NCBI GenBank assembly: GCA_020721325.1
Contig: DYNA01000010.1
Coordinates: 1-50,386 of the forward strand
DNA from: Paludibacter propionicigenes
GTDB taxonomy: Bacteria; Bacteroidota; Bacteroidia; Bacteroidales; JAIFNL01
Direction of reading: 5' to 3'
DNA length: 50,386 nt
Below, piece after piece: positions 1 through 50,386 of the stretch. The notes beneath the pieces are model-generated. The model was not told the DNA's origin. It saw nothing but the letters and a program-made list of their open reading frames with translations, and searched no databases. A program made the position numbers and the translations under genes. The stretch's first letter is position 1; each line of letters opens with the position of its first letter.

Positions 1-226
1 TAATTTCAAAGAACGTAATAAAAAAGTGTCGAATATTTTTAATTAGCTACTTAAAACGTTATTTCATTAATTGTCGTTAAAATTTAATGTTTTTTAACTT
101 AAAATTTGTTTTTTTAAGAAAAGCTTTTAGTGGTTCGTTATAATTTTATTAATTATTTGAAATATAGTTATTTATAAAATAAACTGTTTTTTTATAAATT
201 ATTTTCAGAATTATACTGCAAACGGT

Positions 227-261
227 AACTTTGCCAAAGTTCAAAACTTTAGCAAAGTTTT
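227..261. repeat. Two adjacent small palindromes (AACTTTGCCAAAGTT and AAAACTTTAGCAAAGTTTT)
   Basis: Read directly: AACTTTG-C-CAAAGTT at 227-241, AAAACTTT-AGC-AAAGTTTT at 243-261; the same 15-mer recurs at 36932-36946. Confidence 0.5.
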
Positions 262-420
262 AATTACAAAGCACTTACGTAAAAATAAAAGCTCACATTA
301 TAACCGTTTAAAGTATATACAAAATTGAATTGATAACGAATGATTTAAGTTTTTTATTCACACATATATATAATGATGTTTTATTCATTTTCCAAATTTT
401 TTTTGGAAAAAAAAAAGCTT

Positions 421-2556
421 ATGAAAAATTTATTACTTCTTTTTTTTACTTTTTGTACATTAACATTATTTTCTCAAATTCCGGAAGGATATTATGATGG
501 TACAGAAAATTTAGGTGGAGATGGCTTAAAATCAGCTATTTATAATATTATTAAAGGGCATACGGCTTATCCTTATACATCAAGTTCTACTGATGTTTGG
601 GATATTTTGAAAGCCTCCGACCGCGACCCTAATAATTCGGAAAATGTGATACTTTTTTATTGTGGGCGTTCGATAAATGCAGCACAAGAGTATAACAGTG
701 GAAACGGCTGGGACAGAGAGCATGTTTGGGCAAAATCGCGCGGTGAATTGAGCATAGAAACACCGGGCGCCGGCACTGATGCCCACAATCTTCGCCCTGC
801 CGATGGCGATGTTAATACGGCTCGAAACAATCGATGGTTTGCTCAAACTGCTGAAAAAGAGTATATTGACAATGGTTTTGCTACCGGAAATTATTACAGC
901 GAAAGCCAATGGATTTGGACACCAAAAGCCGAATTTAAAGGCGACGTAGCACGAATTATTTTTTACATGGCTACGCGCTACGAAGGTGAAAATGGCGAAC
1001 CCGATTTGGAGGTAATTGACTATTTTGCAGATAAATACACCAATGAACCGATTCATGCTTTGCTTTCTGACCTTTTGCTTTGGCACGCACAAGACCCGGT
1101 TGATGCAATGGAAATGAATAGGAACAATGTTATATTTGGTTATCAGCACAATCGGAATCCTTTCATTGACCACCCCGAATGGGTTGAGTGCATTTGGAAT
1201 AATAATTGTTCCGGTTTTTGGTTTGCTTCAATACCTGAACTAAATACTTCGGATAGAGAGGTTTACACTTACAATATTTCCGCTGCCGGTTCGGATAAAA
1301 GCCTGATTATTTCTGGAGAAACCATTCCCGCTTGGCTCACTTTTACTTCCGGAACTTCCGAAACAGGAAAAGCTACCGCAAAACTTTCAGGTCAGCCTGC
1401 TTTTTCCGATATTGGAAAACATACGGTTTCGATTAAATTAACCGATGGAACGACCGATTTGTTTCAAAACTTTGAAATTGAAGTATTTGACGGAAATCCT
1501 ATTCATTTTACTTCTACGCCGCTTACAAAAATAAATGCCGGTGAACTTTATTCATATCCCATCACGGCTGCGGGCGATGCAGGAGCTACTTTTTATGTTT
1601 CCATTACTCAAGCTCCAAGTTGGTTAAGCCTGAATAACAATACATTACCGGCTACTTTAAGTGGCACTCCTTCTATGTCTGATGTAGGAAAAGCCTCCGT
1701 TGTGCTTTCAATTACTGACGACACGGAAAAAAAGAAAACCGTTAAACAAGAATTTGAAATTGTAGTTTCTGACCCAAACAACGTAAATAACCTAATTATT
1801 TCGCAATATTATGAAGGCGAAAGCAACAATAAGTACATTGAAATAACCAATATGGGCGACAAAACCATAGATTTAAGTACTTATTACTTAGGACGTTGGG
1901 GCGATACTTATCAGCCAACCGGAGTTTATAAATCGGGAAATCAATTGTCTGGAAGTATTTTGCCAAAACAAACTTTGGTTTACAAAAATCCTGCGGCTGC
2001 TTTGCCCGCTTATGCCGTAAGCATTGCCGTTGCAAGCACCGAAGCCACTTTTGTAAACGGCAATGACCCCATTGCTTTGATGCTTGCCGGAAACACTTGG
2101 GAAGACCGCGTTGATTGCATCAATGCCGAAGGAACTTGGGGTTTAGACAAAAGTTTTTACCGGAAAACTTCTGTAACTACCGGAAACATCAATTTTAGCG
2201 TTTTCGATGGCAGTGGCGAATGGATTGAAGTGAGTATAGCCGATGTAAATAACGCTTCCACAGAAACTTCTCAGCGTTTGGGCTATCATGTAGCCAATAC
2301 AAATTCTATTTTTGAAATTGAATCGGAATTGGCTATTTTTCCCAATCCGGCAAAAGATTTTGTGTATCTGAAATTGAAAAATAGAATAGAAAAAGTTGAA
2401 ATTTTTACCATTACTTTGCAAAAAGTATTTGAAAAATGCAATTTTTTGCAAGAACAGGAGCTTAATATTTCAGAATTAAATTCAGGAACTTATTTTGTAA
2501 AAGCCATAGATAAAGATGGAAAAATATTTGTTCAAAAATTGATTTTACAAAAATAA
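421..2556 (+). CDS. Secreted endonuclease I (EndA/NucM family) with putative Ig-like repeats, lamin-tail domain and T9SS type A C-terminal sorting domain
   Basis: Signal peptide MKNLLLLFFTFCTLTLFSQ; EndA motif WDREHVWAKSRGE...GTDAHNLRPADGDVNTARNNRWF; LTD-like NKYIEITNMGDKTIDLSTYYLGRWG; C-terminal LAIFPNPAKDFVYL...LNSGTYFVKAIDKDGKIFVQKLILQK. ORF track starts at 373; ATG at 421 fits the signal peptide better. Confidence 0.88.
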   Translation: MKNLLLLFFTFCTLTLFSQIPEGYYDGTENLGGDGLKSAIYNIIKGHTAYPYTSSSTDVWDILKASDRDPNNSENVILFYCGRSINAAQEYNSGNGWDREHVWAKSRGELSIETPGAGTDAHNLRPADGDVNTARNNRWFAQTAEKEYIDNGFATGNYYSESQWIWTPKAEFKGDVARIIFYMATRYEGENGEPDLEVIDYFADKYTNEPIHALLSDLLLWHAQDPVDAMEMNRNNVIFGYQHNRNPFIDHPEWVECIWNNNCSGFWFASIPELNTSDREVYTYNISAAGSDKSLIISGETIPAWLTFTSGTSETGKATAKLSGQPAFSDIGKHTVSIKLTDGTTDLFQNFEIEVFDGNPIHFTSTPLTKINAGELYSYPITAAGDAGATFYVSITQAPSWLSLNNNTLPATLSGTPSMSDVGKASVVLSITDDTEKKKTVKQEFEIVVSDPNNVNNLIISQYYEGESNNKYIEITNMGDKTIDLSTYYLGRWGDTYQPTGVYKSGNQLSGSILPKQTLVYKNPAAALPAYAVSIAVASTEATFVNGNDPIALMLAGNTWEDRVDCINAEGTWGLDKSFYRKTSVTTGNINFSVFDGSGEWIEVSIADVNNASTETSQRLGYHVANTNSIFEIESELAIFPNPAKDFVYLKLKNRIEKVEIFTITLQKVFEKCNFLQEQELNISELNSGTYFVKAIDKDGKIFVQKLILQK

Positions 2557-2571
2557 ACTGTAATTAAAATA

Positions 2572-2620
2572 AAAAAAGTTCGGTATTTTCTTTTTATAGA
2601 ATCGAACTTTTTTATTTTTT
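2572..2620 (+). terminator. Rho-independent terminator after the endonuclease gene
   Basis: AAAAAAGTTCG ... CGAACTTTTTT hairpin followed by T-rich run. Confidence 0.55.
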
Positions 2621-2692
2621 AATTTTGGAAAAAATATTTTTTCTTTTTTTTCTTTTTTACTTAAAAATATTAAAATGTAAAAAAATAAACCG

Positions 2693-2722
2693 TTGTTTTT
2701 TACTTTTTTTTTAGTTACTTTG
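2693..2722 (+). promoter_or_regulatory. Candidate Bacteroidota-type promoter upstream of the caspase gene
   Basis: TTG (2693-2695), 19-nt spacer, TTACTTTG (2715-2722), close to the -33 TTTG / -7 TAnnTTTG consensus; would give a long 5' leader of about 250 nt. Confidence 0.35.
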
Positions 2723-2979
2723 CAAAAAAATATTAATGCAATATTTTTTTTTATAATTTTAAAAAATCTGAATTTTCTTTTCTTTTTTTCTACCAAAATT
2801 TTTTTCTAAAAAAATAAAATCAAAAAAATATAAACATTTGATTTTTAGATTTTTTCTTCCTATTGTTTTTACAAAAAATGTTTTTTTAAGAAAACACAAT
2901 ATTCAATTGATACAATTATTTTTACAATACTTCGTTATTTTAATAAAAAAATGAAATATTAAATATTTTTTGGAAAAAT

Positions 2980-5232
2980 ATGAAAAAATTACTATTACTC
3001 GTTGTATCGAATTTGCTTTTTTTGGCGTCTTTTTCGCAAGAATACAATACGATTTTCAAAGAAGATTTTGATGACAATCTGAATAAATGGAAATTATATG
3101 ATTCGCCTTCGGCAAGAACTACCGTAAATACCGGAATTTTTATTTTAGAACACAAACGAAATGACGGTGCATGGTCAAGCACTGTTCCGGTTGATTTAGA
3201 CCCAGCTTCTAATTTTGTTATTGATACAAAAGTTACAAAAGTTTTTGGTGTAAATAATTATGGTTACGGTTTAACTTGGGGCGGAAAAAATTCAGGTAAT
3301 TTGTATGTTTTTTTAATTACTGCAAATGGTTATTTTCAAATTGGAAAAACCGTTAATGGACGTTATGAAAACATTGTAGATTGGACAGAATCTTCGGCTA
3401 TTAATCGAAATAATGCGCAAAATATTCTGCGAATTGAGAAAAATGGAAATCAGATGTTTTTTTCTATCAACGGACGGCGAGTTACTAACCTTGATGCCAT
3501 GCCTTTTATGGGAAAAAATATCGGTTTTTTTGTTAATAAAAACATGAAAATTAGAGCTTCATGGTTGGTTGTAAAATCAGATGAAACTGCGAAAAGCTTT
3601 GAAGTTCAATCGTATCCGCCCGATTTGGTTATTGAAAATTTGGAATTGATTGACCCTTCAAAAAATGGTTCGCTCGATGGAAATGAAGAGGCTCAAATTT
3701 CGTTTAAATTAGTAAATCGCGGACGTGGTAAAGCCTTTGGAATCAATATAAACGCAACTCCTTTGTCTTCTGCTGAGAATTTAACGCTTGGCAAAGTTGA
3801 AATCATTGCAGAACTCAGTTCGCAATCGTTTAGAAACGTAACTATCCCTATTTCAGCCAATTACATGGTTAAGAACTTGGAAAGAAATATTAGAATTGAT
3901 GTTTCTGAATTTTATGGAAACGATGCCGACCCGTCGGTGATTAATTTCTATACTTCGGAATACAGCAAGCCCGATTTAGCGATTAAACAAGTGGCTATCA
4001 ACGATAAAACCGATGAATATCAGCGCGGCGATGCTTATGGAAATGGCAACTCGATTATTGAAGCCGGCGAATCGATTGAAGTTACGGCTTACTTGCAAAA
4101 TTTCGGTCAAGGAAATTCGGAAAATACTCAAGTTGAGTTGATTTTGGAAACCACCGACAAGAACATCACTTTTCCTGATAACGGAAAAATTATTGAAATC
4201 GGGACCATTGCAAGCGGCGATTACAAAGAAATAGCGTTTTATTTTTACACAAGCCGCAGATATACCGTAAAAGATATTCCTATTTTTGTAAAAGTTACAA
4301 GCAGCCATTCGCCTAATAGTGAGCAAATTCCGCTAAATTTGAAATTGGGCGAACGCACCGAAAATATAGTTGATGTGGACATTAAAAAAATTGACACCGA
4401 TAACGATGTCGTTGTAAAACGCATAGAAGGAATTATTGAACCCACTGATGTTGAGCAAGATATACCCGAAACCCGAACCGATGGTTCAAACACGCTTTGC
4501 GTTATTTTGGGTGTAGAAAAGTATAAATATGCACCAAATGTTGATTTTGCTGCCAACGATGCCCGCACTTTTTATCTTTATGCTCAAAAAGTTTTGGGAA
4601 TACCCGAAAAAAATATATTTTTCCGCATAAATGAAAACGCAACTTCAGGCGAATTTGAAAAAGTTTTCTCGGATAATGGTTGGCTTTCGCGCCGAATTGT
4701 AAATGGAGAAACCGACATTATTGTTTATTATGCAGGGCACGGTGCGCCCGATTCCAAAGAAAAAGTGGCGTATTTAATTCCTCACGACATAGACCCAAAT
4801 TACGCCAATACAGGCTATAGCCTCGATAAATTGTACGCTTCGCTTTCAAATTTTAAGGCAAAAAATGTTACCGTATTTCTCGATGCTTGTTTTTCGGGTA
4901 CAACTCGAAACAACGAAGTGCTGCTTGCCGGCGTGCGTGGAATTGTTGTAAAACCCAAAGAATCAGCTACTTTTGCCGATAATTTGATTGCCATTTCGGC
5001 TTCTTCCGACGATGAATTTAGCAGTTCATATCCGGATAAATTTCATGGTCTTTTTACTTATTATTTGCTCAAAGCTCTTAAAGGTGAGGCTTCTAAGGGA
5101 AAGCCACTTGATGTGAAAACCCTGTTTGCTTATCTCGAAAAATATGTTCCCGTGCAAGCCGGTTATTTAGACCGCGACCAACACCCAACTATTCGTGGAA
5201 AAAAAACAGACCGGATTTTAGTAGAATATTAA
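2980..5232 (+). CDS. Secreted caspase family protein (peptidase C14/metacaspase-like) with N-terminal LamG/3-keto-disaccharide-hydrolase-like module and CARDB-like middle region
   Basis: Signal peptide MKKLLLLVVSNLLFLASFSQ; catalytic motifs DIIVYYAGHGAP (His587) and VTVFLDACFSG (Cys637); LIPHDIDP; C-terminal ISASSDDEFSSSYPDKFHGLFTYYLLKALKG. Confidence 0.85.
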   Translation: MKKLLLLVVSNLLFLASFSQEYNTIFKEDFDDNLNKWKLYDSPSARTTVNTGIFILEHKRNDGAWSSTVPVDLDPASNFVIDTKVTKVFGVNNYGYGLTWGGKNSGNLYVFLITANGYFQIGKTVNGRYENIVDWTESSAINRNNAQNILRIEKNGNQMFFSINGRRVTNLDAMPFMGKNIGFFVNKNMKIRASWLVVKSDETAKSFEVQSYPPDLVIENLELIDPSKNGSLDGNEEAQISFKLVNRGRGKAFGININATPLSSAENLTLGKVEIIAELSSQSFRNVTIPISANYMVKNLERNIRIDVSEFYGNDADPSVINFYTSEYSKPDLAIKQVAINDKTDEYQRGDAYGNGNSIIEAGESIEVTAYLQNFGQGNSENTQVELILETTDKNITFPDNGKIIEIGTIASGDYKEIAFYFYTSRRYTVKDIPIFVKVTSSHSPNSEQIPLNLKLGERTENIVDVDIKKIDTDNDVVVKRIEGIIEPTDVEQDIPETRTDGSNTLCVILGVEKYKYAPNVDFAANDARTFYLYAQKVLGIPEKNIFFRINENATSGEFEKVFSDNGWLSRRIVNGETDIIVYYAGHGAPDSKEKVAYLIPHDIDPNYANTGYSLDKLYASLSNFKAKNVTVFLDACFSGTTRNNEVLLAGVRGIVVKPKESATFADNLIAISASSDDEFSSSYPDKFHGLFTYYLLKALKGEASKGKPLDVKTLFAYLEKYVPVQAGYLDRDQHPTIRGKKTDRILVEY

Positions 5233-5323
5233 TTTTATCTCAACATTTGATATAAAAATATTTCAAGTAATTTAATAATTTGACTTATAGACAATGTTTG
5301 AAAACTTATTTAAAAAAAAAATT

Positions 5324-7390
5324 ATGAAAACAAAATTTTTTACCCTTTTTTTTATTATTTTTTTACTTTTTTTTGTAAAAAAAACATTTTCGCAAGAAGA
5401 TGAATTTAATGAATTTAAAAATCAAGTTGAAAAAGATTTCTCTGATTTTGACAAAAAAAACAAGCAAATTTTTAATGATTTTGTAGAAAAAAATGATAAA
5501 GAATTTGCCGATTTTTTGCGTAAAGCATGGAACGATTACGAAGGAAATGAACCCGAAAAACCAAAATTGGGAAACAAACCCGACAAAAAACCGGTAGCCA
5601 AAATAAAAGATGTAAAAATTGATGGACAAGACGAAATAGCTGTTTGTCAGACTGTTGAAGTAATTCCTTTCGCTTTGGGCAGTGCTTTGCCACCCATACA
5701 AAAAGAAGAGAAAGGTGGAAAGAAAAAAGGTACTTTATCGGTCGATTTTTTTGGTTTAGAGCAATCTTTTAGCTTTGATGCTGAACTTTCAAAAACCTTT
5801 AAAAATGGGGAAATTACGCCCGATGTCATTGCCGATTTTTGGGAAAGTGCCTCCAATTGCAATCACTACGATTTAATTAACGATTTGATGGAATTTAAGT
5901 TGCAACAAAAACTTAATGATTGGGCTTATTATCAACTGATTACACAAGTTTCTGAAAAAATTACTTCCTCTAAAAATCACGCAAAATTGATGAAATGGTT
6001 TTTACTAAATAAATCGCGCTACAATACTAAAATCGGTTATAATGCTAATAATGTTTATGTTATGGTTGCCACCGAATTTATGATTTTTGGAAAAAATTAT
6101 TTTTCATTTGATAATACCAATTTTTTTATTTTGGACAATGAAAATATAAAAGCTTTGCGCTCTTACGACGGAAATTATCCTGATGCTCGAAATAAATTAA
6201 ATTTTTTAATCACACAATCGCCTGTTTTAGGCACTGAAATAAAGTCCAGAAGCTTGAATTTGAGCTATTTGAATGGAAAATACGATATAAATTTAAAATA
6301 TAATGTATCGAACATAGATTTTTACAATACCATTCCGCAGCTCGATTTGCCTTTGTATTTTAATGCCAGCAGCTCAAGCGATTTTATTAACTCGTTGGTT
6401 GATAATTTAAAACCTCACATTGAAAGCATGGACGAATTTTCGGCAGTGAGTTTTTTACTCAAATTTGCTCAAACTTCTTTCGATTACAAAACTGACCCTC
6501 AACAATTTGGATATGAAAAATTTTTCTTTGCCGAAGAAACGGTTTTTTATCCCTTTTCCGATTGCGAAGACCGTTCTATATTTTTTGCTACTTTAATATA
6601 CGAACTGCTTAATTTAAAGGTAGTTGGACTTGAATATCCCGGACACGTAGCTACGGCGGTTTGTTTTTCGGAAAACCGAAATGGCGACCATTTATTTTAC
6701 AACGGCGACAAATATATTATTTGCGACCCCACTTTTGTAAACGCACCCGTTGGTATGTGTATGCCACAGTTTGTGAGCGTGGAGGCAAAAGTAATTCCGC
6801 TTAATTCGGTGCATTCGAGCGAAAATTTTTCACAAGAATTGATGACCGTTATTACAAAAGCCGGAGGTAATGCTCAAAAAGTAAAAGTGGAAACCGATAG
6901 CAATGGAAATTCCTTTGTAGTAGGAACTTATGATGCTACTCTTACCTTTTCGGAAAAAATAATTACTGCTCAAAACGACCAATTGAATGCTTTTGTTGCA
7001 AAATTTGATAAAAATAAAAAGCCTATTTGGGTGCAAGCTTTTTCGGGCGATGAAGATTTTGAAAGTAAATTTGTAAAAACAAGCCCCGATGGAAGCACTT
7101 ATGTAGCCGGAAAAATTGGTAAAAACGCTCAATTTGACCAAAAACAAATCCAGTTGGAAAATAATAATTTGAAAGTATTTTTGGCAAAATATGACGAAAA
7201 CGGAAAATTTCAATGGATAAAAACGGCTAATATTCCCAAAGAAGCCTCCGAAAAACACATTGTAGTTAGTCGATTTACTAAAGAAGGAAAAGAGGTTTCT
7301 ACCATGATTTTTGATAAAAACAAAGGATTTGACAATTATGGAATTTCTTTTGCTCAATCCGGTGATATTTTAATTACACTCGATTTGTAG
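5324..7390 (+). CDS. Secreted transglutaminase-like protein with C-terminal SBBP-type beta-propeller repeats
   Basis: Signal peptide MKTKFFTLFFIIFLLFFVKKTFSQ (ATG 5324; ORF track starts at 5294); apparent Cys/His/Asp triad in FSDCEDRS...YPGHVATAV...IICDPTFVNAPVG; repeats KVKVETDSNGNSFVVGTYDATLTF and FVKTSPDGSTYVAGKIGKNAQF. Confidence 0.6.
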   Translation: MKTKFFTLFFIIFLLFFVKKTFSQEDEFNEFKNQVEKDFSDFDKKNKQIFNDFVEKNDKEFADFLRKAWNDYEGNEPEKPKLGNKPDKKPVAKIKDVKIDGQDEIAVCQTVEVIPFALGSALPPIQKEEKGGKKKGTLSVDFFGLEQSFSFDAELSKTFKNGEITPDVIADFWESASNCNHYDLINDLMEFKLQQKLNDWAYYQLITQVSEKITSSKNHAKLMKWFLLNKSRYNTKIGYNANNVYVMVATEFMIFGKNYFSFDNTNFFILDNENIKALRSYDGNYPDARNKLNFLITQSPVLGTEIKSRSLNLSYLNGKYDINLKYNVSNIDFYNTIPQLDLPLYFNASSSSDFINSLVDNLKPHIESMDEFSAVSFLLKFAQTSFDYKTDPQQFGYEKFFFAEETVFYPFSDCEDRSIFFATLIYELLNLKVVGLEYPGHVATAVCFSENRNGDHLFYNGDKYIICDPTFVNAPVGMCMPQFVSVEAKVIPLNSVHSSENFSQELMTVITKAGGNAQKVKVETDSNGNSFVVGTYDATLTFSEKIITAQNDQLNAFVAKFDKNKKPIWVQAFSGDEDFESKFVKTSPDGSTYVAGKIGKNAQFDQKQIQLENNNLKVFLAKYDENGKFQWIKTANIPKEASEKHIVVSRFTKEGKEVSTMIFDKNKGFDNYGISFAQSGDILITLDL

Positions 7391-7548
7391 AAATTTTTAT
7401 TTAATTGAAAATCAATATTTTATAATTCATTTTTTTTAAAATTAAAATTTGTAAAAAAAAAAATAAAAAAAGTGTAGAAATATTTTTGATATTTAAAAAG
7501 TTTTTCCGTATTTTTGGCAAAATAATTCTAAATTTAAAGCAAAGACAA

Positions 7549-8601
7549 ATGCTTGATTATTTAAAAAAACTTGAAAAACTTATTTCTTCGGACAATATGG
7601 AAGAGGCTTTTGAGAACTTTAGAGAAAAGCTCTCTTCTATTTTAATTAAAGCTCCAAATGCCGAAGAAGATGTGAAAGATGTTAAAAATCAGATTATTGT
7701 ACTTTCCGGTAAATTGCACGATTTGAATAAAAAAGTTCGTATGGGTTTGATAGATGCTCACAATGCTTCGGTTTTGAAAGCCCAAATTATTTACAGTTTT
7801 ACCGATTTGTTAGATAATTTGAAAAATTACAATCTTTTGTACGCTTTTTTAGAAGAAAATGACGAAGAAGAAACTTGGTTGAGTGCAGCTAATTACAATT
7901 CGCTGCATACGGTAAAAGAATATTTGGAAAAATACCCCAACGGAAAATACAATGTGGAAGCTAAATACCTCATTTCGGAATTAGAAAAACTCTCTGCACC
8001 AAGAGTAGCGCAACGTTTTCCGCAAGTTGTTACTCAAATTCCGGAAAATATTAAATCGCAAACACCCGAAGATTGGTGGCAAAGTCTTTCACCGCGTTGG
8101 AAGCATATTTTTGCAACAAAAATTAATTTATCCGAAAAACCAAATTTTGAAGATTTGCATAAAATATTTTCAATCAATAAGTTAGATATTCAAGGCAATC
8201 AAGAAATTTTTTCAATCGAACCCTTGAAAAAACTAACAAAATTAAAAACACTCAACATTTCCGACACGCGAATTAATTCGCTCGATGCGCTTAAAGAACT
8301 TTCAAATTTGGAAGTTTTATGGTTTCGATACACATTTGTGAGTAGTTTGGACGCCCTTAAAAATTTAAAGAAAATTCGTGAAATCGATTTTTATAATACA
8401 GAAGTTTTTGACCTTTCGCCCATAGCGGAACTCTCTAATTTAGAGTTTATTAACTGTTCATTAACCAATGTAAATTCGTTGTATCCAATTTACGATATGC
8501 CAAAATTACGAATTTTGAATTGCCAAACTCACTTATTGAGCCTTGAAAATATAGAACAATATAAATTAATGAATCCCAAAGTTCGTGTAAATGAATATTA
8601 A
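7549..8601 (+). CDS. EAD11-like effector-associated domain plus leucine-rich repeat protein (cytosolic)
   Basis: N-terminus MLDYLKKLEKLISSDNMEEAFENF...VKNQIIVLSGKLHDLNKKVRMGLIDAHNASVLKAQIIYSFTDLLDNL resembles effector-associated domain 11; linker ETWLSAANYNSLHTVKEYLEKYPNGKYNVEAKYLI; LRRs LKTLNISDTRINSLDALKELSNLEVL. No signal peptide. ORF track begins at a TTG (7486); ATG at 7549 preferred. Confidence 0.65.
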   Translation: MLDYLKKLEKLISSDNMEEAFENFREKLSSILIKAPNAEEDVKDVKNQIIVLSGKLHDLNKKVRMGLIDAHNASVLKAQIIYSFTDLLDNLKNYNLLYAFLEENDEEETWLSAANYNSLHTVKEYLEKYPNGKYNVEAKYLISELEKLSAPRVAQRFPQVVTQIPENIKSQTPEDWWQSLSPRWKHIFATKINLSEKPNFEDLHKIFSINKLDIQGNQEIFSIEPLKKLTKLKTLNISDTRINSLDALKELSNLEVLWFRYTFVSSLDALKNLKKIREIDFYNTEVFDLSPIAELSNLEFINCSLTNVNSLYPIYDMPKLRILNCQTHLLSLENIEQYKLMNPKVRVNEY

Positions 8602-8774
8602 TTTTTTATTAAAATAAGTCAAACCATTTCAATTTTTTATTTGAATTAAAATGTTAATATATAATTATTTAGATAAGTGAAACTCTAATTTTCAAATGTT
8701 AAACCATAAAAACTTTTTGAATAATTCAATATTAATATGCAATTTTGTAAAAAAATTTAATTAAAATTTATCGT

Positions 8775-9710
8775 ATGAAGACAATTACAAAACTCGTTTT
8801 TTTAGCAGTAAGCCTTTTAATTTTAGGTGGAAATTCTGCATTTTCTCAAACCAATCGCGATTGGTGGAATGGACTTCCGGCTGAATGGAAAGATTATTTT
8901 GAAAGCAAATTTATGAAAGAAAGTCAGCGAGCAGCCGGTGTGGAAATGTCTGACGGTAAGCTCGAAACCATTGTAAATCTTAAAGTTTTGGACTGCTCAG
9001 GTAATAAAGATATTAGAGATTTGAAACCGCTTTCGCAGTTAAAAGACCTCGAAATTTTGGACATTTCAAACACAGGAGTTGCCGATTTAAGTGGTTTAAA
9101 AAATGTTCCAAACCTAAAAGAATTGGATTGTTCAAACAGCGAAATGATTGAAGACCTTACGCCACTCAAAAACATGCGCCGTTTGGAAAAATTAATTTGT
9201 TACAATACTTCCGTTTCCAATCTTGAGCCGCTTAAATATTTGTCGCTCAAAGAATTAAATGTTGCTCTTACGTTTATTGCCGACAATTCACTTTCGGTTT
9301 TGGAAGGCATGTTGAGTTTGCAAAAATTGGATATTTCGCAAAACGAATTGATTCGTAATTTGGGTTTTATGCACAATTTGGATAACTTAACCGACTTAAA
9401 TTGCAGCAAATCGCCAGTGGTTAGCGTCGATTCTATTGCAGTTATTGATAATTTGGAACACCTCGACATTTCAAATACCGATATTAAAGGTATAAAACCC
9501 CTTATTGATGTAAAAACTTTAATTAGCATTGATATTTCCGGTACTGAAATCAAAAATATTGATGCACTTTACGCAAGTACTCGTTTGAAAAATTTAAAAG
9601 CAATTGATTTAAAAATTGATGACGTTACTTATGCCCAAAAATTAAAAGAAAGTATAAAAACTTTTAAAGAAAAAAGACCCGATTGCATTGTCGATTTGAA
9701 TATAAAATAA
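8775..9710 (+). CDS. Secreted leucine-rich repeat protein
   Basis: Signal peptide MKTITKLVFLAVSLLILGGNSAFSQ; repeats LKVLDCSGNKDIRDLKPLSQLKDLEILDISNTGVADLSGLKNVPNLKELDCS... Confidence 0.8.
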   Translation: MKTITKLVFLAVSLLILGGNSAFSQTNRDWWNGLPAEWKDYFESKFMKESQRAAGVEMSDGKLETIVNLKVLDCSGNKDIRDLKPLSQLKDLEILDISNTGVADLSGLKNVPNLKELDCSNSEMIEDLTPLKNMRRLEKLICYNTSVSNLEPLKYLSLKELNVALTFIADNSLSVLEGMLSLQKLDISQNELIRNLGFMHNLDNLTDLNCSKSPVVSVDSIAVIDNLEHLDISNTDIKGIKPLIDVKTLISIDISGTEIKNIDALYASTRLKNLKAIDLKIDDVTYAQKLKESIKTFKEKRPDCIVDLNIK

Positions 9711-9832
9711 ATTTTAAAACAAGGAAATTTGAAAATGAGGAAATTTGAAAATTATCAAATTTTCTCATTTTTTTTTTTTTTTCAAATTTCTAAATTTTAC
9801 CATTTCCAAATTTTCATTTTTTTCATTTCTAA

Positions 9833-9843
9833 AGTTCAAAATT
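9833..9843. repeat. Left 11-bp direct repeat (putative target site duplication) AGTTCAAAATT
   Basis: Identical to 10088-10098 and exactly abuts the terminal inverted repeat. Confidence 0.6.
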
Positions 9844-10087
9844 GGTCTGTTTATTTTGCGCGAAAAATAAATTTTGCTTTTCCCTCATGTTTTTATGAAC
9901 ATTCCATAAGGGAATAAGGTTTTATTTTTGCTTCATTATCCTTTTTTACTAAGGGAATAAGGTTGATTTTCAAAACCTTATTCCCTTAGTAATAAAAATA
10001 AAACTCGCTGCCTCCCTTATTCCCTTTTTTTTTTTGAGAAAAATGGAGGGATTTGTTTTAAATTTTTTTTAACAAAATAAATAGACC
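9844..10087. mobile_element. MITE-like non-coding palindromic element, 244 bp
   Basis: TIRs GGTCTGTTTATTTTG (9844-9858) and CAAAATAAATAGACC (10073-10087), 14/15 matched; flanked by perfect 11-bp direct repeats; internal symmetric copies of AAGGGAATAAGG at 9908-9919(+), 9951-9962(+), 9976-9987(-), 10015-10026(-). Confidence 0.65.
9946..9992. repeat. Perfect 19-bp inverted repeat at the centre of the element
   Basis: TTACTAAGGGAATAAGGTT - gattttcaa - AACCTTATTCCCTTAGTAA. Confidence 0.85.
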
Positions 10088-10098
10088 AGTTCAAAATT
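10088..10098. repeat. Right 11-bp direct repeat (putative target site duplication) AGTTCAAAATT
   Basis: Identical to 9833-9843. Confidence 0.6.
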
Positions 10099-10168
10099 CC
10101 CAAATTCTCCCATTTTCAAATTCCTAAATCCTAAAATCCAAATCCTAAAACCCAATTTTATGTCTTTT

Positions 10169-10184
10169 TGTCAGTTTACTGACA
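10169..10184 (+). promoter_or_regulatory. Palindromic operator-like site TGTCAGT-TT-ACTGACA upstream of dnaK
   Basis: Perfect 7-bp inverted repeat in the dnaK upstream region. Confidence 0.45.
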
Positions 10185-10245
10185 CCAAATTTTTTTTTTT
10201 TGAATAAAAAATGACAAAATTTCTATAAAAAAGCCTTTCTTTCAC

Positions 10246-10263
10246 TTGGCATAATGATTGACA
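10246..10263 (+). promoter_or_regulatory. Candidate sigma-54-like promoter of dnaK
   Basis: TTGGCATAATGATTGACA has GG-N10-GA, one base from the GG-N10-GC sigma-54 core. Confidence 0.3.
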
Positions 10264-10383
10264 AAACATAAGCAAATAAAATAGTATTTTTTTAAAAAAA
10301 TTGAAAAAAGAAAAAACAAAATATTAACAAACGATAAGAATGTTTTTTTTAACAAAATTATCATTTTTAAATAGAAATTCATT

Positions 10384-12285
10384 ATGGGTAAAATTATAGG
10401 TATCGATTTAGGAACAACCAACTCATGCGTTTCGGTAATGGAAGGGGCTGACCCAGTGGTAATTCCAAATGCCGAAGGAAAAAGAACTACGCCTTCAATT
10501 GTGGCTTTTGTAGCCGGTGGCGAAATTAAAGTGGGCGACCCCGCTAAGCGTCAGGCAATTACAAACCCTGAAAAAACAATTTCTTCCATCAAGCGTTTTA
10601 TGGGCGAAAGTTTTGACAAAGTTTCAAAAGAAATTCAACGTGTGCCTTACAAAGTGGACAGAGGCGACAACAACACGCCCCGCGTAAACATTGACGGAAG
10701 ACTTTACAGCCCTCAAGAAATTTCGGCTATGGTGCTTCAAAAAATGAAAAAAACCGCCGAAGATTATCTTGGACAAACTGTTACTGAGGCAGTTATAACT
10801 GTTCCGGCGTATTTTAACGATGCCCAACGACAAGCAACGAAAGAAGCCGGAGAAATTGCCGGTTTGACCGTTCGCCGAATTATCAACGAACCCACAGCCG
10901 CTTCGTTGGCTTACGGTTTGGACAAAAAAAATAAAGATATGAACGTGGCTGTTTTCGACCTTGGCGGCGGAACTTTCGATATTTCCATTCTCGAATTGGG
11001 CGATGGCGTGTTTGAAGTAAAATCTACCGATGGAGACACGCACCTTGGCGGAGACGATTTTGACCAAGTAATTATCGATTGGCTTGCCACAGAATTTAAA
11101 AGCGACGAAGGAATTGACCTCAAAAGAGACCCAATGGCACTTCAACGCTTAAAAGAAGCTGCCGAAAAAGCAAAAATTGAGCTTTCAAGTTCCACTTCTA
11201 CCGAAATCAATTTGCCATACATTATGCCCGTAAACGGTATTCCAAAACACTTGGTTCGTACCCTTTCGCGTGCAAAATTTGAGCAATTGGCTGACAGTTT
11301 GATACAAGCCACTTTGCGTCCGTGCGAATCGGCTATGCGAAATTCCGGTCTTTCAAAATCAGACATTGACGAAGTTATTTTGGTGGGCGGTTCTACTCGT
11401 ATTCCCGCAATTCAAAAAATTGTAGAAAATTTCTTTGGTAAAACTCCTTCAAAAGGCGTAAACCCCGACGAAGTGGTAGCCGTAGGTGCTGCTATTCAAG
11501 GCGGTGTACTTACCGGCGAAGTGAAAGACGTACTTTTGCTCGACGTTACTCCACTTTCATTGGGCATTGAAACCATGGGACGTGTGATGACTCGATTGAT
11601 TGAATCCAATACAACCATTCCGGTTAAAAAAACCGAAGTATTTACAACTGCCGTTGATAATCAACCTTCGGTTGAAATTCACGTTTTGCAAGGCGAACGC
11701 CCTATGGCTCAAGACAATAAAACCATCGGACGCTTCCACCTCGACAATCTGCCACCCGCACCACGCGGCGTGCCTCAAATTGAAGTAACTTTCGATATTG
11801 ATGCCAACGGTATTTTGAACGTTTCGGCACGCGACAAAGGCACCGGAAAAGAGCAAGGCATTAGAATTGAAGCCTCTTCGGGACTTTCCGACTCCGATAT
11901 TCAACGCATGAAAGACGAAGCAAAAGCAAACGAAGCCAAAGACAAAGCCGCTAAAGAGCGCATTGACAAACTCAATGGAGCTGACAGCTTGGTTTTCAAT
12001 ACAGAAAAACAATTGAAAGAATACGGCGACAAAATTCCTGCCGACAAACTTTCGGGCATCAAAGCCGCTGTGGAAAAGCTAAAAGCCGCGCACAAAGCCG
12101 AAGATTTAGCCGGAATCGATGCAGCAACAACCGAACTGAATACCGTTTTCCAAGCCGCTTCGCAAGATTTGTACAATGCACAGCAAGCTCAAGGCGGTGG
12201 CGCACAAGCCAATCCGAATGCAAATACTCAACAAAACAACACCGCTAACGATGTTACCGATGTGGATTTTGAAGAAGTTAAATAA
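10384..12285 (+). CDS. dnaK: Molecular chaperone DnaK (Hsp70)
   Basis: [21 protein letters not shown]..., [13 protein letters not shown], full-length Hsp70 ending [11 protein letters not shown]. Confidence 0.98.
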
Positions 12286-12313
12286 TTGATTTTCAGTAAA
12301 TTATGTTTAAAAT

Positions 12314-12357
12314 ACGGTCAGAGCTTTTTAAGGTTTTGACCGTTTTTGTTTTTTTAT
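12314..12357 (+). terminator. Rho-independent terminator after dnaK
   Basis: ACGGTCA ... TGACCGT followed by TTTTGTTTTTTTATTTT. Confidence 0.7.
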
Positions 12358-12475
12358 TTTTTGAAAAAAAAATGAAAAATTAGATTATTTTTTTTCAAAA
12401 AAACAATATTAAAATAAAACCTTCGTTTTAAAAAAAATAAAACAACTTTTTTAAAAATATTAAAAATAATAAGAT

Positions 12476-13105
12476 ATGAAAAAAATAATTTTAAGTTTAG
12501 CCGTAATTTTAACGGCAGTTTTTGCAGCCAATGCACAAATCGGAATACGCGGTGGCGTAGGTTTTGCTAATGTAAAATATACCGATGGCAATGTAGATTT
12601 TTCTCCCGAATCAAAATTGGGTTTGTCTGCCGGAATTTCGAAAGAAATAAAAGTGATTGGAAAATATGTAAAATTAGCACCCGAATTGCTTTTTGATGTA
12701 AAAGGTTCGCGTGGAGAAGAAGTAGAATTAACGAAAACTTTTTATGGAGCTTCATACAATTATTTGGGCTTAGGACTTGGCGTAAAAGTAAATTTGCCGG
12801 TAATTCCTATTTATGTTTTGGGACAACCTTATTATCAGTATCTAATTAGTGGACAAAGCATTGTAGATGTTGATGGCGATGTAACCAAAACAAAAATTGA
12901 CGATTTTGGCGACATGAATCGCAGTGAGTTGGGAGTAAATTTAGGCTTAGGCACTTCTTTGCATATCGGACCGGTTGGTTTATTTTTAGAAGCCCGCTAT
13001 GCCGTACCAATGACATCTCTTGAAGAAATTAATGAAACGGAAAATTATAAATTAAAAAACAAATTTTTCACAGTTTCTGTTGGTATTTTAATTGGTGGAA
13101 AATAA
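12476..13105 (+). CDS. Outer membrane beta-barrel protein (PorT-like)
   Basis: Signal peptide MKKIILSLAVILTAVFAANAQIGIRGGVGFANV; alternating beta-strand pattern; C-terminal FFTVSVGILIGGK. Confidence 0.75.
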   Translation: MKKIILSLAVILTAVFAANAQIGIRGGVGFANVKYTDGNVDFSPESKLGLSAGISKEIKVIGKYVKLAPELLFDVKGSRGEEVELTKTFYGASYNYLGLGLGVKVNLPVIPIYVLGQPYYQYLISGQSIVDVDGDVTKTKIDDFGDMNRSELGVNLGLGTSLHIGPVGLFLEARYAVPMTSLEEINETENYKLKNKFFTVSVGILIGGK

Positions 13106-13132
13106 TTTTTAAAAAAAATTAGAAAAAAATTG

Positions 13133-13180
13133 AACCCTGACAAAAAAGTTTTAAATTTGTCAGGGTTTTTTCTTTTTTTT
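13133..13180 (+). terminator. Rho-independent terminator
   Basis: AACCCTGACAAA ... TTTGTCAGGGTT followed by poly-T. Confidence 0.8.
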
Positions 13181-13298
13181 TCTGAAAAAGATTAACATAA
13201 TTTAACTAATAAAATTAGCATTTTGTTTTTGAATTTAATAAATTTGCTAAAAAAAATAGCAATTTTTAAATTCTAAACAATTAAAATATTTACAAGCC

Positions 13299-14213
13299 AT
13301 GAATGAATTTAATTCTTCTATACAGCAGCGTAGAGTCGGTTTTTCCGATTATTGGTGGTTTATAATCACTTTATTTCCGTTTTTTCATTGGTTGCCTTTT
13401 ATTATTGTCGGTGCAAAAACCAAGAAAATGAAGTGGATAATTTGGGGCGGTATTTATTTACTTATTTTGGTAGCAACTGTTATGTTTTCAAATGTTTCCG
13501 AAGATAAAACAAGCCCCATGTACAACGTATATGGCTTATTGGCAGTAATGTTTTTTGTAAGCTGGGTGGCGTCCATTTTTCATATTTTCAGCATTCGCAA
13601 AGAATATTTGTTTTACTTGTCGCAAATACCTGAAAAGTTTATTGAAACTTCCGCTTTTGATGCGCGCACCGGACAACATATTAATCAGTTTCAATTAAAT
13701 TTAGGTAAGCACGGAAAAATACTAACAGCCATTGAGCGATTGCGTTTTCAAATTTCGGAAGAACTCAAAAATGCCGGAAAAAATAATTCCATAACTCAAG
13801 AATTGATGCCCATAGTAAATAAATATGTAGAGCAAACCAAAGAATTGGCTTCGCGCGATGCTCGTATTGAAAGTCTTTTGCAAAATTCAAATACCAAAGA
13901 AATTGATTTCAAAATTCGCGAGCTGCGTAGAAAAATTGACCGAACCGGCAATGCCGAGTTGATGCAACAATACATGGAAAGCATTTCGAGTTTAGAACAA
14001 AATAAAAAATTATACGGTAATTTTGAAGACCAGCGCGAAGTCATTCGTTTAAAATTGGAAGCGGCTCACATGGATTTGCAAAAAATGAAAATGAATTTAA
14101 TTAACATGGAAAATTTAAGTTCGCAAGACCAAAATACCGTCTATTTGAAAGATTTTGAAACAAAATCGCAAGAATTAACTACTTATTTGGAACTTTTAAA
14201 GGAATATAAATAA
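13299..14213 (+). CDS. Hypothetical membrane protein with N-terminal TM helices and long C-terminal coiled coil
   Basis: Hydrophobic segments WWFIITLFPFFHWLPFIIVG, WIIWGGIYLLILVATVMF, YGLLAVMFFVSWVASIFHIF followed by charged helical region. Confidence 0.7.
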   Translation: MNEFNSSIQQRRVGFSDYWWFIITLFPFFHWLPFIIVGAKTKKMKWIIWGGIYLLILVATVMFSNVSEDKTSPMYNVYGLLAVMFFVSWVASIFHIFSIRKEYLFYLSQIPEKFIETSAFDARTGQHINQFQLNLGKHGKILTAIERLRFQISEELKNAGKNNSITQELMPIVNKYVEQTKELASRDARIESLLQNSNTKEIDFKIRELRRKIDRTGNAELMQQYMESISSLEQNKKLYGNFEDQREVIRLKLEAAHMDLQKMKMNLINMENLSSQDQNTVYLKDFETKSQELTTYLELLKEYK

Positions 14214-14339
14214 AATTTGTAAAAAAAAGTTTATCGGTAATTTTGATATTCAATTGTTTGATTTTTTTATTTGTAAAAAAAATAGAATGAATCAAATTTT
14301 AGAATCATATTTTTATAAAAAAAGTAAAAAAACAAAATA

Positions 14340-15509
14340 TTGAATCAAAAAAAACTATATTTTGACACTCCGTTATTAGTTATTTTTTCGGTAACTTTAA
14401 TGGCAGTTTTAGGCGTAGCAAGTTTAACTCCCGCTTTTCCAAAAATAGCTCAAAGTCTTGATTTACAAGAAAATGAAGTTGGTTGGTTAATCAGTGTTTT
14501 TACTTTACCCGGAATTTTTTTTACTCCCGTAATGGGAATTTTAGCCGATAGATTGGGCAGAAAAATAGTGCTTGTACCTTCTCTATTTTTATTTGCAATA
14601 GCCGGATTTGCTTGTTTTTTTACAACAAATTTTGAATTGCTTTTAGTTTTTCGTTTTTTTCAAGGCTTGGGTTCCAGTTCTATAAGCTCCATCAACGTTA
14701 CGCTCATTGGCGACATCTACTCCGGCAAACAGCGACCACAAGCTATGGGCTACAATGCAAGTGTATTAAGCATTGGCACAGCAACTTACCCTTTTGTTGG
14801 CGGTTTGCTGGCTGCAATTGCTTGGAATATGCCTTTTTTATTGCCACTTTTGGCTATTCCGGTTGGGTTGGCTGTTATTTTTTTATTGCATTCGCCAAAG
14901 CCCAATAAATCGCAAAACCTGAAACAATATTTATCATCTACAGTTAAAAGCTTGAAAAACAAGGCAGTAATAGGACTTTTTTTAATAAGCATTTCTACTT
15001 TTATCATTTTATATGGTGCTTTTTTAAGCTATTTGCCTTTCCTTTTGCATCAAAAATTTGGAATTGAATCTTTCCAAATTGGGCTTTTTCTCTCGCTGAG
15101 TTCACTTTTTACCGCTTTTGTTGCTTCGAAATTGGGTAAATTGATAACTATTTTTAAGCAAACTACAATGCTTAAAATTGCATTTGTCCTTTACGCTTTG
15201 GTTTGTTTGCTTTTGCCCAATATCCAAAATTTGTATCTAATGTTGCTTCCGGTAGCCTTTTTTGGAATTGCGCAAGGCTTAAATATTCCTAATTTACAGA
15301 CTCTTTTAGCTACTTTGGCTCCAATTGAGCAAAGAGCTGTTTTTATGTCAATCAATGGAATGGTTTTGCAAATCGGGCAAACACTTGGACCTGTTTTTAT
15401 CGGGTTTATTTTTTCTTTATCGGGCATTGAAACAGCTTTTTACTCGGCTGCATTTGTTGCTTTTATTATGCTTGTGCTTATTTTTCTTCTTCTTAATAGA
15501 TTAAAATAA
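14340..15509 (+). CDS. MFS transporter
   Basis: 12-TM pattern; MFS motif ILADRLGRKIVLVPSLF; start is TTG at 14340 (a later ATG would truncate TM1). Confidence 0.88.
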   Translation: MNQKKLYFDTPLLVIFSVTLMAVLGVASLTPAFPKIAQSLDLQENEVGWLISVFTLPGIFFTPVMGILADRLGRKIVLVPSLFLFAIAGFACFFTTNFELLLVFRFFQGLGSSSISSINVTLIGDIYSGKQRPQAMGYNASVLSIGTATYPFVGGLLAAIAWNMPFLLPLLAIPVGLAVIFLLHSPKPNKSQNLKQYLSSTVKSLKNKAVIGLFLISISTFIILYGAFLSYLPFLLHQKFGIESFQIGLFLSLSSLFTAFVASKLGKLITIFKQTTMLKIAFVLYALVCLLLPNIQNLYLMLLPVAFFGIAQGLNIPNLQTLLATLAPIEQRAVFMSINGMVLQIGQTLGPVFIGFIFSLSGIETAFYSAAFVAFIMLVLIFLLLNRLK

Positions 15510-15582
15510 TTTGATAAAATATTTAGTTCATTTAATTTATTTTTTTATTACTTTTTAATTTTTTATTTTATTTTTTAGAATA

Positions 15583-17895
15583 CTAATTTTTTATAATTTT
15601 TTTTGTTTTTTCAAAAATCTTTTGATGTTTTGAATCAAAACCACTTGTTTTTAAAAAATAAACCCCTGAATTATAGTGTTTTATATTTATTTTTTCAAAA
15701 TTATTTTTTATTTCTTTTGCAAAAATTTCTTTTCCGCTAATGTCTGAAATACTGATTGTTACAAAATCAATTTGATTGTTTTCAAAATGAATGTTTAAAA
15801 AATCAACGGTTGGATTGGGGTAAATTTCAATTTCTGATAATAAATTATCATTTTTTATGCTCGAAAGTAAATTGGAATATCCGGGTGTTGGATATGCAAA
15901 ATACCGCCAAATTTCATTACCATCGCTGGAATGCCCTTTGGAAACATCGGGGTCTTGAATACCGAAAGAAACATGGTCAATCACTGCAAAACCGGACGAT
16001 TTGTTGTCAAAAAGAGCTATTTCGTCGCCTTCAATTTCCAATTTAAAATTGGCGTGCATTTGCCCTTCATCGGTTTCATTATCCGCCCAAAAAAGTAAAA
16101 ATTCACCCGGATTAATGTAAATATTGGGCAATTGCCATTCATTTTTATTGTTGATATTGTCGCTTAAATATTTGTCGCCCAGCCAAATAGCTTTAGTGTC
16201 GGCATTGTAGATTTCTATCCAATCGGCATATTCGCCTGTGTTGTCTTTGATAGTCAGTTTGTTACTTGCCATAAACTCGTTGATGTACAATTTTAAATCC
16301 GATTCGCCGGCTAAAATGGCTTTAAAATTTCCAAAAGCCGGTTCACGTGTGGTTTGTTGATGATTATCGGTAGCTGTTATGTAAAAATTAAGTATTCCGG
16401 TATTTGAAATGGGAGAGGTGATTTTAGCTGAATAGATATGGTCTGTTGAAATCAAATCGTTTGCTAAACCCTTGTCATTCATTTCAATAGAGAGCCATTC
16501 GCCGTTATCTATTTGGTAGTGTAATTGCACTAAAATTGGTTCAAATTCATCTTCTACCAATCCGAAAACTTCAAAATCTTTTTGGGCTTCTATTTCAGTT
16601 GTTTGAACATTTGAAATGATTGGAAATATCTCATTAACAATTACTTGTGAATTTGCTGTACTGTTCCGAAATGCCACATAATTTTTTAAGCCGTATTTTA
16701 CGTGCTGTCCAAGAGCTTGTGTATAGGAATTGTTAAAATCTGACCAATTCCAGCCATAATCGAGGCTTCGATAATAATCTCTTTCTGCCGAAGAATTTAT
16801 TTTAGCTTTCAATGTATCAATGTGTAAATCGAGCTTTGTATTGTTAAAAAATTGAGTTAAAAACTCTTTCATGTAAAATGAAAACCTATCTTTATACATT
16901 TGATTTTCAAGTATTTTCTTTGTCAAAGGACGATTTTCGGACGAATGCCAAGTATAAATATTTCGTAATGCCCAATCGATATTGAACCAATCAATTCCAA
17001 AAGTATTATCTAAATCATACGGTATAAATTCAAATTGGTCGGTTGTTGTATTTTTATATAAGTAAAAGTTATTTTTGTTATAAGAATATCCATCCCAATG
17101 GCTTGTCAAAATTTCAATTACCAAGTATTTTAAAAATGAATTTACATTAAAAATAGGCTCCAGTTTTTCAGGATAATCGTTTGGATTTGAGTTGTTTAAA
17201 ATGTTTATTAGTTGGGCTAAATCGCTGTAATCGTCTTTTTGTAAATTGGTTTTAAGGTCGTAGGTTCGTAAATTGTTGCTCGAAAACTTATATAAATCAG
17301 GGCTTTCACCCAAATACGTTAAGGTTGCCGGATACAAACATTTATACAAATTGCCATTTTTATTGCCAAAGCGCGACTCTACAAACTCTTCGTCAATGTG
17401 TTCAATATTCATGTAAAGTCCTTTGTATTCGTTGTTTACGTAAAGTTCTACATGATTTGCCCGCGATGCCGGAACTTTTGCCCATTGCATCAAGTCGAAA
17501 CTTAATTTTGAACGCATTATGCTTGGGTCGTTGTGTTCGCCGTTTAAGTTTAGCTTCTCCAAGTTGTAAAATTTTCTGCCTTTTTTGAACGTGTTAAATG
17601 ACACTTTAAATGACTTTTTGGCAGAACTGCGTGAGGTGTTTCCGCGAAGCCTAAAACCAATGCTATCAACTATTTCGTTGGTTTGAGAACTGACAAACTG
17701 AAATTTTGCTACATATTCGTGGTCTGAATTTCTATTGGCATAATCGAGCATTTTTTCAAGCGAATCGGCATTTATAGTGATGTAAATTTTTGCAATTTCA
17801 GTGTCATCAAAAAGAATTCCTTTTTCAGGGAAATTTTGCCCGAAAATTTTTATCGAAACTAAAAGAAAAAGTAGAAAAACAGATATTATTTTCAT
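15583..17895 (-). CDS. CotH kinase family protein with lamin-tail domain and T9SS type A sorting domain
   Basis: LRGNTSRSSAKKSFKVSFN, SRANHVELYVNNEYKGLYMNIEHIDEEFVESRF, FEFIPYDLDNTFGIDW; LTD LYINEFMASNKLTIKDNTGEYADWIEIYN; C-terminal EIEIYPNPTVDFLNIHF. Confidence 0.9.
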   Translation of the reverse strand: MKIISVFLLFLLVSIKIFGQNFPEKGILFDDTEIAKIYITINADSLEKMLDYANRNSDHEYVAKFQFVSSQTNEIVDSIGFRLRGNTSRSSAKKSFKVSFNTFKKGRKFYNLEKLNLNGEHNDPSIMRSKLSFDLMQWAKVPASRANHVELYVNNEYKGLYMNIEHIDEEFVESRFGNKNGNLYKCLYPATLTYLGESPDLYKFSSNNLRTYDLKTNLQKDDYSDLAQLINILNNSNPNDYPEKLEPIFNVNSFLKYLVIEILTSHWDGYSYNKNNFYLYKNTTTDQFEFIPYDLDNTFGIDWFNIDWALRNIYTWHSSENRPLTKKILENQMYKDRFSFYMKEFLTQFFNNTKLDLHIDTLKAKINSSAERDYYRSLDYGWNWSDFNNSYTQALGQHVKYGLKNYVAFRNSTANSQVIVNEIFPIISNVQTTEIEAQKDFEVFGLVEDEFEPILVQLHYQIDNGEWLSIEMNDKGLANDLISTDHIYSAKITSPISNTGILNFYITATDNHQQTTREPAFGNFKAILAGESDLKLYINEFMASNKLTIKDNTGEYADWIEIYNADTKAIWLGDKYLSDNINNKNEWQLPNIYINPGEFLLFWADNETDEGQMHANFKLEIEGDEIALFDNKSSGFAVIDHVSFGIQDPDVSKGHSSDGNEIWRYFAYPTPGYSNLLSSIKNDNLLSEIEIYPNPTVDFLNIHFENNQIDFVTISISDISGKEIFAKEIKNNFEKINIKHYNSGVYFLKTSGFDSKHQKIFEKTKKIIKN

Positions 17896-18164
17896 TTGAT
17901 TTAATATTTTTTTAACTTTAATTTTACAAAGATATTTAAAATTTTATTGTAAAAAGATATTTTTTTGTATTCTTTGGTGTTTTTATTTTAAAATTCCTCA
18001 ACTTTATTTAAAATATTGAAAATAAATGCATTATCATTTTCTCTAAAAATTTAAAAGTGAAATTTTAAAGATAAAATTTACGCAAACGTTTGTTTTAATT
18101 TTTTTATTTTTTGATAACTTAAATTTTTAACACCAAAAAAAATTATTTTAACGAATTTATTTTT

Positions 18165-18172
18165 TATATTTG
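18165..18172 (+). promoter_or_regulatory. Candidate -7 element (TATATTTG) upstream of alaS
   Basis: Exact match to TAnnTTTG; -33 box not clear. Confidence 0.3.
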
Positions 18173-18234
18173 CAAGTTAAAATTTAGATAAAAAAATATT
18201 TTCTTTAAGAAAAAAATTATAAAATAATATATTA

Positions 18235-20856
18235 ATGACTTCAAAAGAAATTAGACAAGAATTTTTGCAATTCTTTGAAAATAAAGGACATAAAATTGTG
18301 CCTTCTGCTCCAATGGTTATTAAAAATGACCCGACTCTAATGTTTACTAATGCCGGAATGAATCAGTTTAAAGATTTATTTTTAGGCAATTCGCCCATTA
18401 AATTTCCACGCATTGCCGACTCGCAAAAATGCCTTCGTGTTTCGGGTAAACACAATGATTTAGAAGAAGTTGGACATGATACCTATCATCATACCATGTT
18501 TGAGATGCTTGGAAACTGGTCGTTTGGTGATTATTTCAAAAAAGATGCCATCGATTGGGCTTGGGAGCTTTTGGTTGAGCGTTTTAAACTCGACCCAAAT
18601 CGCTTGTATGCCACTGTATTTGAGGGAAGTAAGGAGGAGAATCTTGAACTCGACCAAGAGGCTAAAGACCTTTGGAAAAAATATTTGCCCGAAGATAGAA
18701 TTTTGAACGGTTCTAAAAAAGACAATTTCTGGGAAATGGGCGAAACCGGACCTTGCGGACCTTGTTCCGAAATTCATATCGACCTTCGAAGCGATGAAGA
18801 ACGAGCAAAAGTAAATGGAAATCAGTTGGTTAATAAAGACAATCCGCTTGTTATCGAAATTTGGAACTTGGTTTTTATTCAATTCAATAGAAAATTGGAC
18901 GGAAGTTTGGCTCAATTGCCTAATAAACACGTAGATACCGGAATGGGTTTTGAACGATTGTGCATGGCTATTCAAGGAAAAACTTCCAATTACGATACGG
19001 ACGTTTTCCAAGACATTATTCAAAAAATTGCCGCCCTTTCAGGAAAAAAATACGGTGAAAATCCAAAAACCGATATTGCTATGCGTGTGGTTGCCGACCA
19101 TTTGCGAACTGTCTCATTTTCAATAGCTGACGGACAATTGCCTTCAAACAATAAAGCCGGTTATGTAATTCGTAGAATTTTGCGCCGTGCCATTCGTTAT
19201 ACATATCAATTTTTGGAAATTTCCGAACCTTTCATAAATCGCTTAGTGCCAACACTTAACGCCGTTATGGGCGAAGCTTATCCTGAATTGATTAGCCAAG
19301 AAGAGATTATTACCAAAGTAATTTTTGAAGAGGAACATTCTTTTCTCAAGACTATTGAGAAAGGACTCGGATTGCTTGAAAAAGTAATGGCGCAAACCAA
19401 AGCTGAAAATAAAACCGAAATTAGCGGACAAATTGCTTTTACACTTTACGATACTTTTGGTTTCCCACTGGATTTGACCGAGTTAGTACTTCGCGAAAAC
19501 AAACTTTCGCTCAATTATAAAGAGTACGAAACTGAAATGGAAATGCAAAAAAATCGTTCAAGAGAAGCCGCCGCTTCGCAAGAAGGCGACTGGATTATTG
19601 TGCAAGACATTAAAAATGACGGTTTTGTGGGCTATGACCAATTGGAAACAACCGTTGAAATTACACGTTATAGAGAAGTAAAACAAAAAGATAAAATTTT
19701 ATATCATTTAGTTTTCAATCTTACACCTTTTTATGCCGAAAGTGGTGGACAAGTTGGCGATAGCGGTTTTATAGAGGTGAATGGTGAAAAAACGGAAATC
19801 ATTGATACTCAGAACGAACACGGAATTATTATTCACATTGCTAAAAAATTGCCTTCAAAACTCGATGCCCAATTTACTGCCGTTGTAAATAAGCAAGCAA
19901 GAGTTTTAACAGCTAACAATCACTCAGCCACGCACTTAATGCACTTGGCTTTGCGCAAAATTTTAGGAACGCATGTTGAGCAAAAAGGTTCGTTGGTTAA
20001 TAAAGATTATTTGCGTTTTGACTTTTCGCATTTTGAAAAAATGACTGATGAGCAAATCATTGCAGTTGAGGACTTTGTGAACAATGAAATTCGTAAAAAT
20101 TTGACTTTGAACGAAAAACGAAATGTTCCGATGCAGGAGGCTAAAAAAATGGGTGCAATGGCTCTTTTTGGTGAGAAATATGGTGATAATGTGAGAGTTA
20201 TACGCTTTGGCGACTCAACCGAGTTGTGCGGAGGCACGCACGTGCAAGCCACCGGTCAAATAGGTTTGTTTAAAATTATTTCCGAATCTGCCATTGCTGC
20301 CGGAATACGCCGAATTGAAGCCATAACTGCCTCAAAAGCAGAAGAATATACTCGCAATGAAAGCCAACAACTGAAAGAAATTAAACAGCTTTTGAAAACT
20401 TCGGGTAGTTTAACGCAAGCCATTGAAAAACTTTTAAATGAAAATTCCGAATTGAGCAAAAAAGTGCAAAATTTTGCCAAAGAACAAGCAAAACTTGAAA
20501 AAGTAAATTTGTTGAAAAATATTACAAAAGTTGGTGATATTCAGATAGTTTCGGGTAAGGTGATTGTTGAAAATGCAAATGCGCTCAAAGATTTGGCGTA
20601 TCAAATTAAAGGCGAAGTAGAAAATCTATTTTTGGCAATTGGTGCAGAAATAGACGGAAAACCAAATTTAGCCATTATGATTTCCGATAATTTGGTGAAA
20701 GATAGAGGTTTACATGCCGGAAACATCATACGCGAAGCTGCTAAAGAAATGCAAGGCGGAGGCGGTGGACAGCCATTTTTTGCCACAGCCGGTGGAAAAG
20801 ATATTAGTGGAATTGAAAGAGCAGTTGCGAAAGCTATTTCTTTTGTAAATATCTAA
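18235..20856 (+). CDS. alaS: Alanine--tRNA ligase
   Basis: [76 protein letters not shown]; Gly-rich C-terminus. Confidence 0.98.
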
Positions 20857-20885
20857 TTTTTAATTAAATAAATGATTTGTTTTTA

Positions 20886-20928
20886 AAACTTTGTCAAAAT
20901 TTTTTATTTTGACAAAGTTTATTTTTTT
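20886..20928 (+). terminator. Rho-independent terminator after alaS
   Basis: AAACTTTGTCAAAA ... TTTTGACAAAGTTT followed by ATTTTTTT. Confidence 0.75.
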
Positions 20929-20949
20929 ACCGGTTTACTTATTTTCAGC

Positions 20950-22428
20950 ATGCTAAAAACTTTTTTTATACATCAGTGGAGAGAAAAAACTCGCTCTACA
21001 TTTTGGCGGAAAAATCTCATAATAAATATTTTTCTGGGCATTTTTGTTGGGATTTTTGTTTTTTACTTTGTATTTTTAGGACTTTATATTGATGTTATTT
21101 TGCGAAAAATCTTTCCACAATCGGATATTGTTCAAAAATTTACACTTTTTACATATTATTACTTCTTGATTGACTTAGTGTTACGATTCTTTATGCAAAA
21201 AATGGAATCTATAAAAATCAAACCGTATTTAATTTTGGTACTTTTAAAGAGCAAAATTTATAACTTTCTTATTTTCAAGTCGTTATTTAGCTTTTTTAAT
21301 CTTTTACCTCTGCTGATTTTTATTCCTTTTACCGTTAAAGTAATTTTTGTGGAAAAAGGTTTGTCTTTTGGATTTAATTGGTTGATAACCATAATTTTAT
21401 TGATTTTTATAAATCATTTTTTAAGTTTTCTTTTAAAGAAAAAATTTATAATAAAGCCTTTTCTGATTTTGAGTATTGTATTTGGAATCATTGGTATATT
21501 TTATTTGGAAAAGAATAGTTATACAAATTTTTCCGGTTATTTTCAAAAAATAATTTTTGTATTTTCAAAAAATGCTATTTGGCTTATTCTTCCCATACTT
21601 TTTCTAAGTGTTACTTATTTTCTATCAATTAGTTTACTAAAAAAATATACTTTTTTAGATTCTTTTGAAAAATCGGAAGAATTAAAATCCAAGAATTCTG
21701 ATGGTTTCTTTTTACTTCGAAAAATGGGTATTATTGGAAATTTAATTGAATTGGAATGGAAAATGCTTTGGCGAGGAAAACGCTCGAAAACTTATTTTTT
21801 CCTTTCCTTGTTTTTTATTCCTTATGCACTTGTTTTGTTGAGGGGTGAAAAATCTTCTGAAAATGAGTACTTTCTGTTGTTTTTTGCTTTGTTTGTAACT
21901 TCAGTTTTTTCCATTCAACATGCCCAATTATTTTTTGCATGGGAAAGCGTTTTTGCAGATTTAATTCATTCTAAACCAATAAATTACAACAATTACATTC
22001 ATTCAAAATATTATTTTTTAGTGGGTTTAAATTTATTTGCTTTTATTTTATCGTCTTTTTATATATTTTGGGGCATTAAGTTTTATTTTATAATTATTAC
22101 GGCATTTTTTTACAATTTGGGTGTAAGTATTTTTATTCAAATATTTTTATCTACTTGGAATAAAACAAGAGTTTATAACACGAAAGGTGCATTTTTTAAT
22201 TACGAAGGTGTTCATATAATTCAATTTGTAAATTTTATACCTTTAATTGTTTTTCCGTTGTTAATTTATTTCCCGTTTCATTTTTTTAATTTTCCAAATT
22301 TGGGATTTATTGTTTTGAGTAGCATAGGAATTTTAGGTATTTTATTGAAAAACAAAATTTTAAAGAAAATAACTTCTTATTTTGAAAAACAAAAATATGA
22401 TATGTTGGTTGGTTTTAGAAAAAAATAA
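20950..22428 (+). CDS. DUF5687-type ABC exporter permease
   Basis: Multi-TM protein beginning MLKTFFIHQWREKTRSTFWRKNLIINIFLGIFVGIFVFYF, adjacent to an ABC ATPase. Confidence 0.7.
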   Translation: MLKTFFIHQWREKTRSTFWRKNLIINIFLGIFVGIFVFYFVFLGLYIDVILRKIFPQSDIVQKFTLFTYYYFLIDLVLRFFMQKMESIKIKPYLILVLLKSKIYNFLIFKSLFSFFNLLPLLIFIPFTVKVIFVEKGLSFGFNWLITIILLIFINHFLSFLLKKKFIIKPFLILSIVFGIIGIFYLEKNSYTNFSGYFQKIIFVFSKNAIWLILPILFLSVTYFLSISLLKKYTFLDSFEKSEELKSKNSDGFFLLRKMGIIGNLIELEWKMLWRGKRSKTYFFLSLFFIPYALVLLRGEKSSENEYFLLFFALFVTSVFSIQHAQLFFAWESVFADLIHSKPINYNNYIHSKYYFLVGLNLFAFILSSFYIFWGIKFYFIIITAFFYNLGVSIFIQIFLSTWNKTRVYNTKGAFFNYEGVHIIQFVNFIPLIVFPLLIYFPFHFFNFPNLGFIVLSSIGILGILLKNKILKKITSYFEKQKYDMLVGFRKK

Positions 22429-22433
22429 GTAAA

Positions 22434-23126
22434 ATGATAGAAATTAAAAATTTATTTAAAGCATATAAAAAATTTAAACTTTCGGTAGAAAATTTGAGCA
22501 TAAAAGAAGCTGAAAGTTTTGGCTTAGTGGGAAATAATGGTGCCGGAAAAACCACTTTATTTTATTTAATGTTGGATTTGCTTAAAGCCGGAAGCGGTTC
22601 GGTGGAATTGAAAAATATAGATGTTTCAAAAAGCCAAGATTGGAAATTTTTTACTGCTTCGTACCTAAATGAAGGCTTTTTGATTGACTTTTTTACAGCT
22701 CGCGAATTTTTTTTATTTATAGCACGTTTGTATAAAAAAGACATTCAATACATTGAAAATCTGGTAAATACATACAAAGATTTTTTGCCTGACGACATTT
22801 TGACAAGTCGCAAATTTATTCGCGATTATTCGCAAGGCAACAGCGTTAAAATCGGTATAATAGCCGCATTGATTGGCGAGTCGGAAATTCTAATTCTTGA
22901 CGAGCCTTTTGCACACCTCGACCCGCGTTCTCAAATTCAACTCAAAAATATTTTGAAAGCTTTAAATTCTGAAAAACAAGTTACTTTGCTGATTTCCAGC
23001 CACGATTTGAATCACATCACCGATGTTTGCAAGCGAATTTGCTTGCTCGAAAACGGAAAAATAATCAAGGATTTAGAAACCAATTCAACAACTTTGCCTG
23101 AGCTTGAAAAATATTTTTCGGTTTAA
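22434..23126 (+). CDS. ABC transporter ATP-binding protein
   Basis: Walker A GLVGNNGAGKTTLFY, signature-like DYSQGNSVKIGI, Walker B ILILDEPFAHLDP, SSHDLNHI. Confidence 0.93.
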   Translation: MIEIKNLFKAYKKFKLSVENLSIKEAESFGLVGNNGAGKTTLFYLMLDLLKAGSGSVELKNIDVSKSQDWKFFTASYLNEGFLIDFFTAREFFLFIARLYKKDIQYIENLVNTYKDFLPDDILTSRKFIRDYSQGNSVKIGIIAALIGESEILILDEPFAHLDPRSQIQLKNILKALNSEKQVTLLISSHDLNHITDVCKRICLLENGKIIKDLETNSTTLPELEKYFSV

Positions 23127-23130
23127 AAAA

Positions 23131-25158
23131 TTAAATCCGAATTGCCATTATTGAAATGTCATCAATTTGTTCGTAAGTGCCTTTCCAATTATTTAATGTG
23201 TTGGAAATTAGATTGTTTTGGTCTTCTAATTTTTGTTTTTGTGTATCAAGGAGTAATTTTTTGAAATTTTTATATTTGTATTTATCTAAATTTTCACCGC
23301 CAAATTGGTCGGCAAAACCATCGGAAAATAAATAGATGTAATCGCCTTTTGAAAGCTTAATTGTGTGATTTTTAAAAGGTTTGCTGCTATTTCCTATCGC
23401 TTGACGGTCGGCTTTTATTTCGTATAAAAATAAATTTTCATTTGCAAGGTTTGGCTCTATATTATTCTCATTTTCAGTTAATTGGCTTTTATTACTTACA
23501 ATATAAATCGGATTGTGCGCTCCGGCAAATTCCAAAATAAACGTGTTGTAGGAAAAACTACAAAATGCCAAATCCATTCCGTCTTTTACGCCAGCTTTTA
23601 CTGATTTTGAAAGGATAGAAGTAACTATTTCATTTAATTTATCAAGTATTTTAGCAGGTTGTCGCAAACCAAATTCATTGACGGCTCGTTCTAAACCATC
23701 AAAACCGATAATGCTGACAATGGCACCCGGAACGCCGTGTCCGGTGCAGTCGATTACAGAAAAAAAGGTGGTATTTTCTATGGTTTTTACCCAGTAAAAA
23801 TCACCAGAAACAATGTCTTTGGGTTTGAAAAAAATGAACGCATCATTAAAAATTTCTTTTAAATCGGAGAGTTCCGGTAAAATTACGGTTTGAATTTTTT
23901 GTGCATATTCGATGCTGTCAGTTATTTCTTCGTTTTTTTGAGCCAAAACCAAATTCATTTTTTGCTTTTGTTTGTAATTTTTGTATAAAACAAAGAAGAA
24001 AATTAAAACCAAAGCTAAAAATATTGAAATTCCAATTACTATAATTCGCTGATTTTTAATTTGATACTCTTGAAGTTGAATTTTATTGTTGGCATAGAGA
24101 AGGGCTTTTTCAGTTTCCGAAATTTCTTTTTCGGCAAGTAATATTTCAGCTTCTCGTTCTTGTATTAACATGCTGTCTTCGTGCGTTTTAGCTCGCAATT
24201 TCATCAATTCTAAGATGTATTTTGCTTTGCTTACTTTGTCTTTTTGGAGCGAAAGGTCTGCTATGTGTAGTTCTATGCTGTCTTTCAGGCTTTTAGTGGG
24301 TTTGTTTGCCAATTTGTCATATTTTTTTTGCTTTTCTTTTATTTCACTTTCAGTTGGTAAAGTGTTGTTTTTCAGCTTGTCTTTGTTTTCATTGATGAGT
24401 TGCTTGCTTTTTTCTGAATTGATGTACGAAAGATTGGACTCTTCGTTGCTTTTTGCACGTTCTTTTGCCGAAGCTATTATTCTATTATACTCTATTTCAG
24501 CATTTTCTCTGGCACGTTGTCGTATTTCGTTTGAGGCAGAATAGGCTTGAGCTACTATTCCGTTGGCTTCGTTTTCGGCTTTTAATTTGTATTTTTTTTC
24601 AAAAATTTCGAGTGTTGCCGGAGTTAAATCCTTGATTACTTTTTCGTTTTCTTCTATTTTGCCGTCATTTAATTTTTTTAGTTTATCATCTAAACTTTTA
24701 TCTAATTTTTGTTGATTTTGAAAACTATTGATGTTGTATCTAAAATCTCCGCCAGCACTATTTCCTACAAAATTTATTTTTATCACACTCGATTGGTATT
24801 CTTTGTAGTCAATTTCAGGATATAATTTGAAAAGCCTTAAACTTATATCTACTTGATAATCATTCATTCGCAGCGTTGTTGGGAAACGAGTATCTACCGT
24901 AAAATGTTTTGATAAATATCCTTTTTTCGATACTTCTACTTTGTAAATCGTTCCAAATTGCAAAATCATTTCGTATTTTTTTGATTTTGTGCCATTTATA
25001 GTTACCGTATCGTTGTTTGAAATTGCTGTAACTTTAGCATCGAGCAAAAGTTTTCCGTTTTCTTCTAAATTGATAAAAACCGTTAATTTTCCTTCTGCAA
25101 ATAGATTTGTAGTAAGAAAAAACATCAAAAGAAAAAGACCTATATTTTTTGTTTTCAC
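23131..25158 (-). CDS. SpoIIE/PP2C family serine phosphatase with signal peptide, PEGA/carboxypeptidase-regulatory-like N-terminal domain, coiled coil and TM
   Basis: ALVLIFFFVLYKNYKQKQKMNLVLAQKNEEITDSIEYAQKIQTVILPE; FIFFKPKDIVSGDFYWV; VIDCTGHGVPGAIVSIIGFDGLERAV; GDYIYLFSDGFADQFGG. Confidence 0.9.
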   Translation of the reverse strand: MKTKNIGLFLLMFFLTTNLFAEGKLTVFINLEENGKLLLDAKVTAISNNDTVTINGTKSKKYEMILQFGTIYKVEVSKKGYLSKHFTVDTRFPTTLRMNDYQVDISLRLFKLYPEIDYKEYQSSVIKINFVGNSAGGDFRYNINSFQNQQKLDKSLDDKLKKLNDGKIEENEKVIKDLTPATLEIFEKKYKLKAENEANGIVAQAYSASNEIRQRARENAEIEYNRIIASAKERAKSNEESNLSYINSEKSKQLINENKDKLKNNTLPTESEIKEKQKKYDKLANKPTKSLKDSIELHIADLSLQKDKVSKAKYILELMKLRAKTHEDSMLIQEREAEILLAEKEISETEKALLYANNKIQLQEYQIKNQRIIVIGISIFLALVLIFFFVLYKNYKQKQKMNLVLAQKNEEITDSIEYAQKIQTVILPELSDLKEIFNDAFIFFKPKDIVSGDFYWVKTIENTTFFSVIDCTGHGVPGAIVSIIGFDGLERAVNEFGLRQPAKILDKLNEIVTSILSKSVKAGVKDGMDLAFCSFSYNTFILEFAGAHNPIYIVSNKSQLTENENNIEPNLANENLFLYEIKADRQAIGNSSKPFKNHTIKLSKGDYIYLFSDGFADQFGGENLDKYKYKNFKKLLLDTQKQKLEDQNNLISNTLNNWKGTYEQIDDISIMAIRI

Positions 25159-25289
25159 AGTAAAAAATTTATTTTTTATTCAAAAAGATGATATCCGTTG
25201 CGTTTTTTTTTTTAATTCAAACTACAAATTAACAAATTTTTTGAATAAATAACAATATTTTTTGGATTTCTTTTTTATAAAAAATAAAA

Positions 25290-25319
25290 AAAAAGATTTT
25301 CCTTTCGGAAAATCTTTTT
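25290..25319 (-). terminator. Terminator downstream of the 25358-26209 gene (symmetrical)
   Basis: AAAAAGATTTTCC-tttc-GGAAAATCTTTTT. Confidence 0.75.
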
Positions 25320-25357
25320 AAACTATTGATTAACTGGTTTTTAGAAAATTGCACAAA

Positions 25358-26209
25358 TTAATTGTTTTTACCTCTAAATCTATTTCCCAATATAATTTCT
25401 TTTACTTGGTCGCCGCGTGTTATGGTCGCTTTTGCATCGCAAGTGCCGTCGCCGTAGTCTAAAACCATTGGTTCTTGGCTGTTTAAAACCAATTCTACTT
25501 TTCCATTGGTTGGAAATAAACAAACGGCTGGTTTTGTGAGCGGTACGGTTATGGTTTTTGAGTAAATACCTCCAGTCCAAGTAGTTCCGTTAGCTGTGCC
25601 ACTGATTTCGTACACATTATCTAAAAAAGTGTCGGTGCCGAAGCCTTCCACTAATTCCCATGTGCGGGTAGAATTGTGCGTAATTGAAGCCGTGCCGTCG
25701 GGTGTGGTTATTTTTCCGTTGGTAATGGTGCGTGTGAACGAAAGATTTTGATTTTCGTTTAACCCATTGTTAGTTACCACTTTAGTACCTTCTACTTTGT
25801 AGTTATTTATCGAAAAATCCTCAAAAGTGGTGGTGCGAGTTGCCCCTTGAGTTTTCCAATAAGCACTTTGGGTTACGTGAATTTTTCCTCTAAAAACGTT
25901 TCCATCAAGACCTACGCAACTATCGCTAAATGAAATGGTTACGCTGTGAGGCCAAAATTGACCGTTTTCGTTTTCATGCACAATTATTTCAAAACATTCA
26001 AAAGTTTTTTTTGAATCTTCCGATTTTACGCCTTCTATAAAGTTTGTAACTTCTTCTATTTCAGTAAGTTCAAAAGCATCTTCGGTCATTTCAATGTCGG
26101 TTAGTGTATTTTCATCTATTTGCAAATTTTCTTCTTTTTCGCACGATGAGAAAAGAAAAAGGGCTAATGTTAAAAAAGCCAAAACGAACGATAATTTTAA
26201 GTTTTTCAT
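25358..26209 (-). CDS. Hypothetical lipoprotein
   Basis: Lipobox signal MKNLKLSFVLAFLTLALFLFSSCEKEE; no clear family recognised. Confidence 0.75.
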   Translation of the reverse strand: MKNLKLSFVLAFLTLALFLFSSCEKEENLQIDENTLTDIEMTEDAFELTEIEEVTNFIEGVKSEDSKKTFECFEIIVHENENGQFWPHSVTISFSDSCVGLDGNVFRGKIHVTQSAYWKTQGATRTTTFEDFSINNYKVEGTKVVTNNGLNENQNLSFTRTITNGKITTPDGTASITHNSTRTWELVEGFGTDTFLDNVYEISGTANGTTWTGGIYSKTITVPLTKPAVCLFPTNGKVELVLNSQEPMVLDYGDGTCDAKATITRGDQVKEIILGNRFRGKNN

Positions 26210-26355
26210 AATTTCAAAATATTAATAAAGTTTTTAAAAAAAAAATTATTTGTTTTAAACGCGTTTGAATATATGATGCAAAAATTTGAAAAAGGTTTAA
26301 TCGGAATGCGAAAAAATATAGTTAAAAAAGTGTTAAAAATCTAAATTGTTGAAAA

Positions 26356-26850
26356 TTAGATACATAATGAGTTTAAAAAAAGAATTTTTTTCCAGATTTC
26401 CAATTTTTTTTCAAGACTCATTCGTGCATTGGCGCCACTTGTGGAAGGAAATGTATAAAATTTTATGTTTTCAATGGTTTTTAGGTGCTTTTTAAAATAT
26501 TTTTCTGCCGTTTGTCCATTAAATACTATGTGTTTGATGTTCTGATATTTATGACATAAATTTTTTATATCGTTTGCTTTTTCATTGGCAATTGCTGAGT
26601 CTGAGCTGCCTTCGCGTTGGCAAGTTTCGATAACGTCCCAAAGTGCTATATTGTTTATTTTCAATAAATTAATTTTTTCAAAATAATTTTCTGAAAATTC
26701 TTTTTCAAAAATAGAAAACATTATTTTCCAAAAACTATTTTGTCTATTTCCATAATATTCAGACTTTTGCAAAGAAATAACACCCGGAATACTTCCCAAA
26801 ATCAATATTTTTGAATTTTCAAACACTATTGGTTTAAAAGATTTTATCAT
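26356..26850 (-). CDS. DNA-deoxyinosine glycosylase / uracil-DNA glycosylase superfamily protein
   Basis: ILILGSIPGVISLQKSEYYGNRQNSFWKIMF; IALWDVIETCQREGSSDSAI; FYTFPSTSGANARMSLEKKLEIWKKIL. Confidence 0.85.
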   Translation of the reverse strand: MIKSFKPIVFENSKILILGSIPGVISLQKSEYYGNRQNSFWKIMFSIFEKEFSENYFEKINLLKINNIALWDVIETCQREGSSDSAIANEKANDIKNLCHKYQNIKHIVFNGQTAEKYFKKHLKTIENIKFYTFPSTSGANARMSLEKKLEIWKKILFLNSLCI

Positions 26851-26933
26851 AAAAAAAAATATTTTTGTTTAAAAAGTTTTTTTTATTAAATTTGAAGTCG
26901 GAAATTTACAACGAATTTAATTTTTATACAAAA

Positions 26934-27842
26934 ATGAAAAAAATTGTTTGGTTTATTTTTTTTGGAATTTATCTTTCTGCTTGTGTAAACAGTCAAGTAA
27001 AAAATGATGAAGTATCTGATAATAAGAATGATACAATTCAACGCTCGGAAAATAACAACTATAATATTGAGCCGGAAGATTTAAAAATTATTTCTTCAAT
27101 TTTGAAAAAAGCAAAAGAAAACAATTGGTTTGAGAAAGAAATGGGCAATATTGTTGTTTTAGTTGGGAAAGAATTACTTGGTACTGAGTATGTTGGAGGA
27201 GTTTTAGATAAAAATGAACCCGAAAAATTAGTAATAAATTTGCGCCAATTAGATTGCGTTACATTTGTAGAAAATTGCAGTGCTTTAAGTAAAGTTATTA
27301 AAATGCAATCTGTTGAAATTCAGGATTATGTAAATACATTGCAAGCTTTGCGTTATCGAAATGCAAAAATTGACGATTATGCTTCGCGTTTACATTATTT
27401 TTCCGATTGGCTTTTGGAAAATGAAAAAGCTCAAAATGTTAAACTTTTTGCAAAAGAACTTTCCAATCAAAAACGCGTTGTAAAATTTTCAATTATGACT
27501 GAAAATCGTGAAAAATATCCAAAATTGGCAAATGATTCTTTGTTTAATAAATTAAAAATGAAGGAAAGCGAATTAAGTAAATTGGATTATTATTATATTC
27601 CTGAAAATGAGATAGATAAATATAAAAATCAAATTCCGGACGGTTCAATAATTGGAATTACAACCAATTTGGAAGGTTTGGATATTACGCATACCGGTTT
27701 GGCAATTCATGTAGATGGAAATCTTCATTTATTTCATGCTTCGAGTAAAACCATGAAAGTGGAAATTTCGGAAAAAACGATACAAAACATGTTGAAAGAC
27801 AGCAAAATACAAACTGGAATAGTAGTCGCTAAATTACTTTAA
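26934..27842 (+). CDS. DUF1460 domain lipoprotein (N-acetylmuramoyl-L-alanine amidase-like)
   Basis: Lipobox MKKIVWFIFFGIYLSACVNS (ORF track starts at 26865); LLGTEYVGGVLDKNEPEKLVINLRQLDCVTFVENCSAL; THTGLAIHVDGNLHLFHASS. Confidence 0.88.
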   Translation: MKKIVWFIFFGIYLSACVNSQVKNDEVSDNKNDTIQRSENNNYNIEPEDLKIISSILKKAKENNWFEKEMGNIVVLVGKELLGTEYVGGVLDKNEPEKLVINLRQLDCVTFVENCSALSKVIKMQSVEIQDYVNTLQALRYRNAKIDDYASRLHYFSDWLLENEKAQNVKLFAKELSNQKRVVKFSIMTENREKYPKLANDSLFNKLKMKESELSKLDYYYIPENEIDKYKNQIPDGSIIGITTNLEGLDITHTGLAIHVDGNLHLFHASSKTMKVEISEKTIQNMLKDSKIQTGIVVAKLL

Positions 27843-27856
27843 AAAAATATAAAATT

Positions 27857-28339
27857 ATGAGTTTTCTTGCAGAAATATCGTTAATAGCAATTGGATTATT
27901 GGTTGTTTTGGTCATTTTTGGTAGTCGCCTTTCGGCAAATGCTGCACATAGAGCTGCAAAAGTTTTGATTTTGATAGATAAGAAATACGAAACTTTTATC
28001 GAAAAAAAATTGACCATGCTTATTTTAAAAAAATCGGAACTTACTATTGATAAAGAGGCGGTTAAAAAGGAAGTCAGAGTAATTTTAAGACCTGATATTG
28101 AGGCACTTGTATCTCAAATAACGGCTACAAAAAATGCTTCGGACGTAAAAATTAAATACCATTCAAAGTATTTTCAAAATTTGACTTCATTAACCGAAAA
28201 ATATTATCGAATTACCGGCGACCGTCAATCGCCCGAACTCACTGACAATGAGCGTGCTGAATTTTTTGAAGCTTTGAACACGGGAATAGACGCCGATTTA
28301 ACCAAAAGACTTCTGGATTTACAATCCGGAAATTTATAA
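27857..28339 (+). CDS. Hypothetical protein with single N-terminal TM helix
   Basis: MSFLAEISLIAIGLLVVLVIFGSRL; intact ORF, same strand, 14 bp after DUF1460 gene. Confidence 0.65.
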   Translation: MSFLAEISLIAIGLLVVLVIFGSRLSANAAHRAAKVLILIDKKYETFIEKKLTMLILKKSELTIDKEAVKKEVRVILRPDIEALVSQITATKNASDVKIKYHSKYFQNLTSLTEKYYRITGDRQSPELTDNERAEFFEALNTGIDADLTKRLLDLQSGNL

Positions 28340-28390
28340 GTTTTCCGGCTTTTTTTTAACTGTTTGCTTTATTTTAAAAAGTGTAATTAA

Positions 28391-30184
28391 TTACATTCGC
28401 TCCGGAACGTTGATTCCAAGTAATTGCATCATATTTTTTATCGAATCGCCTACAAAACGTGATAAAAGCAGTCTAAATTTACGAATTTCTTTATTTTCTT
28501 CTTTCAAAATAGAAAATTCGTGATAATATTGGTTAAATTCTTTCACTAAATCGTAAATATAGTTAGCAATCAGTGCCGGACTATAGTTTTGAGCCGCTTC
28601 TTGAATTATTTCGGGCAATAAATGAAGGTTTTTTATCAATTCAACTTCTTTTTCGTGAAGGAAAATTGAATTTTCTACCTTTTCTGGCAATTCAATATTT
28701 TGTTCTTTTGCTTTGCGCAAAATTGATTGTATGCGTGCATAGGTGTATTGAATAAATGGACCTGTATTTCCGTTAAAATCAATGGATTCGTTCGGATTGA
28801 AAGTCATATTCTTGCGTGGATCTACTTTTAATATAAAATATTTTAATGCTCCCATTGCTATTGTAAAATACACATTTTCAGCATCTTCGGCACTTAGAGC
28901 ATCAAGTTTTCCCAATTCTTGCGATGTTTTTCGAGCGGTTTCTATCATTTCAGCAATTAAATCGTCGGCATCAACTACTGTTCCTTCGCGCGATTTCATC
29001 TTTCCCTCAGGCAGTTCCACCATTCCATACGATAAATGGAAAAGTTTTTTGCCCCAATCGTAACCTAATTTTTGCAAAATGAGCGATAAAACTTTAAAAT
29101 GGTAATCTTGCTCATTACCAACTACATAAGTCATAATATCGGGCTTAAATTCATTGTACCGTAAAATGGCTGTTCCAATGTCTTGAGTTATATAAACCGA
29201 TGTTCCGTCAGAACGCAATAAAATTTTCTGGTCTAAACCATCATTGGTCAAATCTGCCCAAACCGATGTATCTTCTTTTTGTATAAGTACCCTATTTTTC
29301 AAGCCTTCCAGAACATTTTCTTTGCCTAAAAGATAGGTTTGCGATTCGTAATATATTTTATCAAAAAACACTCCCAATTTTTTGTAAGTTTCATCAAATC
29401 CTGCATACACCCAAGCGTTCATTTTTTCCCAAAGCCCATATATTTCTGGGGTTTTTGCCTCCCATTTTCTTAACATTTCTTGTGCTTCGAGTAAAATGGG
29501 TGCTTCTTTTTTTGCTTGTTCTTCTGTTTTGCCTTGTTCTATTAAATCCTTGATTTCTTTTTTATACTCGGTATCAAATTTTACATAATATTCACCTACC
29601 AAATGGTCGCCTTTTTTGTTAGAAGATTCTGGTGTTTCAAAATTACTGTATTTTTGCCATGCCAACATCGATTTACAAATGTGTATTCCTCTGTCGTTCA
29701 CTAAATTAACCATAGTTACATGATTTCCGGCAGCTTTTAAAATTTGGGCAATAGAAAAACCCAATAAATTATTACGAATATGTCCCAAATGCAAAGGTTT
29801 ATTGGTATTTGGCGAAGAATATTCTACCATTATTTTAGGAGATTTTTCACCTGCTTTTTTTATTCCAAACTGAGCATTTTGAATGTTTTTATTAAAAAAA
29901 TCTATCCAATAAACAGTACTGATTGTTAGATTTAAAAAACCTTTAATTACATTATAATCAGATATTTCAGCAACGTTATTTTTTAAAAAGTCGCCAATTT
30001 CTGCTGCTGTATCTTCCGGTTTCTTTTTTGATAATTTTAAAAATGGAAAAACTACTACGGTAAAATCGCCTTTAAAATCTTTGCGTGTAGCTTGCACTTG
30101 AATCAATTTATCATCAACATCTTGATTGTAAAGCATTTGTAATGCTATTCTTACTTTTTCAACAATCAACTTTTCTAAATTCAT
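28391..30184 (-). CDS. argS: Arginine--tRNA ligase
   Basis: VEYSSPNTNKPLHLGHIRNNLLGFSIAQILKAAG; YGMVELPEGKMKSREGTVVDADDLI; C-terminal MQLLGINVPERM. Confidence 0.97.
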   Translation of the reverse strand: MNLEKLIVEKVRIALQMLYNQDVDDKLIQVQATRKDFKGDFTVVVFPFLKLSKKKPEDTAAEIGDFLKNNVAEISDYNVIKGFLNLTISTVYWIDFFNKNIQNAQFGIKKAGEKSPKIMVEYSSPNTNKPLHLGHIRNNLLGFSIAQILKAAGNHVTMVNLVNDRGIHICKSMLAWQKYSNFETPESSNKKGDHLVGEYYVKFDTEYKKEIKDLIEQGKTEEQAKKEAPILLEAQEMLRKWEAKTPEIYGLWEKMNAWVYAGFDETYKKLGVFFDKIYYESQTYLLGKENVLEGLKNRVLIQKEDTSVWADLTNDGLDQKILLRSDGTSVYITQDIGTAILRYNEFKPDIMTYVVGNEQDYHFKVLSLILQKLGYDWGKKLFHLSYGMVELPEGKMKSREGTVVDADDLIAEMIETARKTSQELGKLDALSAEDAENVYFTIAMGALKYFILKVDPRKNMTFNPNESIDFNGNTGPFIQYTYARIQSILRKAKEQNIELPEKVENSIFLHEKEVELIKNLHLLPEIIQEAAQNYSPALIANYIYDLVKEFNQYYHEFSILKEENKEIRKFRLLLSRFVGDSIKNMMQLLGINVPERM

Positions 30185-30438
30185 TGCTCAATATTTGTTT
30201 GTTTATATTAGAAATAAAGCACAAAAGTAAAAAAAATTAGCGTATTTCAAAAAAAAATTGCATCTTGCAAAAAAAACGATATTAGCTTTGATTTTGTTTT
30301 TTTTTATTAAATTTTTATTATTATTTTTACTTTATAAAATAAAATTTTATTTATAATTTTACAAATTTATTTTACTTGCTAAAATAAGTTTAAGTTATTG
30401 TGTTTTAAATATTTAAAACTTTATTTTTACATTTTCAA

Positions 30439-31554
30439 ATGAGTTTACACAGTCTTCATATTATTTCCTTTGATGTTCCATATCCTCCTGATTATGGAGG
30501 AGTTATAGATATTTTTTATAAAATTAAAAAATTGCATGAAAAAAAAATTGATATTTATTTGCATTGTTTTATTTATGGTCGCAATCGAAGAACGGAATTA
30601 GAGCAATACTGTAAAAAAGTTTATTATTATCCAAGAATTTTAGCACTTAAATATTTTTTTTCAACAAAACCTTTTATTGTTAAAAGTAGATGTAATACAT
30701 TATTATTAAGTAATTTAGAGCAAGATAATTTTCCTATTCTATTTGAAGGTTTGCATTCGACTTTTTTTTTAAAGCATAAAAATTTAAAACAGCGTTTAAA
30801 GATTGTTAGAATGCATAATATAGAGCATAAATACTACTTTAGTTTGTCGAAATATGAAAAAAGTCCATCTAAATGGTTTTATTTTATTACAGAAGCTATA
30901 AAATTAAAGTTTTATGAGCGTATTTTGCATAAAGCCGATTATATTTTATCTATTTCGCAGAAAGAACAAGAATATTTTGAAAAAAAGTACAAAAATTCGA
31001 TTTATATTCCCGCTTTTCATCAAAATGAGGAGCTAAAATCGCAAGTTGGAATTGGTAAATACATACTTTATCACGGAAATTTGAGTGTCAAAGAAAATGA
31101 AAATGCCTTATTTTTTTTAATTGATAAGGTTTTTAGTAAAATAGATTTTGAGGTAGTAGTAGCCGGAAAAAATGCCGGACAAAAATTGCAAGAAAAGATA
31201 AAAAAAGTTAATAATATTAAACTTTTTAATAACCCTAAATCGGAAAAAATGGCAGAATTGATTAAAAATGCTCAAATATCGGTTTTATTTACGTTACAAA
31301 CTACCGGTTTAAAGCTCAAATTAATCAATTCTCTGTTTGAAAGTCGTTTTTGCATAGCAAATGACAAAATGCTCTTTGGCACAAAATTAGATAAAATTTG
31401 TATAGTTGCTAATTCGCCACAAGATATTATAAATGAAATAGAATCGTTTATTGATAAAAGATTTTCTCTTGTTGAAATAGAAATGCGTAAAGAAATATTA
31501 TTAAGAGAATACTCGAATGAAAACAATGTAACTGAGATTCTGAATTTATTATAA
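30439..31554 (+). CDS. Glycosyltransferase (GT-B/group 1-like)
   Basis: HIISFDVPYPPDYGGVIDIFYKIKKLHEKKIDIYLHCF; KYILYHGNLSVKENENALFFLID; FEVVVAGKNAGQKLQEKI. Confidence 0.72.
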   Translation: MSLHSLHIISFDVPYPPDYGGVIDIFYKIKKLHEKKIDIYLHCFIYGRNRRTELEQYCKKVYYYPRILALKYFFSTKPFIVKSRCNTLLLSNLEQDNFPILFEGLHSTFFLKHKNLKQRLKIVRMHNIEHKYYFSLSKYEKSPSKWFYFITEAIKLKFYERILHKADYILSISQKEQEYFEKKYKNSIYIPAFHQNEELKSQVGIGKYILYHGNLSVKENENALFFLIDKVFSKIDFEVVVAGKNAGQKLQEKIKKVNNIKLFNNPKSEKMAELIKNAQISVLFTLQTTGLKLKLINSLFESRFCIANDKMLFGTKLDKICIVANSPQDIINEIESFIDKRFSLVEIEMRKEILLREYSNENNVTEILNLL

Positions 31555-31598
31555 AAAATTATATTAATATTTACAAACTATAAAATTAATGTTTTGTT

Positions 31599-33686
31599 AT
31601 GAAAATAAAATCGTTCATATTATTATTATTTATTGTAAGTCTTTATTTATCCTCATTCTCACAAGGTTATGAGATAAAAGTAAAGTTAAAAGACTTTCCT
31701 AACCAAAAAATTATTTTAGGACATCATTTTGCGGGTTCTATTCACCCCGATGATACTGTACAGCTTGATGCTAAAGGGGAAGGTGTTTTTAAAGATAAAA
31801 ATAAACTACCCGGTGGTATGTACTTATTTTTCTTACCTACACGCAATTATTTTGATATTTTTTTAGATGAAGACCAAGTTTTTTCTGTTGAAAACGATAC
31901 TTTAGATATGATAAATCATTTTAAATGCGAAGGTAGTAAAGAAAATGATGTTTTTTATGATTATCAACGTTTTATAAAATCTAAAAACGAAAAGGCTTCT
32001 AAACTTAGAGAAAATGAAAAAAATGCAAGTGAACAAGAAAAAAAGAAGATAAGTGCTGAAATAGAGATAATTAACAAAGAAGTAATGGCAAAAATGGAAG
32101 AAGTGATAACTTCTAATCCGAATATGCTTTTTGCTGTTTTTTTGAAAGCTACCAGAGAAGTTGAAGTGCCAAAGCATTTTATTGATGCGAAAAATCAAAT
32201 TATTCAAGAAAAAATACCTGATTACTTATATTTTTTCAGAATCCATTTTTGGGATAATTTCGATTTTGGTGATGCACGTTTACTTAGAACACCTATTTAT
32301 GAAACGAAGTTTAAATTGTATTTAGAAAAAATTATTCCGCAAATGCCTGATACAATGATAGAAGTTGTTGATTATTTGATGAATAGAGTTATTTTTAGTA
32401 ATGCTGTCGTTAGAAAAGATTATCAAAAGCCCGAAATGGAAAAGGAACGAACATACAACAACCCGAAATCGAATGACGAGCTTTTGCGTTATGTGCTTAT
32501 TACGTTGCATAATCACTTGGCTTCGAGCCAAATAATGGGAATGGAAGAGGCTTTTATTTACGAAACATATCATTATTACTTAAAATACGCCACTTGGAGC
32601 AATCAGAGTTATATTGATAAATTGCGCGAAGATGTGAAAAAGAAAACACCTTTATTTATTGGAAGAACTGCAAAAGATTTAATAATGAACCAGTTACCTT
32701 CTTCTGAAAAGGAAATTGACAATTTGATTCTTGAAATTGAAAAAACCAACGAAAAAGGCAAGCCATACTCCGAAACATACAAAAACGATTTGAAAAATGC
32801 AAAAAGTAAAGCCTCATTTAAGCAAGATTCGATACTTATTTCTCAAACGTTAGTAAATAATTTAGTTCCGTTAGTTGACGATTTTAATGCTAAGCTAAAA
32901 GGTTTAAAATCAATGTATTCTATAAAATCAAAATATACATTGGTTTGGTTTTGGGAAGAGAGTTGTAGCCATTGTCGCAAAGCAACTCCTCAATTGGTGG
33001 AGGCATTCAATCGTATAAAACACCTTGATTTTCAGGTTTATGCAGTTAGTATTCACAGCATGACTTACGATTGGGAAAAAACGATAAAAGAAACCAAAAA
33101 TTGGTTTAACTTTGTGAAAGACAACAAGATGTATGAATTTAACAATGTTTATGACCCTTATCATTCTACAAAATTTAGAGAATTGTATGATATAAATAGT
33201 TCTCCGGTTTCTTATCTGCTTGATAATGAAAAACGTATAGCCGCTAAGCGAATAGCCGTTGACCAAATTGTTAGTGTAGTTATTGACAAAGAATTGGAAG
33301 TAATTTATCAGCAAAAGCAAGGTAATGAGCGTATTACGGCTTTTAAAACATTTATTTCTAACGAAAATTTCGGTTTACGCGAATTGGATATGATAAAAGA
33401 AACGCTATCAAGAGTTTTACAAGATACTGAAAAAGAAACAATTATAAAGTTTACCGAATCTAAAATGGAAAATAAAAAGAAATTTTTAGAAAATGAACTT
33501 AAAAATCGTTTAAAATCAAGCGATGCTAAACGAACCGAAAATTTAGAAAAATTTGCAGATAGTTTTTTTAATCTAAATGATATTGATTTTTTAATTGAAA
33601 AATTGAATGAAAATATATCACTTGGAGGCGAAAATGATAAAATATTAAAATATTTTGAAAATCGTAAAAAATATAAATTAGAGTAA
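31599..33686 (+). CDS. TlpA-like thioredoxin-fold protein (DUF4369/DUF5106-like)
   Basis: Signal peptide; YEIKVKLKDFPNQKIILGHHFAG; TLVWFWEESCSHCRKATPQLVEAFNRI (CxxC-type). Confidence 0.8.
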   Translation: MKIKSFILLLFIVSLYLSSFSQGYEIKVKLKDFPNQKIILGHHFAGSIHPDDTVQLDAKGEGVFKDKNKLPGGMYLFFLPTRNYFDIFLDEDQVFSVENDTLDMINHFKCEGSKENDVFYDYQRFIKSKNEKASKLRENEKNASEQEKKKISAEIEIINKEVMAKMEEVITSNPNMLFAVFLKATREVEVPKHFIDAKNQIIQEKIPDYLYFFRIHFWDNFDFGDARLLRTPIYETKFKLYLEKIIPQMPDTMIEVVDYLMNRVIFSNAVVRKDYQKPEMEKERTYNNPKSNDELLRYVLITLHNHLASSQIMGMEEAFIYETYHYYLKYATWSNQSYIDKLREDVKKKTPLFIGRTAKDLIMNQLPSSEKEIDNLILEIEKTNEKGKPYSETYKNDLKNAKSKASFKQDSILISQTLVNNLVPLVDDFNAKLKGLKSMYSIKSKYTLVWFWEESCSHCRKATPQLVEAFNRIKHLDFQVYAVSIHSMTYDWEKTIKETKNWFNFVKDNKMYEFNNVYDPYHSTKFRELYDINSSPVSYLLDNEKRIAAKRIAVDQIVSVVIDKELEVIYQQKQGNERITAFKTFISNENFGLRELDMIKETLSRVLQDTEKETIIKFTESKMENKKKFLENELKNRLKSSDAKRTENLEKFADSFFNLNDIDFLIEKLNENISLGGENDKILKYFENRKKYKLE

Positions 33687-33721
33687 AATAGTATATTTTT
33701 TTATCCATTTTATTGCAATCT

Positions 33722-34525
33722 ATGAAGATTAAATTTTTAGGAACAGGCACATCGCAAGGTGTGCCTGTTATAGCTTGTAAATGTGATGTTTGTAAATCTT
33801 ATGACTTTAAAGACAATCGTTTAAGAAGTTCGGTTTTGATTGAAATAAACGGGCAAAATTTATTGATAGATGCAGGTCCCGATTTTAGACAACAAATGCT
33901 CAGAGAAGACATAGAACGGCTTGATGCTGTGTTACTTACTCACGAACACAAAGACCACATTGGAGGTTTAGATGACGTTAGAGCTTTTAATTATGTAATG
34001 AAAAAGGCATGTGATATTTATGCCGAAAAGCGTGTACTTCAAGCACTTAAAAGAGAATATGCCTATGTATTTGCCGATTTTAAATATCCCGGAATACCCG
34101 AAATGCAATTGCATTCTATTTGCGAAGAAACTTTTTTTATCAACCAAATTCCGGTTACACCTATTCGTGTGATGCACTACAAATTGCCAATTTTGGGGTT
34201 TCGATTAGAAAATTTTGCTTATATTACCGATACGAATAACATTATCGAATTTGAAAAACTTAAGAATGTTGATGTGCTGGTTTTGAACGCTTTGCGCAAA
34301 GAAAAGCACATTTCGCATTTCAACTTGTCTGAAAGCTTGGAAGTTATAAATAAAATTAAGCCTAAAATGGCGTTTTTAACTCACATTTCTCATTTGATGG
34401 GAAAGCATACATACGAAGAGAAATTTTTGCCCGAAAATGTTTTTTTTGCTTATGATGGTTTGTCTATAGAATTGATAAACAACACAATAGAAGTAATTCA
34501 TCTTTCCGAAAATCCTAAATCTTAA
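33722..34525 (+). CDS. MBL fold metallo-hydrolase (PhnP-like)
   Basis: MKIKFLGTGTSQGVPVIACKCDVC; LLTHEHKDHIGGLDDVRAFN; FLTHISHLMGKH. Confidence 0.93.
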   Translation: MKIKFLGTGTSQGVPVIACKCDVCKSYDFKDNRLRSSVLIEINGQNLLIDAGPDFRQQMLREDIERLDAVLLTHEHKDHIGGLDDVRAFNYVMKKACDIYAEKRVLQALKREYAYVFADFKYPGIPEMQLHSICEETFFINQIPVTPIRVMHYKLPILGFRLENFAYITDTNNIIEFEKLKNVDVLVLNALRKEKHISHFNLSESLEVINKIKPKMAFLTHISHLMGKHTYEEKFLPENVFFAYDGLSIELINNTIEVIHLSENPKS

Positions 34526-34534
34526 AAAAAGATA

Positions 34535-35404
34535 TTAAATTTTATTTTTAACAATTTCAGCTAACTGCGCAAGGACTTTTGCATCAGTTTTTAACCCTTT
34601 TTGTTCATAAGAAAATATCAAACTTAAAAATAAACGGTGAATTATTACCAAAGTATTGCAAGGTGAATAATATTCCGAACGACTTGGAAGTTGCTGACTT
34701 ATAAGGAAATGGTCTATTTCTTTTTTACCTAAAACTGCTCCACGATTAAAAGGATTGATGTAAAACAAAACATCATCTTTAAAACGCGTGTCTGCTAAGC
34801 GTTCGTCCATGAAGGCTAAAATAAAATTTTTTGGTAAATTTACTCCATAAATCGGAAGTTTAAATTCTTGTGCCAAAAGTATATAGATTATTCCCAAAGA
34901 AAGAGAATTTCCCTTTTTAGTTTCAAGAACTTTATTTAGGTAAGAATTATTTATTGCATAAAAATGAGTATCGTTGCGAACAAATTTATGAACATCAAAC
35001 AAGATGTGATTAATCGCTTTTATTTTTTCTAAAGGCGTAAAACGCTCATCATAAATCTCTTTCACATCTTTTATCAAAACATCGATTTGCTTATTCAATT
35101 CTTCAAGATTCAAATTCGGATATTTGAATTTGGTAACCAAAAACGAACCGATAAGTAAATCGTTGGTTTGCTTATCTGTCCAGTTTTTCAACTCTGTTGT
35201 TAGTTCCTCATACTGAAGCTCTTGTATTAAATTTTCTATCCTATCTTGATAAAATGAATTTAATGTGTTTTCCCAAGCATTTTCTAACTGAGGTATAATA
35301 GGCGTGCCTATGCTCTTAAGCTTCTGATTTACAAGCATAAAAACATCTTCACTGGGGTCTTCGAGCAAGCTAATAAGTGCTTTAAGTTCCTTATCCTCAA
35401 TCAT
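34535..35404 (-). CDS. SirB1-like transglutaminase family protein
   Basis: MIEDKELKALISLLEDPSEDVFMLVNQKL; YLNKVLETKKGNSLSLGIIYILLAQEFKLPIYGVNLPKNFILAF. Start moved from 35437 to ATG at 35404. Confidence 0.82.
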   Translation of the reverse strand: MIEDKELKALISLLEDPSEDVFMLVNQKLKSIGTPIIPQLENAWENTLNSFYQDRIENLIQELQYEELTTELKNWTDKQTNDLLIGSFLVTKFKYPNLNLEELNKQIDVLIKDVKEIYDERFTPLEKIKAINHILFDVHKFVRNDTHFYAINNSYLNKVLETKKGNSLSLGIIYILLAQEFKLPIYGVNLPKNFILAFMDERLADTRFKDDVLFYINPFNRGAVLGKKEIDHFLISQQLPSRSEYYSPCNTLVIIHRLFLSLIFSYEQKGLKTDAKVLAQLAEIVKNKI

Positions 35405-35666
35405 ATAATAAAATTGCGGTATTAAAAAAATACACAATAGAAATGAAATGCTAAATTATATTTTTTTTATAGAAATGAAAATTTTTTTTGAAAATTTATA
35501 AAAATACTTTTTTTTAAATTCTTAAAATACGTAAATTTTTTTATTAATTTATAATCGAAATTATTTGCAAAAGATTACAAAACAAATTTTTAACAATCTG
35601 CTTTTTGTATGTTAAAACAATTAATTACGGATATTTGAATTTGTGTAAACTTTAAAGAAAAAAAAA

Positions 35667-36542
35667 TTAACTATCGGCAATTCTATCCAAAACATTTTCA
35701 ATCAATACTTTAAGTGATTTTTTATAATCTTTGCTGTATTCCTTTCTTATACGGTTTGCTATAATGTTGCAAACCGTTAAAGCTTGATGCCCCAAAAGTG
35801 CCGAAAGCCCATAAATTGCTGAACTTTCCATTTCGTAATTGGTAATTTTCATTCCATTGTATTCAAAACGACTGATTTTTTCGTTCAAATCAAAATCCAC
35901 TATTGGCAAACGCAAAATACGTCCCTGAGGACCATAAAAGCCATTGGCTGAGATAGTTAAACCACTTCTAAAATCTTTACTCATCTGCTCGAAAACCGAA
36001 TCGGAAGATTTAACAATATAAGGACTGGCAAGAAGTTTATTCCAGCCAACATGCTCTTTGAAAGCATTTTCCATATCCAAATCCGAAACAGAATTGCGCT
36101 GTGCATAAAAATTTAACATTCCATCAAATCCGATAGCATATTTTGTAACTAAAGGCGTATCTACCGGAATATCAGGCTGTAAAGCACCCGAAGTACCGAT
36201 TCTTACAAAAGTGAGTACTTTTTTTATTTCTTTTTCTTGGCGCAAATTTAAGTCAATATTGGTTATTGCATCTAACTCATTTACAACTATATCAACATTG
36301 TCTGTACCAATTCCGGTCGAAATTACCGAAAGCCGTTTGCCTTTATAATAACCCGTGTGAGTTACAAATTCGCGGTTTTTCTTTTTTATTTCCACTTTAT
36401 CGAAATATTTTGAAATTACTGCCACACGGTCTTGGTCGCCAACCAAAATAATATTGTCTGCTATATCGCCGGGTAGCAAATGCAAGTGAAAAATGCTGCC
36501 ATCAGCGTTTAAAATCAATTCTGACTCGGGTATTCTATTCAT
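35667..36542 (-). CDS. Nucleoside (uridine) phosphorylase
   Basis: DIADNIILVGDQDRVAVISKYFDKV; VRIGTSGALQPDIPV; NYEMESSAIYGLSALLGHQALTVC. Confidence 0.9.
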   Translation of the reverse strand: MNRIPESELILNADGSIFHLHLLPGDIADNIILVGDQDRVAVISKYFDKVEIKKKNREFVTHTGYYKGKRLSVISTGIGTDNVDIVVNELDAITNIDLNLRQEKEIKKVLTFVRIGTSGALQPDIPVDTPLVTKYAIGFDGMLNFYAQRNSVSDLDMENAFKEHVGWNKLLASPYIVKSSDSVFEQMSKDFRSGLTISANGFYGPQGRILRLPIVDFDLNEKISRFEYNGMKITNYEMESSAIYGLSALLGHQALTVCNIIANRIRKEYSKDYKKSLKVLIENVLDRIADS

Positions 36543-36931
36543 TGTAAGTTTTTTTAATTCTGAATATTTTTAAGCAAATAAACAACGATTTACGATATTT
36601 TGTTATCTTGTAAATAGCTGTAAATCAATTCAAAAAAAATAATTGTGGTTCTTTTTTTTATAATACATACTTTTATTTATTTTAAAAATTTGAAAAATAA
36701 TTCATTTCTTAAAATTTTATAAAGTTTTTTTAACAATTGTAAAAAATTGTATTTCAAATAATTATCAAGTTAAATGAACGAAATAGTAAAATGAATAATT
36801 TATCGCTCAATTTATTTTCTTTTGAATTTATTTTTTATAAAAAAAATGAACAACAAAAGTAAAAAGAAATTAAGAATTTTTCAAATTTTATTTTTATAAA
36901 AAAAACAATTGGTTAAAATAATGGTTCGTAA

Positions 36932-36946
36932 AACTTTGCCAAAGTT
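36932..36946. repeat. Palindrome AACTTTGCCAAAGTT
   Basis: Same 15-mer as at 227-241; related TTTGGCAAAGTTTT at about 37003-37016. Confidence 0.5.
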
Positions 36947-37066
36947 GCTTTTGTTATTCTGTTAAAAGGTTAATTATCAATAAAATAACTTTTTTATGCA
37001 AATTTGGCAAAGTTTTGGTATTCAATTCATTAAAAAAAAATAACGTATTCAGACAAAAAAATATTT

Positions 37067-37804
37067 TTATTGAACTGACTTTGAAGAATTATCTTTATTT
37101 AGCCTTTTTTTTCTAATTTTCATATTCACAACTTCCACCGTTAAAGAAAAGAAAACCGCAAAATAAATGTACGCTTTGGGTATTTCGATGTGAAAACCTT
37201 CCAAAACCAGCATAAATCCTATCAAAATTAAAAACGAAAGAGCTAAAATTTCGAGCGTAGGATTTTGCGAAATAAACTGGCTTATTTTTCCGGCATAAGC
37301 CATCATTACCGATAAAGCGACCACTACCGCTATAATCATGATTAGCACGTCGTCCGAAAGCCCAACCGCCGTAAGAATAGAATCAAAAGAGAATACAATA
37401 TCGAGCATGGCAATTTGAAATATCACATTCCAAACCGTTGTAGCTCTGGTAGTTACTTCGTGTTGTATTCCTTCCATTTTATGTCCGATTTCGGAAACGC
37501 TTTTCGCTAAAAGAAACAAACCACCCGAAAATAATATTATCTCACGAACACTAAAACCTTTTCCCATGATAGTAAAAAGGGGCTTTGTAAGGTGATGAAT
37601 TACCCAAACCACAGAAATTAACATGGCAATTCGTAAAAATAGAGCTAAAAAAAGTCCGGTTTTCCGTGCTTTTTCTTGTTTTTCGGCAGGTAACTTGTTG
37701 GAAACGATTGAAATAAAAATTATGTTATCCACTCCAAGTACTATTTCCAAAAAAGTTAGCGTTAATAATGCAATCCACGCATTGGGGGCAAATAAAAAAT
37801 CCAT
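37067..37804 (-). CDS. TerC family integral membrane protein
   Basis: LEIVLGVDNIIFISIVSNKLP; QIAMLDIVFSFDSILTAVGLSDD; multi-TM. Confidence 0.93.
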   Translation of the reverse strand: MDFLFAPNAWIALLTLTFLEIVLGVDNIIFISIVSNKLPAEKQEKARKTGLFLALFLRIAMLISVVWVIHHLTKPLFTIMGKGFSVREIILFSGGLFLLAKSVSEIGHKMEGIQHEVTTRATTVWNVIFQIAMLDIVFSFDSILTAVGLSDDVLIMIIAVVVALSVMMAYAGKISQFISQNPTLEILALSFLILIGFMLVLEGFHIEIPKAYIYFAVFFSLTVEVVNMKIRKKRLNKDNSSKSVQ

Positions 37805-38140
37805 TTTGTACTAAATTTAATCGTTTGAGGCTAATTTTTTTTTAATTTTTTTTACAAAAATAAAATATAATTTGAAATTTAAAAAATTTTCCTTTTTTTT
37901 CAAAAAAAAATAAAACCAACGCAACGAATCGAACCCCTTGTGCATCTTTGGCTAAAGGTTCTAAAATTTTTTTTAGGGGTAAAATTTTAAAATATAAATC
38001 TGCTGAAAATTCAATTTTCTTTTTCTGAAAAACTACTATTTTATTATGAAAATGAATTTTTAGCAGTTTATATTTGCAAAAAACTAAAAAAGAAATTAAA
38101 TTTGCTCAGAAAAAAAATAACTGACTAAAAAATTTAAATT

Positions 38141-38698
38141 TTGGAAGAGCTACAAATTATAATTAAAAATTGTAAAGCAGGAAAACGCGAGGCACAAGCC
38201 AAGCTTTTTCAGCTATTTGCAAGAAAAATGTTTACGGTTGCCTTAGTTTATTCTAAGGATAGAACCGCAGCCGAAGACATTATTCAAGATGCTTTTATAA
38301 AGATTTTCGATAAAATTTCCCAGTATTCCGGCGAAGGCTCTTTTGAAGGTTGGGTGAGGAGAATTGTCGTAAATACTGCCCTTGAGCGATATAGGCGCGA
38401 AAATAAATTGTACTCAATCGACGATTATCAACCTTATGAAGAGCAATTGAGTTACAACGATTTGATTGATAATATTTCGGCAAACGAATTAATGGAAATC
38501 ATTGGGTCGATTAGTCCGCAATATAAAATTGTTTTCAATTTGTATGCCCTTGAAGGCTATTCGCACAAAGAAATTTCCCAGCAATTGGGAATTAGCGAAG
38601 GTACTTCGAAATCAAATCTGGCACGCGCACGCAAAGTGTTGCAAGATAAAGTAAATGAAATGTATTTTTTAAAAAAGAAAGAACAAAGCGCATGTTAA
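38141..38698 (+). CDS. ECF-type RNA polymerase sigma factor
   Basis: AAEDIIQDAFIKIFDKISQYSGEGSFEGWVRRIVVNTALERYRRE; YALEGYSHKEISQQLGISEGTSKSNLARARKVLQ; TTG start. Confidence 0.92.
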   Translation: MEELQIIIKNCKAGKREAQAKLFQLFARKMFTVALVYSKDRTAAEDIIQDAFIKIFDKISQYSGEGSFEGWVRRIVVNTALERYRRENKLYSIDDYQPYEEQLSYNDLIDNISANELMEIIGSISPQYKIVFNLYALEGYSHKEISQQLGISEGTSKSNLARARKVLQDKVNEMYFLKKKEQSAC

Positions 38699-40701
38699 AC
38701 GAGCAAAAACATATTGATTTTTTGTTCAAAAACGGTTTAGAAAACCAAGAAGTGGAGATTTCTTCTTCGCTCTGGGAAAAAATTGTTCAAAAACTCGATG
38801 AAAATGCTCTAAAACTTGGTGAAAATCCCAATAATTTGAATGAAAACGCAAAAATTGATGTGCTTTTCAGCGAAAGCTTAACCGATTTTGAAAGCGAAGT
38901 TCCCGAAAGCATTTGGAATGCTATTTCGCAAAAACTCGATGAAAAAGCTCAAAATCAGATAGAAAATGTAAAAATAGATATGCTTTTCAGCGAAAGCTTA
39001 ACCAATTTTGAAAGCGAAGTTCCCGAAAACCTTTGGAATACTATTTCGCAAAAACTTGATGAAAACCCCAAAAATCAGATAGAAAATGCAAAAATTGATG
39101 TGCTTTTCAGCGAAAGTTTAACCGATTTTGAAAGCGAAGTTCCTGAAAACCTTTGGAATGCTATTTCGCAAAAACTCGATGAAAAGGTTCAAAATCCGAT
39201 TGAAAACGCAAAAATTGATGTGCTTTTCAGCGAAAGCTTAACCGATTTTGAAAGTGAAGTACCCGAAAAAATATGGAATAATATTTCGCAAAAATTGGAT
39301 AATAATTTAACTTCAGAAGCGGAAAAAACTTCTATAGATTTACTTTTCAAACAAGGTTTGGAAAATCATGAAGAAGCTGTTCCTAATTTCGTTTGGCAAA
39401 ATGTTTCAGAAAAAGTTTCGGTAAATGTTCGCAAAAAACGAATGTTTTTATTGAGAACAATAGCCGCTTCCATTGCTATACTTCTCTCATTTACATCGGG
39501 TTTGTTATTTACCAATTATGAAAAGAACAATTTGAGTGAAAACCCGAAAATTAAAACAATTATCGAAGACAACGACCTTTCAAACAATCAATTGGATTTA
39601 CCAATCGAAAAATTAGTCAGCCAAGTGAAGAAAGCAAGTGCCAAAAAACAAAAATTCAATTTAGAACGCAACTTAAATTACCAGAATAATTTTTCAACTA
39701 TGGCACGTTTGGAATATAAAAAACAGATTTTTACGGTCAATTCTTCTCAAGAAAAAATTAATTTGGAAAAATTGAATAAATCCAAATTTTCAAAAGAAAA
39801 TTTGTTGGCTCAAAATCGTGATACAATCAGTCTGATTACCAGTATGAAACAAGAAGTTAAAAAATATTCGACTACACGTGATTATACCGAAAACAGCACT
39901 GAACTTACGATTAAATTTAAAGAAAAAAACACTCGAAACGGTTGGATAGTTGGTGGTTATTTTTCACCGGTTTTTTCATATCGATTTTCTGAAATAAATT
40001 CTGATTTTTCGGAGCTTAGAAGGGCAAATGCCGATGGTGTAACCAAGGAAATTCAAAACAAAGATTTCTACGACGAAAACGAGCAAGGCACTTATTCTTT
40101 TGCTTCGGGTGTGAGTTTGGAATACAAAACCAAATCGCGTTGGGCTGTTTTTTCGGGCATTTATAAAACAACTCTCGGTCAGACCAATGGAAATATACCG
40201 GAAAATTTAGTAGAAGAAATTCAAAAAAAGACATATATTTTGACAACTTCAGCCGGCGATATTTCTATAAACAATCAGCACAATTTCTCGAATTGGCAAA
40301 CCAATGAAAATGAGATTTTACAAGCAAAACAAACAATTGAACTTTTACAAAATTTTGAATATCTTGAAATTCCGCTCAATGTGAAATTTAATTTATTGCA
40401 AGATTATTCAAAGTTTTCCGTTAATATTATTGGCGGTTTCAGTACCAATATTTTACTCAAAAACAGAGTTTTTTTACAATCCGAAACTCAAAAATATGAA
40501 ATCGGAACAACCAATAACATTAATAAATTCATCTATAACAGCAATTTAGGAGTAGGAGTGGCTTATAAATTGGGCAAAAAAATGTCGCTCAACGTAGAAC
40601 CGAGTTTTAAATATTCGTTGGTTCCCATCAATAAAAATTACCCGATTTATTATCGTCCCTATTACTTTACTTTTTTTACCGGATTGAGCTACAATTTCTA
40701 A
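38692..40701 (+). CDS. Anti-sigma-like membrane protein with six ~40-aa N-terminal repeats, one TM helix and C-terminal outer-membrane beta-barrel-like domain
   Basis: Repeats of IDVLFSESLTDFESEVPENLWNAISQKLDE; TM FLLRTIAASIAILLSFTSGLLF; C-terminal GWIVGGYFSPVFSYRF...YYFTFFTGLSYNF; ATG overlaps the sigma factor stop by 7 nt. Confidence 0.8.
   Translation: MLNEQKHIDFLFKNGLENQEVEISSSLWEKIVQKLDENALKLGENPNNLNENAKIDVLFSESLTDFESEVPESIWNAISQKLDEKAQNQIENVKIDMLFSESLTNFESEVPENLWNTISQKLDENPKNQIENAKIDVLFSESLTDFESEVPENLWNAISQKLDEKVQNPIENAKIDVLFSESLTDFESEVPEKIWNNISQKLDNNLTSEAEKTSIDLLFKQGLENHEEAVPNFVWQNVSEKVSVNVRKKRMFLLRTIAASIAILLSFTSGLLFTNYEKNNLSENPKIKTIIEDNDLSNNQLDLPIEKLVSQVKKASAKKQKFNLERNLNYQNNFSTMARLEYKKQIFTVNSSQEKINLEKLNKSKFSKENLLAQNRDTISLITSMKQEVKKYSTTRDYTENSTELTIKFKEKNTRNGWIVGGYFSPVFSYRFSEINSDFSELRRANADGVTKEIQNKDFYDENEQGTYSFASGVSLEYKTKSRWAVFSGIYKTTLGQTNGNIPENLVEEIQKKTYILTTSAGDISINNQHNFSNWQTNENEILQAKQTIELLQNFEYLEIPLNVKFNLLQDYSKFSVNIIGGFSTNILLKNRVFLQSETQKYEIGTTNNINKFIYNSNLGVGVAYKLGKKMSLNVEPSFKYSLVPINKNYPIYYRPYYFTFFTGLSYNF
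38851..39330 (+). repeat. Tandem repeat, 120-bp period, four closely related copies inside the CDS
   Basis: (C)AAAAATTGATGTGCTTTTCAGCGAAAGCTTA recurs at exact 120-bp spacing, ending at 38880, 39000, 39120, 39240. Confidence 0.92.
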
Positions 40702-40707
40702 AAAAAA

Positions 40708-40738
40708 CTATCCGAAAGCAAAAAAACTTTCGGATAGT
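40708..40738. terminator. Symmetrical terminator between convergent genes
   Basis: ACTATCCGAAAG-caaaaaa-CTTTCGGATAGT flanked by A- and T-rich tracts. Confidence 0.75.
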
Positions 40739-40757
40739 AAAAATTTATTTTATAACT

Positions 40758-41627
40758 TTAAGCAATGGTTTGTAAAGTAAATAAAGCACCCGGATTTATA
40801 CACATTACCGGAATTTCATTGGGATTTGAAATCATTTTTTGTTGCGCAGGAGTAATAAAAAATTCACCCGCTCCTCTGCTCGGATAAATCATAATTAAAA
40901 TTAAATTGGCATTAATTTCGGCTGTATAACGATTTGTTTCATCAGCCAAATATGCGCTATCGCGCGTAGAAACATTAACGGTATAAGAAATTCCAAACTT
41001 CTCAAATTTGCTTTTTACATATCCCAAGTTATTTTTTACTCGTTTGGCTAAATAGCTGTCTGTTTCGGTAGGAATTAAAATATTGATTTTTGAATTAAAT
41101 TTATTCGAAAAAAATATTGCCCAATCCGTTTTTTGTATCGATTCGTGTTGCGAATCGAGAGGAAAAACAATGTTGTCATACATCTGATTAGCAGGACCTT
41201 TGCTTTGAGTAAGCATAAATGGAACCGGCGAATGGTAAATAACTTTTAAGGCATTACTTCCGGTGAGATGCTGAATGCCCTTAACCCCGTGCGTGCCCAT
41301 AACCACAAAATTTGCACCTATTTCGCTGGCTACGGCGGTTATCGTATCAAAAATATTGCCTTGAACCGCTAAAATATCGGTCTGCAAATTTTCTTCTTTT
41401 TCAATGCGGTCTGCCAATTCTTGAAGTCGATTTTGAGTACCTGCTTCAATAATTTGGTCTTCGTACCTATTTTTACGTCCGATAAAAATAAATGGCTTTT
41501 CAATTACGTGCAATAAATTTATTTCACCATTTATTTGTTTTGCCAAAAGTGTCGCATGTTGAATAGCAGCATTGGAAACCTCTGTAAAATCTACCGGTAC
41601 AAGAATTTTATTTTTATCTACATTCAT
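40758..41627 (-). CDS. Universal stress protein (tandem UspA)
   Basis: KILVPVDFTEVSNAAIQHATLLAKQINGEINLLHVIE; ANFVVMGTHGVKGIQHLTGSNALKVIYHSPVPFML. Confidence 0.93.
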   Translation of the reverse strand: MNVDKNKILVPVDFTEVSNAAIQHATLLAKQINGEINLLHVIEKPFIFIGRKNRYEDQIIEAGTQNRLQELADRIEKEENLQTDILAVQGNIFDTITAVASEIGANFVVMGTHGVKGIQHLTGSNALKVIYHSPVPFMLTQSKGPANQMYDNIVFPLDSQHESIQKTDWAIFFSNKFNSKINILIPTETDSYLAKRVKNNLGYVKSKFEKFGISYTVNVSTRDSAYLADETNRYTAEINANLILIMIYPSRGAGEFFITPAQQKMISNPNEIPVMCINPGALFTLQTIA

Positions 41628-42390
41628 AATATTTAAGTTTTAGAAGTCGTTAAAAGTATTATAATTTTTGTTTTTTACATGTTTTTTTCAAAAAAATAGC
41701 TAAAAAGTTTCATTTTTAGACGTTTTCAGATTTAAAATTTTCCAAAAAAAACTTTTTATTACTTTCATTGCAAGTTAAGAAAAATATTTGAAAAAAAATA
41801 TTTTTTTTAATTTTTTTTTGAAAAAAAATAAAAATGCCGTATTTATAAGAATATTGAACGGAACTTAAATATTTAGAAATTAATTTTTTAATCTAAATAA
41901 ATTATCCTAAAAAAGAATTTAAAATTGTCGTTGTATTATTTTTTTTAGTGTTATTTTTTTATTTTTTTTGTTTTTAAAAAAATATGTTATTGAATCAAAG
42001 ATATTTACAAACTTGATTTTAACAAATGTCATTTTCTTTTCTTGAAAATAAAAAAGTTTTAACAACAAATTTTCATATTTTAAATAATTCTTTAATTTAT
42101 TGTAAATCATTGAAAATCTAAATTATACAATATTCAATTTGTTATTTATCTGAAAAAGGATATTTTTTTTATACAAATATTTTTTTTTCCACATTATTAA
42201 AAAAAAAGATTATCTTGCAAAAAAAAATATTTTTGTATTTTTTTGTAATGTAATATATTTCAGTAATTTAATTTTTTTTAAGAAAAAATAAGAAAAAATT
42301 AATTTGTTTTTTTTGCAATTAAATAAAATATGTTTTAATATTGCAGAATAAAATAATTTAATATGTAAAACTCTTTTAATAGATAATATT

Positions 42391-42771
42391 ATGCCAAAAA
42401 TTAATAAATATGAGGATATTAGCCAAATAGAACGCGAGGCTAAAAAAGACTACATTGACAGACATTCTGCTTTTGTACATTGCGAAGATGCGGCTGTTAA
42501 AGGTGAAAAATTTAAAGTAAAAGTGAAAGTTGGCGACCAATATAAACACCCCGACGACTTTGACCATTACATTAAATATGTTCAACTTTGGAACGGCGAA
42601 ACTTTTTTAGCAGAAACTCATTTTCCTCCCGGAACTTTCGGAAATGTTGCCGCTAACGTAGAAGTTGATTTTTATATTGTTCCGCAAAAAAATCTTAAAC
42701 TTGTAGCTATGGCTTATTGCACAAAACACGGTTTATGGCAAAGCGACGAAAAAACAGTAACTGTTGAATAA
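42391..42771 (+). CDS. Superoxide reductase / desulfoferrodoxin-family protein
   Basis: KYEDISQIEREAKKDYIDRHSAFVHCEDAAVKGEKFKVKVKVGDQYKHPDDFDHYIKYVQLW...AYCTKHGLWQSDEKTVTVE (His/Cys iron ligand pattern). Confidence 0.85.
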   Translation: MPKINKYEDISQIEREAKKDYIDRHSAFVHCEDAAVKGEKFKVKVKVGDQYKHPDDFDHYIKYVQLWNGETFLAETHFPPGTFGNVAANVEVDFYIVPQKNLKLVAMAYCTKHGLWQSDEKTVTVE

Positions 42772-42798
42772 TTGAAATAATTTTTTTTATTAAATATT

Positions 42799-42832
42799 AA
42801 AGCTTCTTGTTTTCAAGAAGCTTTTTTTTTTT
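42799..42832 (+). terminator. Rho-independent terminator
   Basis: AAAGCTTCTTG-tttt-CAAGAAGCTTT followed by poly-T. Confidence 0.9.
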
Positions 42833-43019
42833 AACACATTTTAATTTTTTTTATAGTCTTATGGCAAATAGATTTTATAGTTTTGTGTTAATTTTACAGT
42901 TTAATTTATTTTCGTTTGCTATACAAATAAAGGTCAGCTATTGAGTTTTTATATTTTCGTAACAAATTGATTATGAAATAGTAAACATTTAAAAACTTGA
43001 CAAATTTTAACGGTTTAAA

Positions 43020-44321
43020 ATGGACAACTTTTTTTTAAAAATTATGAATGCAAAAAAATATATTTTTTTATACTTTTTTATAATTTTTACAATAAAAAAC
43101 AATGCACAATCGACTTTGTATTTTGGCGGTCAAAGATTTTTAGATGCTATTTTTGAAGTAGAAGTTTTAGAAAATATAAAATACGGGGAAAATTTAACTT
43201 ACAAAGGTGAAAAACAAGAACTTTTTTTAGATTTTTATCAGCCTAAAAAGGATACTTTAGACAAACGACCTTTAATTATTTTGGCATATCCGGGAGCTTT
43301 TTTAGCCGGAAGTAAAAAAAATGGATTGATAAGAACTTTGGCTTTACAATTTGCCAAATTTGGCTACACTGTTGCAAGTATTGATTACAGACGTGGTTTT
43401 GGTAAAGAGAAAAACGAGCAAGCCCGCGGTAAAGCTACTGTTTTGCGAGCAACGCAAGATATGAAAGCAGCGGTGCGTTTTTTTAGAAAAGATGCAGAAA
43501 CAGAAAATAAATTTCGTATCGACCCCAATTTTATTGTGGTTGGAGGTTCCTCGGCAGGTGCATTGCTGGCTTTGCAGGCGGCTTATTTAAAAGATACCGT
43601 AGATTTTAAGTGTTTGGATTATAAGGCATTAGGAGGTTTTGAAGGCAAATCGGGAAATGAAGGTTATTCATCTAAAGTTCAAGGAGTTATATCTCTTTCG
43701 GGCGTTATTGGCGATACGACTTGGATAGGAAAAGGAGATGCGCCGCTTTTGATTATGCACGGCGACCAAGATTATTTTGTCCCTTTTAGGCACGGTAAAA
43801 TTGAGATGAAAGTAGGCTTTTTTATATCTTTTTTTATTCCTAAAGTGCCTGAAGTTGAGACTTTTGGTGCGTTACCTATTTCGATACGAGCTAAAAATGT
43901 AGGGCTTGATTATGTTTTTCATATTTTTGAAAATAAAGGGCATTGTCCTTTTGACAAATTTATGTATCCAAAAACATATTCAAAAGAAGAAGATATTGTG
44001 ATAAATTATATGAGAAATTTTTTATATAATCAATATAAAAATCCTGAAATTAAGCAATTTAGAACAGATATTGGTTATATGAATAAGGTATTTGTGCATG
44101 AAATAAAAAAAGGAGAAGATATAACTATTGAGTTGCCTGATAAGTATTTACGCTCAATTAAAGTAATTATTCGCGATGGAAACAATAAAAAGAAATATGT
44201 AGAAAAAAAATTAAAAAGTGAAAACGGCGTTTTTATTTTAAAAAATAATTTAAAATCGGGTAAATACATTTTAAAAATTCAGTGGGAGGAGTTTCGTAAA
44301 AGAATTTATTTTGAAATTTGA
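43020..44321 (+). CDS. Secreted alpha/beta hydrolase (carboxylesterase-like)
   Basis: Signal peptide after ATG 43044 (MNAKKYIFLYFFIIFTIKNNAQS); RPLIILAYPGAFLAGSK; VVGGSSAGALLALQAA; LLIMHGDQDYFVPF. Confidence 0.85.
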   Translation: MDNFFLKIMNAKKYIFLYFFIIFTIKNNAQSTLYFGGQRFLDAIFEVEVLENIKYGENLTYKGEKQELFLDFYQPKKDTLDKRPLIILAYPGAFLAGSKKNGLIRTLALQFAKFGYTVASIDYRRGFGKEKNEQARGKATVLRATQDMKAAVRFFRKDAETENKFRIDPNFIVVGGSSAGALLALQAAYLKDTVDFKCLDYKALGGFEGKSGNEGYSSKVQGVISLSGVIGDTTWIGKGDAPLLIMHGDQDYFVPFRHGKIEMKVGFFISFFIPKVPEVETFGALPISIRAKNVGLDYVFHIFENKGHCPFDKFMYPKTYSKEEDIVINYMRNFLYNQYKNPEIKQFRTDIGYMNKVFVHEIKKGEDITIELPDKYLRSIKVIIRDGNNKKKYVEKKLKSENGVFILKNNLKSGKYILKIQWEEFRKRIYFEI

Positions 44322-44415
44322 AAAAATAAATTTTGTGGTATTAAAATTAGGAACAATCTTTGTATTTGAATAAATAGGAAAAAATAAAATTGAAAACATT
44401 TAATTATATAAAAAT

Positions 44416-45738
44416 ATGAAATTATTCAAAATAAGTTTCGCACTAATACTATTTTTTTATAGTAACTTTTTAAAGGCACAGAATGAAGAATTTCCAAAAT
44501 TAGAAGAATTGTTTGTTGCCCAAAAATATGAAGATTGTATAGAGAAAGCCGAAAAATACTCCGAAAAAGATAAAAAACAGCCATTTCCTTATTATTATGT
44601 AGCCTTTTCTAATTTTGAAATGTATAAATTGGCTGAAAGTGAAAAAGAAAAAAATAAATTATTGAAAAAAACACTTCAAAATCTTAAAACAGCACAAATT
44701 AAAGACAAAGAAGATGTGTTTAAGCAAAAGTTTATTGAAAAAACAGAGATTATTCAAGCCGAAACACATATATTTGCAAATTCTGTTTATGAAAAAAGTA
44801 AAGAAGAGTCAAAATATTTTTACAATCAATTGGCTACAATTTATAATGATACAACCTTGCAATTCAAAGAGTTAAACGGTTTAATTGATGAAAATAAAAA
44901 TTCAGCCATCGGAATTGATTTAGAGGCTAAAGCCAAAATTGGACCCAATGTTACCGATGAAAAAGGTTTAAAACAAGGACTTTGGCGGAAAATTTATTCC
45001 AACGGACAAGTAGCTTACGAGGCTCGATTTAAGGACGATATGCCAATTGGAAAAGTTTTGCGGTATCATGAAAATGGAAAAATTCAGGCAGAATTAACCT
45101 ATCCTATTGAAGGAGAAGATTTTGCGAGTGTTTTACTTTACGACAACCAAGAAATATTAATAGCCGAAGGTTTTTATCGTGGCACTCAAAAAGATAGCAC
45201 TTGGAAATATTATTCTACCGACAGAAATTTGGCGGAAGCCGAAGCCGAAGAAAAAAAACTTTCGGTAAAAAGTGGAAAAATTCATTATTTGGTAATGCAA
45301 GAAGGTTTCAAAAACGGCAAAAAGCATGGTGCTGATATTAAGTATTTTCCGAGTGGAAACATGGCACAAATTGTTACATGGCAAAACGGAATTTTACATG
45401 GAATTTCGCGCGAATTTTTTACCAATGGAAATGTAAAAACCGAATTTGTAAATAAAAATGACCAGAGAACTGGTGTTTATAACCAATTTTATGCAAATGG
45501 ACGCCCCGAAATAAAAGGGTATTATGCCGGAGGGCATAAACACGGAAAGTGGATTTATTATACAAATACCGGAGAAATTGAACGCGAAATTATTTATATT
45601 TTTGGAGTTGCAAAAAATCAAGATGAACTTGATGAAGAAGAAACCAAGCGGTTACTTGAATTTGAACAAAACAAAGGAAAACTTGAAGACCCTGAAAATT
45701 ATAAAAATAATCCTGACGAACTTTTCAGAAAATATTAA
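44416..45738 (+). CDS. Secreted MORN/YwqK-like repeat protein
   Basis: Signal peptide MKLFKISFALILFFYSNFLKAQ; LKQGLWRKIYSNGQVAYEARFKDDMPIGKVLRYHENGKIQAEL; EIKGYYAGGHKHGKWIYYTNTGEIEREI. Confidence 0.82.
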   Translation: MKLFKISFALILFFYSNFLKAQNEEFPKLEELFVAQKYEDCIEKAEKYSEKDKKQPFPYYYVAFSNFEMYKLAESEKEKNKLLKKTLQNLKTAQIKDKEDVFKQKFIEKTEIIQAETHIFANSVYEKSKEESKYFYNQLATIYNDTTLQFKELNGLIDENKNSAIGIDLEAKAKIGPNVTDEKGLKQGLWRKIYSNGQVAYEARFKDDMPIGKVLRYHENGKIQAELTYPIEGEDFASVLLYDNQEILIAEGFYRGTQKDSTWKYYSTDRNLAEAEAEEKKLSVKSGKIHYLVMQEGFKNGKKHGADIKYFPSGNMAQIVTWQNGILHGISREFFTNGNVKTEFVNKNDQRTGVYNQFYANGRPEIKGYYAGGHKHGKWIYYTNTGEIEREIIYIFGVAKNQDELDEEETKRLLEFEQNKGKLEDPENYKNNPDELFRKY

Positions 45739-45779
45739 TATAAATTTTTATCTTTTTTTCTATTTTAACATAAATAATT

Positions 45780-47084
45780 ATGAAATCGTTTGTTTTAGTT
45801 AATCTTTTTATTTTATTGTTTTTATCTCTTTTTTCGCAAGAAAATGTTTATTTTAGAGATGATTTTGGTGATAATACCTACAAATGGGAATACGATCCTA
45901 ATAGGCAACTGAACGCTTATATTGAAGATAGTTGTCTGTATATCAATAATTTAAGTTCTATCGAAGCACCTGCTCGTTATGTTAGAAATCTATTTCTATG
46001 CAACGATAGTAATTTTGTTATCGAAACCAAGCTTGCTTTTTTAAATTATGATGTTGAGCAAACTGCCGGATTAATTTGGCACAGCCGCGATAATCATAAT
46101 GGTTTTTATTTTCAAATTACAAATACCGGAAAAGTACGTATTTGGGGAAATAAACACAATTTAAGTTTAGATTATTTAGCTTGGACTGATTTTCCAGCCT
46201 TTAAAAATGTCGATGGACTTGTTTTAAGAATTGAAAAAAATGCCCAAAATATGAATTTTTTTGTAAATAATATTTTGGTATTATCATCGCCTTACAGAGG
46301 GCAATACGGTTATGAAATGGGTTTTACAATCGGAAAATTTGCCGATATAAAAATTGATTATATCGAAGTGGTGCACCCGCCAATTAAAGAATCGGATAAA
46401 AAAATTGCCGAAAAATTAAAACCCGATGATTTATTTTGGCTTATACAAGAAGAAAAATATAAACAACAGATTTCAATTTTTGGAAAGGTTTTTGATTTGA
46501 ATACTGGTGGAGTTTTACGCAGTGCTTCCGTTTTTGTTCTCGATACTCTTGGTAACGAATTAATGACCACTCAAACCAATGAAATGGGTGAATTTAGTGT
46601 TTTAACAAAGTTTGCCGAGCGTATTTTAATTAAATCAAAGACAAATAATTACCTGTCTAATGCACAAGAGTTTAATTTTTCAATTAATGATGAAAGTTTT
46701 GAACGAAAATTTGATTTTCATTTGCAAAAAATTGAAGTTGGGAAGACAATTGTTTTAAAAAATGTTCTTTTTCCTCAAGGAAAATCCGAATTATTAATCG
46801 AATCTTATTTTGAATTGAATAAACTTGTTGATATGATGAAAGAAAATCCAAATATGGAAATTGAACTTTCGGGGCATACCGATAATAGTGGAAGTGCTGA
46901 AAAAAATTACATTCTCTCAGAAGAACGAGTTGAATCGGTTAAGCAATATCTTGTTAATAAAGGAATTAGCTTGAGTAGAATAACTGGAAAGGGTTATGGT
47001 GGCGATTTTCCGGTAACAAGTAACGATAACGATTTGACAAGGCACTTAAATCGGAGAGTTGAGTTCAAAATAGTCAAGAATTAG
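45780..47084 (+). CDS. OmpA family protein with N-terminal LamG-like module
   Basis: OmpA C-terminal: MEIELSGHTDNSGSAEKNYILSEERVESVKQYLVNKGISLSRITGKGYGG...NRRVEFKIVKN; N-terminal YFRDDFGDNTYKWEY...SNFVIETKLAF. Confidence 0.88.
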   Translation: MKSFVLVNLFILLFLSLFSQENVYFRDDFGDNTYKWEYDPNRQLNAYIEDSCLYINNLSSIEAPARYVRNLFLCNDSNFVIETKLAFLNYDVEQTAGLIWHSRDNHNGFYFQITNTGKVRIWGNKHNLSLDYLAWTDFPAFKNVDGLVLRIEKNAQNMNFFVNNILVLSSPYRGQYGYEMGFTIGKFADIKIDYIEVVHPPIKESDKKIAEKLKPDDLFWLIQEEKYKQQISIFGKVFDLNTGGVLRSASVFVLDTLGNELMTTQTNEMGEFSVLTKFAERILIKSKTNNYLSNAQEFNFSINDESFERKFDFHLQKIEVGKTIVLKNVLFPQGKSELLIESYFELNKLVDMMKENPNMEIELSGHTDNSGSAEKNYILSEERVESVKQYLVNKGISLSRITGKGYGGDFPVTSNDNDLTRHLNRRVEFKIVKN

Positions 47085-47113
47085 TTTGTATTTATTTATT
47101 ATTTTATTCTATT

Positions 47114-48418
47114 ATGTATAAAAATATATTGTTTTTTTTATTTTTATTAAATTGTAATTTTATTTTTTCACAAGAAAATATTTATTTGCGCGACGATTTT
47201 TCATCGAATAAATTTAACTGGAAGTTGGAGCAAACACCCGATTTTTCTGCAAAAATTGAAAATGGGAATTTGAATGTAGAAAATAAAACTACCAGTTCGC
47301 AAATGGTTCGATTTGTTCAAAATATGTTTATGTACAACGATAGCGATTTTGTGATAGAAGCAAAATTAAAATTTCAAAAGTCTGTAAATGAGCAAATTGG
47401 AGGTGTTATTTGGCACAGTTTAGACGAAAACAATGGTTTTTATTTTGAAGTTTCATCTTTAGGAAAAGCTCGAGTTTGGGCAAATAAAAATGGAGGAGTT
47501 TTTAATTTAAAAGAATGGGAAGAATTTGAAGAATTGAAAAATGCCGAAGAATTTATTTTAAAAATTGATAGAAAAGGAATTTATATGAATCTTTTTGTAA
47601 ATAACGTTTTAGTTTACCCCTCAAAATATCGCGGGCAATTTGCCTATCAATTAGGTTTTGTAATCGGAAAGCAATCTGCATTATCGGTTGATTATCTGTT
47701 GGTTAAGCACCCAAAAGTGGACATTAATGATGAAAAAACTGCCGAAAAAATAGCTAAAGACGATTTATTTTGGCTTTTAAATGACGATGTTTCTTTTAAA
47801 GCTCAAATTCTGGGTGATGTTAAAAATTTGCTTGATAGTCAAATCATAAAGCAAGCTAAAATTTCATTAACCGATGTAGATGGAAATACCTTAAAATTTA
47901 TAAATAAATCTTCCGAGCAAGGGCATTTTTCCTTTGATGTGGATACGAAAAATCAATACATTTTGAAAGTTAAAGCTCCAAATTTTATTACCGAAAATAT
48001 TATTTTAGATTTAAACGTAGAAGAGAATGATTTTAAAATTGAGAAATCTGTTTTTTTAAATCCGGTGGAATTGGGAAAAACGATTCGGCTCGAAAATGTA
48101 TTTTTTGAACGTGGAGAAGCCATTTTATTGCGCAATTCGTATAAAGAATTAGATAAACTTGCCGAATTTATGCAAGAAAATCAAAAAATTGAGATTGAAT
48201 TGAGCGGGCATACCGATAATTGGGGAAATGCCGCATTAAATTTACAACTTTCGCAAGATAGAGTGCAAAAAGTGAAAGAGTATTTGGTTGAAAAAGGTAT
48301 AAATGAAGCCCGAATTACCGGAAAAGGTTATGGAGGCACTAAACCCATAGCCGATAATAACTCTGAACTTACTCGAAAATTAAATAGGCGTGTAGAGTTT
48401 AAAATTGTTAAAATGTAA
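47114..48418 (+). CDS. OmpA family protein with N-terminal LamG-like module (tandem paralogue)
   Basis: Same architecture and same length (434 aa) as the preceding gene; IEIELSGHTDNWGNAALNLQLSQDRVQKVKEYLVEKGINEARITGKGYGG. Confidence 0.88.
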   Translation: MYKNILFFLFLLNCNFIFSQENIYLRDDFSSNKFNWKLEQTPDFSAKIENGNLNVENKTTSSQMVRFVQNMFMYNDSDFVIEAKLKFQKSVNEQIGGVIWHSLDENNGFYFEVSSLGKARVWANKNGGVFNLKEWEEFEELKNAEEFILKIDRKGIYMNLFVNNVLVYPSKYRGQFAYQLGFVIGKQSALSVDYLLVKHPKVDINDEKTAEKIAKDDLFWLLNDDVSFKAQILGDVKNLLDSQIIKQAKISLTDVDGNTLKFINKSSEQGHFSFDVDTKNQYILKVKAPNFITENIILDLNVEENDFKIEKSVFLNPVELGKTIRLENVFFERGEAILLRNSYKELDKLAEFMQENQKIEIELSGHTDNWGNAALNLQLSQDRVQKVKEYLVEKGINEARITGKGYGGTKPIADNNSELTRKLNRRVEFKIVKM

Positions 48419-48611
48419 TTTTTTTAAGTTTAAAATATTGATTATTAACGTTATTAGCTTGTTGCGGCTGATAGCGTTTTTTATTTTTATAGAAAAATTT
48501 ATTTTAATTTTTTTTATTTGTAAAATATTATATTTTTGTAAAACTTTTTTAAAAAAATAAACGGTATTTTTTTTAAATAAAATAATAGATTTGATTGAAT
48601 ATTAAATAATT

Positions 48612-50386
48612 ATGAAAGATTATACAAAGCTGAACATGAAAAACTTTTCTTTAATTCTTTTCCTTTTATTTATTTTTAGTTTTTATGGATATTCGCAAAA
48701 GCGAGTAATGACAATTGATGATTTAAAGACTTGGAATACAGTATCTAATGAAAAAATTTCAACCAACGGAAATTGGGTAACTTATCAAATAGCTCCCAAT
48801 AAAGGTGATGCTAATTTATTCTTATATGATTATTCTAAGAATTCGTATAAAAAAATAGAACGTGGATTCGATGCTGTATTGGGCTACGATAATAATTTTT
48901 TGGTATATAAAATAAAAGTACAGGAAGATACTTTGAAGAAAAAAAAGTTGGCAAAAGTAAAAGCGGATAAATTGCCTAAAGACAGTTTGGGAATTTATTT
49001 TTTTGATAAAGATACGACTATTAAAATTGAAAAAATAAAGTCGTATTTTTTGCCTGAAAAATCCAGCCAATGGTTTGCTTATTTATATGACTTTAAAGAA
49101 ACGAAGCCTAAAGATACTTTGCAAAAAACACAAGATACTTTAGCAAAAGCTGAACAAAAAAAGCAGGTAAAAAATGAAAAAAAGAACGAGCACAAGCAAG
49201 ATGGGCAACGTTTAGTTATTTTTAACGCAATTGATTTTTCTTCATATACGTTTGATAATGTTGAATTCGTCGCTGTTTCCGAAAAAGCAGAGCGTTTTGC
49301 TTTTATAATAAATAAGAACGACAGCATTGACACAGCATCGGTTTATTTATTTGATACTAAGCTTGCTAAGAAGAGTTTAATTTTTCAAAAATCGGGAAAA
49401 GCTGTAGGATTAACTTTAGATAAAAAAGGTTTACAAACGGCTTTTTTATTTAGTTCGGATACCATTAAAGAAAAACGTTATACATTGATTTACAATAAAT
49501 TAAATCAAAATATTATTACACTTGTTGATACAGTTTCTAAAGTTTTTAAAAAGAATTGGGGTGTAAGTGAATACCAAGAACCTTATTTTTCTGATGCCGG
49601 AAATCTTTTGTATTTTGGTGTTGCTCAATTTCCGAAACCTCAACCAAAAGACACTTTGCTCGAAAATGAAAAAGTGAGTGTGGATATTTGGAATTGGAAA
49701 GACAAAGTGCTTCAAAGTCAGCAACTTGTAGATTTAGAAATTGATAAGAAAAAAAGTTTTCTTTCAGTTTATCAAATTCTCTCAGCAAAGATTATTCCTC
49801 TGGAAGACAGTCTTTTACGAATAAAAGTTAATAAAAAGGTAGAACCAAAATTTTATTTCGCTAAATCGGAACTTCCTTATTTTGAAATATCTTCTTGGGA
49901 TGTAAGTTCTTATGCCGATTATTATTTGATTGATGCAAAAACTGGAGCTAAACGATTGATTGATAATAAGAAATCATGGCAAGTTTATACTTCCCCAAGT
50001 GGAAAATGGTTTTTATTTTGGGATTATTTTGATGAAAATTGGAAACTTTTTGATGCTGAATTTTTAAAATATTCCAATTTAACTGAAAAAGTAAATGATG
50101 TTTTTGTGGACGATGAACAAGATGTGCCATCGGTGCGCCGTTCGCATGGTTTTGTTGGATGGTCTGAAAATGAGGAGTTTATATATATTAACAGCAAATT
50201 TGATATTTGGCGATTTTCAACTCGTGGCGACAAAATACCAAAAAATTTAACTACTGGAGAAGGGAAAAATACAAAAAAAGTTTTTCGATTTAGAAAATTA
50301 GATTTAGATGCAATTTATTTACCTTCTGATAGTTGGCTTTTAAATTCCGTCAATAAAGAAACGATGACTGAAAGTTTTGAATTTTT
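48612..50386 (+). CDS. S9 family peptidase (prolyl oligopeptidase/DPP-like), 3'-truncated by window end
   Basis: Open frame from ATG 48612 to window end: MKDYTKLNMKNFSLILFLLFIFSFYGYSQKRVMTIDDLKTWNTVSNEKISTNGNWVTYQIAPNKGDANLFLYDY; absent from the ORF track because it lacks a stop. Confidence 0.7.
   Translation, partial: MKDYTKLNMKNFSLILFLLFIFSFYGYSQKRVMTIDDLKTWNTVSNEKISTNGNWVTYQIAPNKGDANLFLYDYSKNSYKKIERGFDAVLGYDNNFLVYKIKVQEDTLKKKKLAKVKADKLPKDSLGIYFFDKDTTIKIEKIKSYFLPEKSSQWFAYLYDFKETKPKDTLQKTQDTLAKAEQKKQVKNEKKNEHKQDGQRLVIFNAIDFSSYTFDNVEFVAVSEKAERFAFIINKNDSIDTASVYLFDTKLAKKSLIFQKSGKAVGLTLDKKGLQTAFLFSSDTIKEKRYTLIYNKLNQNIITLVDTVSKVFKKNWGVSEYQEPYFSDAGNLLYFGVAQFPKPQPKDTLLENEKVSVDIWNWKDKVLQSQQLVDLEIDKKKSFLSVYQILSAKIIPLEDSLLRIKVNKKVEPKFYFAKSELPYFEISSWDVSSYADYYLIDAKTGAKRLIDNKKSWQVYTSPSGKWFLFWDYFDENWKLFDAEFLKYSNLTEKVNDVFVDDEQDVPSVRRSHGFVGWSENEEFIYINSKFDIWRFSTRGDKIPKNLTTGEGKNTKKVFRFRKLDLDAIYLPSDSWLLNSVNKETMTESFEF

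What the first reader, a model, noticed from the sequence alone, without database searches (positions are those of the whole stretch)
2980..9710. Candidate undescribed caspase / transglutaminase / EAD11-LRR / LRR gene cluster
Four consecutive same-strand genes combine a caspase-fold protease, a second protein with an apparent transglutaminase Cys-His-Asp triad, an effector-associated-domain (EAD11-like) LRR protein and a second LRR protein. EADs are established adaptor modules in bacterial conflict systems and are often linked to caspase-like or trypsin-like effectors. LRRs are typical sensor or interaction modules. Three of the four products carry signal peptides while the EAD-LRR protein does not, so a simple cytosolic EAD-caspase immunity model does not fit. 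A cross-envelope sensing, surface-processing or secreted effector system is possible. That the four genes form one system is inference from adjacency.
Basis: partly seen in the sequence, partly recalled or inferred. Interest (0 to 1): 0.75.

Follow-up and report, generated by a model that had tools for sequence, protein, structure and literature searches.

The report
Envelope caspase–transglutaminase pair beside EAD11-LRR
Two neighbouring secreted enzymes, one with a caspase fold and one with a transglutaminase-like fold, belong to a recurrent bacterial cell-envelope gene module that I could not find described, while the two leucine-rich-repeat genes next to them are most likely unrelated neighbours and not part of a four-gene immune system.

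Summary
The four same-strand genes are there, and Pfam or structure supports the domain calls: caspase C14 with CARDB (A), EAD11 with LRR (C) and LRR (D). B matches no Pfam or NCBIfam model, but Cys414, His441 and Asp468 are invariant in 55 relatives and AlphaFold2 (pLDDT 89) gives a transglutaminase/LapG-like core.

"One four-gene system" is not supported. A–B–C–D is fixed only within one genus, where dnaK and two further genes share the synteny. C has its own conserved Bacteroidota-type promoter in the B–C gap. Full-length C was found only in the genus. D homologues elsewhere stand alone.

A–B is more than chance. B is a large uncurated family in several phyla, usually within 8 kb of LPP20-like lipoprotein genes. 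Outside the genus, 9 of 68 sampled B loci (7 families) have a caspase within 8 kb (about 0.7 expected). Most of these caspases come with a DUF4384-like gene. One genome has LPP20-like–DUF4384–caspase–B contiguous. The window's genome has the missing pair elsewhere, inside a six-gene secreted operon.

Best reading: A and B are the enzymes of a proteolytic envelope module, working somewhat like LapG. The LRR genes are bystanders or a separate EAD11 adaptor. Substrate and activity are inferred.

The parts
2980..5232 (+). Gene A: secreted caspase-fold protease. Signal peptide, ~200-aa ConA/LamG-like domain, CARDB/Ig-like domains (~214-440), C14 caspase domain (506-740, His587/Cys637)
   Evidence: C14 52.1 bits, CARDB; His/Cys invariant in 9 caspases; Foldseek: metacaspase 9, 8a53, TMt 0.60; overall AF2 model weak, pLDDT 59. 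The ConA-like label for the N-terminal domain is inference; the domain is shared with two OmpA-type proteins of the window
5324..7390 (+). Gene B: secreted transglutaminase-like protein. Signal peptide, long N-terminal helix, beta domain, papain/TG-like core (Cys414 at 6563, His441 at 6644, Asp468 at 6725), shortened SBBP-type beta-propeller C-terminus
   Evidence: triad invariant in 55 homologues; AF2 pLDDT 89.4; Foldseek: LapG 4fgo prob 0.95, 3isr prob 0.89-0.92, PNGase 2f4o prob 0.91; DUF553/Transglut_core and SBBP weak hits in other members; C-terminus like the CylK propeller, E 3.5e-23
7486..7516 (+). Conserved Bacteroidota-type promoter (TTG-N20-TATTTTTG) in the B-C gap, giving C its own transcription start
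   Evidence: AAAGTTTTTCCGTATTTTTG identical in the window, G001 and G002 within an otherwise diverged spacer; the same pattern is not found in the A-B or C-D gaps
7549..8601 (+). Gene C: cytosolic EAD11 (residues 5-91) - short linker repeat - LRR protein; conserved in the genus only; judged a neighbour, not part of the A-B module
   Evidence: EAD11 47.3 bits over cut-off 26; 6 EAD11 copies over cut-off in own genome; full-length match only in the own genome and G001 among 99 order genomes; orthologues in G001 and G002
8775..9710 (+). Gene D: secreted LRR protein whose LRR region is homologous to that of C (WW..L...W cap); standalone in other families; judged a neighbour
   Evidence: C/D similarity 33-34% over ~145-170 aa; 33-40% homologues in 8 other families, no caspase, B or EAD11 gene nearby

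Best explanation
A and B are two enzymes exported across the inner membrane and probably made from one transcript. They belong to a modular cell-envelope gene set that typically also contains an LPP20-like lipoprotein, a DUF4384-like protein and sometimes PEGA-repeat proteins. Proposed working: B is a periplasmic or outer-membrane-attached cysteine protease of the transglutaminase-like superfamily, comparable in kind to LapG, that processes an envelope or surface protein. A is a caspase-type protease whose variable N-terminal binding domains select its target; it acts in the same compartment on B, on the LPP20-like lipoprotein or on the same surface substrate. In this genus the module is split: A-B lies here, and the LPP20-like/DUF4384 pair lies in a six-gene secreted operon elsewhere in the genome. 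C (cytosolic EAD11-LRR, own promoter) and D (secreted LRR) are neighbours that became fixed in one genus. C more likely works with one of the other EAD11 proteins encoded in the genome. Shown: domains, invariant catalytic residues, fold of B, recurrent linkage. Inferred: activity, location, substrate, order of action.
For: B homologues: 68 of 295 genomes of the order, 40 of 297 of the phylum, and at least 586 confirmed encoding stretches in the species-genome collection, with record titles in Bacteroidota, Cloacimonadota, KSB1, Calditrichia, Neomarinimicrobiota and Gammaproteobacteria. Linkage: in 68 loci outside the genus, LPP20-like gene within 8 kb in 38, PEGA in 15, DUF4384-like in 10, caspase in 9. 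Caspase background 187 C14 matches in 99 genomes gives 0.67 expected; P(>=9) about 4e-8, still 4e-4 if B genomes carried 6 caspases each. A second collection gives 42 of 79 with LPP20-like and 10 of 79 with caspase, including KSB1 loci with the same CARDB-caspase architecture. Contiguous LPP20-like-DUF4384-caspase-B in L143. Own genome: LPP20-like and DUF4384-like pair at C90, next to the Tex-235aa pair that in G001 lies directly upstream of A-B. Triad invariant; AF2 plus Foldseek TG/LapG-like. A-B gap without promoter, B-C gap with a conserved one.
Against: Most B loci (59 of 68; 69 of 79) have no caspase nearby, so a caspase is optional. In Gammaproteobacteria and Cloacimonadota examples B sits among housekeeping genes, with only an LPP20-like gene or none. 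Foldseek E-values for the TG core are weak (0.05-0.2) because the query has several domains; no Pfam TG model reaches its cut-off on the window protein. Loci in one family are not independent (9 caspase loci, 7 families). Cellular location was not computed. No substrate is known.
Confidence: 0.55

Rival explanations
1. All four genes form one cross-envelope system: periplasmic LRR (D) and cytosolic EAD11-LRR (C) sense a signal on both sides of the inner membrane and control the secreted caspase and transglutaminase-like enzymes.
For: Fixed order in three species of the genus. C and D share a homologous LRR module. Caspases of the module elsewhere carry exchangeable recognition domains, including BspA-type LRRs in L143 and WD40 in L187.
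Against: The same synteny block includes dnaK, an OMP and a membrane protein, so same-genus order carries little information. No LRR or EAD11 neighbour in 147 other B loci. D homologues elsewhere stand alone. Own promoter before C.
Confidence: 0.1
2. Cytosolic EAD-caspase immunity: C recruits caspase A through EAD11 as in the EAD conflict systems.
For: EAD11 is genuine. EADs recruit caspase-like and other effectors through homotypic contacts (PMC7159879, PMC8195603).
Against: A carries no EAD and starts with a signal peptide, so the two would lie on opposite sides of the inner membrane. Other EAD11 proteins of the genome are fused to what look like Roco GTPase, LRR-TIR, NTPase-TPR, CHAT-like and TIR-like domains (read by eye from the translations) and are better candidate partners.
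Confidence: 0.03
3. A and B are adjacent by chance or by general clustering of envelope genes, and do not act together.
For: Caspase is absent at most B loci. Envelope and secreted-protein genes in Bacteroidota can cluster without shared function (general knowledge).
Against: 13-fold enrichment across 7 families and recurrence in other phyla. The DUF4384-like gene occurs at 7 of the 9 caspase-positive loci outside the genus. Conserved A-B adjacency without an internal promoter.
Confidence: 0.3

Closest known systems
LapG / bacterial transglutaminase-like cysteine proteases (BTLCP)
   Same: Secreted, TG-like Cys-His-Asp enzyme; Foldseek hit to LapG 4fgo (prob 0.95, TMt 0.47); LapG cleaves adhesins from the outer membrane (PMC3032545, PMC4694147, abstracts)
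   Different: No sequence match to a curated family; extra N-terminal helix, beta domain and SBBP propeller; no LapD-type receptor or LapA-type adhesin was recognised at the loci looked at; LPP20-like lipoprotein is the usual partner
Bacterial caspase homologues (orthocaspases/metacaspases, MEROPS C14)
   Same: His587/Cys637 dyad and fold; DUF4384 is also mentioned with cyanobacterial and other bacterial caspase homologues (PMC7475262, PMC6426788, found by search, not read in full)
   Different: Apparently exported, with CARDB and a ConA-like domain, and linked to a TG-like gene; DUF4384-like part encoded separately
EAD conflict systems (EACC1, VMAP ternary systems; Kaur et al. 2020, 2021)
   Same: C has a curated EAD11 domain and the genome holds several EAD11 copies
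   Different: Caspase A has no EAD and a signal peptide; A matches the EACC1-type caspase model well below cut-off (62.5 versus 140 bits)

Membership tests
Caspase / Peptidase_C14 | C14 domain with catalytic His and Cys | tested here: met
   Pfam 52.1 bits over 21.4; His587 and Cys637 invariant in 9 sequences
EACC1-type caspase (NCBIfam NF047832) | Score above curated cut-off, EAD fusion or partner | tested here: not met
   62.5 versus cut-off 140 bits; no EAD in A
Transglutaminase-like (papain-fold) superfamily | Cys at helix N-terminus, His and Asp on following strands, TG core fold | tested here: met
   Triad invariant in 55; AF2 places C414 at start of helix 414-429, H441 at start of strand 441-447, D468 after strand 462-467; Foldseek 3isr, LapG, PNGase prob about 0.9-0.95 but E 0.05-0.2
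Transglutaminase-like (papain-fold) superfamily | Curated TG profile above cut-off | tested here: not met
   No Pfam or NCBIfam hit for the window protein; weak DUF553/Transglut_core hits in 8 and 4 of 55 relatives
LapG/BTLCP | Proteolytic cleavage of a large adhesin under LapD control | not testable with these tools
   No LapD or large adhesin recognised at the loci; no assay possible
EAD11 | Pfam PF19964 above cut-off | tested here: met
   47.3 bits over 26
EAD conflict system | EAD copies linked to NTPase core and effectors in the same locus | tested here: not met
   No second EAD in the window; other EAD11 copies lie on other contigs, so a partner in trans is not excluded
LPP20-like / DUF4384 / caspase / B module | LPP20-like and DUF4384-like genes beside B and a caspase | tested here: inconclusive
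   Absent beside A-B in the window; present elsewhere in the same genome at C90 in a six-gene operon; contiguous in L143

The most novel reading that the evidence does not exclude
B defines a widespread uncurated family of secreted transglutaminase-like proteases. Together with LPP20-like lipoproteins and a caspase whose recognition domain is swapped from locus to locus (CARDB, BspA-LRR, WD40), it forms a two-protease cascade in the bacterial envelope: caspase-triggered surface proteolysis, not cytosolic cell death.
Probability: 0.25. Interest if true: 0.7.

Novelty: new variant of a known kind. Interest (0 to 1): 0.42.

Why it matters
Bacterial caspases are mostly discussed as cytosolic death or immunity effectors. 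A recurrent exported caspase paired with a transglutaminase-like enzyme and LPP20-like lipoproteins would point to regulated proteolysis in the envelope. The B family (at least 586 encoding stretches in species genomes, several phyla, invariant triad, no curated model) is a concrete target for naming and for biochemistry. Equally useful, the neighbourhood test shows that the EAD11-LRR and LRR genes need not be explained by the caspase.

Tried and rejected
Four-gene system: rejected by neighbourhoods and the promoter. PADLOC defence models: only a generic caspase hit for A, nothing for B, C or D. Curated EACC1 caspase: below cut-off. PDB sequence search for B alone: no relative; with the profile only the CylK propeller matched the C-terminus. 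PDB sequence search for A: none. AF2 of A gave a poor whole-protein model (9 sequences, pLDDT 59); only its caspase region is used. EAD11 of C compared with 6 other EAD11 copies of the genome: 18-30% identity, nearest the LRR-TIR one, too short to name a partner. Literature: no paper joins LPP20, caspase and transglutaminase in this sense; 'EAD11' gives no relevant paper.

Full report
What is in the sequence. Four same-strand ORFs lie at 2980-9710. Pfam confirms a caspase domain and CARDB in A, EAD11 and LRRs in C, and LRRs in D; B has no Pfam match and none of the four is a curated defence protein apart from a generic caspase hit for A. A, B and D have signal-peptide-like starts; C does not (read by eye; no predictor was available). 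The window lies in a draft genome of 254 contigs.

What B is. B is conserved full length across families at 26-38% identity. In 55 homologues from several phyla Cys414, His441, Asp468 and the surrounding DCEDR motif are invariant or nearly so. AlphaFold2 with that alignment gives mean pLDDT 89.4. Cys414 is at the start of a helix and His441 and Asp468 are on or beside the following strands, the layout of transglutaminase-like papain folds. Foldseek lists 3isr (putative cysteine protease), LapG (4fgo, TMt 0.47) and PNGase at probability 0.84-0.95, with weak E-values because the query has several domains. A few relatives hit DUF553/Transglut_core or SBBP weakly, and the C-terminal part matches the CylK propeller. 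In many homologues the protein is about 870-900 aa; the window's copy has a shortened propeller.

What A is. A has a C14 domain with an invariant His/Cys dyad and a fold hit to metacaspase 9, preceded by CARDB-like domains and an N-terminal ~200-aa domain that two OmpA-family proteins of the same window share. Its EACC1-type caspase score is far below the curated cut-off.

Neighbourhood test. In the two other genomes of the genus, A-B-C-D is conserved, but so are dnaK and the two genes after it, so this says little about function. Across 68 B loci outside the genus, an LPP20-like lipoprotein gene lies within 8 kb in 38, PEGA in 15, DUF4384-like in 10 and a caspase in 9, and no LRR/EAD11 relative of C or D in any. 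With 187 C14 matches in 99 genomes of the order, 0.67 caspases are expected by chance; 9 observed gives P about 4e-8 and 4e-4 under a threefold pessimistic rate. Nine loci fall in seven families, so the true significance is lower than the Poisson value. A separate collection of species genomes gives 42 of 79 with the LPP20-like gene and 10 of 79 with a caspase; at least five loci occur in both sets. The caspases carry different accessory domains: CARDB, BspA-type LRR or WD40 in front, or Fib_succ_major behind.

The missing partners. The window's genome has one LPP20-like and one matching DUF4384-like gene, side by side at contig C90 in a six-gene operon that also has a DUF6175 protein. They are 29-31% identical to the pair that in L143 stands directly before caspase and B. 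In the window's genome the C90 operon is followed by a Tex-type gene and a 235-aa gene; in G001 those two genes (81% and 62% identical) stand directly upstream of A-B. This suggests that the two halves were once close, though in G001 another gene precedes Tex, so the history is not proven.

C and D. C's full-length homologues were found only in the genus. Its EAD11 domain is one of eight EAD11 matches in the genome, six over the cut-off; by eye, the others are joined to a Roco-type GTPase, LRR-TIR, NTPase-TPR, CHAT-like and TIR-like proteins. The B-C spacer holds a TTG-N20-TAnnTTTG promoter whose core is identical in three species inside a diverged spacer; the pattern is absent from the A-B and C-D gaps. 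D has 33-40% homologues in eight other families, none near a caspase or B. EADs recruit effectors by homotypic contacts (PMC7159879, PMC8195603), but A has no EAD and is probably exported, so a direct EAD-caspase partnership does not fit.

Mechanism. Shown: domains, triads, fold, linkage of B with LPP20-like genes and, less often, with a caspase. Inferred: both enzymes act in the periplasm or at the surface; B resembles LapG, which cleaves adhesins from the outer membrane (PMC3032545, PMC4694147); A may activate B or act on the same substrate. B can evidently also act without a caspase nearby, since most B loci lack one.

Novelty. The pieces are known kinds. The B family has no curated model in Pfam or NCBIfam and I found no paper describing the caspase/TG/LPP20 linkage in the held library; absence there is not proof. 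I rate it a new variant of a known kind with moderate interest.

Noticed in passing
window 45780-47084 and 47114-48418: Two tandem OmpA-family proteins share the N-terminal ~200-aa domain of caspase A (26-27% identity, E 2e-11 and 1e-9)
   Followed up: partly
L143:5189-10843: Contiguous LPP20-like, DUF4384-like, BspA-LRR-caspase fusion and B on one strand in another family
   Followed up: yes
L262:8506-16816 (own genome, contig C90): Six-gene secreted operon with a DUF6175 protein, LPP20-like and DUF4384-like genes; possible other half of the module
   Followed up: partly
L006/L008 (own genome, contig C48): Adjacent genes in which EAD11-type domains precede what look like CHAT and TIR domains: a likely EAD11 conflict system
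   Followed up: no
L187:1279-4812: WD40-repeat caspase of 1177 aa near B and an LPP20-like gene
   Followed up: no
window 9711-10383: Long A+T-rich spacer between D and dnaK containing a repeated 'aagggaataaggtt' motif and an inverted repeat, much longer than in the sister species
   Followed up: no
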